Part shown: positions 1-64,000 of the stretch, piece by piece | Position numbering within the stretch: the stretch's first letter is position 1 | How the letters are laid out: every line of letters begins with the position of its first letter | Assembly: GCA_030603805.1 (NCBI GenBank) | Contig: JAUVXD010000001.1 | Coordinates: 1-64,000 of the forward strand | DNA: 64,000 nucleotides | From: Acholeplasmataceae bacterium | Lineage (GTDB): Bacteria; Bacillota_I; Bacilli_A; Acholeplasmatales; Acholeplasmataceae | Direction: 5' to 3' | Made by a program: the position numbers and the translations under genes | The notes under the pieces: generated by a model | Databases searched by the model: none | What the model saw: the letters and a program-made list of their open reading frames with translations, nothing else | What the model was told of the DNA's origin: nothing

Positions 1-164
1 ATACTGACAAGAAACATCTATAGTATATGCCTATATTTAAAAAATGAAACCCTTTCTATCACTAGTTATTGTCATAGTTACTTTTAGATTCAATATATAA
101 AAGGAAAATTACTATGTCAATTAATGAAATACCAGTTTTTTTATAGATTGTTTCAATTCTTTTA

Positions 165-173
165 TGCTATAAT
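165..173 (+). promoter_or_regulatory. Extended -10 promoter for the OFA-type carrier
   Basis: TGC followed by a perfect TATAAT lies 35 bases before the ATG at 209. No good -35 is seen at the normal distance, which is usual for extended -10 promoters. The same TGNTATAAT form occurs before tgt and the HAD gene in this window. Confidence 0.55.
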
Positions 174-208
174 AAAAAAGATTTGAAATTCAAACCTTGG
201 AGAACAAT

Positions 209-1378
209 ATGACGAAACAATCACATATCATCTTAATCATCTCAAGTTTAGTGATGATGCTTTTGATGGGTACAGTCTATGCCTATAGTGTTTTTAGACT
301 ACATATAGAAAACCAATATCAAGTGGGGACACTTTTAAGCGGACTTCCTTATATGACCTCACTGTTTTTTTATGCATCTTCGATGATGGTGACCGGTAGA
401 TTCTTAAAATCAAGATATTTAAGAAGATTTGTGTTTTACGGGACGTTATTGATTTCTTTTGGATGGCTTATTTCTTCCATTGCAACATCAATTTGGATGC
501 TTACGTTTTCTTATGGGGTTTTGATTGGTATCGGGGTAGGCATGGTTTATGGTATTCCTATTTTTATGGTCCAAAAGTTATATCCAAAGCGAAGTGGCTT
601 GATGACAGGTATTATTTTGCTTGGATTTGGTATGTCGCCATTGATCACAGCACCTTTAGCGAGTGCTTTGATACATGCAACCAGTTTAAAAACCTCTTTT
701 TTGATTTTTGGACTCGCGTTTCTCGTCATTCAATTACCACTATCCTACGTTTTTATTATGAAAGAGTACCAAGAGTTTAAGAAAGCAGCAGATGAACCTT
801 TTGTTCATGAAAAATTGACACCATTTAAGCGTATATATCTCTTATTCGTGATAGCGACAACGATTGGACTCATGATGATTGGTCTCTCTTATCAAGTGGG
901 CGTCATTTACTATCAATTTGGTCCAAGAGAAGTCACGTTATCTTTATCCTTTTTTGCACTGATGAATGGTGTTGCAAGACCTCTATTTGGCATGCTTATG
1001 GATAAAAAAGGATTTAAATTTTCAGTTGTGATATCCTTATCATTAATTGGATTGGCATCCATCATTGGTTTAATTAATCGAGGGCAATTTTTATATCTTT
1101 ATATTATCTCATTTGGCTTATTTTGGTTTAATTTAGGTGCATGGCTATCAATCGTACCTGCAACAATTAAAGCATTTTATGGCATTAAATATTACGCAAG
1201 AAAATACGGCATCATGTTTACAGCCTATGGGGTTGGATCCATTATTGGAACGCTCATTTCAGGTACCATTATGGATGCTTTAGGATTAACATCCTACATT
1301 TATATCGCCATCTTAATTTTGATTTTAGTTTCATTAGGCATTATGACTCAGATTAAAATGCCAAAAAAATATGCTTAA
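209..1378 (+). CDS. MFS transporter, oxalate/formate antiporter-like (OFA) family
   Basis: A 389-residue polytopic membrane protein with about 12 hydrophobic segments, the usual size of a major facilitator carrier. The opening helix contains GTVYAYSVF, which resembles the G-x-x-YA-W/Y-SVF signature of OFA carriers that exchange small organic acids. The substrate cannot be told from sequence. I place the start at ATG 209 because GGAG at 199-202 gives six-base spacing; an in-frame TTG at 197 overlaps that ribosome binding site. The gene appears monocistronic: it has its own promoter and the next gene has another. Family assignment is fairly safe, the transported compound is not. Confidence 0.8.
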   Translation: MTKQSHIILIISSLVMMLLMGTVYAYSVFRLHIENQYQVGTLLSGLPYMTSLFFYASSMMVTGRFLKSRYLRRFVFYGTLLISFGWLISSIATSIWMLTFSYGVLIGIGVGMVYGIPIFMVQKLYPKRSGLMTGIILLGFGMSPLITAPLASALIHATSLKTSFLIFGLAFLVIQLPLSYVFIMKEYQEFKKAADEPFVHEKLTPFKRIYLLFVIATTIGLMMIGLSYQVGVIYYQFGPREVTLSLSFFALMNGVARPLFGMLMDKKGFKFSVVISLSLIGLASIIGLINRGQFLYLYIISFGLFWFNLGAWLSIVPATIKAFYGIKYYARKYGIMFTAYGVGSIIGTLISGTIMDALGLTSYIYIAILILILVSLGIMTQIKMPKKYA

Positions 1379-1465
1379 AGGCATGCTAAGTCAGATGACT
1401 TTGAAGTTTTAATGAAAAGAATTAATTTTTTTACTATGATGATAACGTTGTCAAAGAATCTATAC

Positions 1466-1494
1466 TTGTGTTTCATGATGGAGTGTGCTATGAT
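1466..1494 (+). promoter_or_regulatory. Promoter for the CPA2 antiporter gene
   Basis: TTGTGT at 1466-1471 and TATGAT at 1489-1494 are 17 bases apart. Transcription would begin near 1501, downstream of an in-frame TTG at 1497, which supports ATG 1530 as the true start of the following gene. Confidence 0.5.
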
Positions 1495-1529
1495 GATTGT
1501 GCGAACAATCGAAAGAAGGCAATCCCTAT

Positions 1530-2864
1530 ATGTTTCCTATTTTAGCTGCTGAATCACCAGCACATTCGTCTTATGAACTTATTTTATTGCTGTCAATAAC
1601 CATTATTTTAGGCCTGTTTGCAGGTCGTTTTTTAGAACGTCGTCGATTGCCGAATTTGACAGCTTATATTGTGATTGGTCTTGTTTTTGGTAGTGTCTTA
1701 GTTTATTTAGGATTTACCAATATCATTGATGCCTTTAATATCATTATCAATATTGGTATAGGGTTTATTGCATTTTCCATTGGTCTTGAACTTAATTTTA
1801 AAAAGATAAAAAATCGCACGAAAGAAGTCGTGATTGTGACTTTATTTCAAGCAGCATTCGCATTCATTTTAACTTTTCTAGCACTTTATATCTTTTTGTT
1901 ACCTCTACATATCGCATTACTGATTGGAGCTTTAGCGATTGCAACTGAACCAGGTCCGATTTTAATGATTACCAAGCGTATGGTCGCAAGAGGTCCACTT
2001 TCTGATACTTTAGTACCGCTTCACGGCGTAGAAGACTCGATTACCATCATGATTTTTGGGATTGCTCTCTCTTATGCAGTATCTGTTGAAAATGGCTCAA
2101 ATTTTGGTTTTATGGAAATTTTAACTGGACCAATTTTTGAAATTATCTTTTCACTCGTCATTGGACTTGCTATAGGATATATTTTAACGAGAATTATTAG
2201 ATATTTAAAATATGAAGACGTTGAAAAGGATGTTGTCATTTTAATTTCAGCGATGGTTGCTGTTTTAGCATCTGTAGCGATTGCGAATGATGGGATTCAT
2301 CTCTTTGGTCATCACGTTCATCTTTCCCCAATCTTATTGCCGATGGCAACTGGTATTTTCTTTTCGAATATGTCCTCTGATCTAGCAAAACATGAAACAG
2401 AGCGAGTGATGGATTTATTTGAAGCACCGATTTTAATTTTATTTTTCACTGTGCTCGGTGCTGAGATTGTGTTACTCCTTGCAGAATCCATTGATACGAT
2501 TAATTTAAGTCTAATTTTATGGGTATCCTTAGCTTATGTGGTGATGCGTTTAATTGGTAAGCTGGGTGGATCATATGTTGGTTCTTGGCTCGCAAAATCA
2601 GATAAAACAGTGAGAAGATATCTTGGATTTTGTTTGCTGCCTCAAGCTCAAGCAGCGATTGGATTAGCATTTTTTGCAAGAGCGAGTTTACACAACCAAT
2701 ATGGAACGATTATTTTGATTGTGATTATGATTTCAACCATCATCAATGGTTTGATTGGACCTTTAGGGGTACGTCATGCCTTACTCAGATGTCATGGTGT
2801 CAATGGTAATGAGTGCAGTCTTGTCTTTTATTCGAAAACAGACCCTGCGGGTCATCAACATTAA
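1530..2864 (+). CDS. Cation:proton antiporter, CPA2 (KefB/NapA-like) family
   Basis: A 444-residue integral membrane protein with 11-13 hydrophobic stretches over its length. FAGRFLERRRLPNLTAYIVIG near the N-terminus and IGIGFIAFSIGLELNF further on resemble the CPA2 sodium or potassium/proton exchangers. No C-terminal nucleotide-binding (TrkA-N) domain follows; the protein ends shortly after the last helix with a polar tail. It probably exchanges monovalent cations for protons and helps pH or salt balance. ATG 1530 is preferred over upstream TTG 1497 because AAGG at 1516-1519 precedes it and the promoter places the transcript start after 1497. A strong terminator follows. Confidence 0.8.
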   Translation: MFPILAAESPAHSSYELILLLSITIILGLFAGRFLERRRLPNLTAYIVIGLVFGSVLVYLGFTNIIDAFNIIINIGIGFIAFSIGLELNFKKIKNRTKEVVIVTLFQAAFAFILTFLALYIFLLPLHIALLIGALAIATEPGPILMITKRMVARGPLSDTLVPLHGVEDSITIMIFGIALSYAVSVENGSNFGFMEILTGPIFEIIFSLVIGLAIGYILTRIIRYLKYEDVEKDVVILISAMVAVLASVAIANDGIHLFGHHVHLSPILLPMATGIFFSNMSSDLAKHETERVMDLFEAPILILFFTVLGAEIVLLLAESIDTINLSLILWVSLAYVVMRLIGKLGGSYVGSWLAKSDKTVRRYLGFCLLPQAQAAIGLAFFARASLHNQYGTIILIVIMISTIINGLIGPLGVRHALLRCHGVNGNECSLVFYSKTDPAGHQH

Positions 2865-2872
2865 AATGATTT

Positions 2873-2900
2873 AAGTGCCTTAACCGAGGCACTTTTTTTT
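2873..2900 (+). terminator. Rho-independent terminator after the antiporter
   Basis: AAGTGCCT and AGGCACTT form an 8-bp stem with a six-base loop, followed by a run of eight T. Confidence 0.9.
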
Positions 2901-2950
2901 ATAACTGAGAGTTCTAGTGATAAAATATGAACAAAGAAAGAGGTATCATG

Positions 2951-3490
2951 ATGAAAGATATAGGTTTACTAGTCATTGATTTTCAAAAAGGTATGACTAA
3001 ATATATGCCTTATGCACTCGATCAAACGATTCATACCATTCAGTCATTAGTGTCACTTTTTCGCACTCAAGGGTTACCTGTGATTTATGTGAGACATACA
3101 GAAGGTGAAGAGGAGTTTAAAGAAGGCACAGATGATTGGCAAGTGGATCCTAGAGTAGGACCGCTACCTGGAGAGTTTATTTTTAATAAAAGTCATAGTT
3201 CATCTTTTAAGGAAACACCACTTAAACCTTATTTGAATGAACATGGCATTCAAAAACTCATTTTGTGTGGGATGCAAACAGAATATTGCATCGATACGAC
3301 AGCCAAAGCGGGTTTTGAGCATGGGTTTGAGATATGGATTGCTGATCAAGGGCACACCACATTTGATAACTCTGTGATTCCAGCAGATAAGATTTATCTA
3401 CACTATAATAAAATTATTTTTAACGATTCGTTTTCCAAAGTTTTAACTTATAAAGAAATAGAAAAAATGATTCTATCACATAATCATTAG
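2951..3490 (+). CDS. Isochorismatase-family cysteine hydrolase
   Basis: About 179 residues in the cysteine hydrolase fold shared by nicotinamidases, isochorismatases and ureidoacrylate hydrolases. The putative triad is visible: Asp in LLVIDFQ near the N-terminus, Lys in FIFNKSHSSSF, and Cys in GMQTEYCIDTTA, the usual cis-peptide/nucleophile region. The substrate is not evident; the family cleaves amides or vinyl ethers of small molecules. AGAGG at 2939-2943 fits ATG 2951 (7 bases) better than in-frame ATGs at 2927 and 2948. It sits alone between a terminator and the promoter of the next gene. Confidence 0.8.
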   Translation: MKDIGLLVIDFQKGMTKYMPYALDQTIHTIQSLVSLFRTQGLPVIYVRHTEGEEEFKEGTDDWQVDPRVGPLPGEFIFNKSHSSSFKETPLKPYLNEHGIQKLILCGMQTEYCIDTTAKAGFEHGFEIWIADQGHTTFDNSVIPADKIYLHYNKIIFNDSFSKVLTYKEIEKMILSHNH

Positions 3491-3555
3491 AACGCGTTTT
3501 CTTTCATTTAGGGATATGTTACAATGTTGGTGAATTCATCCTTTGAGGTATTAAA

Positions 3556-4821
3556 ATGAATCAAAACATTGTTAAAACACTTGTCGATAGACATATTACA
3601 AAAACCATTGGCTGCACAGATATTGGAGTCGTTGGTTTTATTGCGTCGATTGGAGCTTATGTCTTGAGACATAAAAAAATACAATCGATTCATCTTCTGA
3701 TGAGTGATGAACTCTATAAAAATAGTGTCAATGTCGGTGTGCCTGGCATTAAAAAAAGTGGTTTAAACCAAGCGCTCGCTTTAGGAGTTTTACTAAAAAA
3801 TCCTCACAATCAACTGAGTGTTTTTGAATCTGTCACGCAAGATGATATTCATCAAATTGAATCATTACTCAAAGATATTGTTGTGAAAATTGAGCATAAA
3901 AAATTCGATCATACGGTACTATATGAAGAACTCAATATGACATCTACCGAAGGTGATCATGTCAATATTGTGATTAAAGATAATTATGACAACGTCGTCA
4001 GTGTAACCAAAAACGGGGAGAAGATGCTTGAGTTTGAAAAAGATGCGTTGATTCACAAAATGAGTCCATATAAAATCACTTCGTATGATGAAATATGTGA
4101 CTTTGTTGATTCCAAAGATTTTAGTGAACTTGATGATCTTTTTAGGGTTGCAGAACTTCAATACCAAAGTGCAAGAGAGGAACTTAAAAAAGAGGGGAAG
4201 ACCTTTCTTGCAGAAAATTATAACCATAAGGAAAAATCCTGTGCGTATGAACTTTCTAGTTTTCTAAAAGAACATATAGAAATCTCATCAAAAAAACGGA
4301 TGATTGGGGATGTTTTTACAGTCTATGGTGTCGCTGGTAGTGGCAATCTTGGCATTGGAACATTCATTACACCACTTTTGATGAGAGATGCGATGGGTTT
4401 AACAGAAGATCTATCAAAAAAACTTGTTGTCTTATCTTTTCTAACCAGTGTCTATGTGAAACAGGAAATGAATGTTGTGACTGTTTTATGCGGGACAGGG
4501 CATGCAACTGGATGTAGCAGTGCTGTATCCTTTGCTTATGCAAAAAATGCCTCTCGTGAGCAGCTCAAAAAATCTATTAATCTTTATTTATCATCTTCGA
4601 TGGGATTTGTGTGTGATGGGGCTAAACTATCGTGTGCGTATAAGGTTTCATTTGCGGCAATGAATGGACTCATCTCTGCCCAAATGGTCCTTGACCAAGG
4701 TGTGTCCTGTAACGGACTTGGGATTCAAAAAATGGATGTCGATCAAACCATTAGAAATTTAGGTAAGCTTAATAATGAAATTTTAGAATCAGCGAATAAA
4801 GGTATCATTTCACTGATATAA
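3556..4821 (+). CDS. UPF0597 family L-serine ammonia-lyase-like / L-cysteine desulfidase-like protein
   Basis: 421 residues matching the UPF0597 (YhaM/CyuA) family, related to the alpha chain of iron-sulfur serine dehydratase. Cysteines lie in family-typical places: TIGCTDIG near the N-terminus, CGTGHATGCSSA, VCDGAKLSCA and VSCNGLG in the last third, consistent with a [4Fe-4S] cluster. Members of the family degrade L-cysteine to pyruvate, ammonia and sulfide, or deaminate serine; which applies here is unknown. GAGGT eight or so bases before ATG 3556 supports the start, and TGTTACAAT upstream looks like an extended -10. It converges on the GGDEF gene with a shared terminator. Confidence 0.8.
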   Translation: MNQNIVKTLVDRHITKTIGCTDIGVVGFIASIGAYVLRHKKIQSIHLLMSDELYKNSVNVGVPGIKKSGLNQALALGVLLKNPHNQLSVFESVTQDDIHQIESLLKDIVVKIEHKKFDHTVLYEELNMTSTEGDHVNIVIKDNYDNVVSVTKNGEKMLEFEKDALIHKMSPYKITSYDEICDFVDSKDFSELDDLFRVAELQYQSAREELKKEGKTFLAENYNHKEKSCAYELSSFLKEHIEISSKKRMIGDVFTVYGVAGSGNLGIGTFITPLLMRDAMGLTEDLSKKLVVLSFLTSVYVKQEMNVVTVLCGTGHATGCSSAVSFAYAKNASREQLKKSINLYLSSSMGFVCDGAKLSCAYKVSFAAMNGLISAQMVLDQGVSCNGLGIQKMDVDQTIRNLGKLNNEILESANKGIISLI

Positions 4822-4823
4822 AA

Positions 4824-4853
4824 AATATCCTTGAGGACCATCCTCAGGGATAT
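4824..4853. terminator. Bidirectional terminator between the UPF0597 and GGDEF genes
   Basis: AATATCC-TTGAGG and CCTCA-GGGATATT form a long imperfect stem around ACCAT. T-rich sequence lies on both sides, so it can stop both convergent transcripts. Confidence 0.8.
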
Positions 4854-5986
4854 TATTTTTTGGTGTTTTTTTGTTCTGTTTTTTGATTATACATTCTTTG
4901 GTCTAACGTATCAGCAAAATTTTCAAAGTTTTTGTGAACAAAGCGATCATAAATCGCGTATCCAGTACTGATGGTTATTTTTTTATCAATGATTTGAAGG
5001 GTGTTAAAATCGTCAAAAGACTTTCTTAATCGATTGATGATGTCATCTAAATCAGCAGGGTTTTTAATGTTAACAAAAGCTGCAAACTCATCACCACCAA
5101 TGCGCGCCACAAAGTCATCACGTCTAAGTGTGTTTCTCAGAAGCGATGCAAACGCAATCAAAACATCATCACCTTTGGCATGTCCATAGGTGTCGTTAAT
5201 GAGTTTAAAATTATCGATATCAAAGAAAATACCACCAACTAAAGATTCTTGACTATATCTTTTATCGAAACTCATAATGAAATTACTGATTTCTCGCTTA
5301 TTAAAGAGTTCAGTCAATGGATCAATATTGACTAATCTGGATTGAATGAAGATAAAGATAATGAGAAGCGATAATGCAGCCATAGGCCAGATTAAAAGTG
5401 TTCCAAAAACAAGTATTTGAATCAGACTACCCAGGAATGGGAGTAACGGAAACATCAGTAAAGCAAGGATATCTTTTCTAATCAGCAGCTTATGGTGCCT
5501 AATAATCAAATAAATAGAATAGATGAGTAGTGAATAATTAATCATAAAGTTAATTAAGTAGTAGGTGCCTCGTTCATACATGTTATTTTCGTTGATGATA
5601 AAGAAAATGTTTGAAAACATGCTAATAAATGAAACCAAAGTATTGATGATGACTGGGATAACTAAAAGCCAAAGATGTTTTTTAACAAGATATTTATTCT
5701 TAAATATGTGATGTCTAACAAAAAGCACCCACGTAAACGCAATCAATACCCCAAGCGTATATAGAAGAAAAGAAGAGATATTTAGAAGTATTTGTGCATA
5801 TGGGAATGTCATACCATCAAAAAGCACTGAAATCATGTCAACCAAAAGCACACTGATGACTAAATAAATCAGTGTGACATAATAAACGTTATTCATGCTC
5901 TTTAAATCCTGATGTTTTTTTAAACTGATCAGGACCACAACTAAGACTAAAACTGCATAAAGACTAGATTGTAGGGCATAAATCAT
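4853..5986 (-). CDS. Membrane-anchored GGDEF diguanylate cyclase
   Basis: A 377-residue protein. Residues 1-210 hold about seven hydrophobic segments, and residues 215-377 a GGDEF domain with an intact ARIGGDEF active loop at about 297-301. DIDNFKLINDTYGHAKGD, typical of active cyclases, lies before it. RRDD nine residues before the loop matches the RxxD inhibitory I-site. It should make cyclic di-GMP, with the membrane part as sensor; the signal is unknown. I prefer ATG 5986 (AGGAG eight bases upstream) over TTG 6004. No EAL, HD-GYP or PilZ gene is seen in the window. Confidence 0.88.
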   Translation of the reverse strand: MIYALQSSLYAVLVLVVVLISLKKHQDLKSMNNVYYVTLIYLVISVLLVDMISVLFDGMTFPYAQILLNISSFLLYTLGVLIAFTWVLFVRHHIFKNKYLVKKHLWLLVIPVIINTLVSFISMFSNIFFIINENNMYERGTYYLINFMINYSLLIYSIYLIIRHHKLLIRKDILALLMFPLLPFLGSLIQILVFGTLLIWPMAALSLLIIFIFIQSRLVNIDPLTELFNKREISNFIMSFDKRYSQESLVGGIFFDIDNFKLINDTYGHAKGDDVLIAFASLLRNTLRRDDFVARIGGDEFAAFVNIKNPADLDDIINRLRKSFDDFNTLQIIDKKITISTGYAIYDRFVHKNFENFADTLDQRMYNQKTEQKNTKK

Positions 5987-6156
5987 AGAGCGTACTCCTA
6001 TCAAATGGATATCTTTATTATATCATGTCGAAATTCATTCGATGACAATGTTTCATAGATGTAAGATATTCTTAAGTAACAAGGATTACTAGAGGCTCAT
6101 TTTCAGCATTTTTTAATGGTTTTCATGTAGAATAGACATATGAGGGAATAAATGAT

Positions 6157-7104
6157 ATGAACGCACTTAAGCTTAAACAAACATTTGAATCGTCTTTTGA
6201 TGTGGTCGGTATCATCCAAACGAAACGCTATTTAAGTGAAGCCAAAAAGATGGGGAAAACCACACCCGATATTACATATCCAACGATGGTGGTTTTGGGT
6301 ATGGCTTATCCTGCAAGGCACCTTAAACACACAAAAACACATCTTGTGCCTTCTTTTTATACGTTTGGTTCTGATTATCACCAAGTCTTAAAAAATAGAA
6401 TTCAAGAAGTGATGAAAAACCTCCCTTATCGATACGAGATGGGTGTTGATAATCATCCACATCATGAAAGATTAGCAGCTGTTTTAGCAGGTATCGGTTT
6501 TTTTGGTAAAAACCAACTCATCATCAACAAAACGTATGGTTCTTATCTCTTTTTAGGCTTGGTCATGATGGATTTAGAACTGGAAGAAGAAATGATTTTA
6601 GATGTTGGTGATGATTGCGGAACATGCAGAAAATGTATCTCTGCTTGCCCAACACAGGCTCTTTTTGATGGTGGATATGATATGAAAAAGTGTATCAGTC
6701 ATTATAATCAAGAAAAAAGAGTTTTAACCGATCAAGAGATCAGTGCAAACTACGCACTTTTTGGATGTGATATTTGTCAAATGGTCTGTCCCAAAAACAT
6801 TCAAAAAGGGATAAAGGTACATCCTGAGTTTGAGTTATCTGGAAAAGAAATGGTTTCAATTGTGGATTTGTTTTCAATGTCTGAAAAGAACTTTAAAAAA
6901 ACATACGATCATATGTCTTATCTTTGGAAAGGTAAAACCATTTTGATGAGAAATGCATTGATGGTGATGGATCGATATCAAAACGATGAATACATAGACT
7001 TAATCCAGGAAAGTATGAAGAAGTATGAAACACCTTGGTATTTAGATACTGCGACACGGATTTTAAATCGAATGATTGAAAGGAAAAAACATGAGCATCT
7101 ATAA
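6157..7104 (+). CDS. queG: Epoxyqueuosine reductase QueG
   Basis: 315 residues. Two ferredoxin-like motifs, CGTCRKCISACP and CDICQMVCP, supply two [4Fe-4S] clusters, and HERLAAVLAGIGFFGKNQL matches the conserved cobalamin/active-site region, with Asp in VDNHPHHER. It catalyses the last step of queuosine synthesis, epoxyqueuosine to queuosine in tRNA. It is shorter than E. coli and B. subtilis QueG (about 380 residues) and lacks an obvious C-terminal HEAT-like extension. Tgt and QueT lie 16-17 kb away in this window, giving a consistent salvage route; queA is not seen. The end overlaps the GH13 start by 14 bases, so the two are co-transcribed. Confidence 0.9.
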   Translation: MNALKLKQTFESSFDVVGIIQTKRYLSEAKKMGKTTPDITYPTMVVLGMAYPARHLKHTKTHLVPSFYTFGSDYHQVLKNRIQEVMKNLPYRYEMGVDNHPHHERLAAVLAGIGFFGKNQLIINKTYGSYLFLGLVMMDLELEEEMILDVGDDCGTCRKCISACPTQALFDGGYDMKKCISHYNQEKRVLTDQEISANYALFGCDICQMVCPKNIQKGIKVHPEFELSGKEMVSIVDLFSMSEKNFKKTYDHMSYLWKGKTILMRNALMVMDRYQNDEYIDLIQESMKKYETPWYLDTATRILNRMIERKKHEHL

Positions 7105-8575
7105 GAAAAGAGAAATGGATTGGAGAAATGGCGCAATTATTTATCAAATTATTGTCGACCGTTTTGCTCAACCTTTAGATTTAGAAGCTAAAAAAGATTT
7201 ATATCATCCACCTAAAGTATTGAGAGCATGGGATGAATTACCAAAACCAGGCCATTTTAACAAGGATGTCAAATATTGGAGTCATGAACTCGATTTTTGG
7301 GGTGGAGATTTAGCGAGTGTGATGACCAAACTCGATTATTTGAGAAGTTTAGATATTGATGTGTTATATTTAAACCCCATTTTTGAGTCTGTGTCAAATC
7401 ATAAATATGATGCCACAAATTATGAAGAGATTTCAAAAGAGTTTGGCACTCATGAGGATTTAAACAAACTTTCTCATGCACTTCACAAGATGCATAAAAA
7501 ACTCGTCTTAGATGGGGTGTTTAATCATGTTGGAATTGGGTCAGAATTATTTAAAAAAGCAATGAAGAATGAAAGTGAATATCGTGCGTGGTTTGATTTT
7601 AATCCTAAATACTCAAAAGGTGTGAGACTATGGGCGGATGTTGATAGTTTACCTGAACTAAACTTAGAAAATCAGGCTGTCAGAGATTATCTGTATCAAT
7701 CCAAAGATAGTATCATCAGAAGATATATCAAAACAGGGATTGACGGGTGGCGTTTAGATGTGGCTTTCGATTTGGGATTCAAGTACTTAAAAGAGCTCAC
7801 AGATGCTGCACATGAAGAAAAAAATGGTTCATTAATTGTTGGAGAAATATGGAATTATCCAAAAGATTGGCTTAAATCAATTGATGGGGTGATGAATTTC
7901 ACGCTCCGAGAAATTATTTTAAAAAGTGTCAAAGAAGAAATAACACCAGCTCAGGCACAAAAAATGATCACCTTTATGATTGAAGATTCAGGGATTGAAG
8001 GACTACTTAAAAGCTGGAATATTATAGATAATCACGATGTCCCTAGAATTAACTTTTTACTGCCTCAATTTGAAAAACAAAAATTAGCTCAAGTGTTGCA
8101 GTTCACATTACCAGGTTCCCCAAATCTTTATTATGGATCAGAACTTGGAATGAAAGGTGGATTTGAGCCGCTAAATCGTGCACCAATGCAATGGTCACTT
8201 CTCAGTGAGTCAAATCAAGTCTACCAGTGGACAAAATCATTAATTAGACTTCATCAGATGGAACGCGCACTTAAAATTGGGGATTATTTAGGCTTAATCT
8301 CCGAAAAATTGATTGCCTATGAACGGTATACAGATCAAGTTGAAGATACAATCTTGGTTATCATGAATTTAACATCAGAAACAGTTGAGGAAAGTATACT
8401 TATTCCAGACTCTAAGCTGATGAATTATTCTGAGTTTCAAGTCTTGCTTGGTGAGTCCATCAAAGTGAACTTTATCGCTGGCTTGATGACTTTGAAACTA
8501 CCACCTAGTTCGTTTGTGATTTTAAAACCTGTAACGAGACCTAAAGATAGTTATACTTCCTATAAACGAGTATGA
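7091..8575 (+). CDS. Alpha-glucosidase/neopullulanase-like glycoside hydrolase family 13
   Basis: 494 residues with GH13 signatures in order: GAIIYQIIVDRF at the start, VLDGVFNHVG (region I), DGWRLDVAFD (region II, nucleophile Asp), VGEIWNYP (region III, acid/base Glu) and IIDNHDVPR (region IV, Asp). No signal peptide is present, so it is probably cytoplasmic and acts on maltodextrins or related alpha-glucosides. It lacks the N-terminal beta-domain of true neopullulanases. The start at ATG 7091 is set by AAGGA seven bases upstream and overlaps queG. A bidirectional terminator follows. Exact specificity is uncertain. Confidence 0.85.
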   Translation: MSIYKKREMDWRNGAIIYQIIVDRFAQPLDLEAKKDLYHPPKVLRAWDELPKPGHFNKDVKYWSHELDFWGGDLASVMTKLDYLRSLDIDVLYLNPIFESVSNHKYDATNYEEISKEFGTHEDLNKLSHALHKMHKKLVLDGVFNHVGIGSELFKKAMKNESEYRAWFDFNPKYSKGVRLWADVDSLPELNLENQAVRDYLYQSKDSIIRRYIKTGIDGWRLDVAFDLGFKYLKELTDAAHEEKNGSLIVGEIWNYPKDWLKSIDGVMNFTLREIILKSVKEEITPAQAQKMITFMIEDSGIEGLLKSWNIIDNHDVPRINFLLPQFEKQKLAQVLQFTLPGSPNLYYGSELGMKGGFEPLNRAPMQWSLLSESNQVYQWTKSLIRLHQMERALKIGDYLGLISEKLIAYERYTDQVEDTILVIMNLTSETVEESILIPDSKLMNYSEFQVLLGESIKVNFIAGLMTLKLPPSSFVILKPVTRPKDSYTSYKRV

Positions 8576-8576
8576 A

Positions 8577-8605
8577 AAAGGTGAGCCCATCATGGGTTCA
8601 CCTTT
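8577..8605. terminator. Bidirectional terminator between the GH13 and AlkD-like genes
   Basis: AAAGGTGAGCCCAT and its near-perfect complement ATGGGTTCACCTTT form a stem of about 12 bp with A- and T-rich flanks. It overlaps the stop codon of the minus-strand gene at 8590. Confidence 0.85.
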
Positions 8606-9312
8606 GATTTTAAGTTAAGTTTAGCGACTCTTGAAAACTGGGGTTGATCGATGTATCTGGTGAGATAATCTGAGGCACTTTGTATATTACATGAGTTTTT
8701 CGCAACTAATGGCATCACATGTCCGATATGTTTTGCAACATCTAAAGAAAGATCAAGCAATCCAGGCACATGTAATCCTGCCATAACCACCGCGTTATTC
8801 ATCGCATTTTGTATGGTGATAGGTTCATCAAGCAAAGTCTTTTTAATGATGAAAAGAGACTCTTGACATAGATTGAAATCTATCTTTTCAAGAGATTCTA
8901 ATCTGAAATAGGTGGATAAAAGCGTAAAACCTGCATATCTAAGTGGGATTTCTGGACTTTTCATCCATGTTTTGAGCCAAAGATCATAGGATTCACATTT
9001 GAGTAAAAGATTGGCGAGTCCTTGATCGATGATTGAAGATGCATTGGCTTTTCTTGCCCAAGCAGTCGCAAGCACTTCAGTGACATATTTTGAAGGCATG
9101 ATGAATGTGGAAAGCATCATCGCTTCATAAATATTGGTCTCATAAAGTTTAACTGCAAGTTCATAATCTTCGCCAATTTTTGATCCTAAATCTCTTAAAT
9201 CTTTCATGGTTGTACCAAAAGCATTGAATTCAGGATTTCTTTTAAGTATTCTTTTTTTTGCACTCTCATTTGGGTTGTTTTCTAAATAAGATAAGATTTC
9301 AGAAAAAGTCAT
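8590..9312 (-). CDS. DNA alkylation repair protein, AlkC/AlkD HEAT-repeat family
   Basis: 240 residues, mostly alpha-helical, with the look of the HEAT-repeat DNA glycosylase family: KRNPEFNAFGTTMKDLRDLGSKIG in the N-terminal third and ATAWARKAN and SYDLWLKTWMKSPEIPLRYAGFTLL in the middle. AlkD members excise positively charged alkylated purines without base flipping. I could not confirm each active-site residue, so activity is inferred from family. AGGGAGG precedes the ATG. It follows the GDPD gene by 11 bases on the same strand, so they are probably one transcript, though no functional link is obvious. Confidence 0.7.
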   Translation of the reverse strand: MTFSEILSYLENNPNESAKKRILKRNPEFNAFGTTMKDLRDLGSKIGEDYELAVKLYETNIYEAMMLSTFIMPSKYVTEVLATAWARKANASSIIDQGLANLLLKCESYDLWLKTWMKSPEIPLRYAGFTLLSTYFRLESLEKIDFNLCQESLFIIKKTLLDEPITIQNAMNNAVVMAGLHVPGLLDLSLDVAKHIGHVMPLVAKNSCNIQSASDYLTRYIDQPQFSRVAKLNLKSKVNP

Positions 9313-9323
9313 AAGATCCTCCC

Positions 9324-10280
9324 TTAGGATTGATATTCAGCAATCAGTGACATTAAGAGTTCTGGATAGTCGGTGATAATGCCATCAGCACCTTGTAAAA
9401 TGAGATAACGCATCGTTAATTCATCATTAATGGTCCAGTAATGCATCGCCATGTTATGTTGATTGAGTGTTCTAATCAAATGCTTTGTATCCAAATTTAG
9501 CTTTCCAATCACAGGCAGTGTATAAGATGTTGGGACTTGGACAGCTGCATGAAGGGGTGCTTTTGAAAAAAGACTTGAAAGTGTATAAATGGAGATAATC
9601 ATTTTTTGGGCTGAGCCATAACTTGTCGAAACAAAAAGATCAGGATATGTCAAAATTAAATACTCATTGATATCATCAAAAGCACAGGCGACTAATACAT
9701 AATCTTGTAAATCAAACTGGTCTATGAGTTGATAGAGTGCATCAGCTGTTTCAATCCTTGGAGCATCCGCATCTGCTTTAATTTCAATATTGTATAGTAT
9801 TTGATTGCCAAACGCAGTAAAGACTTCCTCAAGTGTGGGCAGATGAACCATTGCAGATTGCCATTCGTTTGGACTCAAATCTCGATAAGGATAAGCATCA
9901 TTTTCTAAGTAGTTATAACCAAAATTGCAGTTTTCAAAAAGATCGTAATAATTTTCTTTCCATACGACGGTGTCACAGTTGCTGTGACTTCGTGTATTAC
10001 CTGTTTGATTTTCGCCATGAAGTAACACTAAAATGCCATCTAAAGTCAACATAACATCCATTTCAAGGACATCAACACCAAGATCAAAGGCATGCATATA
10101 AGCACGCATGGTGTTATCGGGATTAACGCCTTTACCACCTGCGTGTGCCATAACTAAAGGATAGTTTTGTGAGATAAAAGGATTAGGGCGATCAAATTTA
10201 GGTTTAGGCACTAAAACTAGACCGAGACCTAGAGTGAAGAGCAGAATGCAAACAATTAAGAATCTTTTAAGTCGCTTCAT
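9324..10280 (-). CDS. Membrane-anchored glycerophosphodiester phosphodiesterase
   Basis: 318 residues. Residues 5-24 form a hydrophobic anchor or uncleaved signal sequence; the rest is a GDPD TIM barrel that should face outside. Motifs: VMAHAGGKGVNPDNT (catalytic His), VLEMDVMLTLDG (metal-binding Glu and Asp), VLLHGENQTGN (second His) and YNIEIKADA. It should hydrolyse glycerophosphodiesters to glycerol-3-phosphate and an alcohol. The usual His-Asp pair reads HG and the usual ENT reads DNT, so it is a divergent member. An insert with two Cys follows the second His and might form a disulfide outside the cell. AAGGAG lies six bases before ATG. Confidence 0.85.
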   Translation of the reverse strand: MKRLKRFLIVCILLFTLGLGLVLVPKPKFDRPNPFISQNYPLVMAHAGGKGVNPDNTMRAYMHAFDLGVDVLEMDVMLTLDGILVLLHGENQTGNTRSHSNCDTVVWKENYYDLFENCNFGYNYLENDAYPYRDLSPNEWQSAMVHLPTLEEVFTAFGNQILYNIEIKADADAPRIETADALYQLIDQFDLQDYVLVACAFDDINEYLILTYPDLFVSTSYGSAQKMIISIYTLSSLFSKAPLHAAVQVPTSYTLPVIGKLNLDTKHLIRTLNQHNMAMHYWTINDELTMRYLILQGADGIITDYPELLMSLIAEYQS

Positions 10281-10408
10281 GATGGACTCCTTAAGTAGTG
10301 TTTGGACTCATTTTAACATACTCTAGTAAAGTTATAAACCATAATGAATAGGCGATTAATCAATCGATGCTTGATTTGTGCTATGCTATAAGTATCTGGA
10401 GGTCAACT

Positions 10409-10858
10409 ATGAAAAAGTATATCATCATCTTAAATATTACTATCATCATTTTAATCTTAGGCACATCCTTGATAGGACTATATGCCATACCTTATTCTTT
10501 AATGATGAATCCTTTCGACCAAGGTCTTGTTGATGCTTTAGTTTACACTTATTTTTACTTTATCGCTGTGCCTTTTATCTATGCACTTGTTATCTGTTTA
10601 ATGATTTTAAGTAAGATTGATATCAAGAGTTTATTGAGTGATGAGATAAGACATCGTTTAATTAAGATCAAAAAAGCCGCTTTGATTGTTTCAATAATCT
10701 CAATCATCTACTGCCCAGGGTTTATGATTATGACAGAACTAGAGGATGCACCAGGACTTGGTGTCATAGGCCTTTTGATGCTACTATTATGTACTGGAAT
10801 TTATGCGTTTCTATCATTATGGATTCATTTAATCAAAAGGGACTTTATAAACGAATAA
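10409..10858 (+). CDS. Small integral membrane protein, function unknown
   Basis: 149 residues with four strongly hydrophobic segments: residues 5-27, about 45-70, 90-112 and 115-138, separated by short charged loops (SKIDIKSLLSDEIRHRLIKIKK in the middle). I do not recognise the family. TGGAGG precedes ATG 10409; an in-frame upstream ATG at 10367 has no ribosome binding site. It stands alone, divergent from GDPD and convergent with DegV. Confidence 0.6.
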   Translation: MKKYIIILNITIIILILGTSLIGLYAIPYSLMMNPFDQGLVDALVYTYFYFIAVPFIYALVICLMILSKIDIKSLLSDEIRHRLIKIKKAALIVSIISIIYCPGFMIMTELEDAPGLGVIGLLMLLLCTGIYAFLSLWIHLIKRDFINE

Positions 10859-10879
10859 CAAAGTTAACTTAAGAAAAAA

Positions 10880-10907
10880 CGACTCCCATTGAGAGTCATT
10901 TATTTTT
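10880..10907. terminator. Bidirectional terminator between the membrane protein and degV
   Basis: GACTC and GAGTC enclose CCATTGA; on the minus strand the stem is followed by six T, on the plus strand by T-rich sequence. Confidence 0.75.
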
Positions 10908-11754
10908 AGTCGAGAGAAACTGCAATTCCAAGTGCTTCTGGACCTGTGTGGATGGCTAAAGCAGGGGTAATGTTCGATAGATGAAAAGATTTCATTTTGG
11001 GAAGTCTGGATTTAATTTTCTCAGCTAGTTCACTTAAATCAAGTGAAGTATTACTATTAAGTAATGTCACATCATATGACTTGCTATCAGCAACAAATTC
11101 GACCACCTGATTGATGAGTTCATTGACTGCTCTTTGATAGCCCCTCTCTTTTTTAACTGTGTAGTAGATACCATGTTCATTACAAGTAATGACAGGCTTA
11201 ATTTTTAAGAGTTCAGCAACGGTTGCAGCAACCAATCCTATACGTCCACCACGTTTTAAGTAAAGTAATTTTTCAACTGTGAAAAAAACTTTTTTCAGCG
11301 TTAATCTTTCATTAATTTTTTGAACAATCTCTTGAAAAGGAACTTTATTTCGAATCATATCTAGAGCTTCTAATGAGCTATATCCAGATGCCATACTAAT
11401 GTTTTTTGTGTCAATAACTTCAATGTTTAAGCCTTCATACTCTTGAGCCATTTGTAGAATGATATTCATTGTACCACTTAATCCTTTGGAAATTGGAATA
11501 CAAATGACATGCGTAAACCCTTGGCTTTTAATAAGATCAAATGTTTCTAAAATGTCTTTTGGACTGGGTAGTGAAGTTGAAACTTTTGAATCATCGATTT
11601 TAGAAAGCACTTCATTTAGAGTAATGTCTTTTTTATCGACATACTCTTTTTCATCAATAATGATTCTTAAGGGAAGAAGAAATAAAGGTAAATCCTTGTT
11701 TGATACATTTAAATCTGAACCTGAATCAGCGAGTACTGCAATTTTTTCAATCAT
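10906..11754 (-). CDS. DegV family fatty-acid-binding protein
   Basis: 282 residues with the two-domain DegV fold: IAVLADSGSDL at the start, VSTSLPSPKDI (TSxPS, fatty-acid headgroup site), CIPISKGLSGTMN, and KVFFTVEKLLYLKRGGRIG in the middle. DegV proteins bind long-chain fatty acids; FakB members present them to the kinase FakA for phosphorylation. FakA is not in this window. The start ATG overlaps the stop of the DUF1836 gene (11751-11754, ATGA), so the two are translationally coupled and probably controlled together. Confidence 0.85.
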   Translation of the reverse strand: MIEKIAVLADSGSDLNVSNKDLPLFLLPLRIIIDEKEYVDKKDITLNEVLSKIDDSKVSTSLPSPKDILETFDLIKSQGFTHVICIPISKGLSGTMNIILQMAQEYEGLNIEVIDTKNISMASGYSSLEALDMIRNKVPFQEIVQKINERLTLKKVFFTVEKLLYLKRGGRIGLVAATVAELLKIKPVITCNEHGIYYTVKKERGYQRAVNELINQVVEFVADSKSYDVTLLNSNTSLDLSELAEKIKSRLPKMKSFHLSNITPALAIHTGPEALGIAVSLD

Positions 11755-12308
11755 TTTTTATTCTCCTTATGGGGGTTGCTTATTTCTTTTAATAGATATT
11801 GAGCCATCATCATCGATGCGAAGGCGATGGTTGCAGATTTGAGGGGTAGAAGATTCATATCAACTGGCGTTTGAAAATAAGAGATATCTTGTTTTTGCTC
11901 TAGCTCCATTGTGGAAGCTTTGAGTGCATTTTCTAAAAAGGTAATGAACTGATTAAAAGCTTCAACTTTACCTAAAACTCTAGTTAAATGTTTAATGCCT
12001 TGGCTGACATCACTTAAATTTGCGATTTGTTTTAATATGGTGATGGTAATGATGAATGCAATATGGTCTTTACCATATTTTTTTTTGATAGGTGGTGGCA
12101 TGATTTGATTTTTTACATAGTTATTAATCATTGATGATGTGAGTACTTTATCGCTTTGATCACTATGATTCATAAAGACCACACTTAATGACCCGTTGAC
12201 ATATTCTAAGACTTGATCTAAATAAAGTGCGAGGTCAGGAAGTTCGTGGTATCTAGGTAAATGTATCTTTTTAATATTGTTCATCCAATCTTTGATTTCA
12301 GTATCCAT
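11751..12308 (-). CDS. DUF1836 protein, putative DNA-binding regulator of degV
   Basis: 185 residues. HLPRYHELPDLALYLDQVLEY, LTSSMINNYVKNQIMPPPIKKKYGKDHI and FIITITILKQIANLSDV are typical of DUF1836, a MerR-like winged-helix family of Firmicutes often adjacent to degV. No function has been shown that I know of. ATG 12308 is chosen because GGAGG lies six bases upstream; an upstream in-frame ATG at 12320 overlaps that site. A dyad at 12321-12337 lies between promoter and start, so it may repress its own operon; that is inference. Confidence 0.75.
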   Translation of the reverse strand: MDTEIKDWMNNIKKIHLPRYHELPDLALYLDQVLEYVNGSLSVVFMNHSDQSDKVLTSSMINNYVKNQIMPPPIKKKYGKDHIAFIITITILKQIANLSDVSQGIKHLTRVLGKVEAFNQFITFLENALKASTMELEQKQDISYFQTPVDMNLLPLKSATIAFASMMMAQYLLKEISNPHKENKK

Positions 12309-12320
12309 GGTGGCCTCCAT

Positions 12321-12337
12321 CTAGTTTTCAATACTAG
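12321..12337. promoter_or_regulatory. Possible operator upstream of the DUF1836-degV operon
   Basis: CTAGT and ACTAG form an inverted repeat around seven bases, immediately upstream of the ribosome binding site. TTGACA on the minus strand at 12358-12363 is a probable -35, so the dyad lies near the transcription start. Confidence 0.4.
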
Positions 12338-12420
12338 ATTAACACGTTTTAATAATTTGTCAATTGGAAAAAGAAAAAATGTGATAAAAGCCACAAGATA
12401 ATATCTTCTGGTTGAGTCAG

Positions 12421-12449
12421 TTGATAAAAGGGACAGAATTATGTACAAT
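12421..12449 (+). promoter_or_regulatory. Promoter of the OsmC-family gene
   Basis: TTGATA (12421-12426) and TACAAT (12444-12449) are separated by exactly 17 bases; AGAGGAG and the ATG follow. Confidence 0.75.
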
Positions 12450-12475
12450 AGTAGTCATAAAGAGGAGAATGGATT

Positions 12476-12874
12476 ATGAAAGCAGATAATGTAAAATTAG
12501 TGTTTGATAAAAACTTTGTGGGAGAGATGACCTCACCCACCGGAACCATCAAATTAGGCAGTCAAGAAAATAGGATGAAACCTTACCATTTGTTATTTGG
12601 AGCAGTTGCATCTTGTTTTTATGCAACGTTCATCAGCGTAGCAAACAAAATGAGATTAGAATTTTCTGATGTTGAAATTGAGGTTTCAGGTAATAAAAGA
12701 GATCAAGTGCCAGCAACACTGGATCAAGTGACCATTGAAATGGTTGTTTATAATGGATCAGATGAAGAAAAGTTGCATAAAGCAGCAGAACTCGGTGCAC
12801 AGTATTGTTCGATTCATGAAACCATATCAAAGGTTGCCAAAATCGATTTAGTTGTATCATTTAAGCAAAAATAG
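12476..12874 (+). CDS. OsmC/Ohr-family hydroperoxide-reductase-like protein
   Basis: 132 residues, typical for a one-domain OsmC protein. GPTG/TSPTGTIKLGSQ, KPYHLLFGAVASCFYATFISVA and CSIHETISKVAKI show the two peroxidatic cysteines, in ASCF and QYCSIHE. Ohr/OsmC proteins reduce organic hydroperoxides using thiols. AGAGGAG lies eight bases before the ATG. The gene has a near-consensus promoter and a strong terminator, so it is monocistronic. Subfamily (OsmC, Ohr or YhfA-like) cannot be fixed by eye. Confidence 0.85.
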   Translation: MKADNVKLVFDKNFVGEMTSPTGTIKLGSQENRMKPYHLLFGAVASCFYATFISVANKMRLEFSDVEIEVSGNKRDQVPATLDQVTIEMVVYNGSDEEKLHKAAELGAQYCSIHETISKVAKIDLVVSFKQK

Positions 12875-12895
12875 GTTATTAATCAAATCATAATG

Positions 12896-12924
12896 CACTT
12901 GCTTACCATAGCAAGTGTTTTTTT
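12896..12924 (+). terminator. Terminator after the OsmC-family gene
   Basis: CACTTGC and GCAAGTG form a 7-bp stem around TTACCATA, followed by seven T. Confidence 0.9.
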
Positions 12925-13076
12925 ATTTGAACTTGAAGCAACACCACAATTAAATAAATACATTTTTAACAAAATAAATTAGATTTATGTTTTTCAAAAA
13001 AATGAATATTTAGATATAGTATTTACTCATAAGAAGGCGTATAATTTAAAGTAATTGTTGATAAGGAGCATTTGAG

Positions 13077-13832
13077 ATGGGGACATTGTTCGATTTAGCA
13101 CATATCATATACATACTAATCTCACTTACAGTGAGCATTTTAATTTTGTTTATTGGCAAAAGATATTTGATAAAGCAAAATCATAAAGATATTGTGCTAA
13201 TAATATTTGGTTTATTGACTTTTTTTCTGCATGTGAGTGTTCTTTGGGTTGATTTTCTCAAAGATGGTAGCGCAAGTGTACCAGATAATGTTTTATTTCC
13301 TATTTATTTTTGTAATGCATCGATGTATCTATTGCTTCTAACTTCACTTTGGACAAATAAAAGCTCTAAAGCATTTAACTATTTAGCAATCGTTACAGCA
13401 TATTCAGGTTTTTTTGGAGCAACCATTAGTTTGTTCTATCCAGCCTATTATTTAGGATCAACGAGTATTTTTGAATGGGGTGTCTTAAAGAGTATGCTCT
13501 CTCACACGGCTATGTGGATCGGTTCAGTGTGGTTATTACTTGGTGGATATTTCAAAATTGAGCAGAAGAATGTCTTGGTCTATTTTATAGGATTACTTAT
13601 TTTTGGATTTATTGGAGTTGTAGTTAATCTTACGTTTGATCTTGCTGGATTACACGATCCTAATGCGATGTATCTACAACATCCACCGCTTGAAGATGTG
13701 CCATTACTTTCTGCATATATGATTGCTTTTTTAATGATACTTTTGATTTTCTTATTTACGAATTCATATCAAAAAATACAATATCGTACAAATATGATAA
13801 TTATTATGATGACAGATGAACGATCGACTTGA
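13077..13832 (+). CDS. TIGR02206/YwaF-like integral membrane protein
   Basis: 251 residues with about seven hydrophobic helices. FLHVSVLWVDFL, LFPIYFCNASMYLLLL, GFFGATISLFYPAY, HPPLEDVPLLSAYM and the regularly placed His residues resemble the TIGR02206 (YwaF) family of membrane proteins, whose function is not known. AAGGAG lies nine bases before ATG 13077, and TATAAT at 13040-13045 is a probable -10. A hairpin follows the stop. Confidence 0.7.
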   Translation: MGTLFDLAHIIYILISLTVSILILFIGKRYLIKQNHKDIVLIIFGLLTFFLHVSVLWVDFLKDGSASVPDNVLFPIYFCNASMYLLLLTSLWTNKSSKAFNYLAIVTAYSGFFGATISLFYPAYYLGSTSIFEWGVLKSMLSHTAMWIGSVWLLLGGYFKIEQKNVLVYFIGLLIFGFIGVVVNLTFDLAGLHDPNAMYLQHPPLEDVPLLSAYMIAFLMILLIFLFTNSYQKIQYRTNMIIIMMTDERST

Positions 13833-13856
13833 GTTTTTATCATATGATCATAATTT

Positions 13857-13885
13857 GTCTTATGAGCGTGTTTTCCACATAAGAC
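13857..13885 (+). terminator. Probable weak terminator after the YwaF-like gene
   Basis: GTCTTATG and CATAAGAC form a perfect 8-bp stem with a 13-base loop, followed by TTTAT. The short T tract makes it less certain. Confidence 0.5.
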
Positions 13886-13907
13886 TTTATACATCGAAAA
13901 AAAGAAT

Positions 13908-13934
13908 AAAAAACGGCTCAATGGAGCCGTTTAT
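13908..13934 (-). terminator. Terminator of tmRNA
   Basis: On the minus strand AACGGCTC and GAGCCGTT form an 8-bp stem with a CATT loop and a six-T tail, ten bases past the tmRNA CCA end. Confidence 0.9.
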
Positions 13935-13943
13935 TTGATATCT

Positions 13944-14283
13944 TGGTGGAGATGAGGGGAGTTGAACCCCTGTGCAAGACACTTTGCAAAATACTTTCTA
14001 CATGTTTATTTCATTTATGATTTCATATATGAAACGAAATGAACAAATGTCTCATACACTAACCTATAGGGTTCTTTTATTGATATAGGTATTTCAATAA
14101 ATATAACTTACTAGAGTTGGGCCGCATGAGAACCGTAAGTAAATTCAAATTTGGCTCGCACCTTTTCTTAGGCAGCGAAAGATAAAGATTGGTTTCCGGT
14201 TATTATAACCTCGGCTTTTTTACTTGAGCAACCAAGACATGCTTATACGTTGATCCGTGCCGTGTCGAATCCAGAACATCCCC
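13944..14283 (-). ncRNA. ssrA: Transfer-messenger RNA (tmRNA)
   Basis: Minus-strand RNA of about 340 bases. The 5' end GGGGATGTTCTGGATTCGAC and the 3' end with GTTCAACTCCCC, CATCTCC and an encoded ACCA are characteristic. GGGGATG pairs with CATCTCC, leaving a G3-U pair, the alanyl-tRNA synthetase identity element. The tag frame at 14168-14215 (minus) reads AEVIITGNQSLSFAA then TAA, ending with the hydrophobic-Ala-Ala type degradation signal. Which codon is the resume codon (GCC or one of the preceding AAA codons) is uncertain. With SmpB it rescues stalled ribosomes. This RNA fills the largest gene-free stretch of the window (13833-14381). Confidence 0.95.
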
Positions 14284-14292
14284 AGCGCATCT

Positions 14293-14321
14293 ATCTTACA
14301 TCAAAGATGAAAGAATGTAAA
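14293..14321 (-). promoter_or_regulatory. Promoter of tmRNA
   Basis: On the minus strand TTTACA (14316-14321) and TAAGAT (14293-14298) are 17 bases apart and end about nine bases before the mature 5' GGGG. Confidence 0.7.
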
Positions 14322-14381
14322 GATGTTAATCTCGTTTTATGTTCAAATGAAGTGATATAATAGAGTCATCAGGAGGTTTCT

Positions 14382-15407
14382 ATGAAAAAAATTCAAACAG
14401 CGATTATTGGTTATGGTCTATCAGGTAAGTTTTTTCATGTGCCACCTTTGATAAATCACGAATTTTACAACATAAAATATATCTTAACTAAAAACTCTAA
14501 CTCAATTGAAGAACTCAATCAAAATTATCCATCAATTAAGATTATCAGTTCATTAGAAGAAGCCTTAAATGATCAAGAAATTGATCTTGTGATTATTGCA
14601 ACCTCCAATGATGTACATGGTTTATATACTAGAAAAGCAATTTTAGCGGGTAAGCATGTTTTAGTTGAAAAACCTTTTATTGAAACGCATGCTGAAGCGA
14701 AAGAACTTTTTGAACTTGCCCATAAGCATCATGTCTTACTTCGTGTTTTTCATAATCGAATTTATGATGGCGACGTCATCACAATGCAAAAGCTTCTTAA
14801 AGAAGTTGATTTTGGTCGAATCATTAGTTTTACAGCAAGATTTGATAGATACGTCCCACACATTCAAGAAAATTGGCGTTATAAAGAAGGCATTATGGTA
14901 GGCATCTATTATGATCTTGCACCTCATTTAATCTATGACGCACTTGAATTTTTTGGATATCCAGAATCAGTTTACTTAGAACGCTACAAAACAAGAGAAC
15001 ATGCTACCGTAGATGATCAGTTTGAAATGAAACTTTATTATAAACATATGACTGTCAATCTAGGTTCAGAAGTAATGATGAGAGAAGAAAAACCACGATT
15101 CGAGATTGTTGGTACTCGAAAAACTTATGTCAAATATGGGTTTGATATCCCTGATCAAGTCTATTATCCAACTACAAACTTATACCAAGACTCCAAACTC
15201 AAAAGTGTCATCATCGATGAGACTTTAAATCAAAATGATGTTCCACTTCACTTAGGAGCTCATTACCTATTTTTTGAACAGCTCCAAAAAGATATTTTCA
15301 ATCAACCTGAAAAGGATTTGATTGAGGAAAAAGCTTTAGCAGTCATTCTAATTATGGAAAAAGGACTTTTAAGTGAACAAGAAAAGCGGGTAGTAAAGAT
15401 AGTTTAA
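14382..15407 (+). CDS. Gfo/Idh/MocA-family oxidoreductase
   Basis: 341 residues. The N-terminus IQTAIIGYGLSGKFFHVPPL is the NAD(P) Rossmann motif (GYGLSG), followed by LVIIATSNDVHG and GKHVLVEKPFIE, the EKP motif with the catalytic Lys. The C-terminal half is the alpha/beta substrate domain (APHLIYDALEFFGYPE). The sequence resembles the YdgJ/YvaA-like group, but the sugar or inositol substrate cannot be named. AGGAGG precedes the ATG, and TGATATAAT at 14353-14361 looks like an extended -10. It appears to be a single gene, divergent from tmRNA. Confidence 0.85.
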   Translation: MKKIQTAIIGYGLSGKFFHVPPLINHEFYNIKYILTKNSNSIEELNQNYPSIKIISSLEEALNDQEIDLVIIATSNDVHGLYTRKAILAGKHVLVEKPFIETHAEAKELFELAHKHHVLLRVFHNRIYDGDVITMQKLLKEVDFGRIISFTARFDRYVPHIQENWRYKEGIMVGIYYDLAPHLIYDALEFFGYPESVYLERYKTREHATVDDQFEMKLYYKHMTVNLGSEVMMREEKPRFEIVGTRKTYVKYGFDIPDQVYYPTTNLYQDSKLKSVIIDETLNQNDVPLHLGAHYLFFEQLQKDIFNQPEKDLIEEKALAVILIMEKGLLSEQEKRVVKIV

Positions 15408-15458
15408 GATCATGTTTCACAACTTACATGATTTATCATGTGAGCTACATCTTCATCA

Positions 15459-15467
15459 TGTTATAAT
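15459..15467 (+). promoter_or_regulatory. Extended -10 promoter of the HAD-ABC operon
   Basis: TGT followed by TATAAT lies 23 bases before the ATG of the HAD gene, ahead of AGGAGG. Upstream at 15429-15440 ACATGA and TCATGT form a short inverted repeat. Confidence 0.5.
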
Positions 15468-15490
15468 GAGTCAAACACCAGGAGGTCAAG

Positions 15491-16150
15491 ATGATTAAAG
15501 CACTTATTTTTGATATGGATGGTACGATTTTAAATACATTAACAGATATCACATTGGCAGTCAATCATGCTTTAACACAAAAAAATCTTCCAACGAAATC
15601 AGAAGATGAAATTAAGATGGCTGTAGGCAATAGCGCTTATCGGTTAATTGAACGAGTTGTTCCTAAATCCTACACAGTTGAGGAAACTAAAGAACTCTTT
15701 CACATGTATCAAGATTACTATGATGCTCATGCGAGTGACCATACCGGACCTTATCCAGATATCTTGGAACTTCTCAAAGAATTAAGATTAAAAGGATATA
15801 AGCTTGCGGTTGTTTCGAATAAGTTCGAACATTTGGTTGAAGAGCTCAATCATACGATGTTTCAAGGTCTTTTTGATGCTTGTGTGGGTGAAGTTAAAGG
15901 TATACCGATTAAACCTGCACCAGACATGGTCTATAAAGCATTAGACTTACTTGAAGTAGATAAAGAAGAAGCACTTTTTATTGGGGATTCTGAGGTCGAT
16001 ATGATGACTGCATTTAATGCTTTAGTGACATCTGTCGGTGTGACATGGGGATTTCGTCCAGAATCATTACTTGTTGAACATAACGCAGATTATATCATTC
16101 ATCAACCATTTGCGTTACTCTCTATTTTGGAAAAGGAAAACACACTATGA
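15491..16150 (+). CDS. HAD hydrolase, phosphoglycolate-phosphatase-like
   Basis: 219 residues. Motif I is FDMDGTILNT (nucleophile Asp and the second Asp), motif II VVSNKF, motif III Lys in IKPAPDMVYKAL, motif IV FIGDSEVDMMTA. The helical cap between motifs I and II makes it subfamily IA, close to Gph. Substrate may be phosphoglycolate or another small phosphate. AGGAGG precedes the ATG. Its stop overlaps the start of the ABC gene (ATGA at 16147-16150), so it heads a three-gene operon. Confidence 0.85.
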   Translation: MIKALIFDMDGTILNTLTDITLAVNHALTQKNLPTKSEDEIKMAVGNSAYRLIERVVPKSYTVEETKELFHMYQDYYDAHASDHTGPYPDILELLKELRLKGYKLAVVSNKFEHLVEELNHTMFQGLFDACVGEVKGIPIKPAPDMVYKALDLLEVDKEEALFIGDSEVDMMTAFNALVTSVGVTWGFRPESLLVEHNADYIIHQPFALLSILEKENTL

Positions 16151-18408
16151 GTATTATCAAACTTGAAGGCGTATCCAAATTTTATAAATCCGAAGAAACC
16201 GTTTCGGTTGGGATGAAACGAATTAATCTAGAATTTGATTTAGGTGAGTTTGTTGCAGTCACTGGGGAATCAGGTTCAGGGAAATCAACATTACTGAATG
16301 TGATTAGTGGTCTTGATAGTTATGAAGAAGGTGAACTTTACCTTTTTGGTGAAGAAACCTCACATTACACCATCCAAGATTGGGAAAGGTATCGAGGGAC
16401 CAATATTGGTTTTGTTTTTCAAAACTATAATATTATCGATTCTTATACTGTTTTACAAAATGTTTTACTCGCACTTGAAGTTCAAGGCTATGATCCTAAA
16501 AAGCGTAAAGCAAGAGCACTCGAACTGATTGAAAAGGTCGGTCTTTTATCCCATAAGAACCATAAAGCCTCAAAGCTTTCTGGTGGACAGAAACAAAGAG
16601 CAGTCATTGCTAGAGCACTTGCAAAAGATTGCCCAATCATTGTTGCCGATGAACCTACAGGTAATTTAGATAGCCAATCTGGGGCACAAGTGATGCAACT
16701 ATTACATGATATCAGTAAAGAAAAATTGATTGTTGTGGTTACCCATGAATATGACATGGTTAAAGAATATGCAACCAGAAAAATTAAAATGCATGATGGA
16801 GAAGTCGTCGAAGATAAGAAGATCAAAAAAGCAAATGAAATTCTTTATGTCGAACCACCAAAAATCAGACGCATGCATTTCTTGACTTTAGTTCGTTTCA
16901 CCTTAAGAAATTTGTTTTCTATGCCTAAACGTTTAATCTTTCTCACTCTTATGCAAATGATTGTCATGATTGCTTTTGTTTTCGTGTTTAATTGGAGAGT
17001 CAGTTTGATGCGAGATATTTCTGTCTCTCAATCACAAAGATTTCCTAATGTACCTGAAACAAGAGTTTTAGTTGAAAGGAGAGATGGTCTACCTTTTGAT
17101 GCATCCGACGTCAGCTATTTTGAAAGTATTCGAACAGTAGAAAAGGTTTATGAGCATGGGTTGAGTTTCTTTAATACGATGAAACTCTATCTCTTCAACC
17201 CTTCGGAAGCATATCAATGTATGCCTGCAGCGATGTGTTACAGTGCTATAGATTATAATGGTGTCAGAGCAACTGATGCAGCTTCTCAACTCTCACCAAA
17301 TAATATCACGGGAAGACTTCCGGAAGCAGCCAATGAAATTGTTTGGGGACATCAGTGGCGTGAAATTGAGGTTGGAACAACCCTTTATTTAGGGACCCAA
17401 TACAATTACTATGGTGCAGTACCTTCTGACTTTTTAGGTGAATTTACTGTCGTTGGTATTGATAATAGAAAGCAAAATAGAATCTATTTTTCAGATGAGT
17501 TTCTAAATAATCCTAATTTAGATCGTTATACTTTTAACAGTGGTGCAAAACTCTCACTTGAACAACAAGCATCCAGCAATTTTCATATACTTTATAATAG
17601 TGAGTATAAGTATTTTGAAAGAGATATGACAAAAACTGGTCGTGCAGTTTATTTGGGTACAGGGACTTACACATTACTTGAAACAAGAAATCTTACATTT
17701 AATGGTTATTTTTATCAAGATGGTACATGGAAAGAGAGTAATTTACAAATTCCGTTACAAAATGTTGCAATTTATCAAGGAACATCTGATGAATGGCGTA
17801 ATTTCATGAGTGAAGATATTTATCAAGAACTTGTTGAAGTTGTTTTAGAAGAACTAAAGAGTTTTTATTTGATCGAAAATCGTCCAGTGATTTCACTTTC
17901 TGTTCGTGGGCTTGGTAATGGTAACAGGACGATTAATGCCATTGATTTTGATACATATCGAGTGATATACCCAGCAAACATTCCTGATCCATCATCAAGT
18001 GCGATAAGCTTTATGATTGGATTACTTACAGGCATTTTAGTCATTTTAGCTGGATTACTCCTTTACTCCATTGTTCATGCAGTCTCTAAGAACATGATGA
18101 AAACAAGGAAGAAAGATTTTGCGATTTATCGCTCAATTGGAACAACAAAAACTACGCTTGCGAGACTTGTTGTGATGGAGCAGATTTTTATTGCTGCCAT
18201 GAGTTCTGCGATGATGATGACCATCATCATTGTTTTGAACAATCAAGTACCACAAATTTATTCGATACTGCAATATATGCAAGTGTCGCATTATATAACC
18301 TTAGTTGCTTTATTCTTGGCTTTTGGTGCTTGGTTAGGCTTAAGATTCAATAAAAAAGTCTTTAGACAATCTGTGATTGAATCCATTGTTTCAAGCAGGG
18401 AGGAATAA
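16147..18408 (+). CDS. MacB-like ABC transporter, ATPase fused to FtsX-type permease (first of pair)
   Basis: 753 residues. Residues 1-225 are the ATPase: Walker A GESGSGKS (40-47), signature LSGGQKQR, Walker [14 protein letters not shown], His switch VTHEYD. One membrane helix follows at about 265-285, then an extracellular region of about 330 residues, then three helices in the last 150 residues (FMIGLLTGILVILAGLLLY and others). This is the MacB/FtsX layout used by mechanotransmission exporters and lipoprotein or peptide resistance systems, not a classical importer. The three-base gap to the next fusion suggests the two form a heterodimer. The substrate is unknown. Confidence 0.85.
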   Translation: MSIIKLEGVSKFYKSEETVSVGMKRINLEFDLGEFVAVTGESGSGKSTLLNVISGLDSYEEGELYLFGEETSHYTIQDWERYRGTNIGFVFQNYNIIDSYTVLQNVLLALEVQGYDPKKRKARALELIEKVGLLSHKNHKASKLSGGQKQRAVIARALAKDCPIIVADEPTGNLDSQSGAQVMQLLHDISKEKLIVVVTHEYDMVKEYATRKIKMHDGEVVEDKKIKKANEILYVEPPKIRRMHFLTLVRFTLRNLFSMPKRLIFLTLMQMIVMIAFVFVFNWRVSLMRDISVSQSQRFPNVPETRVLVERRDGLPFDASDVSYFESIRTVEKVYEHGLSFFNTMKLYLFNPSEAYQCMPAAMCYSAIDYNGVRATDAASQLSPNNITGRLPEAANEIVWGHQWREIEVGTTLYLGTQYNYYGAVPSDFLGEFTVVGIDNRKQNRIYFSDEFLNNPNLDRYTFNSGAKLSLEQQASSNFHILYNSEYKYFERDMTKTGRAVYLGTGTYTLLETRNLTFNGYFYQDGTWKESNLQIPLQNVAIYQGTSDEWRNFMSEDIYQELVEVVLEELKSFYLIENRPVISLSVRGLGNGNRTINAIDFDTYRVIYPANIPDPSSSAISFMIGLLTGILVILAGLLLYSIVHAVSKNMMKTRKKDFAIYRSIGTTKTTLARLVVMEQIFIAAMSSAMMMTIIIVLNNQVPQIYSILQYMQVSHYITLVALFLAFGAWLGLRFNKKVFRQSVIESIVSSREE

Positions 18409-18410
18409 TC

Positions 18411-20825
18411 ATGATTAAAGTTACGAATTTACACAAGTATTTTTTTAGACATAAGCGTAATGAGATTCATGTCTTAAATGATATGACTGTTTCCTTTCCT
18501 GAATCAGGACTTGTGGTTTTACTTGGACCTTCAGGCTCAGGTAAGACGACACTTTTGAATGTTATTGGTGGTTTAGATAGTGTTCAATCGGGTACTATCC
18601 AGTTTGATGAGCAAATGATTAAAGGCTATCATTCTGGTATATGGGATAAAATCAGAAATGAAAAAATAGGCTATATTTTCCAAAACTATAATTTATTGCC
18701 ACAATTATCTGTTTATGATAACATTGCTTTAGTTTTAAAAATGATGGGCATCAATGATCCTGAAATTATTGAACAAAGGGTTCATTATATGCTCCATGCA
18801 GTCAATATGTATCCATATAGAAAGAAAAAATCAACACAACTTTCAGGCGGGCAGCAACAAAGAGTTGCTATTGCACGCGCGCTTGTTAAAAATCCAGAAG
18901 TAATCATTGCTGACGAACCTACGGGCAATCTTGATTCTAAGAATACCCTGGATATCATGAATATCATCAAAGAGATTTCTAAGCAAAAACTTGTCGTTTT
19001 AGTCACCCATGAACGAGAAATCGCTAAAGTTTATGGAGACCGTATTATTGAAATCAAAGATGGTCAAATCATCAGTGATGCTTTAAATGATAGTTCAATT
19101 GAACATGATTCAAGTGATGATAACACCATCTACTTAAAAGATTTAAATCAATTAGCAGGCATAAAGGATGACCATATCAACGTTTCACTTTATCAAGATA
19201 GTGAGCAAGAACTTGATCCTATTCAAGTAAAATTAATTATTAAGAACAGAACACTTTATCTCGATGTCGATAGTTCGATCACTAAGGTTAAACTCATTGA
19301 TGCCTCATCAAATCTTAAGATCAAAGATGAACATTATGTCAAGAAAAATAAGGAACAAATGCTTGAGACAAGCTTTAAAATTGAACATCTAGATAACACC
19401 GATGTTCACCGAAGTCATAAAGCGGTTGTCTCAATCAAATCGATTTTCATGCTCGCTCTTCAAAAGATTTTATATTCCTCACGGAAAGGTAAAATCATGC
19501 TCTTTAGTTTCATTTTGTCAGGAGCAGTTATTGCGATTATGCTTTCCATGGCAGCAGCAACTTATATTCCAAGTTTTGATTCGATGCCATTAGGGGATAA
19601 TTATATAAGAATTATTGATAATGCACCAACTAAGATTTCTTATCAAACCTTAAGAAATTATTCTGATCAAGATCCTAACTTGTATGTCAATACACTTGGA
19701 CGAATGAATGTTGGTATTATTGATCCTTTAGATGATGATGAAGTTCTCCTAACCATGCTTGCTCAATTTGATATTATGCCTCACGCCAAAGGTCGCATGG
19801 TCAAAGGTAGATTGGGACAAGCCATCGATGAAATTGTAATTACGAAGGCTGTAGCAGACAGAGTTATTGATTTACAAGGTCCAGAATATGGTATTTGGAG
19901 TTATGAACATCTCATGATTGAACGTTTTATCATCGGCGATCAAGAGGTCAAAGTAACGGGTATCCTTAACAGTGGTCAAAGTATCATCTATATATCTAGA
20001 TCACTTTCAAATCTCATTAAACCAGCAAATCGAAATCTTACGGGCATCGGAAATGTTTTCTATCTTGGTACGCTTCATCTTTCTCGTGTCACGATGACGC
20101 ATGGTGTCATACCTACGACTAATGAAGTTGTCATTTCTAGAAAGTTATTTAATACGATATCAACAACACCTATTGCTGAAGCCACTTTTCCACTGACGAT
20201 TACGAATTTCCCACATCCAATTAGTGGTGTATTTAGTGATTTAGAAAACGATATTGTGATTGCCTCTGATTTGATTGTCGAACAATCAAGACAACTTGGT
20301 AGTTATGATTATTATGTTTACTCTCATAATTATAAAGACATGGTTAAATTGATGACAGATGACAATTTGGTTGCAGTTGATTTAAGAGAAGAACTCATTG
20401 CACAGTTTGATATGGCTGTAATGGAACGTAGAATTTCGATTACAATTGTGACGTTAGTTGTTATTGGGTTAACACTCTTAGGCTTTTATTTCATCATGCA
20501 TTCATCGATGGTATCAAGAATTTATGAGATTTCTGTTTATCGTGCATTAGGCATGAAGAAAGTAGAAATTTTCATTTCATTTTTAGTTGAAATTTTGATT
20601 ATCTCAACAGTGACTGCAGTCATAGGATATGGTATTGCCTCAGCAGGTTTGATTTCTGCATCCTCAACTCTGATTGGCCAGTTTAACTTATTTTTAGTCA
20701 ATCCATTAACGATTATAGGCGGCATCATCTTAGTCTATGTGATTAATACAATAGGTGGGATGTTTCCAATCTTCTTACTCCTAAGAAAGACTCCAGCTCA
20801 AATTCTTGCACAATACGATATATAA
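18411..20825 (+). CDS. MacB-like ABC transporter, ATPase fused to FtsX-type permease (second of pair)
   Basis: 804 residues. The ATPase domain (1-220) has Walker A GPSGSGKT, signature LSGGQQQR, Walker [14 protein letters not shown] and VTHERE. A polar, acidic linker of about 120 residues (roughly 225-345, starting [13 protein letters not shown]) separates it from the first membrane helix, unlike its partner. An extracellular domain of about 290 residues and three C-terminal helices follow; [16 protein letters not shown] matches the FtsX signature between helices. The linker is probably an extra cytoplasmic domain. It ends the HAD-ABC-ABC operon and is followed by a terminator. Confidence 0.85.
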
Positions 20826-20827
20826 CA

Positions 20828-20853
20828 AAAAATGGCCTAAAAAGGCCATTTTT
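20828..20853. terminator. Bidirectional terminator between the ABC operon and nitroreductase
   Basis: AAAAATGGCC and GGCCATTTTT form a perfect 10-bp stem around TAAAAA; A and T tracts serve both strands. Confidence 0.9.
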
Positions 20854-20855
20854 AT

Positions 20856-21464
20856 TTACATCCAAACTGCAACATCTTCAACATCTAATCGAACAGATGG
20901 ATATCCTGGATCATCTGCTTTACCAATAGATACAATCATTACTGGTTTATATCTATTTGGATCAATACCTAAAGCATGTGCGATTTGATCGTGTTTAAAT
21001 CCACCAATTGAACAGGTATCATATCCATGTTCTCTTGCAATATGCATGAGCTGCATTGCAACCAATCCTGAATCGATTAAACCGCCTTTTTCTACAGCTT
21101 CCTCTTTTAAGGAATGAATCATATTAGAGATATTTCTAAGCTGTTTTTCTCTGACCTCTACAGGCATTAAACCTGCTTCAACTGCTTTATTATAAATCTT
21201 TTCAGCATAATCATATTTCTTCAAATCGGTGAAAATACAAATCATCGCTGCAGATGTCTCAAGTTGTAAGATATTGCCATATAAAACAGGTCTTAATTTT
21301 TCCTTAGCCTCTTCTGTTTCTACAATAAAAAAGCGCCAAGGCTGCATATTCATTGAGGAAGGTGCACGGGTTGCTTCTTCCAAGATCATTTTCATTTCTT
21401 CCTTACTAATTTTAATATTTGGATCATACTTGCGTATGGATCTTCGTTTCAATAATTCTGACAT
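20856..21464 (-). CDS. Nitroreductase-family FMN oxidoreductase
   Basis: 202 residues. KRRSIRKYDPN (FMN phosphate contacts), ATRAPSSMNMQPWRFFIVE, and AREHGYDTCSIGGF match the nitroreductase fold, which reduces quinones, flavins or nitro compounds with NAD(P)H as a homodimer. No iron-sulfur motif is present. ATG 21464 is chosen because AAGGAGG lies seven bases upstream; upstream in-frame starts would extend through the promoter. TATAAT at 21490-21495 (minus) and TTCAAA at 21513-21518 form a promoter whose spacer carries a perfect palindrome. Confidence 0.85.
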   Translation of the reverse strand: MSELLKRRSIRKYDPNIKISKEEMKMILEEATRAPSSMNMQPWRFFIVETEEAKEKLRPVLYGNILQLETSAAMICIFTDLKKYDYAEKIYNKAVEAGLMPVEVREKQLRNISNMIHSLKEEAVEKGGLIDSGLVAMQLMHIAREHGYDTCSIGGFKHDQIAHALGIDPNRYKPVMIVSIGKADDPGYPSVRLDVEDVAVWM

Positions 21465-21489
21465 AAATAATCCTCCTTGGATACTCATG

Positions 21490-21518
21490 ATTATAACATC
21501 ATATGATACTCTTTTGAA
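21490..21518 (-). promoter_or_regulatory. Nitroreductase promoter with palindrome in the spacer
   Basis: Minus-strand TTCAAA (21513-21518) and TATAAT (21490-21495) are 17 bases apart. ATCATATGAT at 21498-21507, a perfect 10-bp palindrome, occupies the spacer and could be an operator. Confidence 0.5.
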
Positions 21519-21524
21519 ATGTTT

Positions 21525-21548
21525 ATGCTTAAGCATGTGTGTTATAAT
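21525..21548 (+). promoter_or_regulatory. Phosphatase/mutY promoter region with palindrome
   Basis: TATAAT at 21543-21548 is the probable -10 for the phosphatase gene. The 12-bp perfect palindrome ATGCTTAAGCAT at 21525-21536 lies just upstream, where the -35 spacer would be. No good -35 is seen, which would fit a promoter needing an activator or one under repressor control. Confidence 0.4.
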
Positions 21549-21570
21549 ATGAGCCATAGGGAGGCATAAA

Positions 21571-22095
21571 ATGATGACAACTTGTATATTGGTTAGACAC
21601 GGAGAACCTAGATATGATGAAGTATTAGAAAGAGGCTATTTTGGCCAGGGCTATGATCTTGGGAAGTTGACAGATCGCGGGGTCAGTCAAGCTGAACAAA
21701 GGGCATTGGACCCACTATTAATAGGGGCTGAGATCATAGTTTCATCACCTTACACCAGAGCTTTACAAACTGCAGCCATCATCTCAAGAATAACAAACAT
21801 TCCACTTTCAGTAGAAAATGATTTACACGAATGGATGCCTGACACAACATTTAAGTTTGAACTCGATGCAAGCCATGCCTTTGATGAATATTTAAGTCAT
21901 CGAGGGATTAGAAATTCAAAGACTTTATATCACTGGGAATCTTATGATCATTTAAGGAAGCGTGTCTTAAAAGCATTAGAACCTTACAAACATTATCAAA
22001 AAATTATTGTGGTTTGTCATGGTATTGTCATGTCTACACTGACAAGATTTGATGATGTGATAGAACATTGTGGTGTTCGGGAAGTCACGCTTTAA
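21571..22095 (+). CDS. Histidine phosphatase family protein
   Basis: 174 residues. LVRHGEPRYDE carries the RHG motif with the nucleophile His, SSPYTRALQTA the second Arg, and VVCHGIVMS the second catalytic His, as in phosphoglycerate-mutase-like phosphatases. The substrate is unknown. AGGGAGG is six bases before ATG 21571. Its stop overlaps the mutY start (TAATG), so both are translated from one message; a second member of this family lies at 43272-43844. Confidence 0.85.
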   Translation: MMTTCILVRHGEPRYDEVLERGYFGQGYDLGKLTDRGVSQAEQRALDPLLIGAEIIVSSPYTRALQTAAIISRITNIPLSVENDLHEWMPDTTFKFELDASHAFDEYLSHRGIRNSKTLYHWESYDHLRKRVLKALEPYKHYQKIIVVCHGIVMSTLTRFDDVIEHCGVREVTL

Positions 22096-23096
22096 TGGAT
22101 ATTAAGAAGCTTGAAGCTTGGTATTTATCAAACCAAAGAAAACTCAGTTTTAGAAACACGAAAAATCCTTATCACATTTGGGTTTCAGAAATTATGCTTC
22201 AACAAACACAGGTAGAGACAGTTCTACCTTATTTTGAGCGTTTTATCCAAAAATATCCAACAGTCTTTGAACTTGCAAAGGCGAATGAAGAGGAATTGCA
22301 AAAAGAGGTTGAGGGCATTGGCTATTATCGACGCTTTAGAAATATGCATCTTGCAGCAAAAATAATCGTTAATGAACATGGTGGTATTTTTCCAAGCACA
22401 TATGAAGAGGTTATCAAACTTCCTGGAATTGGTAAATATACAGCAGGTGCGATGATGTCGATTGCTTATAACGAGCCTTATAGTGCTCTAGATGGCAATG
22501 TCATTCGTGTGCTTTCAAGAGTTTATGGCAATGCATCCGATATGAGGCAAGAAAAGAACCGAAAAGTTTTAGATCAAATCAATCAGTCTTTAGTTGAAAA
22601 AGCAACACCTGATATTTATACCCACGCGATTATGGAACTTGGTGCAACCCTTTGTAAACCTAAACATCCTCAGTGTGATTTATGCCCATTAAAAAGTGAT
22701 TGCCTAGCCTATGATAAAAATATTGTTTTAGATCTACCAGTTTTATCAAAACTGAAACCAAAGACTGAACTGAATTATATCACACTGATCATAGAAAAAG
22801 ATGGATATTTATTTTTAAATAAGCGAGAAGAAGATTTACTCAAAGGCATGTATGAATATCCTCAATTTGAAAGCGAAAGCATTTTATCTGTGATTGCTGA
22901 ACTTGAATCAAAAGACATCTTCATGAATATCATAAACGAAATGAAGACGTTCAAACATGTTTTTACCCATCAAGTTTGGCATATGAAAGTTTACTCTGTG
23001 ACGCTTTTGTCTAAACCATATCCAAGTTGGGTTAAAGTGAAAAAGGATGAACTTAATCAATTGCCTATGGCTATTGCGCATCGGAAGATCAAATAA
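22095..23096 (+). CDS. mutY: A/G-specific adenine glycosylase
   Basis: 333 residues. WVSEIMLQQTQV holds the catalytic Glu (about residue 32), LPGIGKYTAGA the helix-hairpin-helix, SALDGNVIRV the catalytic Asp, and C-x6-C-x2-C-x5-C (from CKPKHPQCDLC) the [4Fe-4S] cluster. The C-terminal 110 residues match the NUDIX-like domain that recognises 8-oxoguanine. It removes adenine mispaired with 8-oxoguanine. The start at 22095 overlaps the phosphatase stop; an upstream TTG extension would lie inside that gene and has no ribosome binding site. A bidirectional terminator follows. Confidence 0.93.
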   Translation: MDIKKLEAWYLSNQRKLSFRNTKNPYHIWVSEIMLQQTQVETVLPYFERFIQKYPTVFELAKANEEELQKEVEGIGYYRRFRNMHLAAKIIVNEHGGIFPSTYEEVIKLPGIGKYTAGAMMSIAYNEPYSALDGNVIRVLSRVYGNASDMRQEKNRKVLDQINQSLVEKATPDIYTHAIMELGATLCKPKHPQCDLCPLKSDCLAYDKNIVLDLPVLSKLKPKTELNYITLIIEKDGYLFLNKREEDLLKGMYEYPQFESESILSVIAELESKDIFMNIINEMKTFKHVFTHQVWHMKVYSVTLLSKPYPSWVKVKKDELNQLPMAIAHRKIK

Positions 23097-23097
23097 A

Positions 23098-23124
23098 AAA
23101 GCACCTTGGAGGTGCTTCATTATT
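23098..23124. terminator. Bidirectional terminator between mutY and queT
   Basis: AAGCACCT and AGGTGCTT form an 8-bp stem around TGG, with A-rich sequence before it and TCATTATTTT after it. Confidence 0.85.
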
Positions 23125-23616
23125 TTAATGTTGACTCGAAAGTAACTCAAGCATGTGAGGGTTATTTTTAATGACCCGGTATGTTACAAACCCAAAAGTA
23201 TACATCACAACAAACTCACCAATAAAGACTGAGCCCATCGTCAGCCACAAAGGTCCAAGTAAGTAACCATAGGTTAAGATGATACCGACAACAATACCAT
23301 TAATGATTGCTGGCATGATCAGTGCAAATCCGGGTTTTGATTTAAGTAAAATCATCAAAGCAGCAGCAAGTGTTGTTGCTAGTGTGCCAAAGATGACATC
23401 GACTAAAATGGCACCACCAATCAGATTGGCAAGAAAGCATCCAATGGTTAACCCAACGATATGTTTGGGATTAAATAATACTAAAACCATCAAGAGTTCA
23501 GCAATTCGAAATTGTATCAGTTGAAAACTCATAAACTGAAACACGAGTACAAACACGACATAAATCGCAGCAATCACCACTTGAGTGGTCATTGTCTTTA
23601 AAGAAAAAGCATTCAT
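23125..23616 (-). CDS. queT: QueT family queuosine-precursor ECF transporter substrate-binding protein
   Basis: 163 residues with about five membrane helices. VFQFMSFQLIQFRIAELLMVL and HIVGLTIGCFLANLIGG are typical of the QueT family, the S-component of an energy-coupling-factor importer for queuosine precursors such as preQ1. The ECF ATPases and EcfT are not in this window. AGGGAG eight bases before the ATG belongs to a preQ1 riboswitch, so uptake should fall when preQ1 is abundant. Tgt, which uses preQ1, is transcribed divergently from the same intergenic region. Family, riboswitch and neighbour agree, so the role is secure. Confidence 0.93.
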   Translation of the reverse strand: MNAFSLKTMTTQVVIAAIYVVFVLVFQFMSFQLIQFRIAELLMVLVLFNPKHIVGLTIGCFLANLIGGAILVDVIFGTLATTLAAALMILLKSKPGFALIMPAIINGIVVGIILTYGYLLGPLWLTMGSVFIGEFVVMYTFGFVTYRVIKNNPHMLELLSSQH

Positions 23617-23624
23617 TTTTTTAT

Positions 23625-23662
23625 CTCCCTGTTTTGATTGGCTGGTTTCCTAGGGTACAGCC
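23625..23662 (-). promoter_or_regulatory. PreQ1 class I riboswitch controlling queT
   Basis: Minus strand: GGCTG and CAGCC pair as P1 around a loop containing ACCCT; then AATCAAAAC, the A-rich tail, and AGGGAG. CCCT in the loop can pair with AGGG of the tail to form the pseudoknot, which would bury the queT ribosome binding site. This is the compact H-type pseudoknot of preQ1-I, acting on translation. Genes on both sides concern queuosine. Confidence 0.85.
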
Positions 23663-23695
23663 TTAATAGAATACTTAAACATTTTAACAAAGTTA

Positions 23696-23704
23696 TGCTA
23701 TAAT
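23696..23704 (+). promoter_or_regulatory. Extended -10 promoter of tgt
   Basis: TGC followed by TATAAT lies 21 bases before the tgt ATG; no clear -35. Confidence 0.55.
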
Positions 23705-23725
23705 TACAAGGTAAAGGATGATTAT

Positions 23726-24841
23726 ATGAGCATAAAATTTGAAGTACTCCATGTTTGCAAACAAAGTGGAGCAAGATTAGGGAAACTCTCTACACCTCAT
23801 GGGGTTTTTGAAACGCCTTTTTTTATGCCTGTAGGGACACAGGCAACCGTTAAAACACTGACACCAGAAGAAATCGAGCAAGTTTCTGAAGGTTTAATTT
23901 TAGGGAATACCTATCATTTATGGCTACAACCAGGTGCTGATCTGGTTGAAAAGCATGGTGGCATTCGTGGCTTTATGAAGTGGGATGGTGCACTTTTAAC
24001 AGATAGTGGAGGCTTTCAAGTCTTTTCACTCACAGACATGAGAAAAATCACTGAAGAAGGCGTTCATTTTAAGCATCACAAAAATGGTGCAGCCCTCTTT
24101 ATGTCTCCAGAAGATTCAATTCGTATCCAAGAACAACTTGGTGCCGATATCATCATGAGTTTTGATGAATGTCCACCCCCTTATGAGTCAGATATCTATA
24201 TGAAAAATTCTGTTGATCGAACCTTAAGATGGGCGAAAAGAGGTAAGAATGCACTTAAAACAGACCAAGCACTTTTTGGTATCGTTCAAGGTGGCCTCAA
24301 TAAAGATTTACGAAAGTATTGTGCAGAAAAATTGATTGAAATGGATTTTCCAGGATACTCAATTGGTGGTTTATCAGTTGGTGAAACAAAGCATGAAATG
24401 TATGAAATCACGAAGTTTTTAAATCCGATCATGCCCTTTGATAAGCCAAGATACCTCATGGGTGTTGGTGCACCTGATGACTTAGTCGAAAATGTCATTA
24501 ACGGGATTGATATGTTTGACTGTGTGCTTCCTACAAGAAATGCACGTCATGGGACAGCTTTCACCACTGAAGGCAAAGTTGTCATCAAAAATCAAGCCTA
24601 TGAAACAGATTTTAGACCCTTAGACCCCAATTTAGAAACACCAATTTCTAAATATTCAAGAGCTTATATCAGACATTTATTTAAAGCTGAGGAATATTTA
24701 GGCATGCGTTTAGTCACGTATCAAAACCTTGCCTATTTAAAATATTTAATGCAGGAAATCAGAAAAGCAATTAAAGAAGATCGACTTTTAGATTTTAAAG
24801 CAGAAATGAAACAAAAGACGAATTACTTCAAATCAAAATGA
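23726..24841 (+). CDS. tgt: tRNA-guanine transglycosylase, zinc site apparently lost
   Basis: 371 residues, normal length. Exchanges guanine at tRNA position 34 for preQ1. Catalytic parts are intact: [13 protein letters not shown] (Asp93), [18 protein letters not shown], and [13 protein letters not shown] (nucleophile Asp265). The C-terminal zinc motif is not: the usual C-x-C-x2-C reads L303-E-T305-P-I-S308, and the His before Asn reads Gln333. All four ligands of the structural zinc are therefore replaced, while flanking sequence ([15 protein letters not shown]) is well conserved, so this is not a frameshift. The domain must be stabilised some other way. GGATG and a TTATATG context set the start; the gene has its own promoter. 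Confidence 0.95.
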
Positions 24842-24902
24842 AACATCTTTCATTTAAATGATTTATAATGTAAAATAGAGAGTGTGTTAGGGAGGTATAC
24901 CT

Positions 24903-26045
24903 ATGGTATTCGGCGAGTCAGACAATTTCAACCAAAAACCAGTCATCAAAGTAATCGGTGTCGGCGGCGGGGGCGGCAATGCCATCAATCGCATGATCGA
25001 AAATGACGTTAAAGGCGTTGTTTTTGTCGCTATGAACACAGATGCACAAGTCTTAAAAGTATCCAAAGCTGAAACAAGAGTTCAATTAGGTAAATATCTT
25101 ACCCGTGGATTAGGTGCTGGCGCGAAACAAGAAGTCGGCAAAAAAGCTGCTGAGGAATCAATTGCAGAAATCGAAGAAGTCTTAAGCGATGCCGATATGG
25201 TCTTTATTACTGCAGGTATGGGCGGCGGTACTGGCACAGGTGCTGCACCAATCATTGCAAAAAAAGCGAAGGAAATGGGTTGTTTAACCATTGGGATTGT
25301 CACAAAACCTTTCGCATTTGAAGGACCTGCACGTATGCAAGCAGCGATTTATGGTTTAGAAGAACTTAAACCTCATGTCGATACTTTAATCGTCATTCCA
25401 AATGAAAGACTTTTAGCGATTTCAGGACCTACAACACAACTTTTAGATGCATTTAGAGAATCTGATAATGTCTTAAGACAGGGCGTGCAAGGGATTGCTG
25501 AAATTATTGCCATTCCAGGTTTAATCAACGTGGACTTTGCAGATGTCAGAACTGTGATGGAAAATAAAGGGACTGCACTGATGGGTATCGGGATTGCCTC
25601 AGGTGAAGACCGTGCCATTGAAGCTGCAAGAAAAGCAATTCATTCTAAACTACTTGAAGTTTCTATCGATGGTGCAACAGATGCCATTGTTAATATCACA
25701 TCAGGCACCAATATTACACTTTTTGAAACGGAACAAGCACTTCAAGAAATCAGAAATTCAACCGATCGTGATTTAAATATTATTTACGGAACGACTGTAA
25801 ATCAAGATTTAGATGATGAGTTGATTGTGACTGTGATTGCAACCGGTTATGAACTTAAAGCAAAAGATTCAACGATTGAGAATCTGGCATCAGAAATATT
25901 TAATAAGACATCTGATGAGCAAATGAAACTCACACGTTCTGGTTTAAGAAATCAGGATTTTGATGACAATCATGTCTCCCATAGCCCTGAAGAAGGTAAG
26001 AAACGCAACCTACCTTCATGGCTCACCAAAAAAGGAAAATTTTAA
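24903..26045 (+). CDS. ftsZ: Cell division protein FtsZ
   Basis: 380 residues. Tubulin-like GTPase with the nucleotide motif GGGTGTG (107-113), [13 protein letters not shown] near the N-terminus and [11 protein letters not shown] (T7/T8 region) present. The variable linker is short (about 40 residues), and the C-terminal peptide [10 protein letters not shown] resembles the tip that binds FtsA or SepF. AGGGAGG precedes the ATG. The first 50 codons have a GC-rich glycine stretch unlike the rest. No ftsA or peptidoglycan gene adjoins; sepF lies four genes on, so SepF is the likely membrane anchor. Confidence 0.97.
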
Positions 26046-26063
26046 AAGGCGCAAGCCTTTTTT
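26044..26063 (+). terminator. Terminator or attenuator between ftsZ and ychF
   Basis: AAAAGGC and GCCTTTTTT form a stem with a GCAA tetraloop directly at the ftsZ stop codon. Only 37 bases separate the genes, so partial read-through is likely. Confidence 0.75.
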
Positions 26064-26081
26064 ACTGGAAGGAATAATTTT

Positions 26082-27179
26082 ATGTTAAAAGCAGGTATCG
26101 TGGGATTACCCAACGTAGGTAAATCCACACTCTTCAATGCGATTACAAAGGCTGAGGCACTGGCTGCCAATTACCCTTTTGCAACCATTGATCCCAATGT
26201 CGGTGTTGTTTATGTTCAAGATCCGAGATTGGATGTATTAGAAAAAATTTATAAACCGAAAAAAGTTGTACCTACAGCCTATGAATTTATTGACATTGCT
26301 GGACTTGTTCGTGGTGCTTCAAAGGGCGAAGGTTTAGGGAATCAATTTTTAAGTCATATTCGTGAAGTGGATGCGATTTGCCAAGTGGTTCGTTGCTTTG
26401 AAGATAACAATATCACCCACGTTGAAGGTTCTGTTGATCCGATTAGAGATATCGAAACGATTAAGATTGAACTGAATCTTGCAGATTTAGAATCGATTGA
26501 AAAACGCATTGGAAGACTCGAAAAGAAAGCGAAAGCAAAAGTCAAAGAAGCGATGGAAGAGTATGAAGTCTTAGTGAAGATTAAAGAGACTTTAGATGCT
26601 AATGGGAATCCAAGATATTTAGAGTTTTCTGATGAACAACTTAAACTGATTAAGAATTTCAATCTTTTATCACTCAAACCTATGATTTATATCGCCAATG
26701 TTTCAGAAGATGATTTGCACCATCCAGAAGCCAATCAGCACTATCAAAACTTACTCAAATACTCTCAAAAAGAACATACTGAAGTTGTGTTTATCTCAGC
26801 TCAAGTCGAAATGGAAATTGCATCTTTAGAGCCAGAAGAACAAGTCACTTTCCTTGAAGCTTATGGTTTAAAGAAATCAGGATTAAATGAAGTGATTGAA
26901 CGCTCCTATAAACTATTAGGGTTAAAAACCTATTTTACTGCGGGTGAACCTGAAGTGAGAGCGTGGACCTTTAAAGAAGGCATGAAAGCACCTCAATGTG
27001 CTGGGATCATTCATAGCGATTTTGAACGTGGGTTTATTAAAGCTGAAACACTTGCCTATGACGATTTATTGAAGTATAAAACACCTCAAGCTGCGAAAGA
27101 AGCAGGTAGAGTAAGACTGGAAGGTAAAGAGTATTTGGTCCAGGATGGCGATATTATGCTCTTTAGATTTAATGTATGA
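26082..27179 (+). CDS. ychF: Redox-regulated ATPase/GTPase YchF (OLA1 family)
   Basis: 365 residues. AGIVGLPNVGKST (P-loop), DIAGLVRGASKGEGLGN (switch II), a coiled-coil insert rich in Lys and Glu (about 125-190) and a C-terminal TGS domain (RAWTFKEGMKAPQCAGIIHSDFERGF). YchF binds ribosomes and prefers ATP; its exact role is unsettled. AAGGA precedes the ATG. It overlaps the next gene by four bases (ATGA), so it is co-translated with yggS and sepF. Confidence 0.96.
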   Translation: MLKAGIVGLPNVGKSTLFNAITKAEALAANYPFATIDPNVGVVYVQDPRLDVLEKIYKPKKVVPTAYEFIDIAGLVRGASKGEGLGNQFLSHIREVDAICQVVRCFEDNNITHVEGSVDPIRDIETIKIELNLADLESIEKRIGRLEKKAKAKVKEAMEEYEVLVKIKETLDANGNPRYLEFSDEQLKLIKNFNLLSLKPMIYIANVSEDDLHHPEANQHYQNLLKYSQKEHTEVVFISAQVEMEIASLEPEEQVTFLEAYGLKKSGLNEVIERSYKLLGLKTYFTAGEPEVRAWTFKEGMKAPQCAGIIHSDFERGFIKAETLAYDDLLKYKTPQAAKEAGRVRLEGKEYLVQDGDIMLFRFNV

Positions 27180-27769
27180 CTTTCATCAGAAAAGATTTAA
27201 CGACAGTTGTTGCATCTAAATACTTTGACTCTATTCAAATGAGAAAACTTTATGACAAAGGTCTTTTTCATTTTGGAGAAAATCGAGCACAAGACTTACT
27301 TAAAAAAAAGGATGAGCTTAAGGACTTAAAGATTATTTGGCATTTTATTGGCCATCTTCAAACCAATAAAGTTAAAGACATCATCAATGAAATCGACTAT
27401 TTGCACACGTTAGATCGGATTAATCTTGCTGAATTTATTCAAAAATACGCAAAAAAAACCATAGAATGCTTTGTTCAAGTCAATTTGACCGAAGAAAATC
27501 AAAAAAGTGGCATCTTGCTTCCCAATTTATCTCAATTTCTTTTAGAAATTAAAAAATATGATAAAATAAAAGTAATCGGTTTGATGACCATCGGTAAAGA
27601 TGACGATTTAGAAGCGACTGAAGCTGCTTTTCGTATGCTTGATGCGCTTGCATTAAGTTATCAATTACCCTATAAATCGATGGGGATGTCAAACGATTAT
27701 GAACTCGCAATCAAGCATCATGCAACGCATCTGAGAATCGGACGCAAGTGCCTGGACTTGATCACTTAG
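27176..27769 (+). CDS. YggS/YlmE-family pyridoxal phosphate homeostasis protein, short form
   Basis: 197 residues, some 25-30 fewer than usual. VVASKY holds the Lys that carries PLP, HFGENRAQDLLKK, WHFIGHLQTNKVK and MGMSNDYELAIKHHATHLRIG are the family signatures. The missing part is the first helix: the protein begins only 11 residues before the PLP lysine segment. The start at ATG 27176 overlaps the ychF stop, and no extension is possible without leaving the spacer-free coupling. It probably buffers free PLP. In Firmicutes this gene commonly precedes sepF, as here. Confidence 0.88.
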   Translation: MTFIRKDLTTVVASKYFDSIQMRKLYDKGLFHFGENRAQDLLKKKDELKDLKIIWHFIGHLQTNKVKDIINEIDYLHTLDRINLAEFIQKYAKKTIECFVQVNLTEENQKSGILLPNLSQFLLEIKKYDKIKVIGLMTIGKDDDLEATEAAFRMLDALALSYQLPYKSMGMSNDYELAIKHHATHLRIGRKCLDLIT

Positions 27770-27777
27770 GAGGGTCT

Positions 27778-28116
27778 ATGGGACTGTTTAGTGTTGGAAA
27801 GAAAAAGAAAAAAGAAGACGCTAAGGACACGGTAGTTCAAAAGTCCGAACATATCATTTTTGAAAAACTTGAATCTAGTGATGACGCCTATATTTGTCAT
27901 CTTGCAGATCAAATGATGGCAGGACACCCACTCATTCTCAACTTTGAACCTTTAGATATCGATCAAGCCAATAAAGTTGTTGCATTCTTCTCTGGAATTG
28001 TTTATGCCATCGAAGGAGAAATTGTGAACGTTCAAGAAAAAGTCTTCATGTTTGCAACCAAAGATGTTTATGAAGATGGCTCGATGGAAGAGTTCTTAAA
28101 AGAAATTGTAGGTTAA
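27778..28116 (+). CDS. sepF: Cell division protein SepF
   Basis: 112 residues. The N-terminus MGLFSVGKKKKKED is a short amphipathic/basic membrane-binding segment, followed by the SepF core: HPLILNFEPLDIDQANKVVAFFSGIVYAIEGEIVNVQEKVFMFA. SepF forms rings that hold FtsZ at the membrane. TAGGAGGG fits ATG 27778. It is shorter than B. subtilis SepF because the linker between membrane helix and core is brief. It is the last gene before the ileS T-box. Confidence 0.92.
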   Translation: MGLFSVGKKKKKEDAKDTVVQKSEHIIFEKLESSDDAYICHLADQMMAGHPLILNFEPLDIDQANKVVAFFSGIVYAIEGEIVNVQEKVFMFATKDVYEDGSMEEFLKEIVG

Positions 28117-28129
28117 TCAAAATTCAATC

Positions 28130-28318
28130 ATGCGAAGAGAAGGACACGCAAACATTGTGATGTAACAAGCGATTCAGGGGTGGTGTAAGCCTGAAAACCT
28201 CTCACAGAGAATGTATCACCTTCGAGCATAATATTAACGAAGTGCTAGATTTCAATCTAGAACTAAGGTGGTACCGCGGAAATTATTTTCGTCCTTAGAA
28301 TTAAGGGCGATTTTTATT
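28130..28318 (+). promoter_or_regulatory. T-box riboswitch (isoleucine) controlling ileS
   Basis: T-box sequence AAGGTGGTACCGCGG at 28264-28278 is canonical. Stem I is full length (about 28132-28225, GCGAAG pairing with CTTCG). The specifier loop has ATC at 28215-28217 followed by A, an isoleucine codon, agreeing with ileS. CGTCCTTA and TAAGGGCG (28290-28308) followed by ATTTTTATTT make the terminator, which competes with pairing to the T-box. Uncharged tRNA-Ile should let transcription continue. Confidence 0.95.
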
Positions 28319-28344
28319 TATATCAGAGTTAAAAGGAGAAAATT

Positions 28345-31044
28345 ATGGATTATAAAGACACATTATTAATGCCAAAAACAGATTTTCAAATGAGAGGAAA
28401 TCTAGGCGTTAGAGAAATTGAATTTCAAGAACGATGGAAAACCATTGACCTTTACCAAAAGGTCTTAGAAAAAAATAAGGATCAAAAACCCTTTATTCTA
28501 CATGATGGTCCACCATATGCCAACGGTGATATTCACATTGGGCACGCTTTAAATAAGATCTTAAAGGATTTTGTTTTGCGTTACCAAACAATGAAGGGGC
28601 ATTATGTGCCTTATATTCCAGGCTGGGATACACATGGCTTACCCATTGAAACAGCACTCACCAAAAAAGGTGTGAATCGTAAGGAACTTTCTTTAGTTGA
28701 GTATCGTAAGCTTTGTAAAAAGTATGCAGAAGAACAAGTCGAAAAACAAAAGGTTCAGTTTGCACGTCTTGGTATTTTAGGTGAATGGGATAACCCATAT
28801 ATTACCTATCAACACGAGTTCGAATCTGAACAAGTTAACGTGTTTGCGAAAATGGTTGAACGTGGGTTGATTTATAAAGGCTTAAAGCCAGTCTATTGGT
28901 CACCTTCTTCTGAATCTGCTCTAGCAGAAGCTGAAATCGAATATGCAGATAAGCAGTCGATTTCAGTTTATGTAGCATTTCCTGCAGTGGATGGTAAAGG
29001 TCTCTTAAAAGATGCAAATTTCTTAATTTGGACTACAACACCATGGACTTTACCAGCTAATTTAGCGATTTCAGTTCATCCGAGATTTACATACCTTGTT
29101 GTTGAAACTAAAGGTAAGAAATATGTGGTTGCAGAAACGTTAAAAGATAGTCTTGCTCAACTGCTTCATTGGGATGATTTGAACGTTTTAGGGTCACTTA
29201 AAGGCTCTGATTTTGAGTATGCAACCTATAAACATCCTTTATATGACAGAATTTCACCCATCATCTTAGGAGAACACGTCACCGATACCGATGGTACAGG
29301 ACTAGTTCATACGGCACCAGGTCATGGTGAAGATGACTACCGTATCGGAAGAACGTATCAATTAGATATTTTATGTCCAGTAGATGATAAAGGCTATATG
29401 ATGAAAGAAGCTGGTCCATTCGAAGGCCTTTATTATGAAGTTGCAAATCTAGAAATCGTCAAAGCACTTCATGAACAAGGTGTACTCCTTAGAGAAGAAA
29501 AATTTACCCATGCATACCCACACGACTGGAGAACACAAAAGCCTGTCATCTTTAGAGCAACACCTCAATGGTTTGCATCGATTGAAAAGCTTAAAAAAGA
29601 ACTTCTAGACGAAGTTAAAAAAGTAGATTGGCTTCCTACATGGGGTGAAGTTAGAATTGCAAATATGATTCAAGGGCGTGAAGATTGGTGTATTTCAAGA
29701 CAGCGTGCATGGGGCGTGCCCATTCCGGTCTTTTATGCTGAAAACAATGAAGCCATCTTAGAAGCTTCAGTTCTTTCTCATGTTTCGAGGTTATTCTTAG
29801 AACATGGGTCAGATGTCTGGTATGAAAGAGAAGCTCAAGATTTATTACCAAAAGGATATACACATCCAGGTAGCCCCAATGGTGTGTTTAGAAAAGAAAC
29901 AGATATCATGGATGTTTGGTTTGATTCAGGAACCTCGCATTCGGTATTAGCATCGAGAGGATTGCCTTATCCAGCAGATTTATACTTAGAAGGATCTGAT
30001 CAATACCGTGGATGGTTTAACTCATCCTTAATCACTGGTACTGCAGCGTTTAATCAATCACCTTATAAAAAGGTTGTATCGCATGGATTTGTTTTAGATG
30101 GACAAGGCAGAAAGATGAGTAAGTCTTTAGGAAACACCATCGATCCACTCGTCATCATGAAGCAACAAGGTGCAGATTTATTAAGATTATGGGTTGCCAC
30201 CGTCGACTATCAAAGTGATGTTAGAATCTCAAATGAGATGATGACACAAATCGCTGAAGGTTATCGTAAAATAAGAAATACATTTAGATTTATGCTTGGT
30301 AATTTAGATGGATTTAATCCTGAAAAAGAATATATTGCTTATGAAGAACGCGCCGCACTCAATCAAGTGATGACACTTAAATATGAGTCTTTAGTTGAAC
30401 AAGTAATTGAAGCTTATGATAATTATCAATTTGACCGTGTTTATCGCCTTGTTGTGCCATTTATGACCAATGATTTAAGTGCATTTTACTTGGATTATAC
30501 GAAAGATATTCTCTATATTGAACAAGAACATAGCTATGATCGAAAGAGTGTTCAATCGACACTTTACGATATTACACTCGGTGTTTTAAAGTTGTTGACT
30601 CCGATTATGCCGCATACAACTTCAGAAGCTTATCAACTTTTACCGTTTACGCACAAAGAAGATGTTTATTTAGAAAATATGCCAGAACCCAGTAAGAAAT
30701 CAAATCCTGAGTTATTAAAAGCATTTGAAATTTTTGAAGAAGTCAGAGAAGTTGTCTTAAAGCATCTTGAAGTTGCAAGAGAACAAAAGATGATTGGTAA
30801 ATCACTTGCTGCAGAAGTGGATCTTACAGTGACTAAGATTCAATTGGATGCCATCAAGAAACTGGATATGAAGATTCATCAAGTCCTGATTGTCTCTAAA
30901 GTTCATCTATCGACAGGTGATGCGCTCAAAGTGGTCGTCAGACCTGCGACAGGGATGACTTGTGATCGTTGTTGGAATGTTGTTGATCACGTTCATGAAA
31001 ATGGTTTATGTGATCGTTGTCATCAAGTTGTTGGAGGGAAATAA
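28345..31044 (+). CDS. ileS: Isoleucyl-tRNA synthetase
   Basis: 899 residues, class I. HDGPPYANGDIHIGHALNK holds the HIGH motif, WDTHGLPIE is family-specific, the CP1 editing domain spans about 190-400 (WTTTPWTLPANLA), and KMSKSLGN is the KMSKS loop. The C-terminus has a zinc finger, C-DRC and CDRC. Bacterial type, single polypeptide. AAAGGAG precedes the ATG, and the T-box upstream controls it. SurE follows three bases after the stop, so it is probably on the same message. Confidence 0.97.
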   Translation: MDYKDTLLMPKTDFQMRGNLGVREIEFQERWKTIDLYQKVLEKNKDQKPFILHDGPPYANGDIHIGHALNKILKDFVLRYQTMKGHYVPYIPGWDTHGLPIETALTKKGVNRKELSLVEYRKLCKKYAEEQVEKQKVQFARLGILGEWDNPYITYQHEFESEQVNVFAKMVERGLIYKGLKPVYWSPSSESALAEAEIEYADKQSISVYVAFPAVDGKGLLKDANFLIWTTTPWTLPANLAISVHPRFTYLVVETKGKKYVVAETLKDSLAQLLHWDDLNVLGSLKGSDFEYATYKHPLYDRISPIILGEHVTDTDGTGLVHTAPGHGEDDYRIGRTYQLDILCPVDDKGYMMKEAGPFEGLYYEVANLEIVKALHEQGVLLREEKFTHAYPHDWRTQKPVIFRATPQWFASIEKLKKELLDEVKKVDWLPTWGEVRIANMIQGREDWCISRQRAWGVPIPVFYAENNEAILEASVLSHVSRLFLEHGSDVWYEREAQDLLPKGYTHPGSPNGVFRKETDIMDVWFDSGTSHSVLASRGLPYPADLYLEGSDQYRGWFNSSLITGTAAFNQSPYKKVVSHGFVLDGQGRKMSKSLGNTIDPLVIMKQQGADLLRLWVATVDYQSDVRISNEMMTQIAEGYRKIRNTFRFMLGNLDGFNPEKEYIAYEERAALNQVMTLKYESLVEQVIEAYDNYQFDRVYRLVVPFMTNDLSAFYLDYTKDILYIEQEHSYDRKSVQSTLYDITLGVLKLLTPIMPHTTSEAYQLLPFTHKEDVYLENMPEPSKKSNPELLKAFEIFEEVREVVLKHLEVAREQKMIGKSLAAEVDLTVTKIQLDAIKKLDMKIHQVLIVSKVHLSTGDALKVVVRPATGMTCDRCWNVVDHVHENGLCDRCHQVVGGK

Positions 31045-31046
31045 AT

Positions 31047-31778
31047 ATGAATATTTTGGTCGTCAATGATGATGGATATCAAGCGGAAGGCTTAGGTATC
31101 TTAGTTCGAGCTTTAGCACCTTTTGGCAATGTCTATGTTTCTGCACCTAAGGACCATCAAAGTGCTAAAAGCCATAGCATTACCATTAGAAGTCGGATTG
31201 AAACGTTTTTAACTGAACCTATTTTTGGCAGTACAGCAACGCTTGTTGTGGATGGTACACCAGCAGATTCAACTCGTTTGGGGTTGAAGGTTTTTAATGT
31301 GGATTTTGATTTAGTTGTTTCAGGAATTAACTACGGTCAAAACATTGCAAAAGATATTTTATATTCTGGAACGGTTGCAGCTGCGATGGAAGCTAAGATT
31401 TTAGGTGTTGATGCCATTGCAATCTCTGCGCATTCGACGAAGCTTCCTTATTTATACGATGAAACGATTAAGTTGATGGATGAAATTATTGAATCAAAGC
31501 TCTACAATTTCGACGGCATTTTAAACATTAATTTCCCAAGAGAGTCTTTTCATAGACCGAAAGGTGTTAAAATCACTAAAATGGGTTTAAGATATCAACA
31601 TGCGGAATTTGTGAAATCTGAACGTCCCGATATTTTCCATATCAAATCGAGTATCATCAATTATCAAGAACATGAAGATTCAGATGTGAGTGCATTTGAT
31701 GATGGTTATATTTCCATCACACCACTCACCATTGATCGTACCGATTACAAACGGATTCAAGAGATATTCAAACCTTAA
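31047..31778 (+). CDS. surE: 5'/3'-nucleotidase SurE
   Basis: 243 residues. MNILVVNDDGYQAEG (metal-binding Asp pair), APKDHQSAKSHSIT, VDGTPADSTRLGL, and SGINYGQNIAKDILYSGTVAAAMEA cover the SurE active site. It dephosphorylates nucleoside monophosphates and short polyphosphates. GGAGGG lies eight bases before ATG 31047; an upstream in-frame start lies inside ileS. Transcribed with ileS, a link with no evident reason. Its product nucleosides can feed DeoD in the next operon. Confidence 0.93.
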   Translation: MNILVVNDDGYQAEGLGILVRALAPFGNVYVSAPKDHQSAKSHSITIRSRIETFLTEPIFGSTATLVVDGTPADSTRLGLKVFNVDFDLVVSGINYGQNIAKDILYSGTVAAAMEAKILGVDAIAISAHSTKLPYLYDETIKLMDEIIESKLYNFDGILNINFPRESFHRPKGVKITKMGLRYQHAEFVKSERPDIFHIKSSIINYQEHEDSDVSAFDDGYISITPLTIDRTDYKRIQEIFKP

Positions 31779-31802
31779 CATATCATTTCTTTGAATGATA
31801 TG
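31779..31802. repeat. Perfect 9-bp inverted repeat before the deo operon
   Basis: CATATCATT and AATGATATG enclose TCTTTG, directly after surE. No T tract follows, so it is not a typical terminator. TATGAT inside the right arm may be a -10, making an operator or a 5' hairpin possible. Confidence 0.5.
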
Positions 31803-31832
31803 ATACACTAGACCTATAAGCGGGGTGATTTC

Positions 31833-32687
31833 ATGAGTCAATTCAATCTACATTTTTTCAAAGAAAAGAGTCGTAAAATCGATTTAGAACAACTGATTGC
31901 ATTTTTTGAAGCCATAGAAGGTATACGTACAGAAATGGATGAAAAAAGCGTGAGGTTCTATTATACACATCCTAGATTATCTTATGATGCACTCTTTATC
32001 ATTACACCAAAATCACAAGTGCCAGATATTTACAGATTGTCGCCTAAGTTTTTAGATTTGAATTTTCATCTTGAAATGCCAATCCTAACACCTGATTATG
32101 TTGCAAAACATTATTTAGATATCGTTAAAAAGATATGTGATCGTTTCAACTTTCATATTTATAATGAAATGTTTGAGGATGTCTTACCCTTTAAAATGGA
32201 TGTTGTCCTCAAGGTTTTTGACATGGTTAAGGAAGCTTATATTCATAAGAATCCTGTACTCTTATCCGATTATCATCTCTTATCTAAAGATAAACTACAT
32301 GCCATTTTTAGATATTCTGATGACATATTGGAATTACAAAAATACTATCAAGAACTTGAAACCTATGTCCCTAAATATCATTTTTTAAATACAGAGAAGA
32401 AAAAACTTGTTGTGGGCATTGAATGGAAGGAACATACATTAACAGTGTTTCCTCCGTATTTGGATTATGTTTTTTATCGAATCAATAATGAGATTAAGAT
32501 TGTATCATTTGATGAGTTGTTACCGCTCATAGAAAAGTATTTGACAGATGTTCCTGGTTTTATCAAAGGGACAAGAGTCATGACCAAGAAAACAGCAGGT
32601 AAAGTCTACAAGATCATGAAAAAAACGAAGTTCATGAAAGTTGATCATACCTACACGAAAGAAAGCATGAAAAAACTGCTAGATTAG
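31833..32687 (+). CDS. Uncharacterised 284-residue protein
   Basis: I do not recognise the family. The protein is soluble-looking, without signal peptide or membrane helices, rich in aromatic residues, Lys and Asp, and has a basic C-terminus (TRVMTKKTAGKVYKIMKKTKFMKV). Segments such as LSYDALFIITPKSQVPDIYRLSPKFLDLNFHLE suggest an alpha/beta fold. Codon use matches the neighbours. GGGGTGA precedes the ATG weakly. It starts a likely operon with the YczE-like gene, deoC, deoD, yfmF and yfmH (gaps of 11 bases or overlaps), and a perfect inverted repeat lies upstream. Confidence 0.75.
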   Translation: MSQFNLHFFKEKSRKIDLEQLIAFFEAIEGIRTEMDEKSVRFYYTHPRLSYDALFIITPKSQVPDIYRLSPKFLDLNFHLEMPILTPDYVAKHYLDIVKKICDRFNFHIYNEMFEDVLPFKMDVVLKVFDMVKEAYIHKNPVLLSDYHLLSKDKLHAIFRYSDDILELQKYYQELETYVPKYHFLNTEKKKLVVGIEWKEHTLTVFPPYLDYVFYRINNEIKIVSFDELLPLIEKYLTDVPGFIKGTRVMTKKTAGKVYKIMKKTKFMKVDHTYTKESMKKLLD

Positions 32688-32698
32688 AGGCTAAGATT

Positions 32699-33343
32699 TT
32701 GAGTAAGAAATTAACCATCCACATGTCTGGATTTATCATTATCTCCATAGGCATTGTGGGGATCATCATGTCAAGGCTTGGTGCGGCACCTATTGACGCA
32801 TTCAACTACTTTGTCTATTTATTAACACCTTTAAGCCTTGGGACGATTGCAATCTTAACCGGGCTTTTTGCTGCTTTACTCGCATTTATGATTGAAAAGA
32901 AAAAAGATATTTGGATTTCTATTGTGTTTCTCTTTTTAATTGGGGCAATGATAGATTTATGGAAATATCTCTTTGAAATGCTTCCTACTGAACTTTTAGA
33001 TAGCTTTTATTTTAGAATTCCACTCGCGGTTTTAAGTTTAATTGTCGTCTCTTATGGTGTTTCTTTGACGATTATCTCTGGCTTACCGAGCTCACCGTTT
33101 GAAAGACTTTTGCTTGCGCTGACCAAGTATACGAAAAACTTGACATTAACTAAAATTGCGATTGAAGGTACATTTTTAATTTTTGCCATTATATTAGGCG
33201 TCATTTCTGGTCACCTGTTTGAACAGGTCCATATTTATACAGTTGTGCTCACGTTTACCATCGGACCACTTGTATCCTATTTTATTCGTTTAAGCACACA
33301 CAAGAAAACAAAAAAAGGAGAGATGATTTATGCAACTCAATAA
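32699..33343 (+). CDS. YczE/YyaS/YitT-family membrane protein
   Basis: 214 residues with about six hydrophobic helices. IISIGIVGIIMSRLGAAPIDAFNYFVY and IISGLPSSPFERLLLAL are typical of the YczE/YyaS group, whose members are uncharacterised. Translation appears to start at TTG 32699, with AGAGG eight bases before. Its end overlaps deoC by 14 bases. A transport role related to nucleosides is possible only by context. Confidence 0.75.
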   Translation: MSKKLTIHMSGFIIISIGIVGIIMSRLGAAPIDAFNYFVYLLTPLSLGTIAILTGLFAALLAFMIEKKKDIWISIVFLFLIGAMIDLWKYLFEMLPTELLDSFYFRIPLAVLSLIVVSYGVSLTIISGLPSSPFERLLLALTKYTKNLTLTKIAIEGTFLIFAIILGVISGHLFEQVHIYTVVLTFTIGPLVSYFIRLSTHKKTKKGEMIYATQ

Positions 33344-34004
33344 AATGATTGACCACACAAAACTTGGGGCAAACATTAACAAGCAGCAAATTGATCAACT
33401 GATTTTAGAGGCAAAGACTTATGATTTTAAGTCGGTTTGTGTTAATCCAGTATGGGTCAAATACGCAAAACATCAACTTAAACATACAGACGTATTAGTC
33501 TGTACAGTAGTCGGTTTCCCACATGGGACACATGCACCTGAAGTGAAGGGGTTTGAAGCTCAATCCTGTGTCTTAGATGGTGCAGATGAACTTGACATGG
33601 TCATTAATGTTCATGCACTTAAATCAAAGGATTATCATACAACTGTACGTGAAATAGAAGCAGTTGTCAAAGAAGCCAAAGGTAGAACAGTTAAAGTCAT
33701 CATTGAAACATGTTACTTAACACCTGAAGAAATTGTGAAGGCATCTGAACTTGTCCTAAAAGGTGGCGCTCAGTTTGTCAAAACATCCACTGGTTTTGGT
33801 ACGTATGGTGCACGTGTTGAAGATGTTTTATTAATGAAGCATACAGTCAAAGATCAAGCGGAAGTCAAAGCATCTGGTGGTGTGAGAACCTACGAAGATT
33901 CGTTAAAAATGATTGAAGCTGGTGCAACTCGAATTGGAACTTCCAATGGGGTTGATATTGTTAGTAAAAAGGAGAAAAAAGATGATTCCAACACCTCATA
34001 TTGA
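33330..34004 (+). CDS. deoC: Deoxyribose-phosphate aldolase
   Basis: 224 residues. IDHTKLGAN, VVGFPHGTHAPEVK, ADELDMVINV, IIETCYL and FVKTSTGFGTYGA (Schiff-base Lys) are diagnostic. It splits deoxyribose-5-phosphate into glyceraldehyde-3-phosphate and acetaldehyde, the last step of deoxynucleoside use. AAAGGAG precedes ATG 33330. The C-terminal 10 residues are encoded across the deoD ribosome binding site and start, a 23-base overlap, so deoD translation is coupled. Confidence 0.95.
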   Translation: MQLNKMIDHTKLGANINKQQIDQLILEAKTYDFKSVCVNPVWVKYAKHQLKHTDVLVCTVVGFPHGTHAPEVKGFEAQSCVLDGADELDMVINVHALKSKDYHTTVREIEAVVKEAKGRTVKVIIETCYLTPEEIVKASELVLKGGAQFVKTSTGFGTYGARVEDVLLMKHTVKDQAEVKASGGVRTYEDSLKMIEAGATRIGTSNGVDIVSKKEKKDDSNTSY

Positions 34005-34692
34005 TTTAAATGATAAAGATTTAATTGCAAAAACAGTTTTAATGCCAGGTGATCCTTTGCGTGCAAAATATATCGCAGACACGTTTTTAACCAAAGTGGT
34101 TCAAATCAATAACGTGAGAAATATGTGGGGATACACTGGTTTCTTTGGAAAGAAAAAAGTAACAGTCATGGGTTCAGGTATGGGGATGCCCTCGATTGGT
34201 ATTTATTCCTATGAACTTTTTAAGTTTTACGATGTTGAAAAGATTATTCGAATTGGTTCATGTGGTGCTTATTCAAGTGAACTTAAACTTTATGATGTTG
34301 TTTTAGCAACAGAAGCGTATTCTGAATCAAGTTATGCAAAAACAATGGGTGTTTCTTCAAGAAAAATACTTTCTGCAAATAAAGCACTTAATAATAAAAT
34401 TATTAAAGCAGCTGAAAAGTTATCGATTCCACTTCATTTATCCACGATTCATTCTTCAGATGTTTTTTATCGTTTAAACCATGAAGAGTTTAAAGAAATT
34501 CATCAAAAGTATGGTGCAAATGCTGTTGAAATGGAATCTTTTGCACTGTTCGCAAATGCCAAAGCTTTAGGTAAGAAGGCAGCTTGTCTGCTCACTGTTT
34601 CTGATTCTTTAGTCACTCATGAGGCAACCAGTGCTTTAGAGCGTCAAGAAGCATTCACCAAAATGATGGAAGTTGCATTACATAGCATCTAA
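33982..34692 (+). CDS. deoD: Purine nucleoside phosphorylase, DeoD type
   Basis: 236 residues. VLMPGDPLRAKYIADTF, GSGMGMPSIGIYSYEL, RIGSCGAY and ANAVEMESFALFANA match the hexameric DeoD family. It converts purine (deoxy)nucleosides to base plus (deoxy)ribose-1-phosphate, feeding DeoC through a phosphopentomutase not seen here. AAAAGGAG lies seven bases before ATG 33982. Its stop overlaps the yfmF start (TAATG). Confidence 0.95.
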   Translation: MIPTPHIDLNDKDLIAKTVLMPGDPLRAKYIADTFLTKVVQINNVRNMWGYTGFFGKKKVTVMGSGMGMPSIGIYSYELFKFYDVEKIIRIGSCGAYSSELKLYDVVLATEAYSESSYAKTMGVSSRKILSANKALNNKIIKAAEKLSIPLHLSTIHSSDVFYRLNHEEFKEIHQKYGANAVEMESFALFANAKALGKKAACLLTVSDSLVTHEATSALERQEAFTKMMEVALHSI

Positions 34693-35900
34693 TGATTTTC
34701 ATCGAAAACGATTTTAAAACGATACAGTTTGCGTTCTATTTTACCGAAATGGATCATAAAGATACACGCGTGTATCGTTTTTTGTTGCCTAAATTAATGA
34801 CTTCTCATACGCATGCATATCCAGATAAACAGTGTATGAGTGAAAAATTAGAAGAACTTTATGGTATCTATTTTAAAACACGTGTTGAACGGGTAGGTAA
34901 TCTATCTGTCATCAGCATCGTTTTAACCATTCCAGATCCTAAAGTCATCCAAGACAGAGCACTGTTAAATGAATCTTTAGACTTGCTATCTTCTGTTCTT
35001 TCAAAGAGAGCATCCTTTAATCAAGAGATTTTCGACAGTGAAAAAAGAATGCTCATTGAGCAATGGCTCACTTTAAAAGATAAGAAAAGACTTTATGCTC
35101 AACATAAGTTTTTTGAATACTTTTTTGATAAAGATCCCTATGGAGAACCTCTTTCTGGGTACTTAAAAGATGTTAAAAAACTTGAAATGAACTCTCTTTT
35201 AGCCTATCAAAGCCAACTCCTAGATCAAGAGCGTATCGATATCGTGGTTCATGGTCATTTGAGTTTAGAGGATCAAGTGCTCATTACTTCCAAGTTATCT
35301 CATTATGAACGATTCAAGGAAGTTAATTTTGATGCAACCTTTAGAGCACCTAGACCACTTAAAACATTTTTAGAATTAACAGACATGAAACAAGCGATTA
35401 TTAAACTTGGATATCATATGCCTGTTTTTAGACATGACCCTTTATATGATGCTGCAGTGATTGCAGATATTATTATTGGTGGATATCCTGAATCCAGATT
35501 GTTTAAGATTGTGAGAGAACAAGAGGGCTTATGTTATGATATTGCATCTAATTATGAGTACTATAAAGGGGTTTTAATGATTTCAAGTGGTGTCGATATC
35601 TTACAAAAAGACAGTGCCCTTGAGAAAATTAAAGCGATTTTAGAGGATTTAAAAACGTTTGGCATTCACGAAGATGAATTAAAAAATGCCAAGTCATTTT
35701 ATGCACATCAAGTTAAAACGAGTTTGGATCAACAATCCATTATCACCAAGCGTGCTTTTATTAGATCTCTTTTAAATTATCAAGAAACTATTGAAGAAAA
35801 GCTATTGATGATTGACTCTGTAGAAATTAAGGATGTCAATTTAGTACTTAGCATGCTTCATTTAGACACAATTTATGTACTTCATGGAGGACAATCATGA
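34692..35900 (+). CDS. yfmF: M16-family peptidase-like protein YfmF (inactive partner)
   Basis: 402 residues of the M16 insulinase fold without the zinc motif HxxEH: the equivalent region reads LMTSHTHAYPDKQCMSEKLEELYG. It is the non-catalytic half of a two-gene M16 pair; the catalytic half follows with a four-base overlap. C-terminal GGYPESRLFKIVREQEGLCYDI is the usual substrate-closing segment. In B. subtilis the pair is linked to EF-P 5-aminopentanol modification; whether that holds here is unknown. Start at ATG 34692 overlaps the deoD stop. Confidence 0.85.
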   Translation: MIFIENDFKTIQFAFYFTEMDHKDTRVYRFLLPKLMTSHTHAYPDKQCMSEKLEELYGIYFKTRVERVGNLSVISIVLTIPDPKVIQDRALLNESLDLLSSVLSKRASFNQEIFDSEKRMLIEQWLTLKDKKRLYAQHKFFEYFFDKDPYGEPLSGYLKDVKKLEMNSLLAYQSQLLDQERIDIVVHGHLSLEDQVLITSKLSHYERFKEVNFDATFRAPRPLKTFLELTDMKQAIIKLGYHMPVFRHDPLYDAAVIADIIIGGYPESRLFKIVREQEGLCYDIASNYEYYKGVLMISSGVDILQKDSALEKIKAILEDLKTFGIHEDELKNAKSFYAHQVKTSLDQQSIITKRAFIRSLLNYQETIEEKLLMIDSVEIKDVNLVLSMLHLDTIYVLHGGQS

Positions 35901-37171
35901 TCAAAAAACGTTATGAAAACTTCAATGAAGATTTATACATCATCAAACTTAAAAATGGCATGCAAGTTCATATTTTACCGAAAAATGAACCCTATTACAC
36001 GACTTATGTGGAAGTATCGATCCATTATGGGGCATTAAATCTCGAATTTTTAGGTAAAAATGGGTTGGTCTCAACACCCTATGGTTCCGCACATTTTTTA
36101 GAGCATAAGATTTTCGCAATGCCTGAAGGCGATGCTTTCGCCAAATTTTCGATGCTTGGCGTGGATGCAAATGCCATGACATCTTATAACCAAACCTCAT
36201 ATCTTTTTACTGCGACAGATCATTTAATGCCTGCTTTAGAGCATTTATTTTTGATGCTTGATACGCCTCATTTTACAACAGAAAATGTCGATTTTGAAAA
36301 AAGTATCATTGCTGAAGAGCTTAAGATGTATTTAGATGATCCAAATATGGTGATGCAAAATCAAATGATGGAACATCTTTACCAAAAACATCCAATCAGA
36401 TATGATATTGGTGGGACTTTAAGTTCAATTGAAGACATGACACCAGATATTTTGATGTCGATTTATGAAAACTTTTATCATCCATCTAACCGCCTAGTCA
36501 CAATCGCAGGAAAAGTAAACTTAAAAGAACTGAATGCATTCTTTAAAGCATATGACCAAAAGTATCCGATAAAACATCCTAAAACGAAAACTTTGATGCC
36601 TAAAGAACCGAATCAGATTTTTTGTAGATTCCATCAAGCAGTCATGCCTTTGGGCATGAATAAATTGATGATGGGGTTTAAGCTTAAGCCTAAAAAAGGT
36701 TCTAAAAAGGAACAAGTCAAGCGAGAAATGGTGCTTACAATGATGCTCAATATGCTATTAGGACAATCATCTGAAACTTATACCAAATTACTTCAAGAAT
36801 CATTAATCAATCAAAGTTTTTATATTGCACCGACATTTGAAAAGGGTGCTGAAAATATCTTGATTTTTGCTGAATCGAAACATGTCCATAAACTTAAGAA
36901 AATATTGACAAATTTGTTCATTAAAGATGCCTATGACCTTTTAACAGAAAAAGCCTTTGAGCGGTTCAAAAAAGTTTATTTGGGTCAATTCGTATTTGCA
37001 CTGAATAGTCTTGAAACCAAGGCATATCTTTATGGAAAATATTATCATTTAGGTGTTTCATTGTTTGATGCCATTGATCTATTAAATGAGATTTCTTATC
37101 CTCAAATTTTAGATGCACTTAAATCTATTCAAAAAAATAGAATATCGACACTGATTTACAAAAAGGCCTAA
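35897..37171 (+). CDS. yfmH: M16-family zinc peptidase YfmH (active partner)
   Basis: 424 residues. HFLEH at 66-70 is the inverted zinc motif, with the distal Glu in SIIAEELKMYLDDP about 75 residues on. NGMQVHILPKNEPYYTTYVEVSI is the usual N-terminal strand. It probably forms a heterodimer with the preceding protein and degrades or trims peptides inside the cell. ATG 35897 overlaps the yfmF stop (ATGA). A weak terminator follows. Confidence 0.9.
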   Translation: MIKKRYENFNEDLYIIKLKNGMQVHILPKNEPYYTTYVEVSIHYGALNLEFLGKNGLVSTPYGSAHFLEHKIFAMPEGDAFAKFSMLGVDANAMTSYNQTSYLFTATDHLMPALEHLFLMLDTPHFTTENVDFEKSIIAEELKMYLDDPNMVMQNQMMEHLYQKHPIRYDIGGTLSSIEDMTPDILMSIYENFYHPSNRLVTIAGKVNLKELNAFFKAYDQKYPIKHPKTKTLMPKEPNQIFCRFHQAVMPLGMNKLMMGFKLKPKKGSKKEQVKREMVLTMMLNMLLGQSSETYTKLLQESLINQSFYIAPTFEKGAENILIFAESKHVHKLKKILTNLFIKDAYDLLTEKAFERFKKVYLGQFVFALNSLETKAYLYGKYYHLGVSLFDAIDLLNEISYPQILDALKSIQKNRISTLIYKKA

Positions 37172-37188
37172 TTTGGGTCTTTTTTTAT
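37163..37188 (+). terminator. Weak terminator after yfmH
   Basis: AGGCC and GGTCT (with one G-T pair) around TAATTTG, followed by six T; it includes the yfmH stop. Confidence 0.55.
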
Positions 37189-37343
37189 AAGATATACGTA
37201 TGCACACAATCAAACCTATCAAAAAGAAATGAAATATAGGAGTCATATCAAATAGTCATGATGTAATCAATTGATTTTTAAATTGGCCATTTTAAAAATG
37301 AATGAACATCCCTTATACTAAAGAAAACGTTAAGGGAGGCACT

Positions 37344-37700
37344 ATGTTAAATCAAATTATCTTAATTGGGAGATTGACCCATCAACCTGAGATTAGAATT
37401 TTAGAAGATGGCAGAAAAGTAAGTTATGTCACACTTGCAGTTCAAAGAGCTTTCAAAAATATGGAAGGCACGTATGACACAGATTTTATTAGAATTTCAG
37501 TTTGGGAAGGACTTGCTACAGCGATTGAGTCTTATGCAACTAAAGGTGTTATGATTGCAGTTAAAGGCAGAATTCAAACATGGAAGTATGAACTACCTGA
37601 AGACAAAAAACTAACCATGATTGATGTCATTGCTGAACGCATCACGTATTTATCATCCAATAAACAAGAAATCACACAAGAAGTTGAAGAAAGTTCGTGA
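37344..37700 (+). CDS. Single-stranded DNA-binding protein-like OB-fold protein, short
   Basis: 118 residues. MLNQIILIGRLTHQPEIRILEDGRKVSYVTLAVQR is the SSB OB-fold opening, followed by TDFIRISVWEGLATAIESYATKGVMIAVKGRIQT. The C-terminal tail is short and ends EVEESS, without the acidic DDDIPF-type tip that recruits partners in replicative SSB. It may be a second SSB or a PriB-like protein. ATG 37344 follows AAGGGAGG by four bases; an upstream ATG at 37302 has no ribosome binding site. A terminator follows. Confidence 0.85.
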   Translation: MLNQIILIGRLTHQPEIRILEDGRKVSYVTLAVQRAFKNMEGTYDTDFIRISVWEGLATAIESYATKGVMIAVKGRIQTWKYELPEDKKLTMIDVIAERITYLSSNKQEITQEVEESS

Positions 37701-37716
37701 AAATGAACTTTTTTTA
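37691..37716 (+). terminator. Terminator after the SSB-like gene
   Basis: AAGTTC and GAACTT enclose GTGAAAAT, followed by a T tract that runs into the next promoter. Confidence 0.8.
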
Positions 37717-37745
37717 TTGACACACAATACTATGCAATGTATAAT
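37717..37745 (+). promoter_or_regulatory. Consensus promoter and operator of the padR operon
   Basis: TTGACA (37717-37722) and TATAAT (37740-37745) are exactly 17 bases apart. ATAC-N8-GTAT at 37727-37742 is a dyad in the spacer, with the half-site spacing known for PadR-family operators. Confidence 0.8.
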
Positions 37746-37777
37746 ATAAGGCGTAAGATAGTAATAGAGGTGGCTTT

Positions 37778-38080
37778 ATGAGAGAGCAAGTCAAAAAAGG
37801 AATACTAGAGATCTTTGTCTTGGCCATGTTGACCAGAGGAGATTCCTATGGATATAAAATTGTGAGTGACTTATCAACCTATATCGATATGAGTGAATCG
37901 ACACTGTATCCCATCTTAAGAAGACTTGAAAAATCGGATATGTTAAAAACTTATAATGTGATATTTCAAGGCAGAAACAGGAAGTATTACCAAATTACAC
38001 TTGAAGGAAAAAAGCACCTTGAGAAGTTTCTTGATGAATGGGAAGATATTAGAAAGATCTACGATATTTTAATGAAATGA
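37778..38080 (+). CDS. PadR-family transcriptional regulator
   Basis: 100 residues. KKGILEIFVLAMLTRGDSYGYKIV, ESTLYPILRRLEKSDMLKTY (recognition helix and wing) and GRNRKYYQITLEGKKHLEKF are typical of the PadR winged helix. It probably represses its own operon through the dyad in its promoter. Its stop overlaps the start of the DUF1700 gene (ATGA). PadR-DUF1700-DUF4097 gene sets occur in many Firmicutes and are thought to respond to envelope stress. Confidence 0.93.
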   Translation: MREQVKKGILEIFVLAMLTRGDSYGYKIVSDLSTYIDMSESTLYPILRRLEKSDMLKTYNVIFQGRNRKYYQITLEGKKHLEKFLDEWEDIRKIYDILMK

Positions 38081-38652
38081 GAAACCCTATGAATACTTGG
38101 GAAAAAGAATTAGAACGTGCATTAAGAAAAAAATTCTATGAGGATGAAGTTAAAGACATCCTAGCTTATTATAGAGAAATCATTGAGGATAGAAAATCAA
38201 ATGGGGAATCTATGGATGCCATCTTAAATGATTATGTGATCAGTGATATTGTTAAAGCGATGATGCCGGAAATTTTGATGAAGCGTAAAAACGACTCCTA
38301 TTTAAAAATTTCTAAAAGTACGAAGCAGCTTTTAATCTTGCTTTTGTCATCACCTTTATTAATTCCTTTGGGCATTGTTTATATTTCAATTTTAATTTTT
38401 ATCTTCTCAATGATGGTTGTGAGTGGCATGCTCATGATTGGATCATTAACAACTTTTGTTGGTTTTTTATTGGATATGATTTCGTCTACATTGGATATTC
38501 AAACAGTGATAGGTCTATCTGGATTTGCACTCATGATGTTTTCTATGCTCATGTTGATTTCAATATGGCTATTCAAAGGCATGATGATGGTTGCCAATCA
38601 ATTATTTAAATGGTTTACTAAAATTGCAAACAAACGAGGTGAAACTATATGA
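38077..38652 (+). CDS. DUF1700 (HAAS-type) membrane protein
   Basis: 191 residues. The N-terminal 75 residues (ELERALRKKFYEDEVKDILAYYREIIEDRKSNGES) are the helical DUF1700/HAAS signalling domain; three hydrophobic helices follow at about 85-115, 118-145 and 150-180. In related operons this protein transfers information between PadR and the membrane. ATG 38077 overlaps the padR stop; a second ATG four codons on is possible. The end overlaps the next gene (ATGA). Confidence 0.85.
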   Translation: MRNPMNTWEKELERALRKKFYEDEVKDILAYYREIIEDRKSNGESMDAILNDYVISDIVKAMMPEILMKRKNDSYLKISKSTKQLLILLLSSPLLIPLGIVYISILIFIFSMMVVSGMLMIGSLTTFVGFLLDMISSTLDIQTVIGLSGFALMMFSMLMLISIWLFKGMMMVANQLFKWFTKIANKRGETI

Positions 38653-39662
38653 AAGCAGTTATTAAAATTTTAATTTTTCTATTTGTTATCGGACTAATTA
38701 TGGCAGTATCAGGGTTTTTCTTAGGACTCAATATTCAAAGTTTGTCATCATTTTTCAATGATGATGCATCTTATGGAGAAGAGCTTAGATATGATTTAGT
38801 CGAAGATGATATTGACAAGATAGTCATGAAATTGGATCGAAGACACATCCAATATGTATTAACTGATGAAGAAACGCTATCTATAACTTATCATGCGAAA
38901 GATGATGATACTTGGACATTTGATATTGAAGATGGAGTCTTTACAGTCGAACAAAAAGAAAGACATGGTATTCGAAACTGGTTTAACTATAAGTATGTGA
39001 CCAAAGCAATTATTACCTTGACTGTATATGTTCCAAATGATTGGGTGATTGAACTAGATTTCAACACAGGAACGGGTGAAATCAATCTAAACACGGAAGA
39101 AGAAAAAACATTTTTGGATGTAAAACTTGTTTCAGGAACAGGTAATATTAGAGTCAGTCGAGCAACTATGAAATCCTTAACGGTGACAGTGAGTACAGGC
39201 AATGTAACATTAAACGATTTAACGATGGATGAAGAATTTAGAGTGGTTACCAGCACAGGTAATCAAAACATCAATCGAATCGTTGTATTAGATGAAACGA
39301 CTTTAAGATCCAGTACGGGTCAAATCAATGTCACAGATTTGACAACAGAAAAATTGACGATGACCAATAGTACAGGTAGAATATTCGTCAATGAAAGCTC
39401 AATCCAAAATGAACTTTCAGCGATTACTTCGACAGGGGATGTTAAGGTGTCACTGACAACAGCGAACAGCTATGTACTTAGAGCAAGCACTGGCAATGTG
39501 ACATTCAGTGTTGAAGATTTATCACTTTACCAGTTTTCTTTAAGAGCAAGTACAGGAAAAGTTACTGTTGATGGTAGTAACCAGGGGACAATCTATAATG
39601 GTGGTTCTGGTAGCATTCCTGTCTCAATTATAGTTAGCACAGGAAACGTCAACGTGGAATGA
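38649..39662 (+). CDS. DUF4097 beta-repeat surface protein
   Basis: 337 residues. One N-terminal membrane helix (5-27), then a beta-rich domain from about residue 115 with recurring STG-N/K/R-V/I motifs every 15-25 residues (FNTGTGEIN, SGTGNIRV, STGNVTLN, STGNQNIN, STGQINV, STGRIFV, STGDVKV, STGNVTF, STGKVTV, STGNVNV). The repeats suggest a beta-helix or solenoid outside the membrane, as in the DUF4097/putative adhesin family. It is last in the PadR operon. Its ligand is unknown. Confidence 0.85.
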   Translation: MKAVIKILIFLFVIGLIMAVSGFFLGLNIQSLSSFFNDDASYGEELRYDLVEDDIDKIVMKLDRRHIQYVLTDEETLSITYHAKDDDTWTFDIEDGVFTVEQKERHGIRNWFNYKYVTKAIITLTVYVPNDWVIELDFNTGTGEINLNTEEEKTFLDVKLVSGTGNIRVSRATMKSLTVTVSTGNVTLNDLTMDEEFRVVTSTGNQNINRIVVLDETTLRSSTGQINVTDLTTEKLTMTNSTGRIFVNESSIQNELSAITSTGDVKVSLTTANSYVLRASTGNVTFSVEDLSLYQFSLRASTGKVTVDGSNQGTIYNGGSGSIPVSIIVSTGNVNVE

Positions 39663-39685
39663 ATTTTATATTTATAAATATAAGT

Positions 39686-39716
39686 GGGATGATGTGCTTT
39701 ATATCATCCCTTTTTT
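39686..39716 (+). terminator. Terminator after the padR operon
   Basis: GGGATGAT and ATCATCCC form a perfect 8-bp stem with a nine-base loop and six T. Confidence 0.92.
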
Positions 39717-39747
39717 ATGCTAAAATGGAAAAAGGAGATGATGATAA

Positions 39748-41127
39748 ATGTCGATCAATTTTAAACAAGAAGTACTTAGTAGAAAAGAGCAAATCATAAA
39801 GGATTTGCAAGATTTAATTAAGATCAATTCAGAACTGACAACTTTTGATCCGAACCGTAAAGGTGCACCGTTTGGTGAAGGTACCAAAGAAGCACTCGAT
39901 TTAATGCTTGCATTCGGAAAAAGAGATGGTTTTGAAACCGTTAATTTAGATGGATATGCAGGTCATATCGAGTATGGTAAGCAAAAAGAATTTGTGGGCA
40001 TGATTGGCCATTTAGACGTTGTACCTGCAGGTAATGGTTGGGACTATCCACCTTATGGCGCAGAAATTCATAACAACCGGATGTATGGTCGTGGTACCGA
40101 AGATGATAAAGGACCAACGATTGCAGCTTATTATGCTTTAAAGATTCTTAAAGAACTGAATGTACCACTATCAAAAAGAATTAAGCTTATTTTAGGTAAT
40201 GATGAAGAAACTGCATGGCGTTGTGTCCGTCATTATTTTTCAGTTTATCCTGAAGCACCTGTTTCAGGATTTATTCCAGATGCAGATTTTCCTTTGATTT
40301 ATGCAGAAAAAGGGATTGCAAGAATTTTTGTTGAGGGCAAATTAGATCATCCGGATTTCATAGAAATCCATGGTGGATTTAGAGATAATATGGTGCCTGA
40401 TTATGCATCAGCGCTTTTAGAACCTTCAAGAGATTATGTGGGATTATTTGCTGATTTCTTAAAACAAAAGGGATATGAAGGTCAAGGTGCTATGAAGGAC
40501 GGTAAAGCGTTCATTAAAGTGAGTGGTAAGAGTGCTCATGGTTCAACACCACAATATGGTGAAAATGCAATTGATCGACTTTTTGAGTTCTTTTTAGAGC
40601 AAAACTTAACATCAAACCTCGTTAAACTTGTAGATGATCTTTTAATCCATGACATCAAAGGAGAAAAGTTAGGAGTCCTATACCACGATGAAGAAATGGG
40701 ACCATTAACCAATAATTTTGGTGTTTTAATTGCTAAAGATGGACAGTATCAAATCCATTTGAATTTAAGATATCCTAATGGTGTGAATTTCGATCAAACG
40801 GTTGAAACCATTAAGGAAAAAGTATTACCTTATCAAGCAACATGTACTGTAGATAAACACCAACTTTTACTTTATAAAGATCCAAACTCAGATTTAGTTA
40901 AGAAGCTTATGGCTGTTTATGTTAAACATACAGGCGATAAAAATGCGAAGGCGATTACCATTGGTGGTGGTACATTTGCAAGAGCAATGCCAAACTGTGT
41001 GGCATTTGGGCCTCACTTTTTAGATAAACCAACATATATTCATCAAAAAAATGAGTTTATTGATATCGATGATTTCTTAACAGCAACCATTATTTATACA
41101 GAAGCATTATACGAACTTGCAAAATAA
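39748..41127 (+). CDS. pepV: Dipeptidase PepV (M20 family)
   Basis: 459 residues. [14 protein letters not shown] (metal His and catalytic Asp), [18 protein letters not shown] (bridging Asp), [11 protein letters not shown] (catalytic and metal Glu), [13 protein letters not shown] and, near the end, [13 protein letters not shown]. This matches the Xaa-His/PepV dinuclear zinc dipeptidases. It cleaves imported dipeptides. AAAGGAG precedes the ATG. Fourteen bases separate it from thyA, so they may be co-transcribed. Confidence 0.93.
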
Positions 41128-41141
41128 CGAGGAGGGCTTAT

Positions 41142-42008
41142 ATGAAGCCATATTTGGATTTATGTCGTCATGTTATGACACATGGAAGTTATAAAGATGA
41201 TCGAACACAAACAGGAACTAAAAGTGTCTTTGGATATCAAATGCGTTTTGATTTATCTGAAGGCTTCCCCTTATTAACAACAAAAAAGGTTCATTTAAAA
41301 TCGATTATTCATGAACTTTTATGGTTTATCAAAGGGGATACCAACATTAAGTATCTTGTTGACCATGACGTTAGAATCTGGAATGAATGGCCATATGAGA
41401 CCTTCAAGAAAAGCTCTGATTTTAAGGGCGAATCCATGGATGAGTATGTTGATAAAATCAAAAATGATCCAAATTTTGCTCAAAAGCATGGTGATTTGGG
41501 TCCTGTTTATGGTGCACAATGGCGTAATTTTAACGGCGTAGATCAGTTGGAATACGTTTTAAATGAAATTAAACATAACCCCAATTCAAGACGCATGATT
41601 TTATCAGCTTGGAATCCAGCGGAAATCAAGAACATGGCGCTTCCGCCTTGTCACACACTGATTCAGTTTTATGTCAGAGATCAAAAATTATCACTTCAAC
41701 TTTATCAAAGAAGTGCAGATATTTTTTTAGGTGTGCCTTTTAATATTGCGTCTTATGCATTATTACTGATGATGGTGGCACAAGTATCTGGTCTTCAAGT
41801 TGGAGAATTTGTTCATACGCTTGGTGATGCACATATTTATTCGAATCATTTTGAACAGGTAGAACTTCAACTCTCTAGAGAACCAAGAGAAAGACCCATC
41901 ATGAAGATTAATCCATCTGTAAAGTCTCTTTATGATTTTAAATTTGAGGATTTTGAATTGATGAACTATCATCCACATCCTCCTATTAAAGGTAAGGTGG
42001 CTATATGA
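41142..42008 (+). CDS. thyA: Thymidylate synthase ThyA
   Basis: 288 residues. [54 protein letters not shown] (nucleophile Cys) and [20 protein letters not shown] are diagnostic. A segment of about 25 residues near 85-115 is present as in longer forms. It methylates dUMP using methylene-tetrahydrofolate and yields dihydrofolate, which the overlapping next gene should reduce. AGGAGGG precedes the ATG; the end overlaps dfrA by four bases. Confidence 0.96.
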
Positions 42009-42478
42009 TTGCATTGATTTGGGCGATGGATGAAAACTGGTTGATTGGGAAAGATAATTTACTGCCTTGGCATTATCCAAAGGATTTGGCATATTTTAAA
42101 AGCTTAACCAAAGATCAAGCTGTTTTAATGGGTGATTTGACTTATCAATCATTGAAAACTTATTATAAAACGAAACCTTTGCCTTTTAAAAAGAATTATG
42201 TTGCTAATATACTGGACGCAGAATATGAAGATGCCATTCATGTCAAAGATTTGTTTCAATTTTTAAAAGAAACGAAAGAAGATATATTCGTGATTGGTGG
42301 AAAAACGATTTACCAACTTTGTCTACCATATGCTGATCGACTTTATATCAGTTACGTTTTAGACACACATGAGGGGAATGTCTATTTTCCAAAATTTGAT
42401 TTATCACAGTTTAAATTGATTGAAAAACGGATTGAAGAACATTTGATTTTTGCAGTCTATGAAAGGGTGTCCCCATGA
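42005..42478 (+). CDS. dfrA: Dihydrofolate reductase, divergent
   Basis: 157 residues. [31 protein letters not shown] carries the opening strand and the catalytic Asp (PKDL, as Asp27 in E. coli). [21 protein letters not shown] is the cofactor region. Two normally conserved arginines are changed: MGRxT reads MGDLT (Arg44 of E. coli becomes Asp), and PLPGRKN reads PLPFKKN (Arg57, which binds the folate glutamate, becomes Lys). The position after thyA fits folate recycling. Overlaps of four bases on both sides couple thyA, dfrA and plsC. Confidence 0.9.
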
Positions 42479-43275
42479 TTTCATTACTTTATCTTATTTT
42501 TTGGGCAGGATTCGTTTATTTGATGACCACTTGGGTCCCTAATCCATATTTCATTGCTTTATGGGTGATCCTAGGTATTGTTGTTGCATTTATGCTCATT
42601 GTCATCTTTTTGGTTCTTCAATTTCCAATCCTTAAATATACGGCTTATGACAATCAATATAAATATTTTTTATCAAGAAGTACATCCAAATGGTTGGTTA
42701 GATTTTTCTTAAGATTAAAGATCCAAGTTGAAGGTGAAGAAAATATTCCAAAAACTGGAGTGCTCACTGTTTATGCCAATCATAAATCTTATGCAGATCC
42801 TTTCATTGTCTTTGAGTTTATGAAAAGACCTACAACCTTTACTCCAAAAATGGGTGTCTACAAATTACCACTGGTTGGATTATGGCTTAAATATTTAGGT
42901 GCATTTCCAATCGATCGCTCAAGTGATCGAAATACAGCGCGTGCAATGGTAGATGCCATTAAAGTGGTCAAATCTGGTATGGCAATGGCCATTTTCCCAG
43001 AAGGTGGCATTAAAGATCGAGATGATGAGAAGATGGTGGCGATGCGTGCTGGCGCATATCGCGTCGCTATGAAGGCTGAAGCTGATTTACTGCCTGTCAG
43101 TATCTCAGGGACATCTTTGGTTAAATATAGAGCCCCATTTCGCTCAACAAAAATTCGTGTTAAAATCCATCCTGTGGTTACATATGAGTCTGTCAAACAT
43201 ATGAAAACGAGTGATATTGCAGATATGATGTTTCATATCATCAATCAAGAAATAAAACAAGAAAAAAAGGCCTAA
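42475..43275 (+). CDS. plsC: 1-acyl-sn-glycerol-3-phosphate acyltransferase
   Basis: 266 residues. Two hydrophobic helices (3-22 and 26-50) anchor it. VYANHKSYADP is the HX4D catalytic motif (block I); GAFPIDRS, AIFPEGGIKDRD (block III) and LLPVSISGTSLV (block IV) follow. It acylates lysophosphatidic acid to phosphatidic acid. It is coupled to dfrA by ATGA. The stop codon lies in the loop of a terminator shared with the convergent phosphatase gene. Confidence 0.92.
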   Translation: MISLLYLIFWAGFVYLMTTWVPNPYFIALWVILGIVVAFMLIVIFLVLQFPILKYTAYDNQYKYFLSRSTSKWLVRFFLRLKIQVEGEENIPKTGVLTVYANHKSYADPFIVFEFMKRPTTFTPKMGVYKLPLVGLWLKYLGAFPIDRSSDRNTARAMVDAIKVVKSGMAMAIFPEGGIKDRDDEKMVAMRAGAYRVAMKAEADLLPVSISGTSLVKYRAPFRSTKIRVKIHPVVTYESVKHMKTSDIADMMFHIINQEIKQEKKA

Positions 43276-43288
43276 GCAAGGCCTTTTC
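43263..43288. terminator. Bidirectional terminator overlapping two stop codons
   Basis: AAAAGGCCT and AGGCCTTTT flank AAGCA; the hairpin contains the ends of both plsC and the convergent phosphatase gene. Confidence 0.85.
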
Positions 43289-43844
43289 TATTAATGACTT
43301 TAATGTCTTTATCTGTAACTTCAAAGTAGATGACATCCAAGTGTCTGATTAAATCTGCAAATGAATACTTTTCTGAATCAATGTTCATTAAGATTGCTTT
43401 AATGACATGAGAATGTGCAACAAGCAAGATTTTTTCACTTGGAAACTCTTGATATAAATTTTTAACAGCCCTTAAGATTCTTCGCATAATCAGTTCATCG
43501 TGCTCATAGTGTTCATGCTTATAATTCTTAATTCTAACTAAAGGCATCGCTGTTTCAAGTGGGGTTCCATCTAAGTGATAAAAATCTCTTTCGACAAACT
43601 GATGATCCACATAAATCGGTTGATTCATTTTGAGTTGTTTTGAGATGAGATATGCTGTTTCTAAAGCTCTAGATAAAGGGGAAGCAGCGATACGGTCAAA
43701 CGTTTCGCCTTCTTCCTTCAATAATTTTCCGAGTGCTTTGGCTTGTTCTCTACCAGCATCGGTTAAAGGGATGTTAATTCGACCTTGAACCAGACCTCTA
43801 GCATTATAATGTGTTTGTCCGTGTCTAACCATTGCTAAAATCAT
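43272..43844 (-). CDS. Histidine phosphatase family protein
   Basis: 190 residues. MVRHGQTHYNARGLVQGR is the complete RHG box of phosphoglycerate-mutase-like phosphatases, ASPLSRALETAYLI the Arg motif, and LLVAHSHVIKAI the second His motif. It is closer to the cobC/GpmB type than the protein at 21571-22095. Substrate unknown. GAGGAA precedes the ATG. It converges on plsC with a four-base overlap. Confidence 0.87.
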   Translation of the reverse strand: MILAMVRHGQTHYNARGLVQGRINIPLTDAGREQAKALGKLLKEEGETFDRIAASPLSRALETAYLISKQLKMNQPIYVDHQFVERDFYHLDGTPLETAMPLVRIKNYKHEHYEHDELIMRRILRAVKNLYQEFPSEKILLVAHSHVIKAILMNIDSEKYSFADLIRHLDVIYFEVTDKDIKVINRKGLA

Positions 43845-43898
43845 AAGATATTCCTCATTTCGTCCTTAATCATTATAACATACATTACTTTCTAAAGA

Positions 43899-43914
43899 TT
43901 ATCATATATGATAA
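43899..43914. promoter_or_regulatory. Perfect 16-bp palindrome upstream of the pyrimidine nucleoside phosphorylase gene
   Basis: TTATCATATATGATAA is self-complementary throughout. It lies 21 bases before the phosphorylase start, overlapping candidate -10 boxes TATGAT and TAAAAT, and so may be an operator for a nucleoside-responsive repressor. Confidence 0.55.
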
Positions 43915-43934
43915 AATATTGATAAGGAGACGTG

Positions 43935-45236
43935 ATGAATATGCATATGATTGATATCATCGCTAAAAAGCGAGATGGCAACGCATTAACACAACAAGAA
44001 ATAGATTTTGTTATCAAAAATTATACTCAAGGTCTTATACCTGATTATCAGATGAGTGCCTTTTTAATGGCTGTTTATTTTAATCAAATGAATGATGAGG
44101 AGTCCACATATCTTGCGCTTGCCATGAGAGATTCAGGTGATGTCATTGATTTATCATCGATAGAAGGTGTTAAAGTTGATAAACATTCCACAGGTGGCGT
44201 TGGGGATAAAGTGACCTTAATTTTAGGTCCACTTCTAGCAAGCCTTGGTGTGAAGTTTGCCAAAATGAGTGGTCGAGGACTTGGACATACGGGTGGTACC
44301 ATTGATAAACTCGAAAGTATACCAGGATACAAAGTTGAACTTCCTGTCAAAAAATTCATTAAACAAGTTCAAGACATTGGAATTGCAATCGTTGGGCAAA
44401 GCGGAGATGTTGCCCCTGCAGATAAAAAACTTTATGCATTAAGGGATGTGACAGCAACCGTCGATGTCATTCCTTTAATTGCATCTTCAATTATGTCAAA
44501 GAAACTTGCCAGCGGAGCAGATGCTATTGTGCTTGATGTTAAGGTTGGGCATGGGGCATTTATGAAGACTGAAGAGGATGCAATTAAGCTTGCTGAGCTT
44601 ATGGTCTCCATTGGACGATTGGCAGGTAAGCAGATGACAGCCATCTTAACCGGCATGGATGAGCCCTTAGGACATAAAATCGGTAATGCATTAGAAGTTT
44701 ATGAAGCGATTGAGACTTTAAATGGACAAGGACCTAAAGATTTAGTTGCTGTTACTGTTGAAATTGGTGCGCATCTTTTATTAGATGCTGGCATCGAAAG
44801 TGATTTTGAAACTGCAAAAATTAGATTGCATGAAGCCTTACAAAATGGAACTGCTTATCAGAAGTTTTTGGATTTAGTCGAAGCACAAGGCGGAAATTTA
44901 AATGCACTTGATGATCCATCAAAACTTTTATCTAAAAAAACAGTCAGCATCCTTGCTGAAAAAGAAGGCTATATTACAGATATCAATGCATTAGATATCG
45001 GTAAAGCAGCGATGCGTCTTGGTGCAGGTAGAGAAACCAAAGAAGATCTTGTGTTACTAGATGTTGGACTTGATCTTCATCTTAAAATTGGATCTTACGT
45101 TAAAAAAGGCGATAAGCTTGCAACCCTTTATGTGAGAGATAAAGGCATAGAAGAAGCGAAAAAATTGATTTTAAGTGCCATTCAAATTGGAAACGAACAA
45201 AAGCATTTAGAATTGATTAGAAAAACGATTAAGTAA
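43935..45236 (+). CDS. pdp: Pyrimidine-nucleoside phosphorylase
   Basis: 433 residues. VDKHSTGGVGDKVTLILGPLLASLGVKFAKMSGRGLGHTGGTIDKLESIPGY is the thymidine/pyrimidine phosphorylase signature; SSIMSKKLASGADAIVLDVKVG and a biotin-like C-terminal domain follow. It splits uridine, thymidine or deoxyuridine; the deoxyribose-1-phosphate goes toward DeoC. AAGGAGA lies before GTG 43932, ATG 43935 and ATG 43941, all in frame; I use ATG 43935. The next gene starts three bases after the stop. Confidence 0.93.
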   Translation: MNMHMIDIIAKKRDGNALTQQEIDFVIKNYTQGLIPDYQMSAFLMAVYFNQMNDEESTYLALAMRDSGDVIDLSSIEGVKVDKHSTGGVGDKVTLILGPLLASLGVKFAKMSGRGLGHTGGTIDKLESIPGYKVELPVKKFIKQVQDIGIAIVGQSGDVAPADKKLYALRDVTATVDVIPLIASSIMSKKLASGADAIVLDVKVGHGAFMKTEEDAIKLAELMVSIGRLAGKQMTAILTGMDEPLGHKIGNALEVYEAIETLNGQGPKDLVAVTVEIGAHLLLDAGIESDFETAKIRLHEALQNGTAYQKFLDLVEAQGGNLNALDDPSKLLSKKTVSILAEKEGYITDINALDIGKAAMRLGAGRETKEDLVLLDVGLDLHLKIGSYVKKGDKLATLYVRDKGIEEAKKLILSAIQIGNEQKHLELIRKTIK

Positions 45237-45239
45237 AAG

Positions 45240-46343
45240 ATGATTAAATATCCAGATTATAACCACTCTATCTTAAATGTTTCAGCAACACTACTCAAAC
45301 ATTATGGAGTAGTTTCTTCTTTTGGGACCATTCAATCATTAGAAGAATCACTGAAGAAAAATCCAAAACATGTGGTTTATATTTTGCTGGATGGTATGGG
45401 AATCAATCTATTAAAAAAGCATCTTAAGCAGGATGCTTTTTTCAATCGAAACTTAAAAGACACCATCACTTCGGTATTTCCTCCAACGACTGTAGCTGCA
45501 ACCAATGTGGTCTTATCAGGAAAGGCACCTATCTCAACGGGTTATCTCGGTTGGGTTCAATACTTTAAAAAAGAGGATACAGATCTAGCTGTGTTTATGA
45601 ATTATGATTATTACCACCATGATCGAACTTTTGATTTAATCTTAAGAGATCATTATCTAAAGTATGATACGATTCTCGATCAAATCAAAAAGAAAAATGC
45701 TGATGTCATGACATTTGAACTTTTTCCAAGTTTTAGAAATCCAGGATATCATGCGTTTTGTGATCAAATCGATGAAGCATTATCAATCATGAAAAGTTAC
45801 AAGAAAACATTTACCTATATTTACTGGACAGAACCAGATTTATCAGAGCATGATTATGGTATCTCACACGATCTGATCAATGATATCCTCAGTCACTTAA
45901 ATGATGAAGTGGAAAGACTTTATCAAAACATGCCAGAAGATTCACAAATCATAGTGATTGCTGATCATGGCTTAACCGATGTTGAACATGTGGATTTGAC
46001 TCAAAATGAGGCACTGATGTCTTGTCTTAAAACAAAACCATCCTTAGAACCTAGAGCAACCACTTTCTTTGTTAAAAAAGGCTTTAAAAAGCGATTTAAA
46101 GAGCTTTTCAACTTAAGCTATCAAACAGATTTTTTGTTATTATCAAAAAGAGAATTCCTAAAATCAGGATTACTTGGTTCGGGTAAAAAACATCCAATGC
46201 TTAAAAGTTTTATCGGTGATTTTGTAGGGATTGCCATAGGAAAATCTATGTTTGATTTTATACCTGGCAATCAGTTTGTCGCAAATCATGCGGGATTAAC
46301 ACAAGATGAAATGGACGTCCCTTTAATCATCATTACCAAGTAA
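45240..46343 (+). CDS. Type I phosphodiesterase/nucleotide pyrophosphatase family protein
   Basis: 367 residues of the alkaline-phosphatase superfamily. YILLDGMGINLL (metal Asp), SVFPPTTVAATNVVLSGKAP (nucleophile Thr), TEPDLSEHDYG (Asp and His), VIADHGLTDVEHVDL (Asp, His) and FVANHAGLTQDEMDVP (last His) cover both zinc sites. No signal peptide is seen, so it is cytoplasmic. Context with the phosphorylase suggests a nucleotide or sugar-phosphate substrate, which is inference. There is no separate promoter; the two genes form an operon. Confidence 0.87.
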   Translation: MIKYPDYNHSILNVSATLLKHYGVVSSFGTIQSLEESLKKNPKHVVYILLDGMGINLLKKHLKQDAFFNRNLKDTITSVFPPTTVAATNVVLSGKAPISTGYLGWVQYFKKEDTDLAVFMNYDYYHHDRTFDLILRDHYLKYDTILDQIKKKNADVMTFELFPSFRNPGYHAFCDQIDEALSIMKSYKKTFTYIYWTEPDLSEHDYGISHDLINDILSHLNDEVERLYQNMPEDSQIIVIADHGLTDVEHVDLTQNEALMSCLKTKPSLEPRATTFFVKKGFKKRFKELFNLSYQTDFLLLSKREFLKSGLLGSGKKHPMLKSFIGDFVGIAIGKSMFDFIPGNQFVANHAGLTQDEMDVPLIIITK

Positions 46344-46345
46344 AA

Positions 46346-46383
46346 AAATGGCTGCATCTCCCCCCAGATGACAGCCATTTTCT
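46346..46383. terminator. Bidirectional terminator between the phosphodiesterase and SPFH genes
   Basis: AAAATGGCTG and CAGCCATTTT form a 10-bp stem extended inside by ATCT/AGAT around a C-rich loop. Confidence 0.9.
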
Positions 46384-46391
46384 TTAGTTAG

Positions 46392-47345
46392 TTATTTCTT
46401 TTCAACAGCTTTGCTGTCTTTTGCAAATTCAGCAGCCATTAAAATAGATGATGCAAGGTCTGTAATATTTGTTGGAACAACAAGTTTCACAGCTTGACCA
46501 TTCGCAACTTGAGCTAATGCCTCATATGATTTCAGAGTGAGGACATTCTTATCTGCACCAGCATCTTTAATCAATTTAATCCCAAGTGCTTCAGCTTCTT
46601 TGATCTTGAAGATTGCAGCAGCTTCCCCTTCAGCTTGAAGGATTTTTTCTTTCTTGTTGGCTTCAGCTCTTAAAATCAGTGCTTCAGCATCCCCTTCAGC
46701 TCTTAAGATTTCAGCTCTCTTTTCACCTTCAGCAATCAAAATGGTTTGACGTTTTTCACGTTCAGCACGCATTTGCTTTTCCATGGATTCTCTGATGTCT
46801 TTAGGTGGCACGATGTTCTTAACTTCAACACGGTTCACTTTAATACCCCATGCATCGGTTGCTTCATCAAGGATTTCTCTCATCTTTGTATTGATTAAAT
46901 CTCTAGATGTGAGTGTTTGATCTAAGTCAAGATCACCTATGATATTACGGAGTGTGGTTGCAGAAATATTTTCAATGGCAAGCATTGGATTTTCTGTACC
47001 ATAAGTGAATAATTTAGAGTCTGTAATTTGGAAGAAGACAACAGTATCAATTTGCATTGTGACGTTATCTTTAGTGATTACAGGTTGTGGATCAAAGTCT
47101 TTAACGATTTCTTTATGAGAAACGGTTCTTACAACTCTATCAAACACAGGTAAAATAAAGTGTACACCAACACCTAAAGTCTTATGATAAGCACCAAGAC
47201 GTTCAACAACAACTGTCTTTGTTTGAGTTACAAGTCTAAAACTCAAAGCAAAGATGATGAATAAAATGACGATACCGACAATAATGCCAGTTACTGCACC
47301 TGTAGAAATCGCGATAGGTGCTAAAAATAGTTCAATCAATTTCAT
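46392..47345 (-). CDS. SPFH/Band 7 stomatin-like membrane protein
   Basis: 317 residues. A hydrophobic anchor (about 13-40), the SPFH domain (about 45-215: VVERLGAYHKTLGVGVHFILPVFDRV, TKDNVTMQIDTVVFFQITD, RDLINTKMREILDEATDAWGIKVNRVEVKNI) and a coiled-coil rich in Glu, Ala and Lys repeats (about 195-260, EGEKRAEILRAEGDAEALI). This is the stomatin/QmcA type that oligomerises at membrane microdomains. NfeD, 23 bases upstream in the same operon, is its usual partner. The C-terminus is short and charged. Confidence 0.92.
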   Translation of the reverse strand: MKLIELFLAPIAISTGAVTGIIVGIVILFIIFALSFRLVTQTKTVVVERLGAYHKTLGVGVHFILPVFDRVVRTVSHKEIVKDFDPQPVITKDNVTMQIDTVVFFQITDSKLFTYGTENPMLAIENISATTLRNIIGDLDLDQTLTSRDLINTKMREILDEATDAWGIKVNRVEVKNIVPPKDIRESMEKQMRAEREKRQTILIAEGEKRAEILRAEGDAEALILRAEANKKEKILQAEGEAAAIFKIKEAEALGIKLIKDAGADKNVLTLKSYEALAQVANGQAVKLVVPTNITDLASSILMAAEFAKDSKAVEKK

Positions 47346-47368
47346 ATGTATACCTCTTTCTTTTTAAT

Positions 47369-47800
47369 TTATTTGTCAATCACAGTCACAATCAATTTTG
47401 CGCCTTCAATATCAAGAATTCGAACATGCTGTCCCACTTCAATCGTTTCTTTGGAGATAGCAGACCATTCAATGTACTGAACCTTAACACGGCCAATGGT
47501 ATCGGGGGTAATTTGCTTAATGCAAATCGCCTGTTGACCAATTAAAGCTTCAGCATTGGTTTTGATCTCGTTGGTTTTCATATACTTCTTGACGACAGGT
47601 CTTGTGAAAAGAAGTAATGCAAAAGCAATGACTATGAAAATAACAATTTGAACAATAATGTGAGCTCCTGCAAGTGCTAGGACAAAGCTTGGTAGTGCAG
47701 CAAGTGCGAACCAAATACTAATCATATCAGATGTTAAAAGTTCAGCAACGAGTGCAATGACAAATAATCCTAACCAAAACCAGATCATATAGTCGAGCAT
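47369..47800 (-). CDS. NfeD family membrane protein (short form)
   Basis: 143 residues. Three membrane helices in the first 75 residues and a C-terminal OB-fold (about 85-143: ALIGQQAICIKQITPDTIGRVKVQYIEWSAISKETIEVGQHVRILDIEGAKLIV). This is the short NfeD1b-type protein without the N-terminal ClpP-like protease. It pairs with the downstream SPFH protein. The start is one base from the preceding gene stop region, so translation is coupled. Confidence 0.92.
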   Translation of the reverse strand: MLDYMIWFWLGLFVIALVAELLTSDMISIWFALAALPSFVLALAGAHIIVQIVIFIVIAFALLLFTRPVVKKYMKTNEIKTNAEALIGQQAICIKQITPDTIGRVKVQYIEWSAISKETIEVGQHVRILDIEGAKLIVTVIDK

Positions 47801-47801
47801 A

Positions 47802-48176
47802 TTATACTTCCTCCTTCAAATCCACAACAAGGATTTGATTCTTTTGGTCCCATGTTGCTTTGAATTTATGGGTTTCAATCTCAAGATTCAAGCCAGCAAA
47901 ATCTGAAACCTCTTGCATGAATGCCTTATTAGTGACTCTACTATATGAAGAACGCACAGTAATTTTATATTTATTACTTTCTGGTATATCATGCTTCATA
48001 GAATCAGCTTTGTTTAATGGCCTAATGGCAATGAGTTTTTTAGATTTCTCTAAACCTAGCATAACGCTATAAGCGTTCTCAAAGAAAAATGTTGCAGGTT
48101 TGTTCAATGTGAGATTGCCAGCTGCAAGTGTTACAATGCAGTCTTTAGGCTTTTCGTTGAACCACGTAAATTCCAT
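47802..48176 (-). CDS. Uncharacterised 124-residue protein in the SPFH/NfeD operon
   Basis: I do not recognise the family. It is soluble-looking and beta-rich, starting MEFTWFNEKPKDCIVTLAAGNLTLNK, with conserved-looking SVMLGLEKSKKLIAIRPLNKAD and a final TWDQKNQILVVDLKEEV. The repeated strand pattern might be an AbrB- or PilZ-like small barrel, but I cannot show it. AAGGAG lies eight bases before ATG 48176 (a GTG at 48185 overlaps that site). It is the first gene of the operon with nfeD and the stomatin-like gene, behind a good promoter. Confidence 0.75.
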   Translation of the reverse strand: MEFTWFNEKPKDCIVTLAAGNLTLNKPATFFFENAYSVMLGLEKSKKLIAIRPLNKADSMKHDIPESNKYKITVRSSYSRVTNKAFMQEVSDFAGLNLEIETHKFKATWDQKNQILVVDLKEEV

Positions 48177-48198
48177 AAGTATCACTCCTTACACTTCT

Positions 48199-48226
48199 AT
48201 TATACACCGAATTATTTGAAATGCAA
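48199..48226 (-). promoter_or_regulatory. Promoter of the unknown-nfeD-SPFH operon
   Basis: Minus-strand TTGCAT (48221-48226) and TATAAT (48199-48204) with a 16-base spacer, 14 bases before AAGGAG. Confidence 0.7.
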
Positions 48227-48248
48227 GAAAAATTACTAAAAATTATTA

Positions 48249-48704
48249 TCAATTATCAAAATGTATTTTTTGGATATCCATACCAAAATCATGGGCAAAT
48301 GTTTTGATTTCTTCAAATTGGTCTAAAGGAATGAATGAACTGGGTGTCAAGACTTCTTCGAAATGCTTCAGCATGACTTTTAATGTATCAAGTGTAGCAT
48401 AGACGAAGATCTTAGGGTCATGAATTTGATAAGTCAAAGTCAACTTAACATTTGTGCTTGTTCCATCATCAAGTTTTTTAATATAGTGATGATGTTTAAT
48501 TTGAACTGTTAAATCCACAGATTGAATGACGCGATCGAGTAGCGGAACAATGAAATGTATACCAGGTTGATCAATGATTTTCAAGAATACTCCAAATCGT
48601 TCAACAACGAGTGCTTGATGTTGTCCAACGATTTTAATGTTGGGTAAAAGCAGTAGAACGACGAGGAAGAGAAGAACGAGTATTGCTGTAATTTCTGGTG
48701 GCAT
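48249..48704 (-). CDS. Half-length SPFH/Band 7 protein
   Basis: 151 residues. A hydrophobic N-terminus (5-23) and the first part of an SPFH domain: VGQHQALVVERFGVFLKIIDQPGIHFIVPLLDRVIQSVDLTVQIK, then LTYQIHDPKIFVYATLDTLKVMLKHFEEVL. It stops before the second half of the domain and has no coiled coil; after the stop the sequence is AT-rich spacer, with no remnant in any frame that I can see. It is a paralogue of the protein at 46392-47345. It could be a capping or regulatory subunit, or a decayed copy that is still open. Confidence 0.75.
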   Translation of the reverse strand: MPPEITAILVLLFLVVLLLLPNIKIVGQHQALVVERFGVFLKIIDQPGIHFIVPLLDRVIQSVDLTVQIKHHHYIKKLDDGTSTNVKLTLTYQIHDPKIFVYATLDTLKVMLKHFEEVLTPSSFIPLDQFEEIKTFAHDFGMDIQKIHFDN

Positions 48705-48764
48705 AAAAACCTCTTTCTATATGATTTGAAATCTATCAAATCTTATGATATGATTAAGATGATC

Positions 48765-48842
48765 ACTACGGGGAGCCATGTGCTGAGAGGACGAAAGTCG
48801 ACCCGCGAACCTGATCTGGATCGTACCAGCGGAGGGATAGTT
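48765..48842 (+). promoter_or_regulatory. TPP riboswitch aptamer upstream of thiT
   Basis: ACTACGGGGAGCC, GCTGAGAGG, ACCCGCGAACCTGATCTGGAT, GTACCAGCG and GAGGGA appear in the order and spacing of the Thi-box. P3 is short. The downstream gene is a thiamine transporter, agreeing with the ligand. Confidence 0.97.
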
Positions 48843-48867
48843 TGATAATATATCATACACACTATCA

Positions 48868-48900
48868 ATTTCTTTGGTCATCCATAGAAATTTTTATTTT
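48868..48900 (+). terminator. Riboswitch expression-platform terminator before thiT
   Basis: ATTTCTTTGG and CCATAGAAAT pair with one T-T mismatch around TCAT, followed by TTTTTATTTT. It lies between aptamer and start codon, so thiamine pyrophosphate should cause premature termination. Confidence 0.8.
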
Positions 48901-48921
48901 TCTAAGGAGGAAAAAAGAGAA

Positions 48922-49500
48922 ATGACACAGAGTTTAGAACTCAGAAAGTTGACGATGAGCAGCGCATTGGTCGCTATAGCATTTGCTATTGAATTGCTCA
49001 TCAAGTTTGTATTACCGATGTTTAATATGCCCTTTGGTGGCAATTTCATCGGATTATCGATGCTGCCTATGGTCATCGTAGGATTCCTATATGGATTCAA
49101 ATACGGAATCATTGCAGGGTTTGTTTATGGGGTGTTTGAAGTCATGCTTGCACCAAGTGGGTATATCATTGGATGGTCATTTTTACTTGACTATCTGATT
49201 GGATTTACTGCATATGGTTTAACAGGTTTATTTGTTGGAAAACTCAAATCTGTTAAATATGTTGTCTTTGGTGTACTATTAGCGGGGTTTGTGAGATATC
49301 TCTCAGTATCCTTTGCAGGTGTCATTTTTTGGAGTGAGACCGCTAATTTTGATGCATTTGTCTACTCATTTGTCTATTATAATTTAGGATATAATGTCTC
49401 GACAACCGTCATTACGCTCGCTATTCTCATTTTAATTCGTAAGCGTATTGTCATGCTTAACGAGGATTTTTTAGGAAAGCATTTAAGTTCTGAGCAATAA
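48922..49500 (+). CDS. thiT: Thiamine ECF transporter S-component ThiT
   Basis: 192 residues with about six membrane helices. LRKLTMSSALVAIAFAIELL, SMLPMVIVGFLYGFKYGIIAGFVYG, GYIIGWSFLLDYLIGFTAYGLTGLF and SVSFAGVIFW match ThiT, with Trp, Glu and Tyr residues typical of the thiamine pocket. AAGGAGG lies 12 bases before ATG 48922; an upstream in-frame start at 48874 lies within the terminator. It needs the shared ECF module, absent here. It overlaps recU on the other strand by 44 bases. Confidence 0.94.
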   Translation: MTQSLELRKLTMSSALVAIAFAIELLIKFVLPMFNMPFGGNFIGLSMLPMVIVGFLYGFKYGIIAGFVYGVFEVMLAPSGYIIGWSFLLDYLIGFTAYGLTGLFVGKLKSVKYVVFGVLLAGFVRYLSVSFAGVIFWSETANFDAFVYSFVYYNLGYNVSTTVITLAILILIRKRIVMLNEDFLGKHLSSEQ

Positions 49501-50050
49501 TCTTTAAATAATCTAAACGTGGTTGATATCCAAAAGGTATCTGATAAGCCTCTGATTTAAAAGCTTCATAAGGGATGGATTTCCGTCCCTTTTCTTCTTC
49601 CTTATTGTCCCAAAAGGAAAAAAGCACTGAAGCCGGAAGAATGAAATATTCATTATATGCCTTAAAATGAACAATTAAAAAGGCAATACCACCTTGCTTA
49701 ACGACACCTTTTAAATGGCTAATTTGATGGTCATGGACATTTTTAAGAGGCATCGAAGTTTTGGAATTGGTTTCCTTTGCATCAAAATCAATATAAAGTC
49801 CTTGATAAATACCATTAAAATCAGTAGTTGATGGCGTTTTATAATAAGCTTCAGTAATTTTTGCTTTGTTTCTTGCAGGATAACTAACAGATACCACTTG
49901 GATAGGTGTAGGTTTTTTATGAATCACTGCAATACCTGCATTCAAGTAATAGAGATTACTTGATTCGATATCCGATTCTAATGTCATACCGAGATTGGCA
50001 TAGTTTGTTACCTTTTGCTGTGCTTTGCGTTTGATGGGATAATTGATCAT
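49457..50050 (-). CDS. recU: Holliday junction resolvase RecU
   Basis: 197 residues. NYANLGMTLESDIESSNLYYLNAGIAVIHKKPTPIQVV is the RecU opening, TDFNGIYQGLYIDFDAKETN the nuclease core with the metal-binding Asp, Asp and Glu-Lys-like motif, and HLKGVVKQGGIAFLIVHF follows. It resolves recombination junctions in Firmicutes and some Mollicutes. AGGTGA precedes ATG 50050; GTG 50059 is less likely. In walled Firmicutes recU adjoins a penicillin-binding protein gene; here none is present. Confidence 0.93.
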   Translation of the reverse strand: MINYPIKRKAQQKVTNYANLGMTLESDIESSNLYYLNAGIAVIHKKPTPIQVVSVSYPARNKAKITEAYYKTPSTTDFNGIYQGLYIDFDAKETNSKTSMPLKNVHDHQISHLKGVVKQGGIAFLIVHFKAYNEYFILPASVLFSFWDNKEEEKGRKSIPYEAFKSEAYQIPFGYQPRLDYLKIIAQNLNAFLKNPR

Positions 50051-50095
50051 ATGGTTCACCTAATATTATCATATCACAGATATGAGTTAAAATCA

Positions 50096-50123
50096 TTGAG
50101 TATTCATGAAAACATGGTATAAT
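50096..50123 (+). promoter_or_regulatory. Promoter of rnjA
   Basis: TTGAGT (50096-50101) and TATAAT (50118-50123) with 16 bases between. Confidence 0.65.
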
Positions 50124-50160
50124 AACCATAGTAAAAACCGTTTCAAGGGATGTGTTATAG

Positions 50161-51834
50161 GTGAGTAAAATCAGGTTTTTTGCATTAGGTGGACTCGGAG
50201 AAAATGGCAAGAACATGTATGTCGTTGAAGTTGATCAACAACTTTTTATCATGGATGCTGGTATTAAATATCCGAGTGCAGAACTTTATGGTGTCGATGA
50301 AATCATACCCGACTATCGTGTGCTTATTAGAGCCAAGGATCGGATACGGGGTATCTTTTTGTCTCATGCACATGAAGATCATATCAGTGCATTACCCCAT
50401 TTATTAAAGGATTTAAATGTACCCGTTTATGCAACCCATTTTACGATGCAAATTGTGATGGATATGCTTAAAGATGAAGGCTACAAACTCGAAGAGTTAA
50501 CTTTAAATACCATTTCTCAAAATAGTATCATCAAGTTTGGAAATGTTCGAGTAACTTTTTTTAATACCACACACTCCATACCTGAATCGGTCGGTATTGC
50601 CATTCACACAGTGGATGGACTCATTGTTTATACAAGTGATTTCACATTTGATCAAAGTAGTGATGCAAAATATCAAACAGATTTTAGAAAAATCAATGAA
50701 CTATCTGAAAAAAACGTTTTAGCTTTACTCACTGAAAGTCTTGGATCAACCCTTGAACTTAATGGTGGTGTAAGTCAAAATTTAAATCATCGTTTAAATA
50801 GTATTTATGCCAATGCTGAAGGCAGAATCATTGTTTCATTATTTTCATCCGATTTAAGAAAAATTCAACGGATTATCGATATTTCATTACTTCACCATAA
50901 AAAGATAGCCATTATTGGTAGAAGAGCGCAACGAATTGTCGATATTGCGATTCACAACGGTTACTTAAATATTCCTGAATCTTCATTAATCACTTTAAGA
51001 TACGTGGATGATAAAAACAAAAACGACAGTCATGATATTGTCGCATTAGTGACAGGTAATCGTCATGAACCTTTCTTTATGCTTCAAAGAATGTGTAAAA
51101 AGTCGGACAGATTGATTCATATTTCAGAAAAAGATACCGTTATTTTAATGACGCCACCAGTTCCTGGTACTGAAAAAATGGCTGCAAGAACTCTCGATAT
51201 TTTGTACCGTTCAGATGCACAAGTCAAAGTGGTCGATAAGAGATTATTAACGTCTGCTCATGCAACTGCCGAAGAAATTAAAATGATGATGAACTTGCTC
51301 AAACCTAAGTATATTATTCCAACCATTGGGGAATATCGTCATCAATATGGAGTTAAAAAACTAGCTCAAGAAATTGGCTATAAAGAGAACCAAATCTTTT
51401 TAATGGATAATGGTGATGTCTTAACGATTGATGACAAAGAAGCTTATGTATCCAAAAATGATATCAATGTTGGTGAAATTTTAATTGATGGTACTGCAGT
51501 AGGTGATGTCAACGATTTTGTCATGAAAGATCGTGAACTGCTAGCCGAAGATGGTGCACTCTTACTGGTAGCACATGTCAGTCCAAAAACTAAGCAAATC
51601 TTAGGAGAGGTTAAAATTGTCACCAAAGGGTTTGTTTATGTTCAAGAATCTGAAGAGTTACTGAACAAAGTTAAAGAAACATTCTTTGATGTTTCAAAAA
51701 GACATTTAGAAGGCAAATATATCAACTGGAACGAATATAAGCGTGATGTTCGAAATGAAGTAAACCGGTTCATTTATCAAGAAACGAAGCGTTCACCGAT
51801 TACGATACCCGTCATTATCTCAACCGAAGGATAG
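50161..51834 (+). CDS. rnjA: Ribonuclease J
   Basis: 557 residues. LSHAHEDHISALPHLL (69-80) is the metallo-beta-lactamase zinc motif; IHTVDGLIVYTSDFTFDQ supplies later ligands; beta-CASP motifs TESLGST and PTIGEYRHQYGVKKLA follow, and a C-terminal domain of about 100 residues ends the protein. It is the 5'-3' exonuclease and endonuclease of RNA turnover. Starts with GTG at 50161, AAGGGA ten bases upstream. Followed by a bidirectional terminator. Confidence 0.95.
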   Translation: MSKIRFFALGGLGENGKNMYVVEVDQQLFIMDAGIKYPSAELYGVDEIIPDYRVLIRAKDRIRGIFLSHAHEDHISALPHLLKDLNVPVYATHFTMQIVMDMLKDEGYKLEELTLNTISQNSIIKFGNVRVTFFNTTHSIPESVGIAIHTVDGLIVYTSDFTFDQSSDAKYQTDFRKINELSEKNVLALLTESLGSTLELNGGVSQNLNHRLNSIYANAEGRIIVSLFSSDLRKIQRIIDISLLHHKKIAIIGRRAQRIVDIAIHNGYLNIPESSLITLRYVDDKNKNDSHDIVALVTGNRHEPFFMLQRMCKKSDRLIHISEKDTVILMTPPVPGTEKMAARTLDILYRSDAQVKVVDKRLLTSAHATAEEIKMMMNLLKPKYIIPTIGEYRHQYGVKKLAQEIGYKENQIFLMDNGDVLTIDDKEAYVSKNDINVGEILIDGTAVGDVNDFVMKDRELLAEDGALLLVAHVSPKTKQILGEVKIVTKGFVYVQESEELLNKVKETFFDVSKRHLEGKYINWNEYKRDVRNEVNRFIYQETKRSPITIPVIISTEG

Positions 51835-51836
51835 TA

Positions 51837-51863
51837 AAAAACTCCAAAAACTGGAGTTTTTTT
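51837..51863. terminator. Bidirectional terminator between rnjA and rarA
   Basis: AAAACTCCA and TGGAGTTTT form a 9-bp stem around AAAAC, with A and T tracts outside. Confidence 0.92.
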
Positions 51864-53094
51864 ATCGCTTCTTTCGTTTGATTTGATCAATAACCTTCAA
51901 TCGATCTTTGAGTGCTTTCTCATAAACAGACTCATCTTTAGGGAAATAATAGGCTTTATCCTTGATGAGTTCAGGTAAATAGGATTGATCATTGATTGCA
52001 TCCTTATCATTGTGTGGATAATGATAAATCTCTGGGTTGAGTTTGATTTTTCGATTGTTTGCATGATCTGGAACTGACCCTGTATCAGTTTCCTCATAAT
52101 CTTTGAGTGCAAGATCAATCGAAGTGATGGCTGTATTTGATTTGGGAGATAATGCCATATCAATGACAAGTACTGAGAGCATAATTCTTGCCTCAGGAAA
52201 GCCAACACGAACTGCAGCATCACATGCGGAGAGAGCTTTATTCCCCATCAGAGGATTAGCAAGTCCTATATCCTCATAGGCAATGACCAAAAGTCTTCTG
52301 GTGATGGCTTGTAAATCACCTAAGGTAATCAGTCTGGCAAGGTAATGTAATGAAGCATCAACATCAGAACCCCGAATCGATTTTTGAAGTGCCGATAAAA
52401 GTTCATAAAAATTGTCTTCATGATCATCTAAATCGTGACTAACCTTCCCAGCAACACGGTAGACATGTTTTGCAGTCAGCGTATCCCCGTCATTTAACAC
52501 TAGTGCTGCACTTTCTAAAATATTAAGTGCAGTTCTCACTTCATGATTGGCATATCTAACCATCGCTGACAATGCATTTTTTTCGATTTTGATATCCACA
52601 TCTAATTCTTTTATGGCAGATAAGAGTGCTTTTTCAATCGAAGATTCATCAAGTTTTTTCACTTCATAAAGATGACATCTTGAACGAATCGCCATATTAA
52701 TGCTTTGATAAGGATTTAATGTTGTCAGACCAATCACTGTAGCATTCCCTTTTTCCATGTAAGGGAGTAGATAGTCTTGAACATCTGTTTTCATGCGGTG
52801 AATTTCATCTATAACGACCAAAATGTCCATGAAGTTCGTTGATTCTAAGATATCTTTAAGTCTGGCTTTACTTTCAGTGGAAGCATTAAAAAAATAAAAA
52901 TCTAAGCCTGATTGTTCAGCAAATATTTTCGCAATCGTCGTTTTTCCAGTCCCTGGAGGACCATATAAGATGAAAGAGAGAAGCTTTTTCTTCTCAAGCA
53001 TTTTGGTGAGGACACCATCTTTTCCTACAAGATGATCCTGTCCATAGACATCTTCAAATTTTTGGGGTCGCATGCGATATGCTAAGGGCTTCAT
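51862..53094 (-). CDS. rarA: Replication-associated recombination protein RarA (MgsA)
   Basis: 410 residues. AAA+ ATPase: PLAYRMRPQKFEDVYGQDHLVG, Walker A GPPGTGKT (45-52), Walker B VVIDEIHR, sensor 1 GLTTLNPY, and a clamp-loader-like C-terminal domain (RGSDVDASLHYLARLI, DIGLANPLMG). It acts at stalled replication forks. GGTGA precedes the ATG. It has its own promoter, with TATAAT near 53114 on the minus strand. Confidence 0.95.
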   Translation of the reverse strand: MKPLAYRMRPQKFEDVYGQDHLVGKDGVLTKMLEKKKLLSFILYGPPGTGKTTIAKIFAEQSGLDFYFFNASTESKARLKDILESTNFMDILVVIDEIHRMKTDVQDYLLPYMEKGNATVIGLTTLNPYQSINMAIRSRCHLYEVKKLDESSIEKALLSAIKELDVDIKIEKNALSAMVRYANHEVRTALNILESAALVLNDGDTLTAKHVYRVAGKVSHDLDDHEDNFYELLSALQKSIRGSDVDASLHYLARLITLGDLQAITRRLLVIAYEDIGLANPLMGNKALSACDAAVRVGFPEARIMLSVLVIDMALSPKSNTAITSIDLALKDYEETDTGSVPDHANNRKIKLNPEIYHYPHNDKDAINDQSYLPELIKDKAYYFPKDESVYEKALKDRLKVIDQIKRKKR

Positions 53095-53210
53095 TCTATC
53101 ACCTATTAAGATTATAGCATACTTGCTAAAAACATAAAAATGAGTTAAAATAAGACGGTAGAGAAATGGTCTTTTTTTCTTTTAATTGACCGATTTGGAG
53201 GATATGAAAC

Positions 53211-53723
53211 ATGGATTTAAAAAAGTATATTGCCGATGTACCCAATTTCCCGAAAGAAGGTATATTATTTAGAGATATTACACCACTCATGCTTAACGGT
53301 GAAGCATATGCCTATGCAGCAAGCAAATTTATCGAGTTTGCAAAATCAAAACAGGCAACTTTAGTCATTGGACCTGAAGCAAGAGGCTTTATTTTTGGGT
53401 GCCCGGTTGCAACAGGACTTAATATTGGGTTCGCACCAGTTAGAAAACCAGGCAAGTTACCAAGAGAAGCAGTGAGTATTTCTTATGATTTAGAGTATGG
53501 TTCAAATGAACTATGCTTACATGCAGATTCTGTTAAAAAAGGTGATCGTGTCCTCATTGTTGATGATTTACTTGCAACAGGTGGCACAGTTGATGCAACG
53601 GTTAAACTAATTGAAAAACTTGGTGGAGAAGTTGTTGGAATCGCATTTTTAATTGAACTTGCAGATTTAAAAGGTAGAGAAAAGTTACAAGGATATGATA
53701 TATTAGCATTAATCACTTATTAA
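53211..53723 (+). CDS. apt: Adenine phosphoribosyltransferase
   Basis: 170 residues. [45 protein letters not shown] and [13 protein letters not shown] (PRPP motif) are diagnostic. It salvages adenine, such as that released by MutY or nucleoside cleavage, to AMP. GGAGG precedes ATG 53211. It is followed 21 bases later by rel, an arrangement common in Firmicutes, and Rel products may inhibit such enzymes. Confidence 0.96.
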
Positions 53724-53744
53724 TGCTTAAGGAAGTGTTCTTTT

Positions 53745-55922
53745 GTGCAAGATCCATTATTCAAATCATTAGCTGAATCATTTGACGCGTACATCAAAAG
53801 AGAATCGGACATCAAGCTTATTGAAAAGGCTTATTTTTTAGCTAAGGAAAAGCATGAAGGACAAATGCGCAAAAGCGGTGAACCCTATATCACCCATCCA
53901 GTTGCAGTTGCAAAAATACTTGCCGATTTAAGAGGTGGCCCTGCAACACTCATTGCTGCTTTACTTCACGATACAGTAGAAGATACAGCCCTCACCTTAA
54001 AAGAAGTTGAAAAGGATTTTGGTACGGATATCGCACAACTTGTTGATGGCGTTACAAAAATTGGTAAACTTTCATTTAATCAGAAAGCATCACAGGCAGA
54101 TAATCATCAAAAGATGCTTCTTGCCATGGCAAAAGATATTCGTGTCGTCTTAATTAAAATTGCAGATAGACTTCATAATGTGAGAACTTTAGAATCGATG
54201 ACACCAGAAAAACAATTTAAGATTGCAACGGAAACCCTAGAAATTTATGCACCATTGGCACATCGTCTAGGTATCTTTAGAATTAAAGCAGAACTTGAAG
54301 ATCGTTCATTAAGATATACAGATCCACCGATGTATTACCGAGTTTCTAATATGATTCAAGCTAAAAAGACTGAACGTGAAGCATCCATTGACCATGTCAT
54401 TGAAAGCATCATGACGCTTTTTAGCATGTCTGAATTAAAGGATTTTGAAATTAAAGGTAGAATAAAAAACATCTATTCCATTTACAAAAAAATGGTTAAA
54501 GATAATCGAGCTTTTGAAGATATCTATGATTTATTAGCTGTGAGAATTATCGTTGATCGAATTGAAACGTGTTATCAAGCTTTAGGGATTATTCATGCGA
54601 ATTTCACACCGATTCCTAGAAGATTTAAAGACTATATTGCAGTGCCAAAGCCTAATATGTATCAGTCACTGCATACCACAGTTTTAAGTGATGATGGCAC
54701 CTTATTTGAAGTACAAATTAGAACTCCTGAAATGGATCAGATTGCTGAATATGGGGTGGCTGCTCACTGGGCATATAAAGAAAACAAAACCTATTCTAAA
54801 GAACGTGAGCAATTCGAAATTGCTCAAAAACTCAAATGGTATGGTGAGTTACTTAAGATGAGTGAGGATTCTGATGAGACCGAAGCTGGTGCTGAAGAAT
54901 TCGTCGGTACGATTAAAGGTGACATCTTAGATGCGAATGTCTATGTATTTACGCCTAAAGGAGAAGTGATTGAACTTCCTAAAGGATCAACACCCATTGA
55001 TTTTGCGTATCGCATTCATACGGATATCGGTCATAAAATGGTAGGTGCACTTGTCAATAACCGAATTGTGACTTTGGATTATGAACTTAATACTGGCGAT
55101 ATTGTCAGTGTTAAAATTAATAAAAACTCTTTTGGACCAAGTGAAGATTGGCTTAAAATTGCAAAATCTGCACATGCGAAGCATAAGATTAAAGGCTTCT
55201 TGAATAAGCTTAATCGTGATTCTTTAATCCAAATGGGCAAAGATGCACTTGAGCGTGAAATGACAGCTCAAAAAGTCACTGAATCTTTTGATGATGCGTT
55301 TGTTAAGAAGCATTTCGAAAAAAATATGATTACCAATGTCTTAGATATGTATCTAGAAATTGGGAAAAATAATTTAAGTCCAAAAACCGTTGTATCTAAA
55401 CTCTTAGGTCAAGAGGTTGATCCTAATTTAGTCTTACAACGCCAAATGGAAAAAGCATCTAGACAACTCACCACTCATAGTGAAACAGGGGTTGTGATTG
55501 AAGGCTTAACAAGTCCACAACTCAAACTAGCCAATTGCTGTCTACCTGTTCCAGGAGATCCTATCATTGGATATGTCTCTAAACAATCAGGAATTGTCAT
55601 TCATGCGACATTTTGTCCAAACTGTAAGCAGTTTGAAGAAAATCGTTTAATTGAGACTTTTTGGTCTGAAAATATTACAAGAAAATATCCGACTTGGGTT
55701 AAAATTGTCGGTGGCAATAAAGCAACTTTACTCACTGAAGTTGTAACTGTTGTGAATGCACAATCGATATCAATTGCTGAAGTGAGTGCCATTACTACTT
55801 CGAGTCTTGAACTTATTATCAAACTTAAAGTTTTAATTAATCATGCATCTCAGTTGCAATCACTCATGAGTAATTTAAGAAAAGTGAGTGAAGTTTATAG
55901 TGTTGAGCGTGATTTCAAATGA
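53745..55922 (+). CDS. rel: Bifunctional (p)ppGpp synthetase/hydrolase Rel
   Basis: 725 residues. Hydrolase HD domain: ITHPVAVAKILADL, LLHDTVEDT; synthetase: DNRAFEDIYDLLAVRIIVD and MYQSLHTTVL; TGS: VYVFTPKGEVIELPKGSTPIDFAYRIHTDIGH; a zinc-finger-like region with CCLP and CPNC; and a C-terminal ACT domain. Both HD and synthetase residues look intact, so the enzyme should make and degrade alarmone on starved ribosomes. GTG start at 53745, with AAGGA 11 bases upstream. The end overlaps dtd by four bases. Confidence 0.96.
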   Translation: MQDPLFKSLAESFDAYIKRESDIKLIEKAYFLAKEKHEGQMRKSGEPYITHPVAVAKILADLRGGPATLIAALLHDTVEDTALTLKEVEKDFGTDIAQLVDGVTKIGKLSFNQKASQADNHQKMLLAMAKDIRVVLIKIADRLHNVRTLESMTPEKQFKIATETLEIYAPLAHRLGIFRIKAELEDRSLRYTDPPMYYRVSNMIQAKKTEREASIDHVIESIMTLFSMSELKDFEIKGRIKNIYSIYKKMVKDNRAFEDIYDLLAVRIIVDRIETCYQALGIIHANFTPIPRRFKDYIAVPKPNMYQSLHTTVLSDDGTLFEVQIRTPEMDQIAEYGVAAHWAYKENKTYSKEREQFEIAQKLKWYGELLKMSEDSDETEAGAEEFVGTIKGDILDANVYVFTPKGEVIELPKGSTPIDFAYRIHTDIGHKMVGALVNNRIVTLDYELNTGDIVSVKINKNSFGPSEDWLKIAKSAHAKHKIKGFLNKLNRDSLIQMGKDALEREMTAQKVTESFDDAFVKKHFEKNMITNVLDMYLEIGKNNLSPKTVVSKLLGQEVDPNLVLQRQMEKASRQLTTHSETGVVIEGLTSPQLKLANCCLPVPGDPIIGYVSKQSGIVIHATFCPNCKQFEENRLIETFWSENITRKYPTWVKIVGGNKATLLTEVVTVVNAQSISIAEVSAITTSSLELIIKLKVLINHASQLQSLMSNLRKVSEVYSVERDFK

Positions 55923-56356
55923 GAATTGTATGCCAAAGAGTTAAAGAAGCAAGCGTAAAAGTTGATGAACAAGTTGTTGGACAAATCAAAAAAGGATATT
56001 TGCTTTATGTCGGCATTCATGTCGATGATCAGATCGATATCGTAAAAAAAATGGCTGAGAAAATTCACAATTTGCGTATTTTTGAGGATGACGAAGGTAA
56101 AATGAATTTGAATTTATCTCAGATTGGTGGAGATATTCTTGCCATTTCTCAGTTCACTTTGTATGGTGATACGAAAGGGAATAATCGTCCATCATTCATT
56201 TCAGCAGCTAGACCAGAACATGCAAATGCTTTATATGAACGTTTGATTTTAGAACTTTCAAAGCACCATCATGTTGAAAAGGGTGTCTTTGGTGCACATA
56301 TGGAAATTCATTCAATCAATGATGGACCTGTGACTATAATCGTTGAAATGAATTGA
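55919..56356 (+). CDS. dtd: D-aminoacyl-tRNA deacylase
   Basis: 145 residues. MRIVCQRVKEASVKV, ISQFTLYGDTKG and NDGPVTIIVE (the Gly-cis-Pro motif region) are diagnostic. It removes D-amino acids from tRNA. It is translationally coupled to rel through ATGA, a conserved pair in Firmicutes. The stop codon lies within the -35 box of the next operon's promoter. Confidence 0.96.
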   Translation: MRIVCQRVKEASVKVDEQVVGQIKKGYLLYVGIHVDDQIDIVKKMAEKIHNLRIFEDDEGKMNLNLSQIGGDILAISQFTLYGDTKGNNRPSFISAARPEHANALYERLILELSKHHHVEKGVFGAHMEIHSINDGPVTIIVEMN

Positions 56357-56381
56357 CAAAAATATCTTTTTAAGATATTAT
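56353..56381 (+). promoter_or_regulatory. Promoter of the T-box-GNAT-hisS-aspS operon
   Basis: TTGACA (56353-56358) overlaps the dtd stop; TATTAT (56376-56381) is 17 bases further on. It is one of the best promoters of the window. Confidence 0.85.
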
Positions 56382-56387
56382 GATACT

Positions 56388-56535
56388 GTAATTTAATCGT
56401 CTGTGAAAAAGGAAACCCTAGGGTTAGTGACACCTTTGGAGACATGTTAAGAATTGAGTGCTGAGATTTCCTCAGAACTAAGGTGGTACCGCGTATAATC
56501 ATACGTCCTTAGCGTTTTTAAGGACGTTTTTATTT
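56388..56535 (+). promoter_or_regulatory. Compact T-box riboswitch (Asp/His) of the hisS-aspS operon
   Basis: AAGGTGGTACCGCG at 56480-56493 is the T-box. Stem III (CTGAG/CTCAG) and the terminator ACGTCCTTA/TAAGGACGT with TTTTTATTT (56503-56535) are clear. Stem I is reduced: AAAGG and CCTTT enclose only about 20 bases, with a small AACC/GGTT hairpin. The loop reads GACACC, where GAC (Asp, 56429-56431) aligns with ATC of the ileS leader and CAC (His, 56431-56433) overlaps it. The leader is about 145 bases against 190 for ileS. Confidence 0.88.
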
Positions 56536-56556
56536 ATTCTTTTATGAGGTGGAACT

Positions 56557-57135
56557 TTGAGAAAAGCTTATCAAAAGATGCCTGAAATAAGGCTGAGTCA
56601 GGTGAAGCTTAGAACAATTAAAAAGAAAGACTACTTAGATATGTTTGATTATGGGAAGCGAAAAGAAGTGGTCAAGTTTCTGAGTTGGGGACCTTTTGTT
56701 TTAGAAAAAGAAGCACTCTATTCCATTAAAAAAATCTTCTTACCAAGACTCAAACAAGGTCTACCTATTGGATATGCGATTATCGATTTAAAAACTGACA
56801 AAATGATAGGGACCATAGATTTTCATAGTAAACAAAAACATGAAAATGGTGCCGAAATTGGTTATGTGCTACATCCAGATTATTGGAATAGAGGCATAAT
56901 GTCTGAAGCACTCAATCAAATGATTGAGATTGGATTTAAGCATTTAAAGTATGATTTTATCAGAATTAGACATTTAAAAGAAAATGTTCAAAGTGGGAAG
57001 GTTATTGCTAAAACACCGTTTAGATATGTTAAAAGTGAACCCTTTGTTCTAGAAAAAAGTTACGAGATATTGAAAGATGAGATGCTCTATTATGAGCTTT
57101 CGAAGGAGAATTATGATGGCAATCAACAAAGTTAA
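56557..57135 (+). CDS. GNAT-family N-acetyltransferase (RimJ/RimL-like)
   Basis: 192 residues. IRLSQVKLRTIKKKDYLDMFDYG, GTIDFHSKQKHENGAEIGYVLHPDYWNRGIMSEALNQMIEIGF (acetyl-CoA motif with the R-G-x-x-S/A loop, here RGIMSEA) and a C-terminal strand pair. It acetylates an unknown amine or protein N-terminus. Start is TTG 56557, with GAGGTGG five bases before. It is the first gene after the T-box and overlaps hisS by 20 bases, so aminoacyl-tRNA status should control it. Confidence 0.8.
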   Translation: MRKAYQKMPEIRLSQVKLRTIKKKDYLDMFDYGKRKEVVKFLSWGPFVLEKEALYSIKKIFLPRLKQGLPIGYAIIDLKTDKMIGTIDFHSKQKHENGAEIGYVLHPDYWNRGIMSEALNQMIEIGFKHLKYDFIRIRHLKENVQSGKVIAKTPFRYVKSEPFVLEKSYEILKDEMLYYELSKENYDGNQQS

Positions 57136-58387
57136 AGGAACCTATGATGTACTACCTACAGAGTCTTATTTATGGAAAGCACTAGAAGATAAGATTAGAT
57201 CAACACTTAAAGTTTATAATATTAAAGAAATTCGCACACCAATTATGGAGTATAGCGAGGTTTTTCATCGTCAAAGCGAACTTTCTGATATGGTAACAAA
57301 AGAAACATATGATTTTGATGACCGTGGCGATAGAAAATTAACCTTAAGACCAGAAGGCACTGCAGGTGTCATCAGAGCTTATGTCGAAAATAAACTTTAT
57401 GCAACCCAAGAACTTGAAAAGGTTTATTATATTGGACCAAATTTTAGATATGAACGTCCACAAAAAGGCAGATATCGTCAGTTTTATCAATTTGGAGTCG
57501 AAGCCATTGGCGCTGTTGATCCTGCACTTGATGCAGAAATGATTATTTTAGCCTACGACTTTATTAAACGATTGGGCCTAAAAGGTGTTCGAGTCAGAAT
57601 TAATTCACTCGGTGATGATGAGTCGAGAAAGTTTTACCAACAAGCCTTAATTGACCACTTTACACCTCACGAATCAACACTTTGTGAAGATTGTAAAGCA
57701 AGACTCTCTAAGAATCCACTGAGAATCCTTGATTGCAAAGTTGATCAAAAACATCCAGCGATTAAAGAAGCGCCAATTCCACAAGATTTTTTAAACGAGT
57801 TTTCTAAAACCTATTTTCAAGAAGTGCTTGAACACTTAAACGCATCAAAGATAGATTATGAGATTGCACACAAACTAGTTAGAGGTTTAGATTATTATAG
57901 TCACACTGTCTTTGAAATTGAGGCTGATATCGAAGGTTTTGGTGCTCAAAACGTTTTAGGTGGTGGCGGTAGATACCAAAAGTTGGTCTCTGAACTTGGT
58001 GGACCTGATTTAGGTGGTATTGGATTTGCATGCGGTATGGAAAGACTCCTTTTAGCACTTGAAGCTGAAAATGTCCAATTGGCTAAGGATACCGATTTAG
58101 ATGCATTTGTCATTGCTTTTGGTAACGAAGTCAAAACAACAGCAACTAAAATTTTATATGAACTCAGAAAAGCTGATATTATTGCTGATATGAATTATAC
58201 ACAAAAAGCATTTAAAGGACAACTCAAACAAGCCTTAAGATTGAATGCAAAATTTTTAATCATTTTAGGTGAAGAAGAGTTTAAACGCGGTGTTGTTGGT
58301 ATTAAAAATACCAAAACTGAAGTACAAGAAGAGGTACTGATTTCAAAGATTAAGAAGTATTTACTTGAAAAACTGGAGAAGAAATAA
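57116..58387 (+). CDS. hisS: Histidyl-tRNA synthetase
   Basis: 423 residues, class II. KGTYDVLPTE, PEGTAGVIRAYVEN (motif 2 region RPEGT), GPNFRYERPQKGRYRQFYQFGVE, LVRGLDYYSHTVFE (histidine A motif) and GGGGRYQKL are diagnostic. A C-terminal anticodon-binding domain of about 100 residues follows. AAGGAG at 57103-57108 serves ATG 57116, seven bases away; ATG 57113 is the alternative. It lies inside the T-box operon. Confidence 0.96.
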   Translation: MAINKVKGTYDVLPTESYLWKALEDKIRSTLKVYNIKEIRTPIMEYSEVFHRQSELSDMVTKETYDFDDRGDRKLTLRPEGTAGVIRAYVENKLYATQELEKVYYIGPNFRYERPQKGRYRQFYQFGVEAIGAVDPALDAEMIILAYDFIKRLGLKGVRVRINSLGDDESRKFYQQALIDHFTPHESTLCEDCKARLSKNPLRILDCKVDQKHPAIKEAPIPQDFLNEFSKTYFQEVLEHLNASKIDYEIAHKLVRGLDYYSHTVFEIEADIEGFGAQNVLGGGGRYQKLVSELGGPDLGGIGFACGMERLLLALEAENVQLAKDTDLDAFVIAFGNEVKTTATKILYELRKADIIADMNYTQKAFKGQLKQALRLNAKFLIILGEEEFKRGVVGIKNTKTEVQEEVLISKIKKYLLEKLEKK

Positions 58388-58388
58388 C

Positions 58389-60104
58389 ATGAAATACACA
58401 CACAACAACAATGAGTTAAACCATAAACATATTGGACAAACCGTTTATTTGAAAGGATGGGCAGCTAAGGTCAGAAACTTAGGTGGACTGATCTTTATCG
58501 ACCTTAGAGACCGCTTTGGGATCACACAACTCGTGATACTGCCATCCAATAAAAACTATGACACTGCGCTTAAAATCAGAAATGAATATGTGATTGAAGC
58601 ACAAGGCAAAGTCATTGAAAGAGAAAGTAAGAATTTGAATATGTCAACTGGAGAAATTGAAGTTGAGGTGAGTGAACTGGTGATATTAAACACAGCAGAA
58701 ACACCTCCAATTTCGATTACAAATGATACGGATGCTTTAGAAGATACAAGACTTAAGTATCGTTATTTAGACCTAAGAAGACCTGTGATGCAGCAATTTA
58801 TGATGAAAAGACATCACATTACACAAGCCATTCGAAGTGTATTGGTTCAAGAAGGATTTTATGAATTAGAGACACCTATTTTGGGGAAATCAACACCTGA
58901 AGGTGCGAGAGACTTTTTAGTCCCTTCAAGACTATATCCGGGTCAATTTTATGCACTGCCTCAATCTCCACAAATTTATAAGCAACTCTTTATGGTTGCA
59001 GGTATGGAAAAGTATTTCCAAATTGCAAGATGTTTTAGAGACGAGGATTTAAGAGCAGATAGACAACTCGAGTTTACACAAATCGATATTGAAGCCTCTT
59101 TTGTTGATCAAAATGATGTGATGAGTACGGTTGAAAAAGTTTTGATTCATACGTTTAAAGAAGTCTTAAATGTGGATGTCACACCAAATTTCCCAAAAAT
59201 CACTTATCAAGAATCAATGGAAAAATATGGTAACGATAAACCTGATATGCGTTATGAAATGCTGATTCAAGATTATACAGATTTTTTCAAACGTCATGAG
59301 GTGCCATTATTTCAAGGAAAATCACAAGTTAGAGGCATTTTATGTGATCAAGCAGCGACATTAACACGTAAAAGACTAGATGCATTAACTGAACTCGTTA
59401 AGAAAAATCACGGTGAAGCACTTGCGTTTATTAAGAAACAAGAAGGCGTATATTCTGGAAGTATTGCGAAGTACCTTAAAGATGAATGTTTAGCAAAACT
59501 AAACATTCAAGAAGGACAGATGTTGTTCCTTGTTCCTGGTGAATTTGAAAAAGTGTCTTCTGGTCTATCAGCTTTACGTATTGAGCTTGCTCAAGAGTTT
59601 AAGATGATTCCAGAGAATACCTATAAGTTTGTTTGGGTCGTTGACTGGCCACTTCTTGAATACAGCGAAGAAGAAGGTAGATATTATGCTAAGCATCATC
59701 CATTTACAGCTCCTGTGGATCCAGAAGTACTTAAAAATGATCCAAAAAATGCAATGGCTAAAGCCTATGATATTGTCTTGAACGGTTATGAAATTGGTGG
59801 TGGATCGATTCGTATCCACAATCAAGAAGTTCAAAAGCTTATGTTTGATACACTAGGATTAAGCAAAGAAGATATTGAGACACGTTTTGGATTCTTTGTC
59901 GATGCACTTAAATATGGAACACCTCCACATGGAGGTTTAGCGCTTGGTCTTGACCGCGTCGTGATGCTTATGACCAATACAACTAATATTAAAGACGTTG
60001 TGGCTTTTCCAAAAACACAAAGTGCAAGAGACACCATGATGCAAGCTCCAAGTGCTGTCGATGATTTACAATTAAAAGAATTAGAAATCAAGGTAGGTAG
60101 ATAA
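58389..60104 (+). CDS. aspS: Aspartyl-tRNA synthetase
   Basis: 571 residues, bacterial type with the GAD insertion. N-terminal OB-fold (VYLKGWAAKVRNLGGLIFIDLRDRFG), RYLDLRRPVMQ (motif 1), ARCFRDEDLRADRQLEFTQID (motif 2), insertion domain at about 290-420, and LALGLDRVVMLM (motif 3). It starts one base after the hisS stop, with GGAGAAG upstream. The T-box specifier GAC agrees with its amino acid. Confidence 0.97.
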   Translation: MKYTHNNNELNHKHIGQTVYLKGWAAKVRNLGGLIFIDLRDRFGITQLVILPSNKNYDTALKIRNEYVIEAQGKVIERESKNLNMSTGEIEVEVSELVILNTAETPPISITNDTDALEDTRLKYRYLDLRRPVMQQFMMKRHHITQAIRSVLVQEGFYELETPILGKSTPEGARDFLVPSRLYPGQFYALPQSPQIYKQLFMVAGMEKYFQIARCFRDEDLRADRQLEFTQIDIEASFVDQNDVMSTVEKVLIHTFKEVLNVDVTPNFPKITYQESMEKYGNDKPDMRYEMLIQDYTDFFKRHEVPLFQGKSQVRGILCDQAATLTRKRLDALTELVKKNHGEALAFIKKQEGVYSGSIAKYLKDECLAKLNIQEGQMLFLVPGEFEKVSSGLSALRIELAQEFKMIPENTYKFVWVVDWPLLEYSEEEGRYYAKHHPFTAPVDPEVLKNDPKNAMAKAYDIVLNGYEIGGGSIRIHNQEVQKLMFDTLGLSKEDIETRFGFFVDALKYGTPPHGGLALGLDRVVMLMTNTTNIKDVVAFPKTQSARDTMMQAPSAVDDLQLKELEIKVGR

Positions 60105-60105
60105 A

Positions 60106-60603
60106 ATGAAGAAAATTGTCCTTGCAGGCGGTTGTTTTTGGGGTGTAGAAGGTTATTTTGATCAATTAAAAGGTGTTCTTGACACCTCCACTGGTTATGT
60201 TGATGGTAATAAGAAAAATCCGACATATAAAGAAGTGTGTAACGGTATAGCAACACATGCTGAAGCGATTGAAGTGACATATGATGAAAATCTCACATCC
60301 TTAGAAACTCTTTTAGATCACTTTTTTAGAATCATTAATCCTTTTTCACTGAATCGCCAAGGTCATGATATTGGTAGACAATATCGAACAGGGATTTATT
60401 ATACAGACCCTGAAGATGCAACCCGTATCATTGATTTTATGAATCAGCATTTTGGTTTAGATATTAAAAAGGTAAGAACTGAAGTTAAGCTTTGTTTAGA
60501 TTATGAGCTTGCTGAAGAATACCATCAAGATTATTTAAAGAAAAATCCAAATGGGTATTGCCATTTGGATATGGGCTTAGCAGCTCCAGAGGAGAAGAAA
60601 TAA
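60106..60603 (+). CDS. msrA: Peptide methionine sulfoxide reductase MsrA
   Basis: 165 residues. VLAGGCFWGVEGYF holds the catalytic Cys; GYVDGNKKNPTYKEVCNG, HAEAIEVTYD, and GHDIGRQYRTGIYY follow. It repairs (S)-methionine sulfoxide in proteins. It starts one base after aspS, so it is co-transcribed with the synthetases. Its stop overlaps the deaminase start (TAATG). No MsrB domain is fused. Confidence 0.95.
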   Translation: MKKIVLAGGCFWGVEGYFDQLKGVLDTSTGYVDGNKKNPTYKEVCNGIATHAEAIEVTYDENLTSLETLLDHFFRIINPFSLNRQGHDIGRQYRTGIYYTDPEDATRIIDFMNQHFGLDIKKVRTEVKLCLDYELAEEYHQDYLKKNPNGYCHLDMGLAAPEEKK

Positions 60604-61076
60604 TGCGTAAAGATTATATATCTTGGGACCAATATTTTATGGGGGTTGCTAAACTTTCTGCACTCAGAAGTAAAGATCCATCCACACAAGTTGGTGCATG
60701 TATCATAAACCAAGATAAGCGCATTGTTGGGATTGGTTATAACGGGTTACCCCATGGGTGTAGTGATCAAGAATTTCCTTGGGGTAATGAAGGTGAGTTT
60801 ACAAATACTAAGTATCCGTATGTCGTTCATGCAGAAGCAAATGCGATTTTGAATGCGACGAATAATTTAAAAGGGGCATCTATCTATGTCACACTTTTTC
60901 CATGCAATGAATGTACGAAACTCATTATTCAAAGTGGTATAAAAGAAATAGTCTTTGAATCGAATAAGTACCAAAACTCTAAAGAGCATGAAGCAGCTAT
61001 TCGTATGCTCAAGGCATCTAATGTATCCTATCGCCAGATAGAGGTAGGTGAACTCTGTTATGTTAACACTCCTTAA
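60603..61076 (+). CDS. dCMP/deoxycytidylate deaminase family protein (ComE-B-like)
   Basis: 157 residues. SWDQYFMGVAKLSALRSKDPSTQVGACI, YVVHAEANAILNATNNLKG (zinc His and proton-shuttle Glu) and VTLFPCNECTKLIIQSGI (two zinc Cys) are typical. It converts dCMP to dUMP, the substrate of ThyA. The start at ATG 60603 overlaps the msrA stop; an in-frame start at 60558 lies within msrA. Its end overlaps the PDZ-Lon gene by 17 bases. Confidence 0.92.
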   Translation: MRKDYISWDQYFMGVAKLSALRSKDPSTQVGACIINQDKRIVGIGYNGLPHGCSDQEFPWGNEGEFTNTKYPYVVHAEANAILNATNNLKGASIYVTLFPCNECTKLIIQSGIKEIVFESNKYQNSKEHEAAIRMLKASNVSYRQIEVGELCYVNTP

Positions 61077-62046
61077 GCAGTATAAAAAACTACTGATTGT
61101 TTTATCGTTTCCATATTTATACCTACTTTTTGTCTTAGTTGCACCAACAGGACAAGCTGTAACAGCACCTGGTGGATTGACGCCAGTGAATCAAACAATA
61201 GAAATTGAAAATGTCGATTTTGTAACGAATTTTAGCACAGTCTATGTTTACTCTTTTTACCCAATCACAGCCTTTCAATCATTTGTTTTAGCAGGTGATC
61301 CATCAATGAACCTCTATCCTATCACCGATAGACAAAGAGATACAACATGGAGAGATGATTTTCTAGCAGGACAAGTTTCTAAGCTCGTCTCACTCAAAAG
61401 TTCTTTAATTCAAGCGTATCTTTTGGCAAGTGAAGTCGATTCAAATATAGAAATCAATTATGAATACCGTGGTCTATATATCTATTACCGTCCTAGTCGT
61501 CTTAAAAATTTAGAGATCGGCGATGAAATCATTGAAATCAATGGGATTAGTTACGAAGGTTTGCCGCATGAGACATATCAACAACTTGCCTATCAAGTTC
61601 CCGTGACCTATACTGTGAAACGAGGCCAAGAAACGTTTACTATAGAGTATAATCGTATGGACAATGAGCCATGGATGATTTTCTATCCGAATTATGAAAT
61701 TTTAAGTGCAAGTCCATCGTTTACTTTACCTGGTCTTGAAAGTGTTGTTGGAGGGCCTTCTGGAGGAATGATCCAGACACTTAGTATTTATGTAAGTTTA
61801 CTAAAACTAAACATTGGTGATGCTAAAATTGCAGGAACTGGAACCATAAATATGAATGGATCTGTGGGTAGAATTGGTGGAATTCAACAAAAATTATACA
61901 CTGGAATCTACAATAATATTGATTTTTTCTTCATGCCAACATCCCACTTGAGCGAGATTATCTCCATGGATTATCCGTTTCAAATCATTGCAGTTAATAC
62001 CATAGAAGAGGCGGTTTTAAAGCTTTATGAACACATTAATGCATAA
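61060..62046 (+). CDS. PDZ-Lon (S16) membrane protease, YlbL/SepM-like
   Basis: 328 residues. One N-terminal helix (10-30), a PDZ-like domain (about 130-210: LKNLEIGDEIIEINGISYEG) and a Lon-type serine protease domain with the dyad Ser in GGPSGGMIQTLSIY and Lys in GSVGRIGGIQQKLYTG. The protease part faces outside. SepM cuts a signal peptide in streptococci; the substrate here is unknown. ATG 61060 is used; GTG 61048 with AGAGG four bases before is an alternative. Both lie in the deaminase gene. Confidence 0.87.
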   Translation: MLTLLKQYKKLLIVLSFPYLYLLFVLVAPTGQAVTAPGGLTPVNQTIEIENVDFVTNFSTVYVYSFYPITAFQSFVLAGDPSMNLYPITDRQRDTTWRDDFLAGQVSKLVSLKSSLIQAYLLASEVDSNIEINYEYRGLYIYYRPSRLKNLEIGDEIIEINGISYEGLPHETYQQLAYQVPVTYTVKRGQETFTIEYNRMDNEPWMIFYPNYEILSASPSFTLPGLESVVGGPSGGMIQTLSIYVSLLKLNIGDAKIAGTGTINMNGSVGRIGGIQQKLYTGIYNNIDFFFMPTSHLSEIISMDYPFQIIAVNTIEEAVLKLYEHINA

Positions 62047-62413
62047 AATTTTCGCCTTCTTCAGAAGGTTTTCAAAGCTTGTCAAGATGATTGATAAGGA
62101 AACAAGAGTCAAAGGTGTTCTTAAATCAGTTTTTGGAGCACTCTTGATTTCGATTTTAATCCTACTTTTGCCAGTACTTGTCGTCGTCAATATGTTTATA
62201 TATACTAAACTTACATTTTTATTGTCTATTTTTTTGTTTATATTTATCCTATGTTGGCCATTTATCTATTATTTCTTTTACTATAAACTACTTAAAGTCT
62301 ATTATCCTAAGGTACAAGCCATCAATACAACAATACCTCAACTTGTAGAAAGTACCATTGTTGCTATCTTTTTCCTCATCTTAGGTATCATTGTTTTATC
62401 AGTCATTTTTTAG
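62027..62413 (+). CDS. Small membrane protein of unknown function
   Basis: 128 residues. A basic N-terminal segment (HKIFAFFRRFSKLVKMIDKETRVKG) and three hydrophobic helices (about 33-57, 62-88 and 105-128). I do not recognise the family. It overlaps the PDZ-Lon gene by 20 bases and precedes lspA by 10, so it is translated as part of this operon. It may act with the protease or the signal peptidase; that is context only. Confidence 0.7.
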   Translation: MNTLMHKIFAFFRRFSKLVKMIDKETRVKGVLKSVFGALLISILILLLPVLVVVNMFIYTKLTFLLSIFLFIFILCWPFIYYFFYYKLLKVYYPKVQAINTTIPQLVESTIVAIFFLILGIIVLSVIF

Positions 62414-62423
62414 GAGGTTTATC

Positions 62424-62954
62424 ATGTTGATTGGTGTTATCATTATTTTCATCACCTTATTTCTCGATCAAGTGACCAAATATGTTGCAAAAGCAGTGAT
62501 TCCAGGTATTATTACACCTCAAAACCCTAATATTACTTGGATTCCTAACCTTTTGGAACTCTCATACTACGAGAATACTGGAGCATCCGGCGGCATTTTA
62601 AAAGATGCACAACTCTTGTTTATGATTGTAACCATCATTGCATTAGTTGTTTTCGGCTATTTTTTTCTCCAATCTGATTTTAAACATAAAAAAACCTATA
62701 GCTGGGCGATTGCTTTATTCATTGGGGGCACATTAGGTAATGCCATTGATAGAGCTCTACTAGGATATGTAATTGATTTTCTTCATTATCCGTTTTTAGG
62801 ACCTATATTAAATGTCTTTGGTCTTAGTAATTTTTATAACAATCTTGCAGATATGTATTTAAGTGCAGCCATTGTCTTATTTGCTATTGATTTGTTCTTT
62901 TTTGAACCCAAACGACTAAAAGAGGCGAAAAATCATGAGCAAAACTCAGCTTAA
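62424..62954 (+). CDS. lspA: Lipoprotein signal peptidase
   Basis: 176 residues, four or five membrane helices. ITLFLDQVTKYVAK, YYENTGASGGIL (usually NTGAAFG), GNAIDRALLGYVIDFLHY with the first catalytic Asp, and FYNNLADMYL with the second. It cuts signal peptides from prolipoproteins. AGGAGG lies six bases before ATG 62424. It overlaps rluD by 20 bases, the common lspA-rluD arrangement. Confidence 0.94.
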   Translation: MLIGVIIIFITLFLDQVTKYVAKAVIPGIITPQNPNITWIPNLLELSYYENTGASGGILKDAQLLFMIVTIIALVVFGYFFLQSDFKHKKTYSWAIALFIGGTLGNAIDRALLGYVIDFLHYPFLGPILNVFGLSNFYNNLADMYLSAAIVLFAIDLFFFEPKRLKEAKNHEQNSA

Positions 62955-63846
62955 AGTGACTCTAGAACATGTTGGCGAAAGATTAGATGCCTATCTTTCA
63001 TCGACTTATTTTCTAGAATCTAGTCGAAATCATGTTCAAATTGAAATCAAGGCTGGCCATGTTAAAGTGAATGGAACTCAAGTTAAAACGGGTTATGCAC
63101 TTAAACTTAATGATATCATTGAAATAGAATCTGCTGAATCTAAAAAACTAGACATCGAAGCTGTTGATCTTAAACTGGATATTGTTTATGAGGATGATGA
63201 CTTGCTAGTGATTAATAAGCCACAAGGTATGGTCGTACATCCTGCATCATCCTATCATGAACCGACACTTGTTCATGGACTACTTCATGAAGTTGACGAA
63301 TTATCATCGATCAATGGTGTGATTAGACCTGGGATTGTGCATCGTATTGATAAAGATACTTCAGGGTTACTTGTGGTTGCAAAAAACAACCAGGTCCATC
63401 AAAAACTCTCAGCAGACCTCGCTGAACACAAGATTGAACGTAAATATATCGCATTAGTTTACGGTTTGGTTAAAGAAAATGAAGGAACAATTGATGCACC
63501 AATCGCTAGACATCCTAAACATAGACTTAAAATGACAGTGATTGCTGGTGGTAAAAGAGCTGTGACTCATTTCAAAGTCTTAGAGAGATTTGAGCATCAT
63601 ACACTGATTTCATGCGAACTTGAAACCGGTAGAACACATCAAATCCGTGTGCACATGGCATTTATAGGTCATCCTATTTTAGGTGATCCTATGTATGGAC
63701 CAAAACAAGTCGTAGGAAGTTCAGGACAATATTTGCACGCGACTGAACTGAAATTCTTTCATCCAACAAAAAAAGAGCATATGACGTTTACAGCCAATAT
63801 GCCTCAAAATTTTATGAAAATGATTGATGATCTCAGGAGAGGTTGA
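62935..63846 (+). CDS. rluD: RluD-family 23S rRNA pseudouridine synthase
   Basis: 303 residues. An S4 domain (about 10-75, GERLDAYLSSTYFLESSRNHVQIEI) is followed by the catalytic domain with PGIVHRIDKDTSGLLVVAKN, including the catalytic Asp, and ETGRTHQIRVHMAFIGHPILGDPMYG. It modifies uridines in 23S rRNA. The start lies inside lspA. The stop overlaps the minus-strand frame described next by 14 bases. Confidence 0.94.
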   Translation: MSKTQLKVTLEHVGERLDAYLSSTYFLESSRNHVQIEIKAGHVKVNGTQVKTGYALKLNDIIEIESAESKKLDIEAVDLKLDIVYEDDDLLVINKPQGMVVHPASSYHEPTLVHGLLHEVDELSSINGVIRPGIVHRIDKDTSGLLVVAKNNQVHQKLSADLAEHKIERKYIALVYGLVKENEGTIDAPIARHPKHRLKMTVIAGGKRAVTHFKVLERFEHHTLISCELETGRTHQIRVHMAFIGHPILGDPMYGPKQVVGSSGQYLHATELKFFHPTKKEHMTFTANMPQNFMKMIDDLRRG

Positions 63847-64000
63847 GCTTTGTAATGTTTTTATAATTCATTTTTGCAATGAGGGTAAGCGCATGCTTAC
63901 CTTTTGTTTCATGAATTGATTTAATCTGCTCATCAACTTCCTTAGAAGCTCCCTTAAGCAGTTCAAATCCAATTTTTGTGCTATATTCCTGCATTTTAAC
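63833..64000 (-). CDS. C-terminal part of an unidentified convergent gene (cut by window end)
   Basis: An open minus-strand frame of 55 codons and a TGA stop reaches the window edge. It includes KIGFELLKGASKEVDEQIKSIHETKGKHALTLIAKMNY, helical and lysine-rich, with codon use like its neighbours. I do not recognise it. An ATG at 63992-63994 leaves open that it is a complete short gene, but too little upstream is visible. A terminator for the rluD transcript lies within it, which lowers confidence. Confidence 0.4.
   Translation of the reverse strand, partial: VKMQEYSTKIGFELLKGASKEVDEQIKSIHETKGKHALTLIAKMNYKNITKLNLS
63884..63905 (+). terminator. Terminator of the lspA-rluD operon
   Basis: GGTAAGC and GCTTACC form a perfect 7-bp stem with a GCAT loop followed by TTTT, 37 bases after rluD. 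Confidence 0.7.

Follow-up and report, generated by a model that had tools for sequence, protein, structure and literature searches.

A predicted terminator-type T-box leader lacking the elbow-binding arm and Stem II upstream of hisS and aspS in Acholeplasmataceae

The hisS-aspS locus and its leader

The window analyzed here comprises 64,000 nucleotides (positions 1-64000 of contig 7) from the genome, 2.06 Mb in size and 99.9% complete, of a Peloplasma-like member of the Acholeplasmataceae. Peloplasma aerotolerans M4Ah (genome G005) is listed in the same genus. Judged from its sequence, the segment 56388-56533 is a terminator-type T-box with its own promoter, situated upstream of genes encoding a GNAT acetyltransferase, HisRS and AspRS. 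The features, all on the forward strand, are:

56353..56381 (+), promoter TTGACA-17-TATTAT; 11 of 12 consensus matches, same location in relatives
56399..56443 (+), short Stem I of about 45 nt; fold, RF00230 alignment and paired exchanges in relatives
56429..56431 (+), GAC specifier (Asp), followed by the unpaired A56432; kept in 75 of 76 hisS leaders
56431..56433 (+), overlapping CAC, the proposed His specifier, with C56433 paired to G56412; sequence and fold, kept in 65 of 76 leaders
56444..56455 (+), unpaired linker of about 12 bases where Stem II and Stem IIA/B would be; sequence and fold
56456..56477 (+), GAGUG purine string, Stem III (CUGAG/CUCAG) and AA; RF00230 alignment and fold
56478..56512 (+), antiterminator CUAAGG/CCUUAG with the T-box bulge UGGUACC (UGGU at 56484-56487); RF00230 alignment and constrained fold
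56503..56533 (+), intrinsic terminator, ten pairs and then a U-run; terminator search, one found with 0.0 expected
56557..57135 (+), GNAT acetyltransferase, first gene of the operon; PF13302, E 1.1e-23, position same in relatives
57077..58387 (+), hisS, histidyl-tRNA synthetase (ORF as listed; the matched protein starts near 57119); PF13393, E 5.8e-35
58389..60104 (+), aspS, aspartyl-tRNA synthetase; PF00152, E 3.4e-124

An earlier note on this DNA described an operon encoding HisRS and AspRS. Both genes are found, but they are preceded by the GNAT gene. In every locus that reaches far enough aspS is the next gene after hisS, with a gap of at most about 120 bases and usually of 41-66. The GNAT gene (PF13302) keeps its place between the T-box and hisS across the family; in genome G031 it is absent, and the T-box lies 68 nt from hisS. 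The same window also contains a tmRNA gene (13944-14283, -) and a TPP riboswitch (48759-48854, +), both above the Rfam gathering score.

Given the promoter, transcription is expected to start near 56388, about 11 nt 5' of Stem I. A normal Stem I hidden in the upstream sequence is ruled out by this promoter and by the same layout in relatives. Stem I consists of an outer helix GUCU/AGAC (56399-56402/56440-56443), a lower helix AAAGG/CCUUU (56408-56412/56433-56437) and an upper hairpin of four base pairs (56414-56417/56422-56425) closed by a CUAG loop. The segment UGA/GG is K-turn-like, and the UGA and GGAG elements are present and unpaired in the fold. On the 3' side of Stem I the specifier loop reads AGU-GAC-A, so that an Asp codon stands in the specifier loop of an operon containing aspS. 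Folding the leader to position 56500 without constraints returns precisely the three Stem I helices and Stem III.

The discriminator by which T-boxes are recognized, RRRNG-Stem III-AA together with an antiterminator carrying UGGN, is present. Positions 56456-56512 align to RF00230 with high posterior, and 56456-56477 match the RRRNG-Stem III-AA motif (PMC7778990, PMC7583486). The CCUUAG strand is common to the terminator at 56503-56527 and the antiterminator, making the two structures mutually exclusive.

A local scan with RF00230 aligns 56394-56513 (+) at 49.0 bits (E 5.2e-10). The gathering score, a search threshold and not a defining structure, is 93; the shortfall arises because most of Stem I and the whole of Stem II have to be treated as deletions from the model. 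Of the twelve T-boxes that RF00230 finds in the genome, that of hisS-aspS has the lowest score and the shortest alignment (120 nt; the others span 174-246). According to translated products and specifiers, the other 11 precede valS, metS, pheS, alaS, trpS, trpB, serS, asnS, tyrS, thrS, and ileS. Those of asnS, tyrS, thrS, and ileS likewise fall under the gathering score. The Rfam threshold will thus miss T-boxes of such reduced form.

The earlier note had recognized a minimal T-box whose shortened Stem I cannot make the distal elbow contact, and both the RF00230 match and the fold bear this out. It had noticed the shortening of Stem I only; the absence of Stem II and Stem IIA/B is an addition. 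Taken together, the anatomy shows that two modules are gone, the elbow-binding arm and the entire Stem II and IIA/B domain. The ileS T-box of the same window (28126-28299), which had been used as the full-length comparison, does have a long Stem I, but Stem II is absent there too.

Occurrence and history of the short form

A DNA search over relatives, a HisRS search and class-wide HisRS loci together gave 39 hisS-linked leaders; 23 are short and 16 have a recognizable pattern like that of the elbow-binding arm (IDTM). The short form occurs in 23 genomes, including those of Haploplasma modicum ATCC 29102 and Peloplasma aerotolerans as well as single-contig genomes. Because the 23 include a type strain and an isolate as well as single-contig genomes, an assembly artefact or a one-genome oddity is ruled out. 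Two leaders, in G016 (L091) and M50B101 (L110), have a longer Stem I arm with no recognizable IDTM and are possible intermediates between the long and the short form.

All 23 short leaders carry GUGAC. The sequence and length of their upper hairpin vary freely while pairing is kept; counting positions upward from the base and pooling the leaders, one finds each of the four Watson-Crick pairs at most basal positions. Paired exchanges are found in the outer and lower helices as well. The helix counts are rough, being partly from an automatic parse that misparsed the hairpins of G015, G022, and G033. In the other short forms the linker corresponding to 56444-56455 is A/U-rich and of similar length.

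The short architecture has a narrow distribution. A T-box pattern without Stem II and with a GNC-N-C specifier region is matched by 12 of 395 genomes of the class, 11 of them in Acholeplasmataceae. Sixty class loci upstream of hisS were searched and 49 motif matches, one of them spurious, were examined by eye; the sole short Stem I among these belongs to the Acholeplasmataceae genome G216. Nor is the short form general to the T-boxes of these genomes. In eight inventoried genomes (the source genome G000 and seven others with the short form) the clear short T-boxes all belong to hisS-aspS, and any other short matches are weak and near the noise.

When compared by eye across the surveyed class, hisS leaders of three types form a series: Stem I is long and accompanied by Stem II and IIA/B in the first, long but without Stem II in the second, and short and without Stem II in the third. 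The second type is found in three families (f1, f5, and f12), while the third is confined to part of f1. On the HisRS tree the distribution of long and short forms needs five changes by parsimony, two of which are forced by well-supported branches. The long leaders of G013, G008, G018, and G009 (support 97/95) and that of G026 are placed among short ones. The arm may have been lost repeatedly or regained by recombination, as both fit this distribution. Close relatives with long and short versions of one leader provide a natural side-by-side comparison for the contribution of the elbow contact.

The specifier codon and the predicted mechanism

GACAC is present at 56429-56433 as the earlier note described, and the same note proposed that the leader might sense two tRNAs by register shift. 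Under this proposal tRNA-Asp would read GAC and tRNA-His would read CAC two bases on, so that a shortage of either induces the operon. The idea is not new, as passages in two papers already credit Gutierrez-Preciado 2009 with GACAC in hisS-aspS T-boxes and with readings of it for one tRNA and for two. One gives GACAC as characteristic of hisS-aspS T-boxes and cites that work for a response mainly to tRNA-Asp (PMC5313534); the other cites it for sensing of both tRNAs (PMC4342826).

All but one of 76 hisS leaders retain GAC. The three letters starting at its last C are CAC in 65 leaders, CAA in eight, CGC in two, and CAU in one, and CAC is thus lost from 11 leaders in which hisS-aspS is retained. 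Short T-boxes without CAC are those of G216 (GACAAC) and G035 (GACGCC). The comparison of GACAC across hisS-aspS leaders that the earlier note had suggested thus upholds GAC, while some relatives keep GAC alone; the conservation of both codons expected of a two-codon T-box is not seen. Read from the tree and the genus codes, with no formal mapping, the separate losses would number at least six for CAC against one for GAC. A T-box of Clostridium acetobutylicum with two codons is comparable in that Saad reportedly proposed in 2013 that two tRNAs use its one specifier region. In the present leaders conservation and discriminator pairing favor a single tRNA.

At the variable base of UGGN, 54 of the 76 leaders have U, the other 22 have C, and none has G. 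Since tRNA-Asp has G73 and tRNA-His C73, these bases suit the former but not the latter, for which G would be the pairing partner. TBDB exempts His from the discriminator test, as C73 may pair within the tRNA. The TBDB rule looks for the specifier at a distance of 2-4 bases from the bulge end, with -1 and +1 as alternative frames. Applied here it points to GAC, whereas CAC would be frame +2, outside the frames -1, +0, and +1. The last C of CAC is engaged in the uppermost base pair of the lower helix in Stem I, and reading CAC would require this C-G pair to open. An overlapping CAC is also present without a histidine gene in three T-boxes of the same genome: AUC-AC (ileS), AAC-AC (asnS), and UCC-AC (serS).

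The dual reading is nevertheless in agreement with the presence of both synthetases in the operon of all relatives checked, and GACAC is kept in more leaders than the frequency of A-C after NNC specifiers elsewhere would give. That background, roughly 6 of 15 in other T-boxes, is a rough figure, since the automatic specifier parse misread serS (correctly UCC-AC) and a few distant loci. A secondary role for His, above all in other lineages, is therefore possible. One leader, that of G026 (L056 / L226), has a long Stem I and keeps CAC without GAC, having GGC in its place; it is the sole hisS-aspS leader of this kind. No tRNA-Asp was found among the 29 tRNA matches of this draft genome. A glycine reading of GGC is unlikely, as the tRNA-Gly of G026 has U73 against UGGU, and the leader may represent a switch to His or tolerance of a G-U pair in the middle of the codon. 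Taking the losses of CAC, the constant absence of G at UGGN, the paired last C and the equal overlap in T-boxes of other genes into account, we regard sensing of both tRNAs by this leader as unlikely. The overlapping CAC is best explained by a GAC specifier, the unpaired purine that usually comes next, and the base with which the lower helix begins; overlapping codons in specifier loops can then occur without a second tRNA.

The leader is probably a transcription-terminating T-box riboswitch that controls GNAT-hisS-aspS by reading uncharged tRNA-Asp, which is most likely the only tRNA sensed. GAC would pair with the GUC anticodon, and a putative K-turn at the base of Stem I would make the leader double back along the tRNA. 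G73-CCA, the 3' end of the uncharged tRNA, would then pair with UGGU, with U-G at position 73, stabilizing the antiterminator and allowing read-through into the operon. Charged tRNA-Asp would not be able to pair with UGGU, and the terminator would form. As there is neither an IDTM nor a Stem II S-turn, affinity would have to be provided solely by pairing of the specifier with the anticodon and of the bulge with the acceptor end, the two being linked by the putative K-turn. Against the reading of tRNA-Asp it may be held that UGGU offers G73 a U-G pair only, that CAC retention exceeds background, and that G026 has GGC for GAC. In the same genome U is found opposite the G73 of the cognate tRNAs in the serS and asnS T-boxes, and C is used by the two trp leaders.

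With two binding modules gone and a low RF00230 score, the leader might instead be a decaying T-box that has lost tRNA control and acts as a fixed attenuator or is nearly constitutive. For translational T-boxes, truncated Stem I's are reported to have hardly any affinity for tRNA unless Stem II is present (PMC7583486), which is in line with such decay. But GUGAC is invariant in the 23 short forms, and the helices, Stem III, the T-box bulge, and the terminator are kept across many genera with paired exchanges, making this explanation very improbable. Alternatively, a new contact could replace the lost modules, provided by the upper mini-hairpin, by the GU before GAC or by a protein partner. This would solve the affinity problem, and the GU preceding GAC is indeed invariant in all 23 short forms. 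No partner is known, though, and the free variation of the upper hairpin in length and loop sequence argues against a loop-specific contact; we find such compensation rather doubtful.

Place among T-box classes

The predicted tRNA-Asp sensor is ordinary in its family and operon but unusual in architecture. In current models the IDTM, the Stem II S-turn or the two together assist specifier-anticodon pairing, and T-boxes fall into four classes (PMC10482949); transcriptional T-boxes generally require the IDTM (PMC7583486), which the models connect with fast capture. In the hisS-aspS leader a hairpin of 4 bp stands in place of the distal arm, which sets it apart from Class I and Class II. A linker of 12 bases replaces the Stem II domain and IIA/B, and this separates it from Class III and Class IV. 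A terminator T-box with neither IDTM nor Stem II S-turn lies outside all four classes (PMC10482949).

The leader shares individual traits with several of them (PMC10482949). Like the Class II T-boxes of the Bacillus subtilis glyQS type it has a single-stranded linker for Stem II and a terminator, but in those Stem I is long and bears an IDTM, and they are described as glycine-specific, whereas the present leader has no IDTM and an Asp specifier. It resembles Class IV (Actinomyces odontolyticus ileS type) in having an intermediate Stem I without IDTM and the specifier in a side bulge between helices. Class IV, however, is described as like the Stem II-requiring Class III and as mostly translational, while here there is no Stem II and a terminator is found. 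With Class III (Nocardia farcinica ileS) it has in common a short Stem I without IDTM, but not the apical-loop specifier, the requirement for Stem II or the translational mode. The hisS-aspS T-boxes of Bacilli and Lactobacilli, as described in the passages mentioned above, are similar with respect to operon, GACAC in the specifier loop and transcription termination. The hisS leaders examined across the class have a long Stem I with the elbow-binding arm and many also have Stem II and IIA/B, whereas the leader in the window has neither.

No earlier report of a transcriptional T-box without both modules was found in literature searches, which did not cover the older T-box surveys. We propose, with moderate confidence, that the short leaders add a fifth architecture to those described for T-boxes: they would be functional tRNA-Asp sensors of the terminator type that have neither IDTM nor Stem II S-turn and work with a Stem I of about 45 nt and the discriminator. 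This architecture would have arisen in Acholeplasmataceae by serial loss, of Stem II first and then of the distal arm, possibly several times. If functional, it would mean that a conserved terminator-type T-box can work on the transcription time scale with the core alone.

The ileS (28126-28299) and tyrS (L009) T-boxes of the source genome combine a long Stem I with the absence of Stem II and IIA/B. Together with the hisS leaders of families f5 and f12 that have no Stem II, they indicate that this absence is not restricted to glycine, contrary to the class description.
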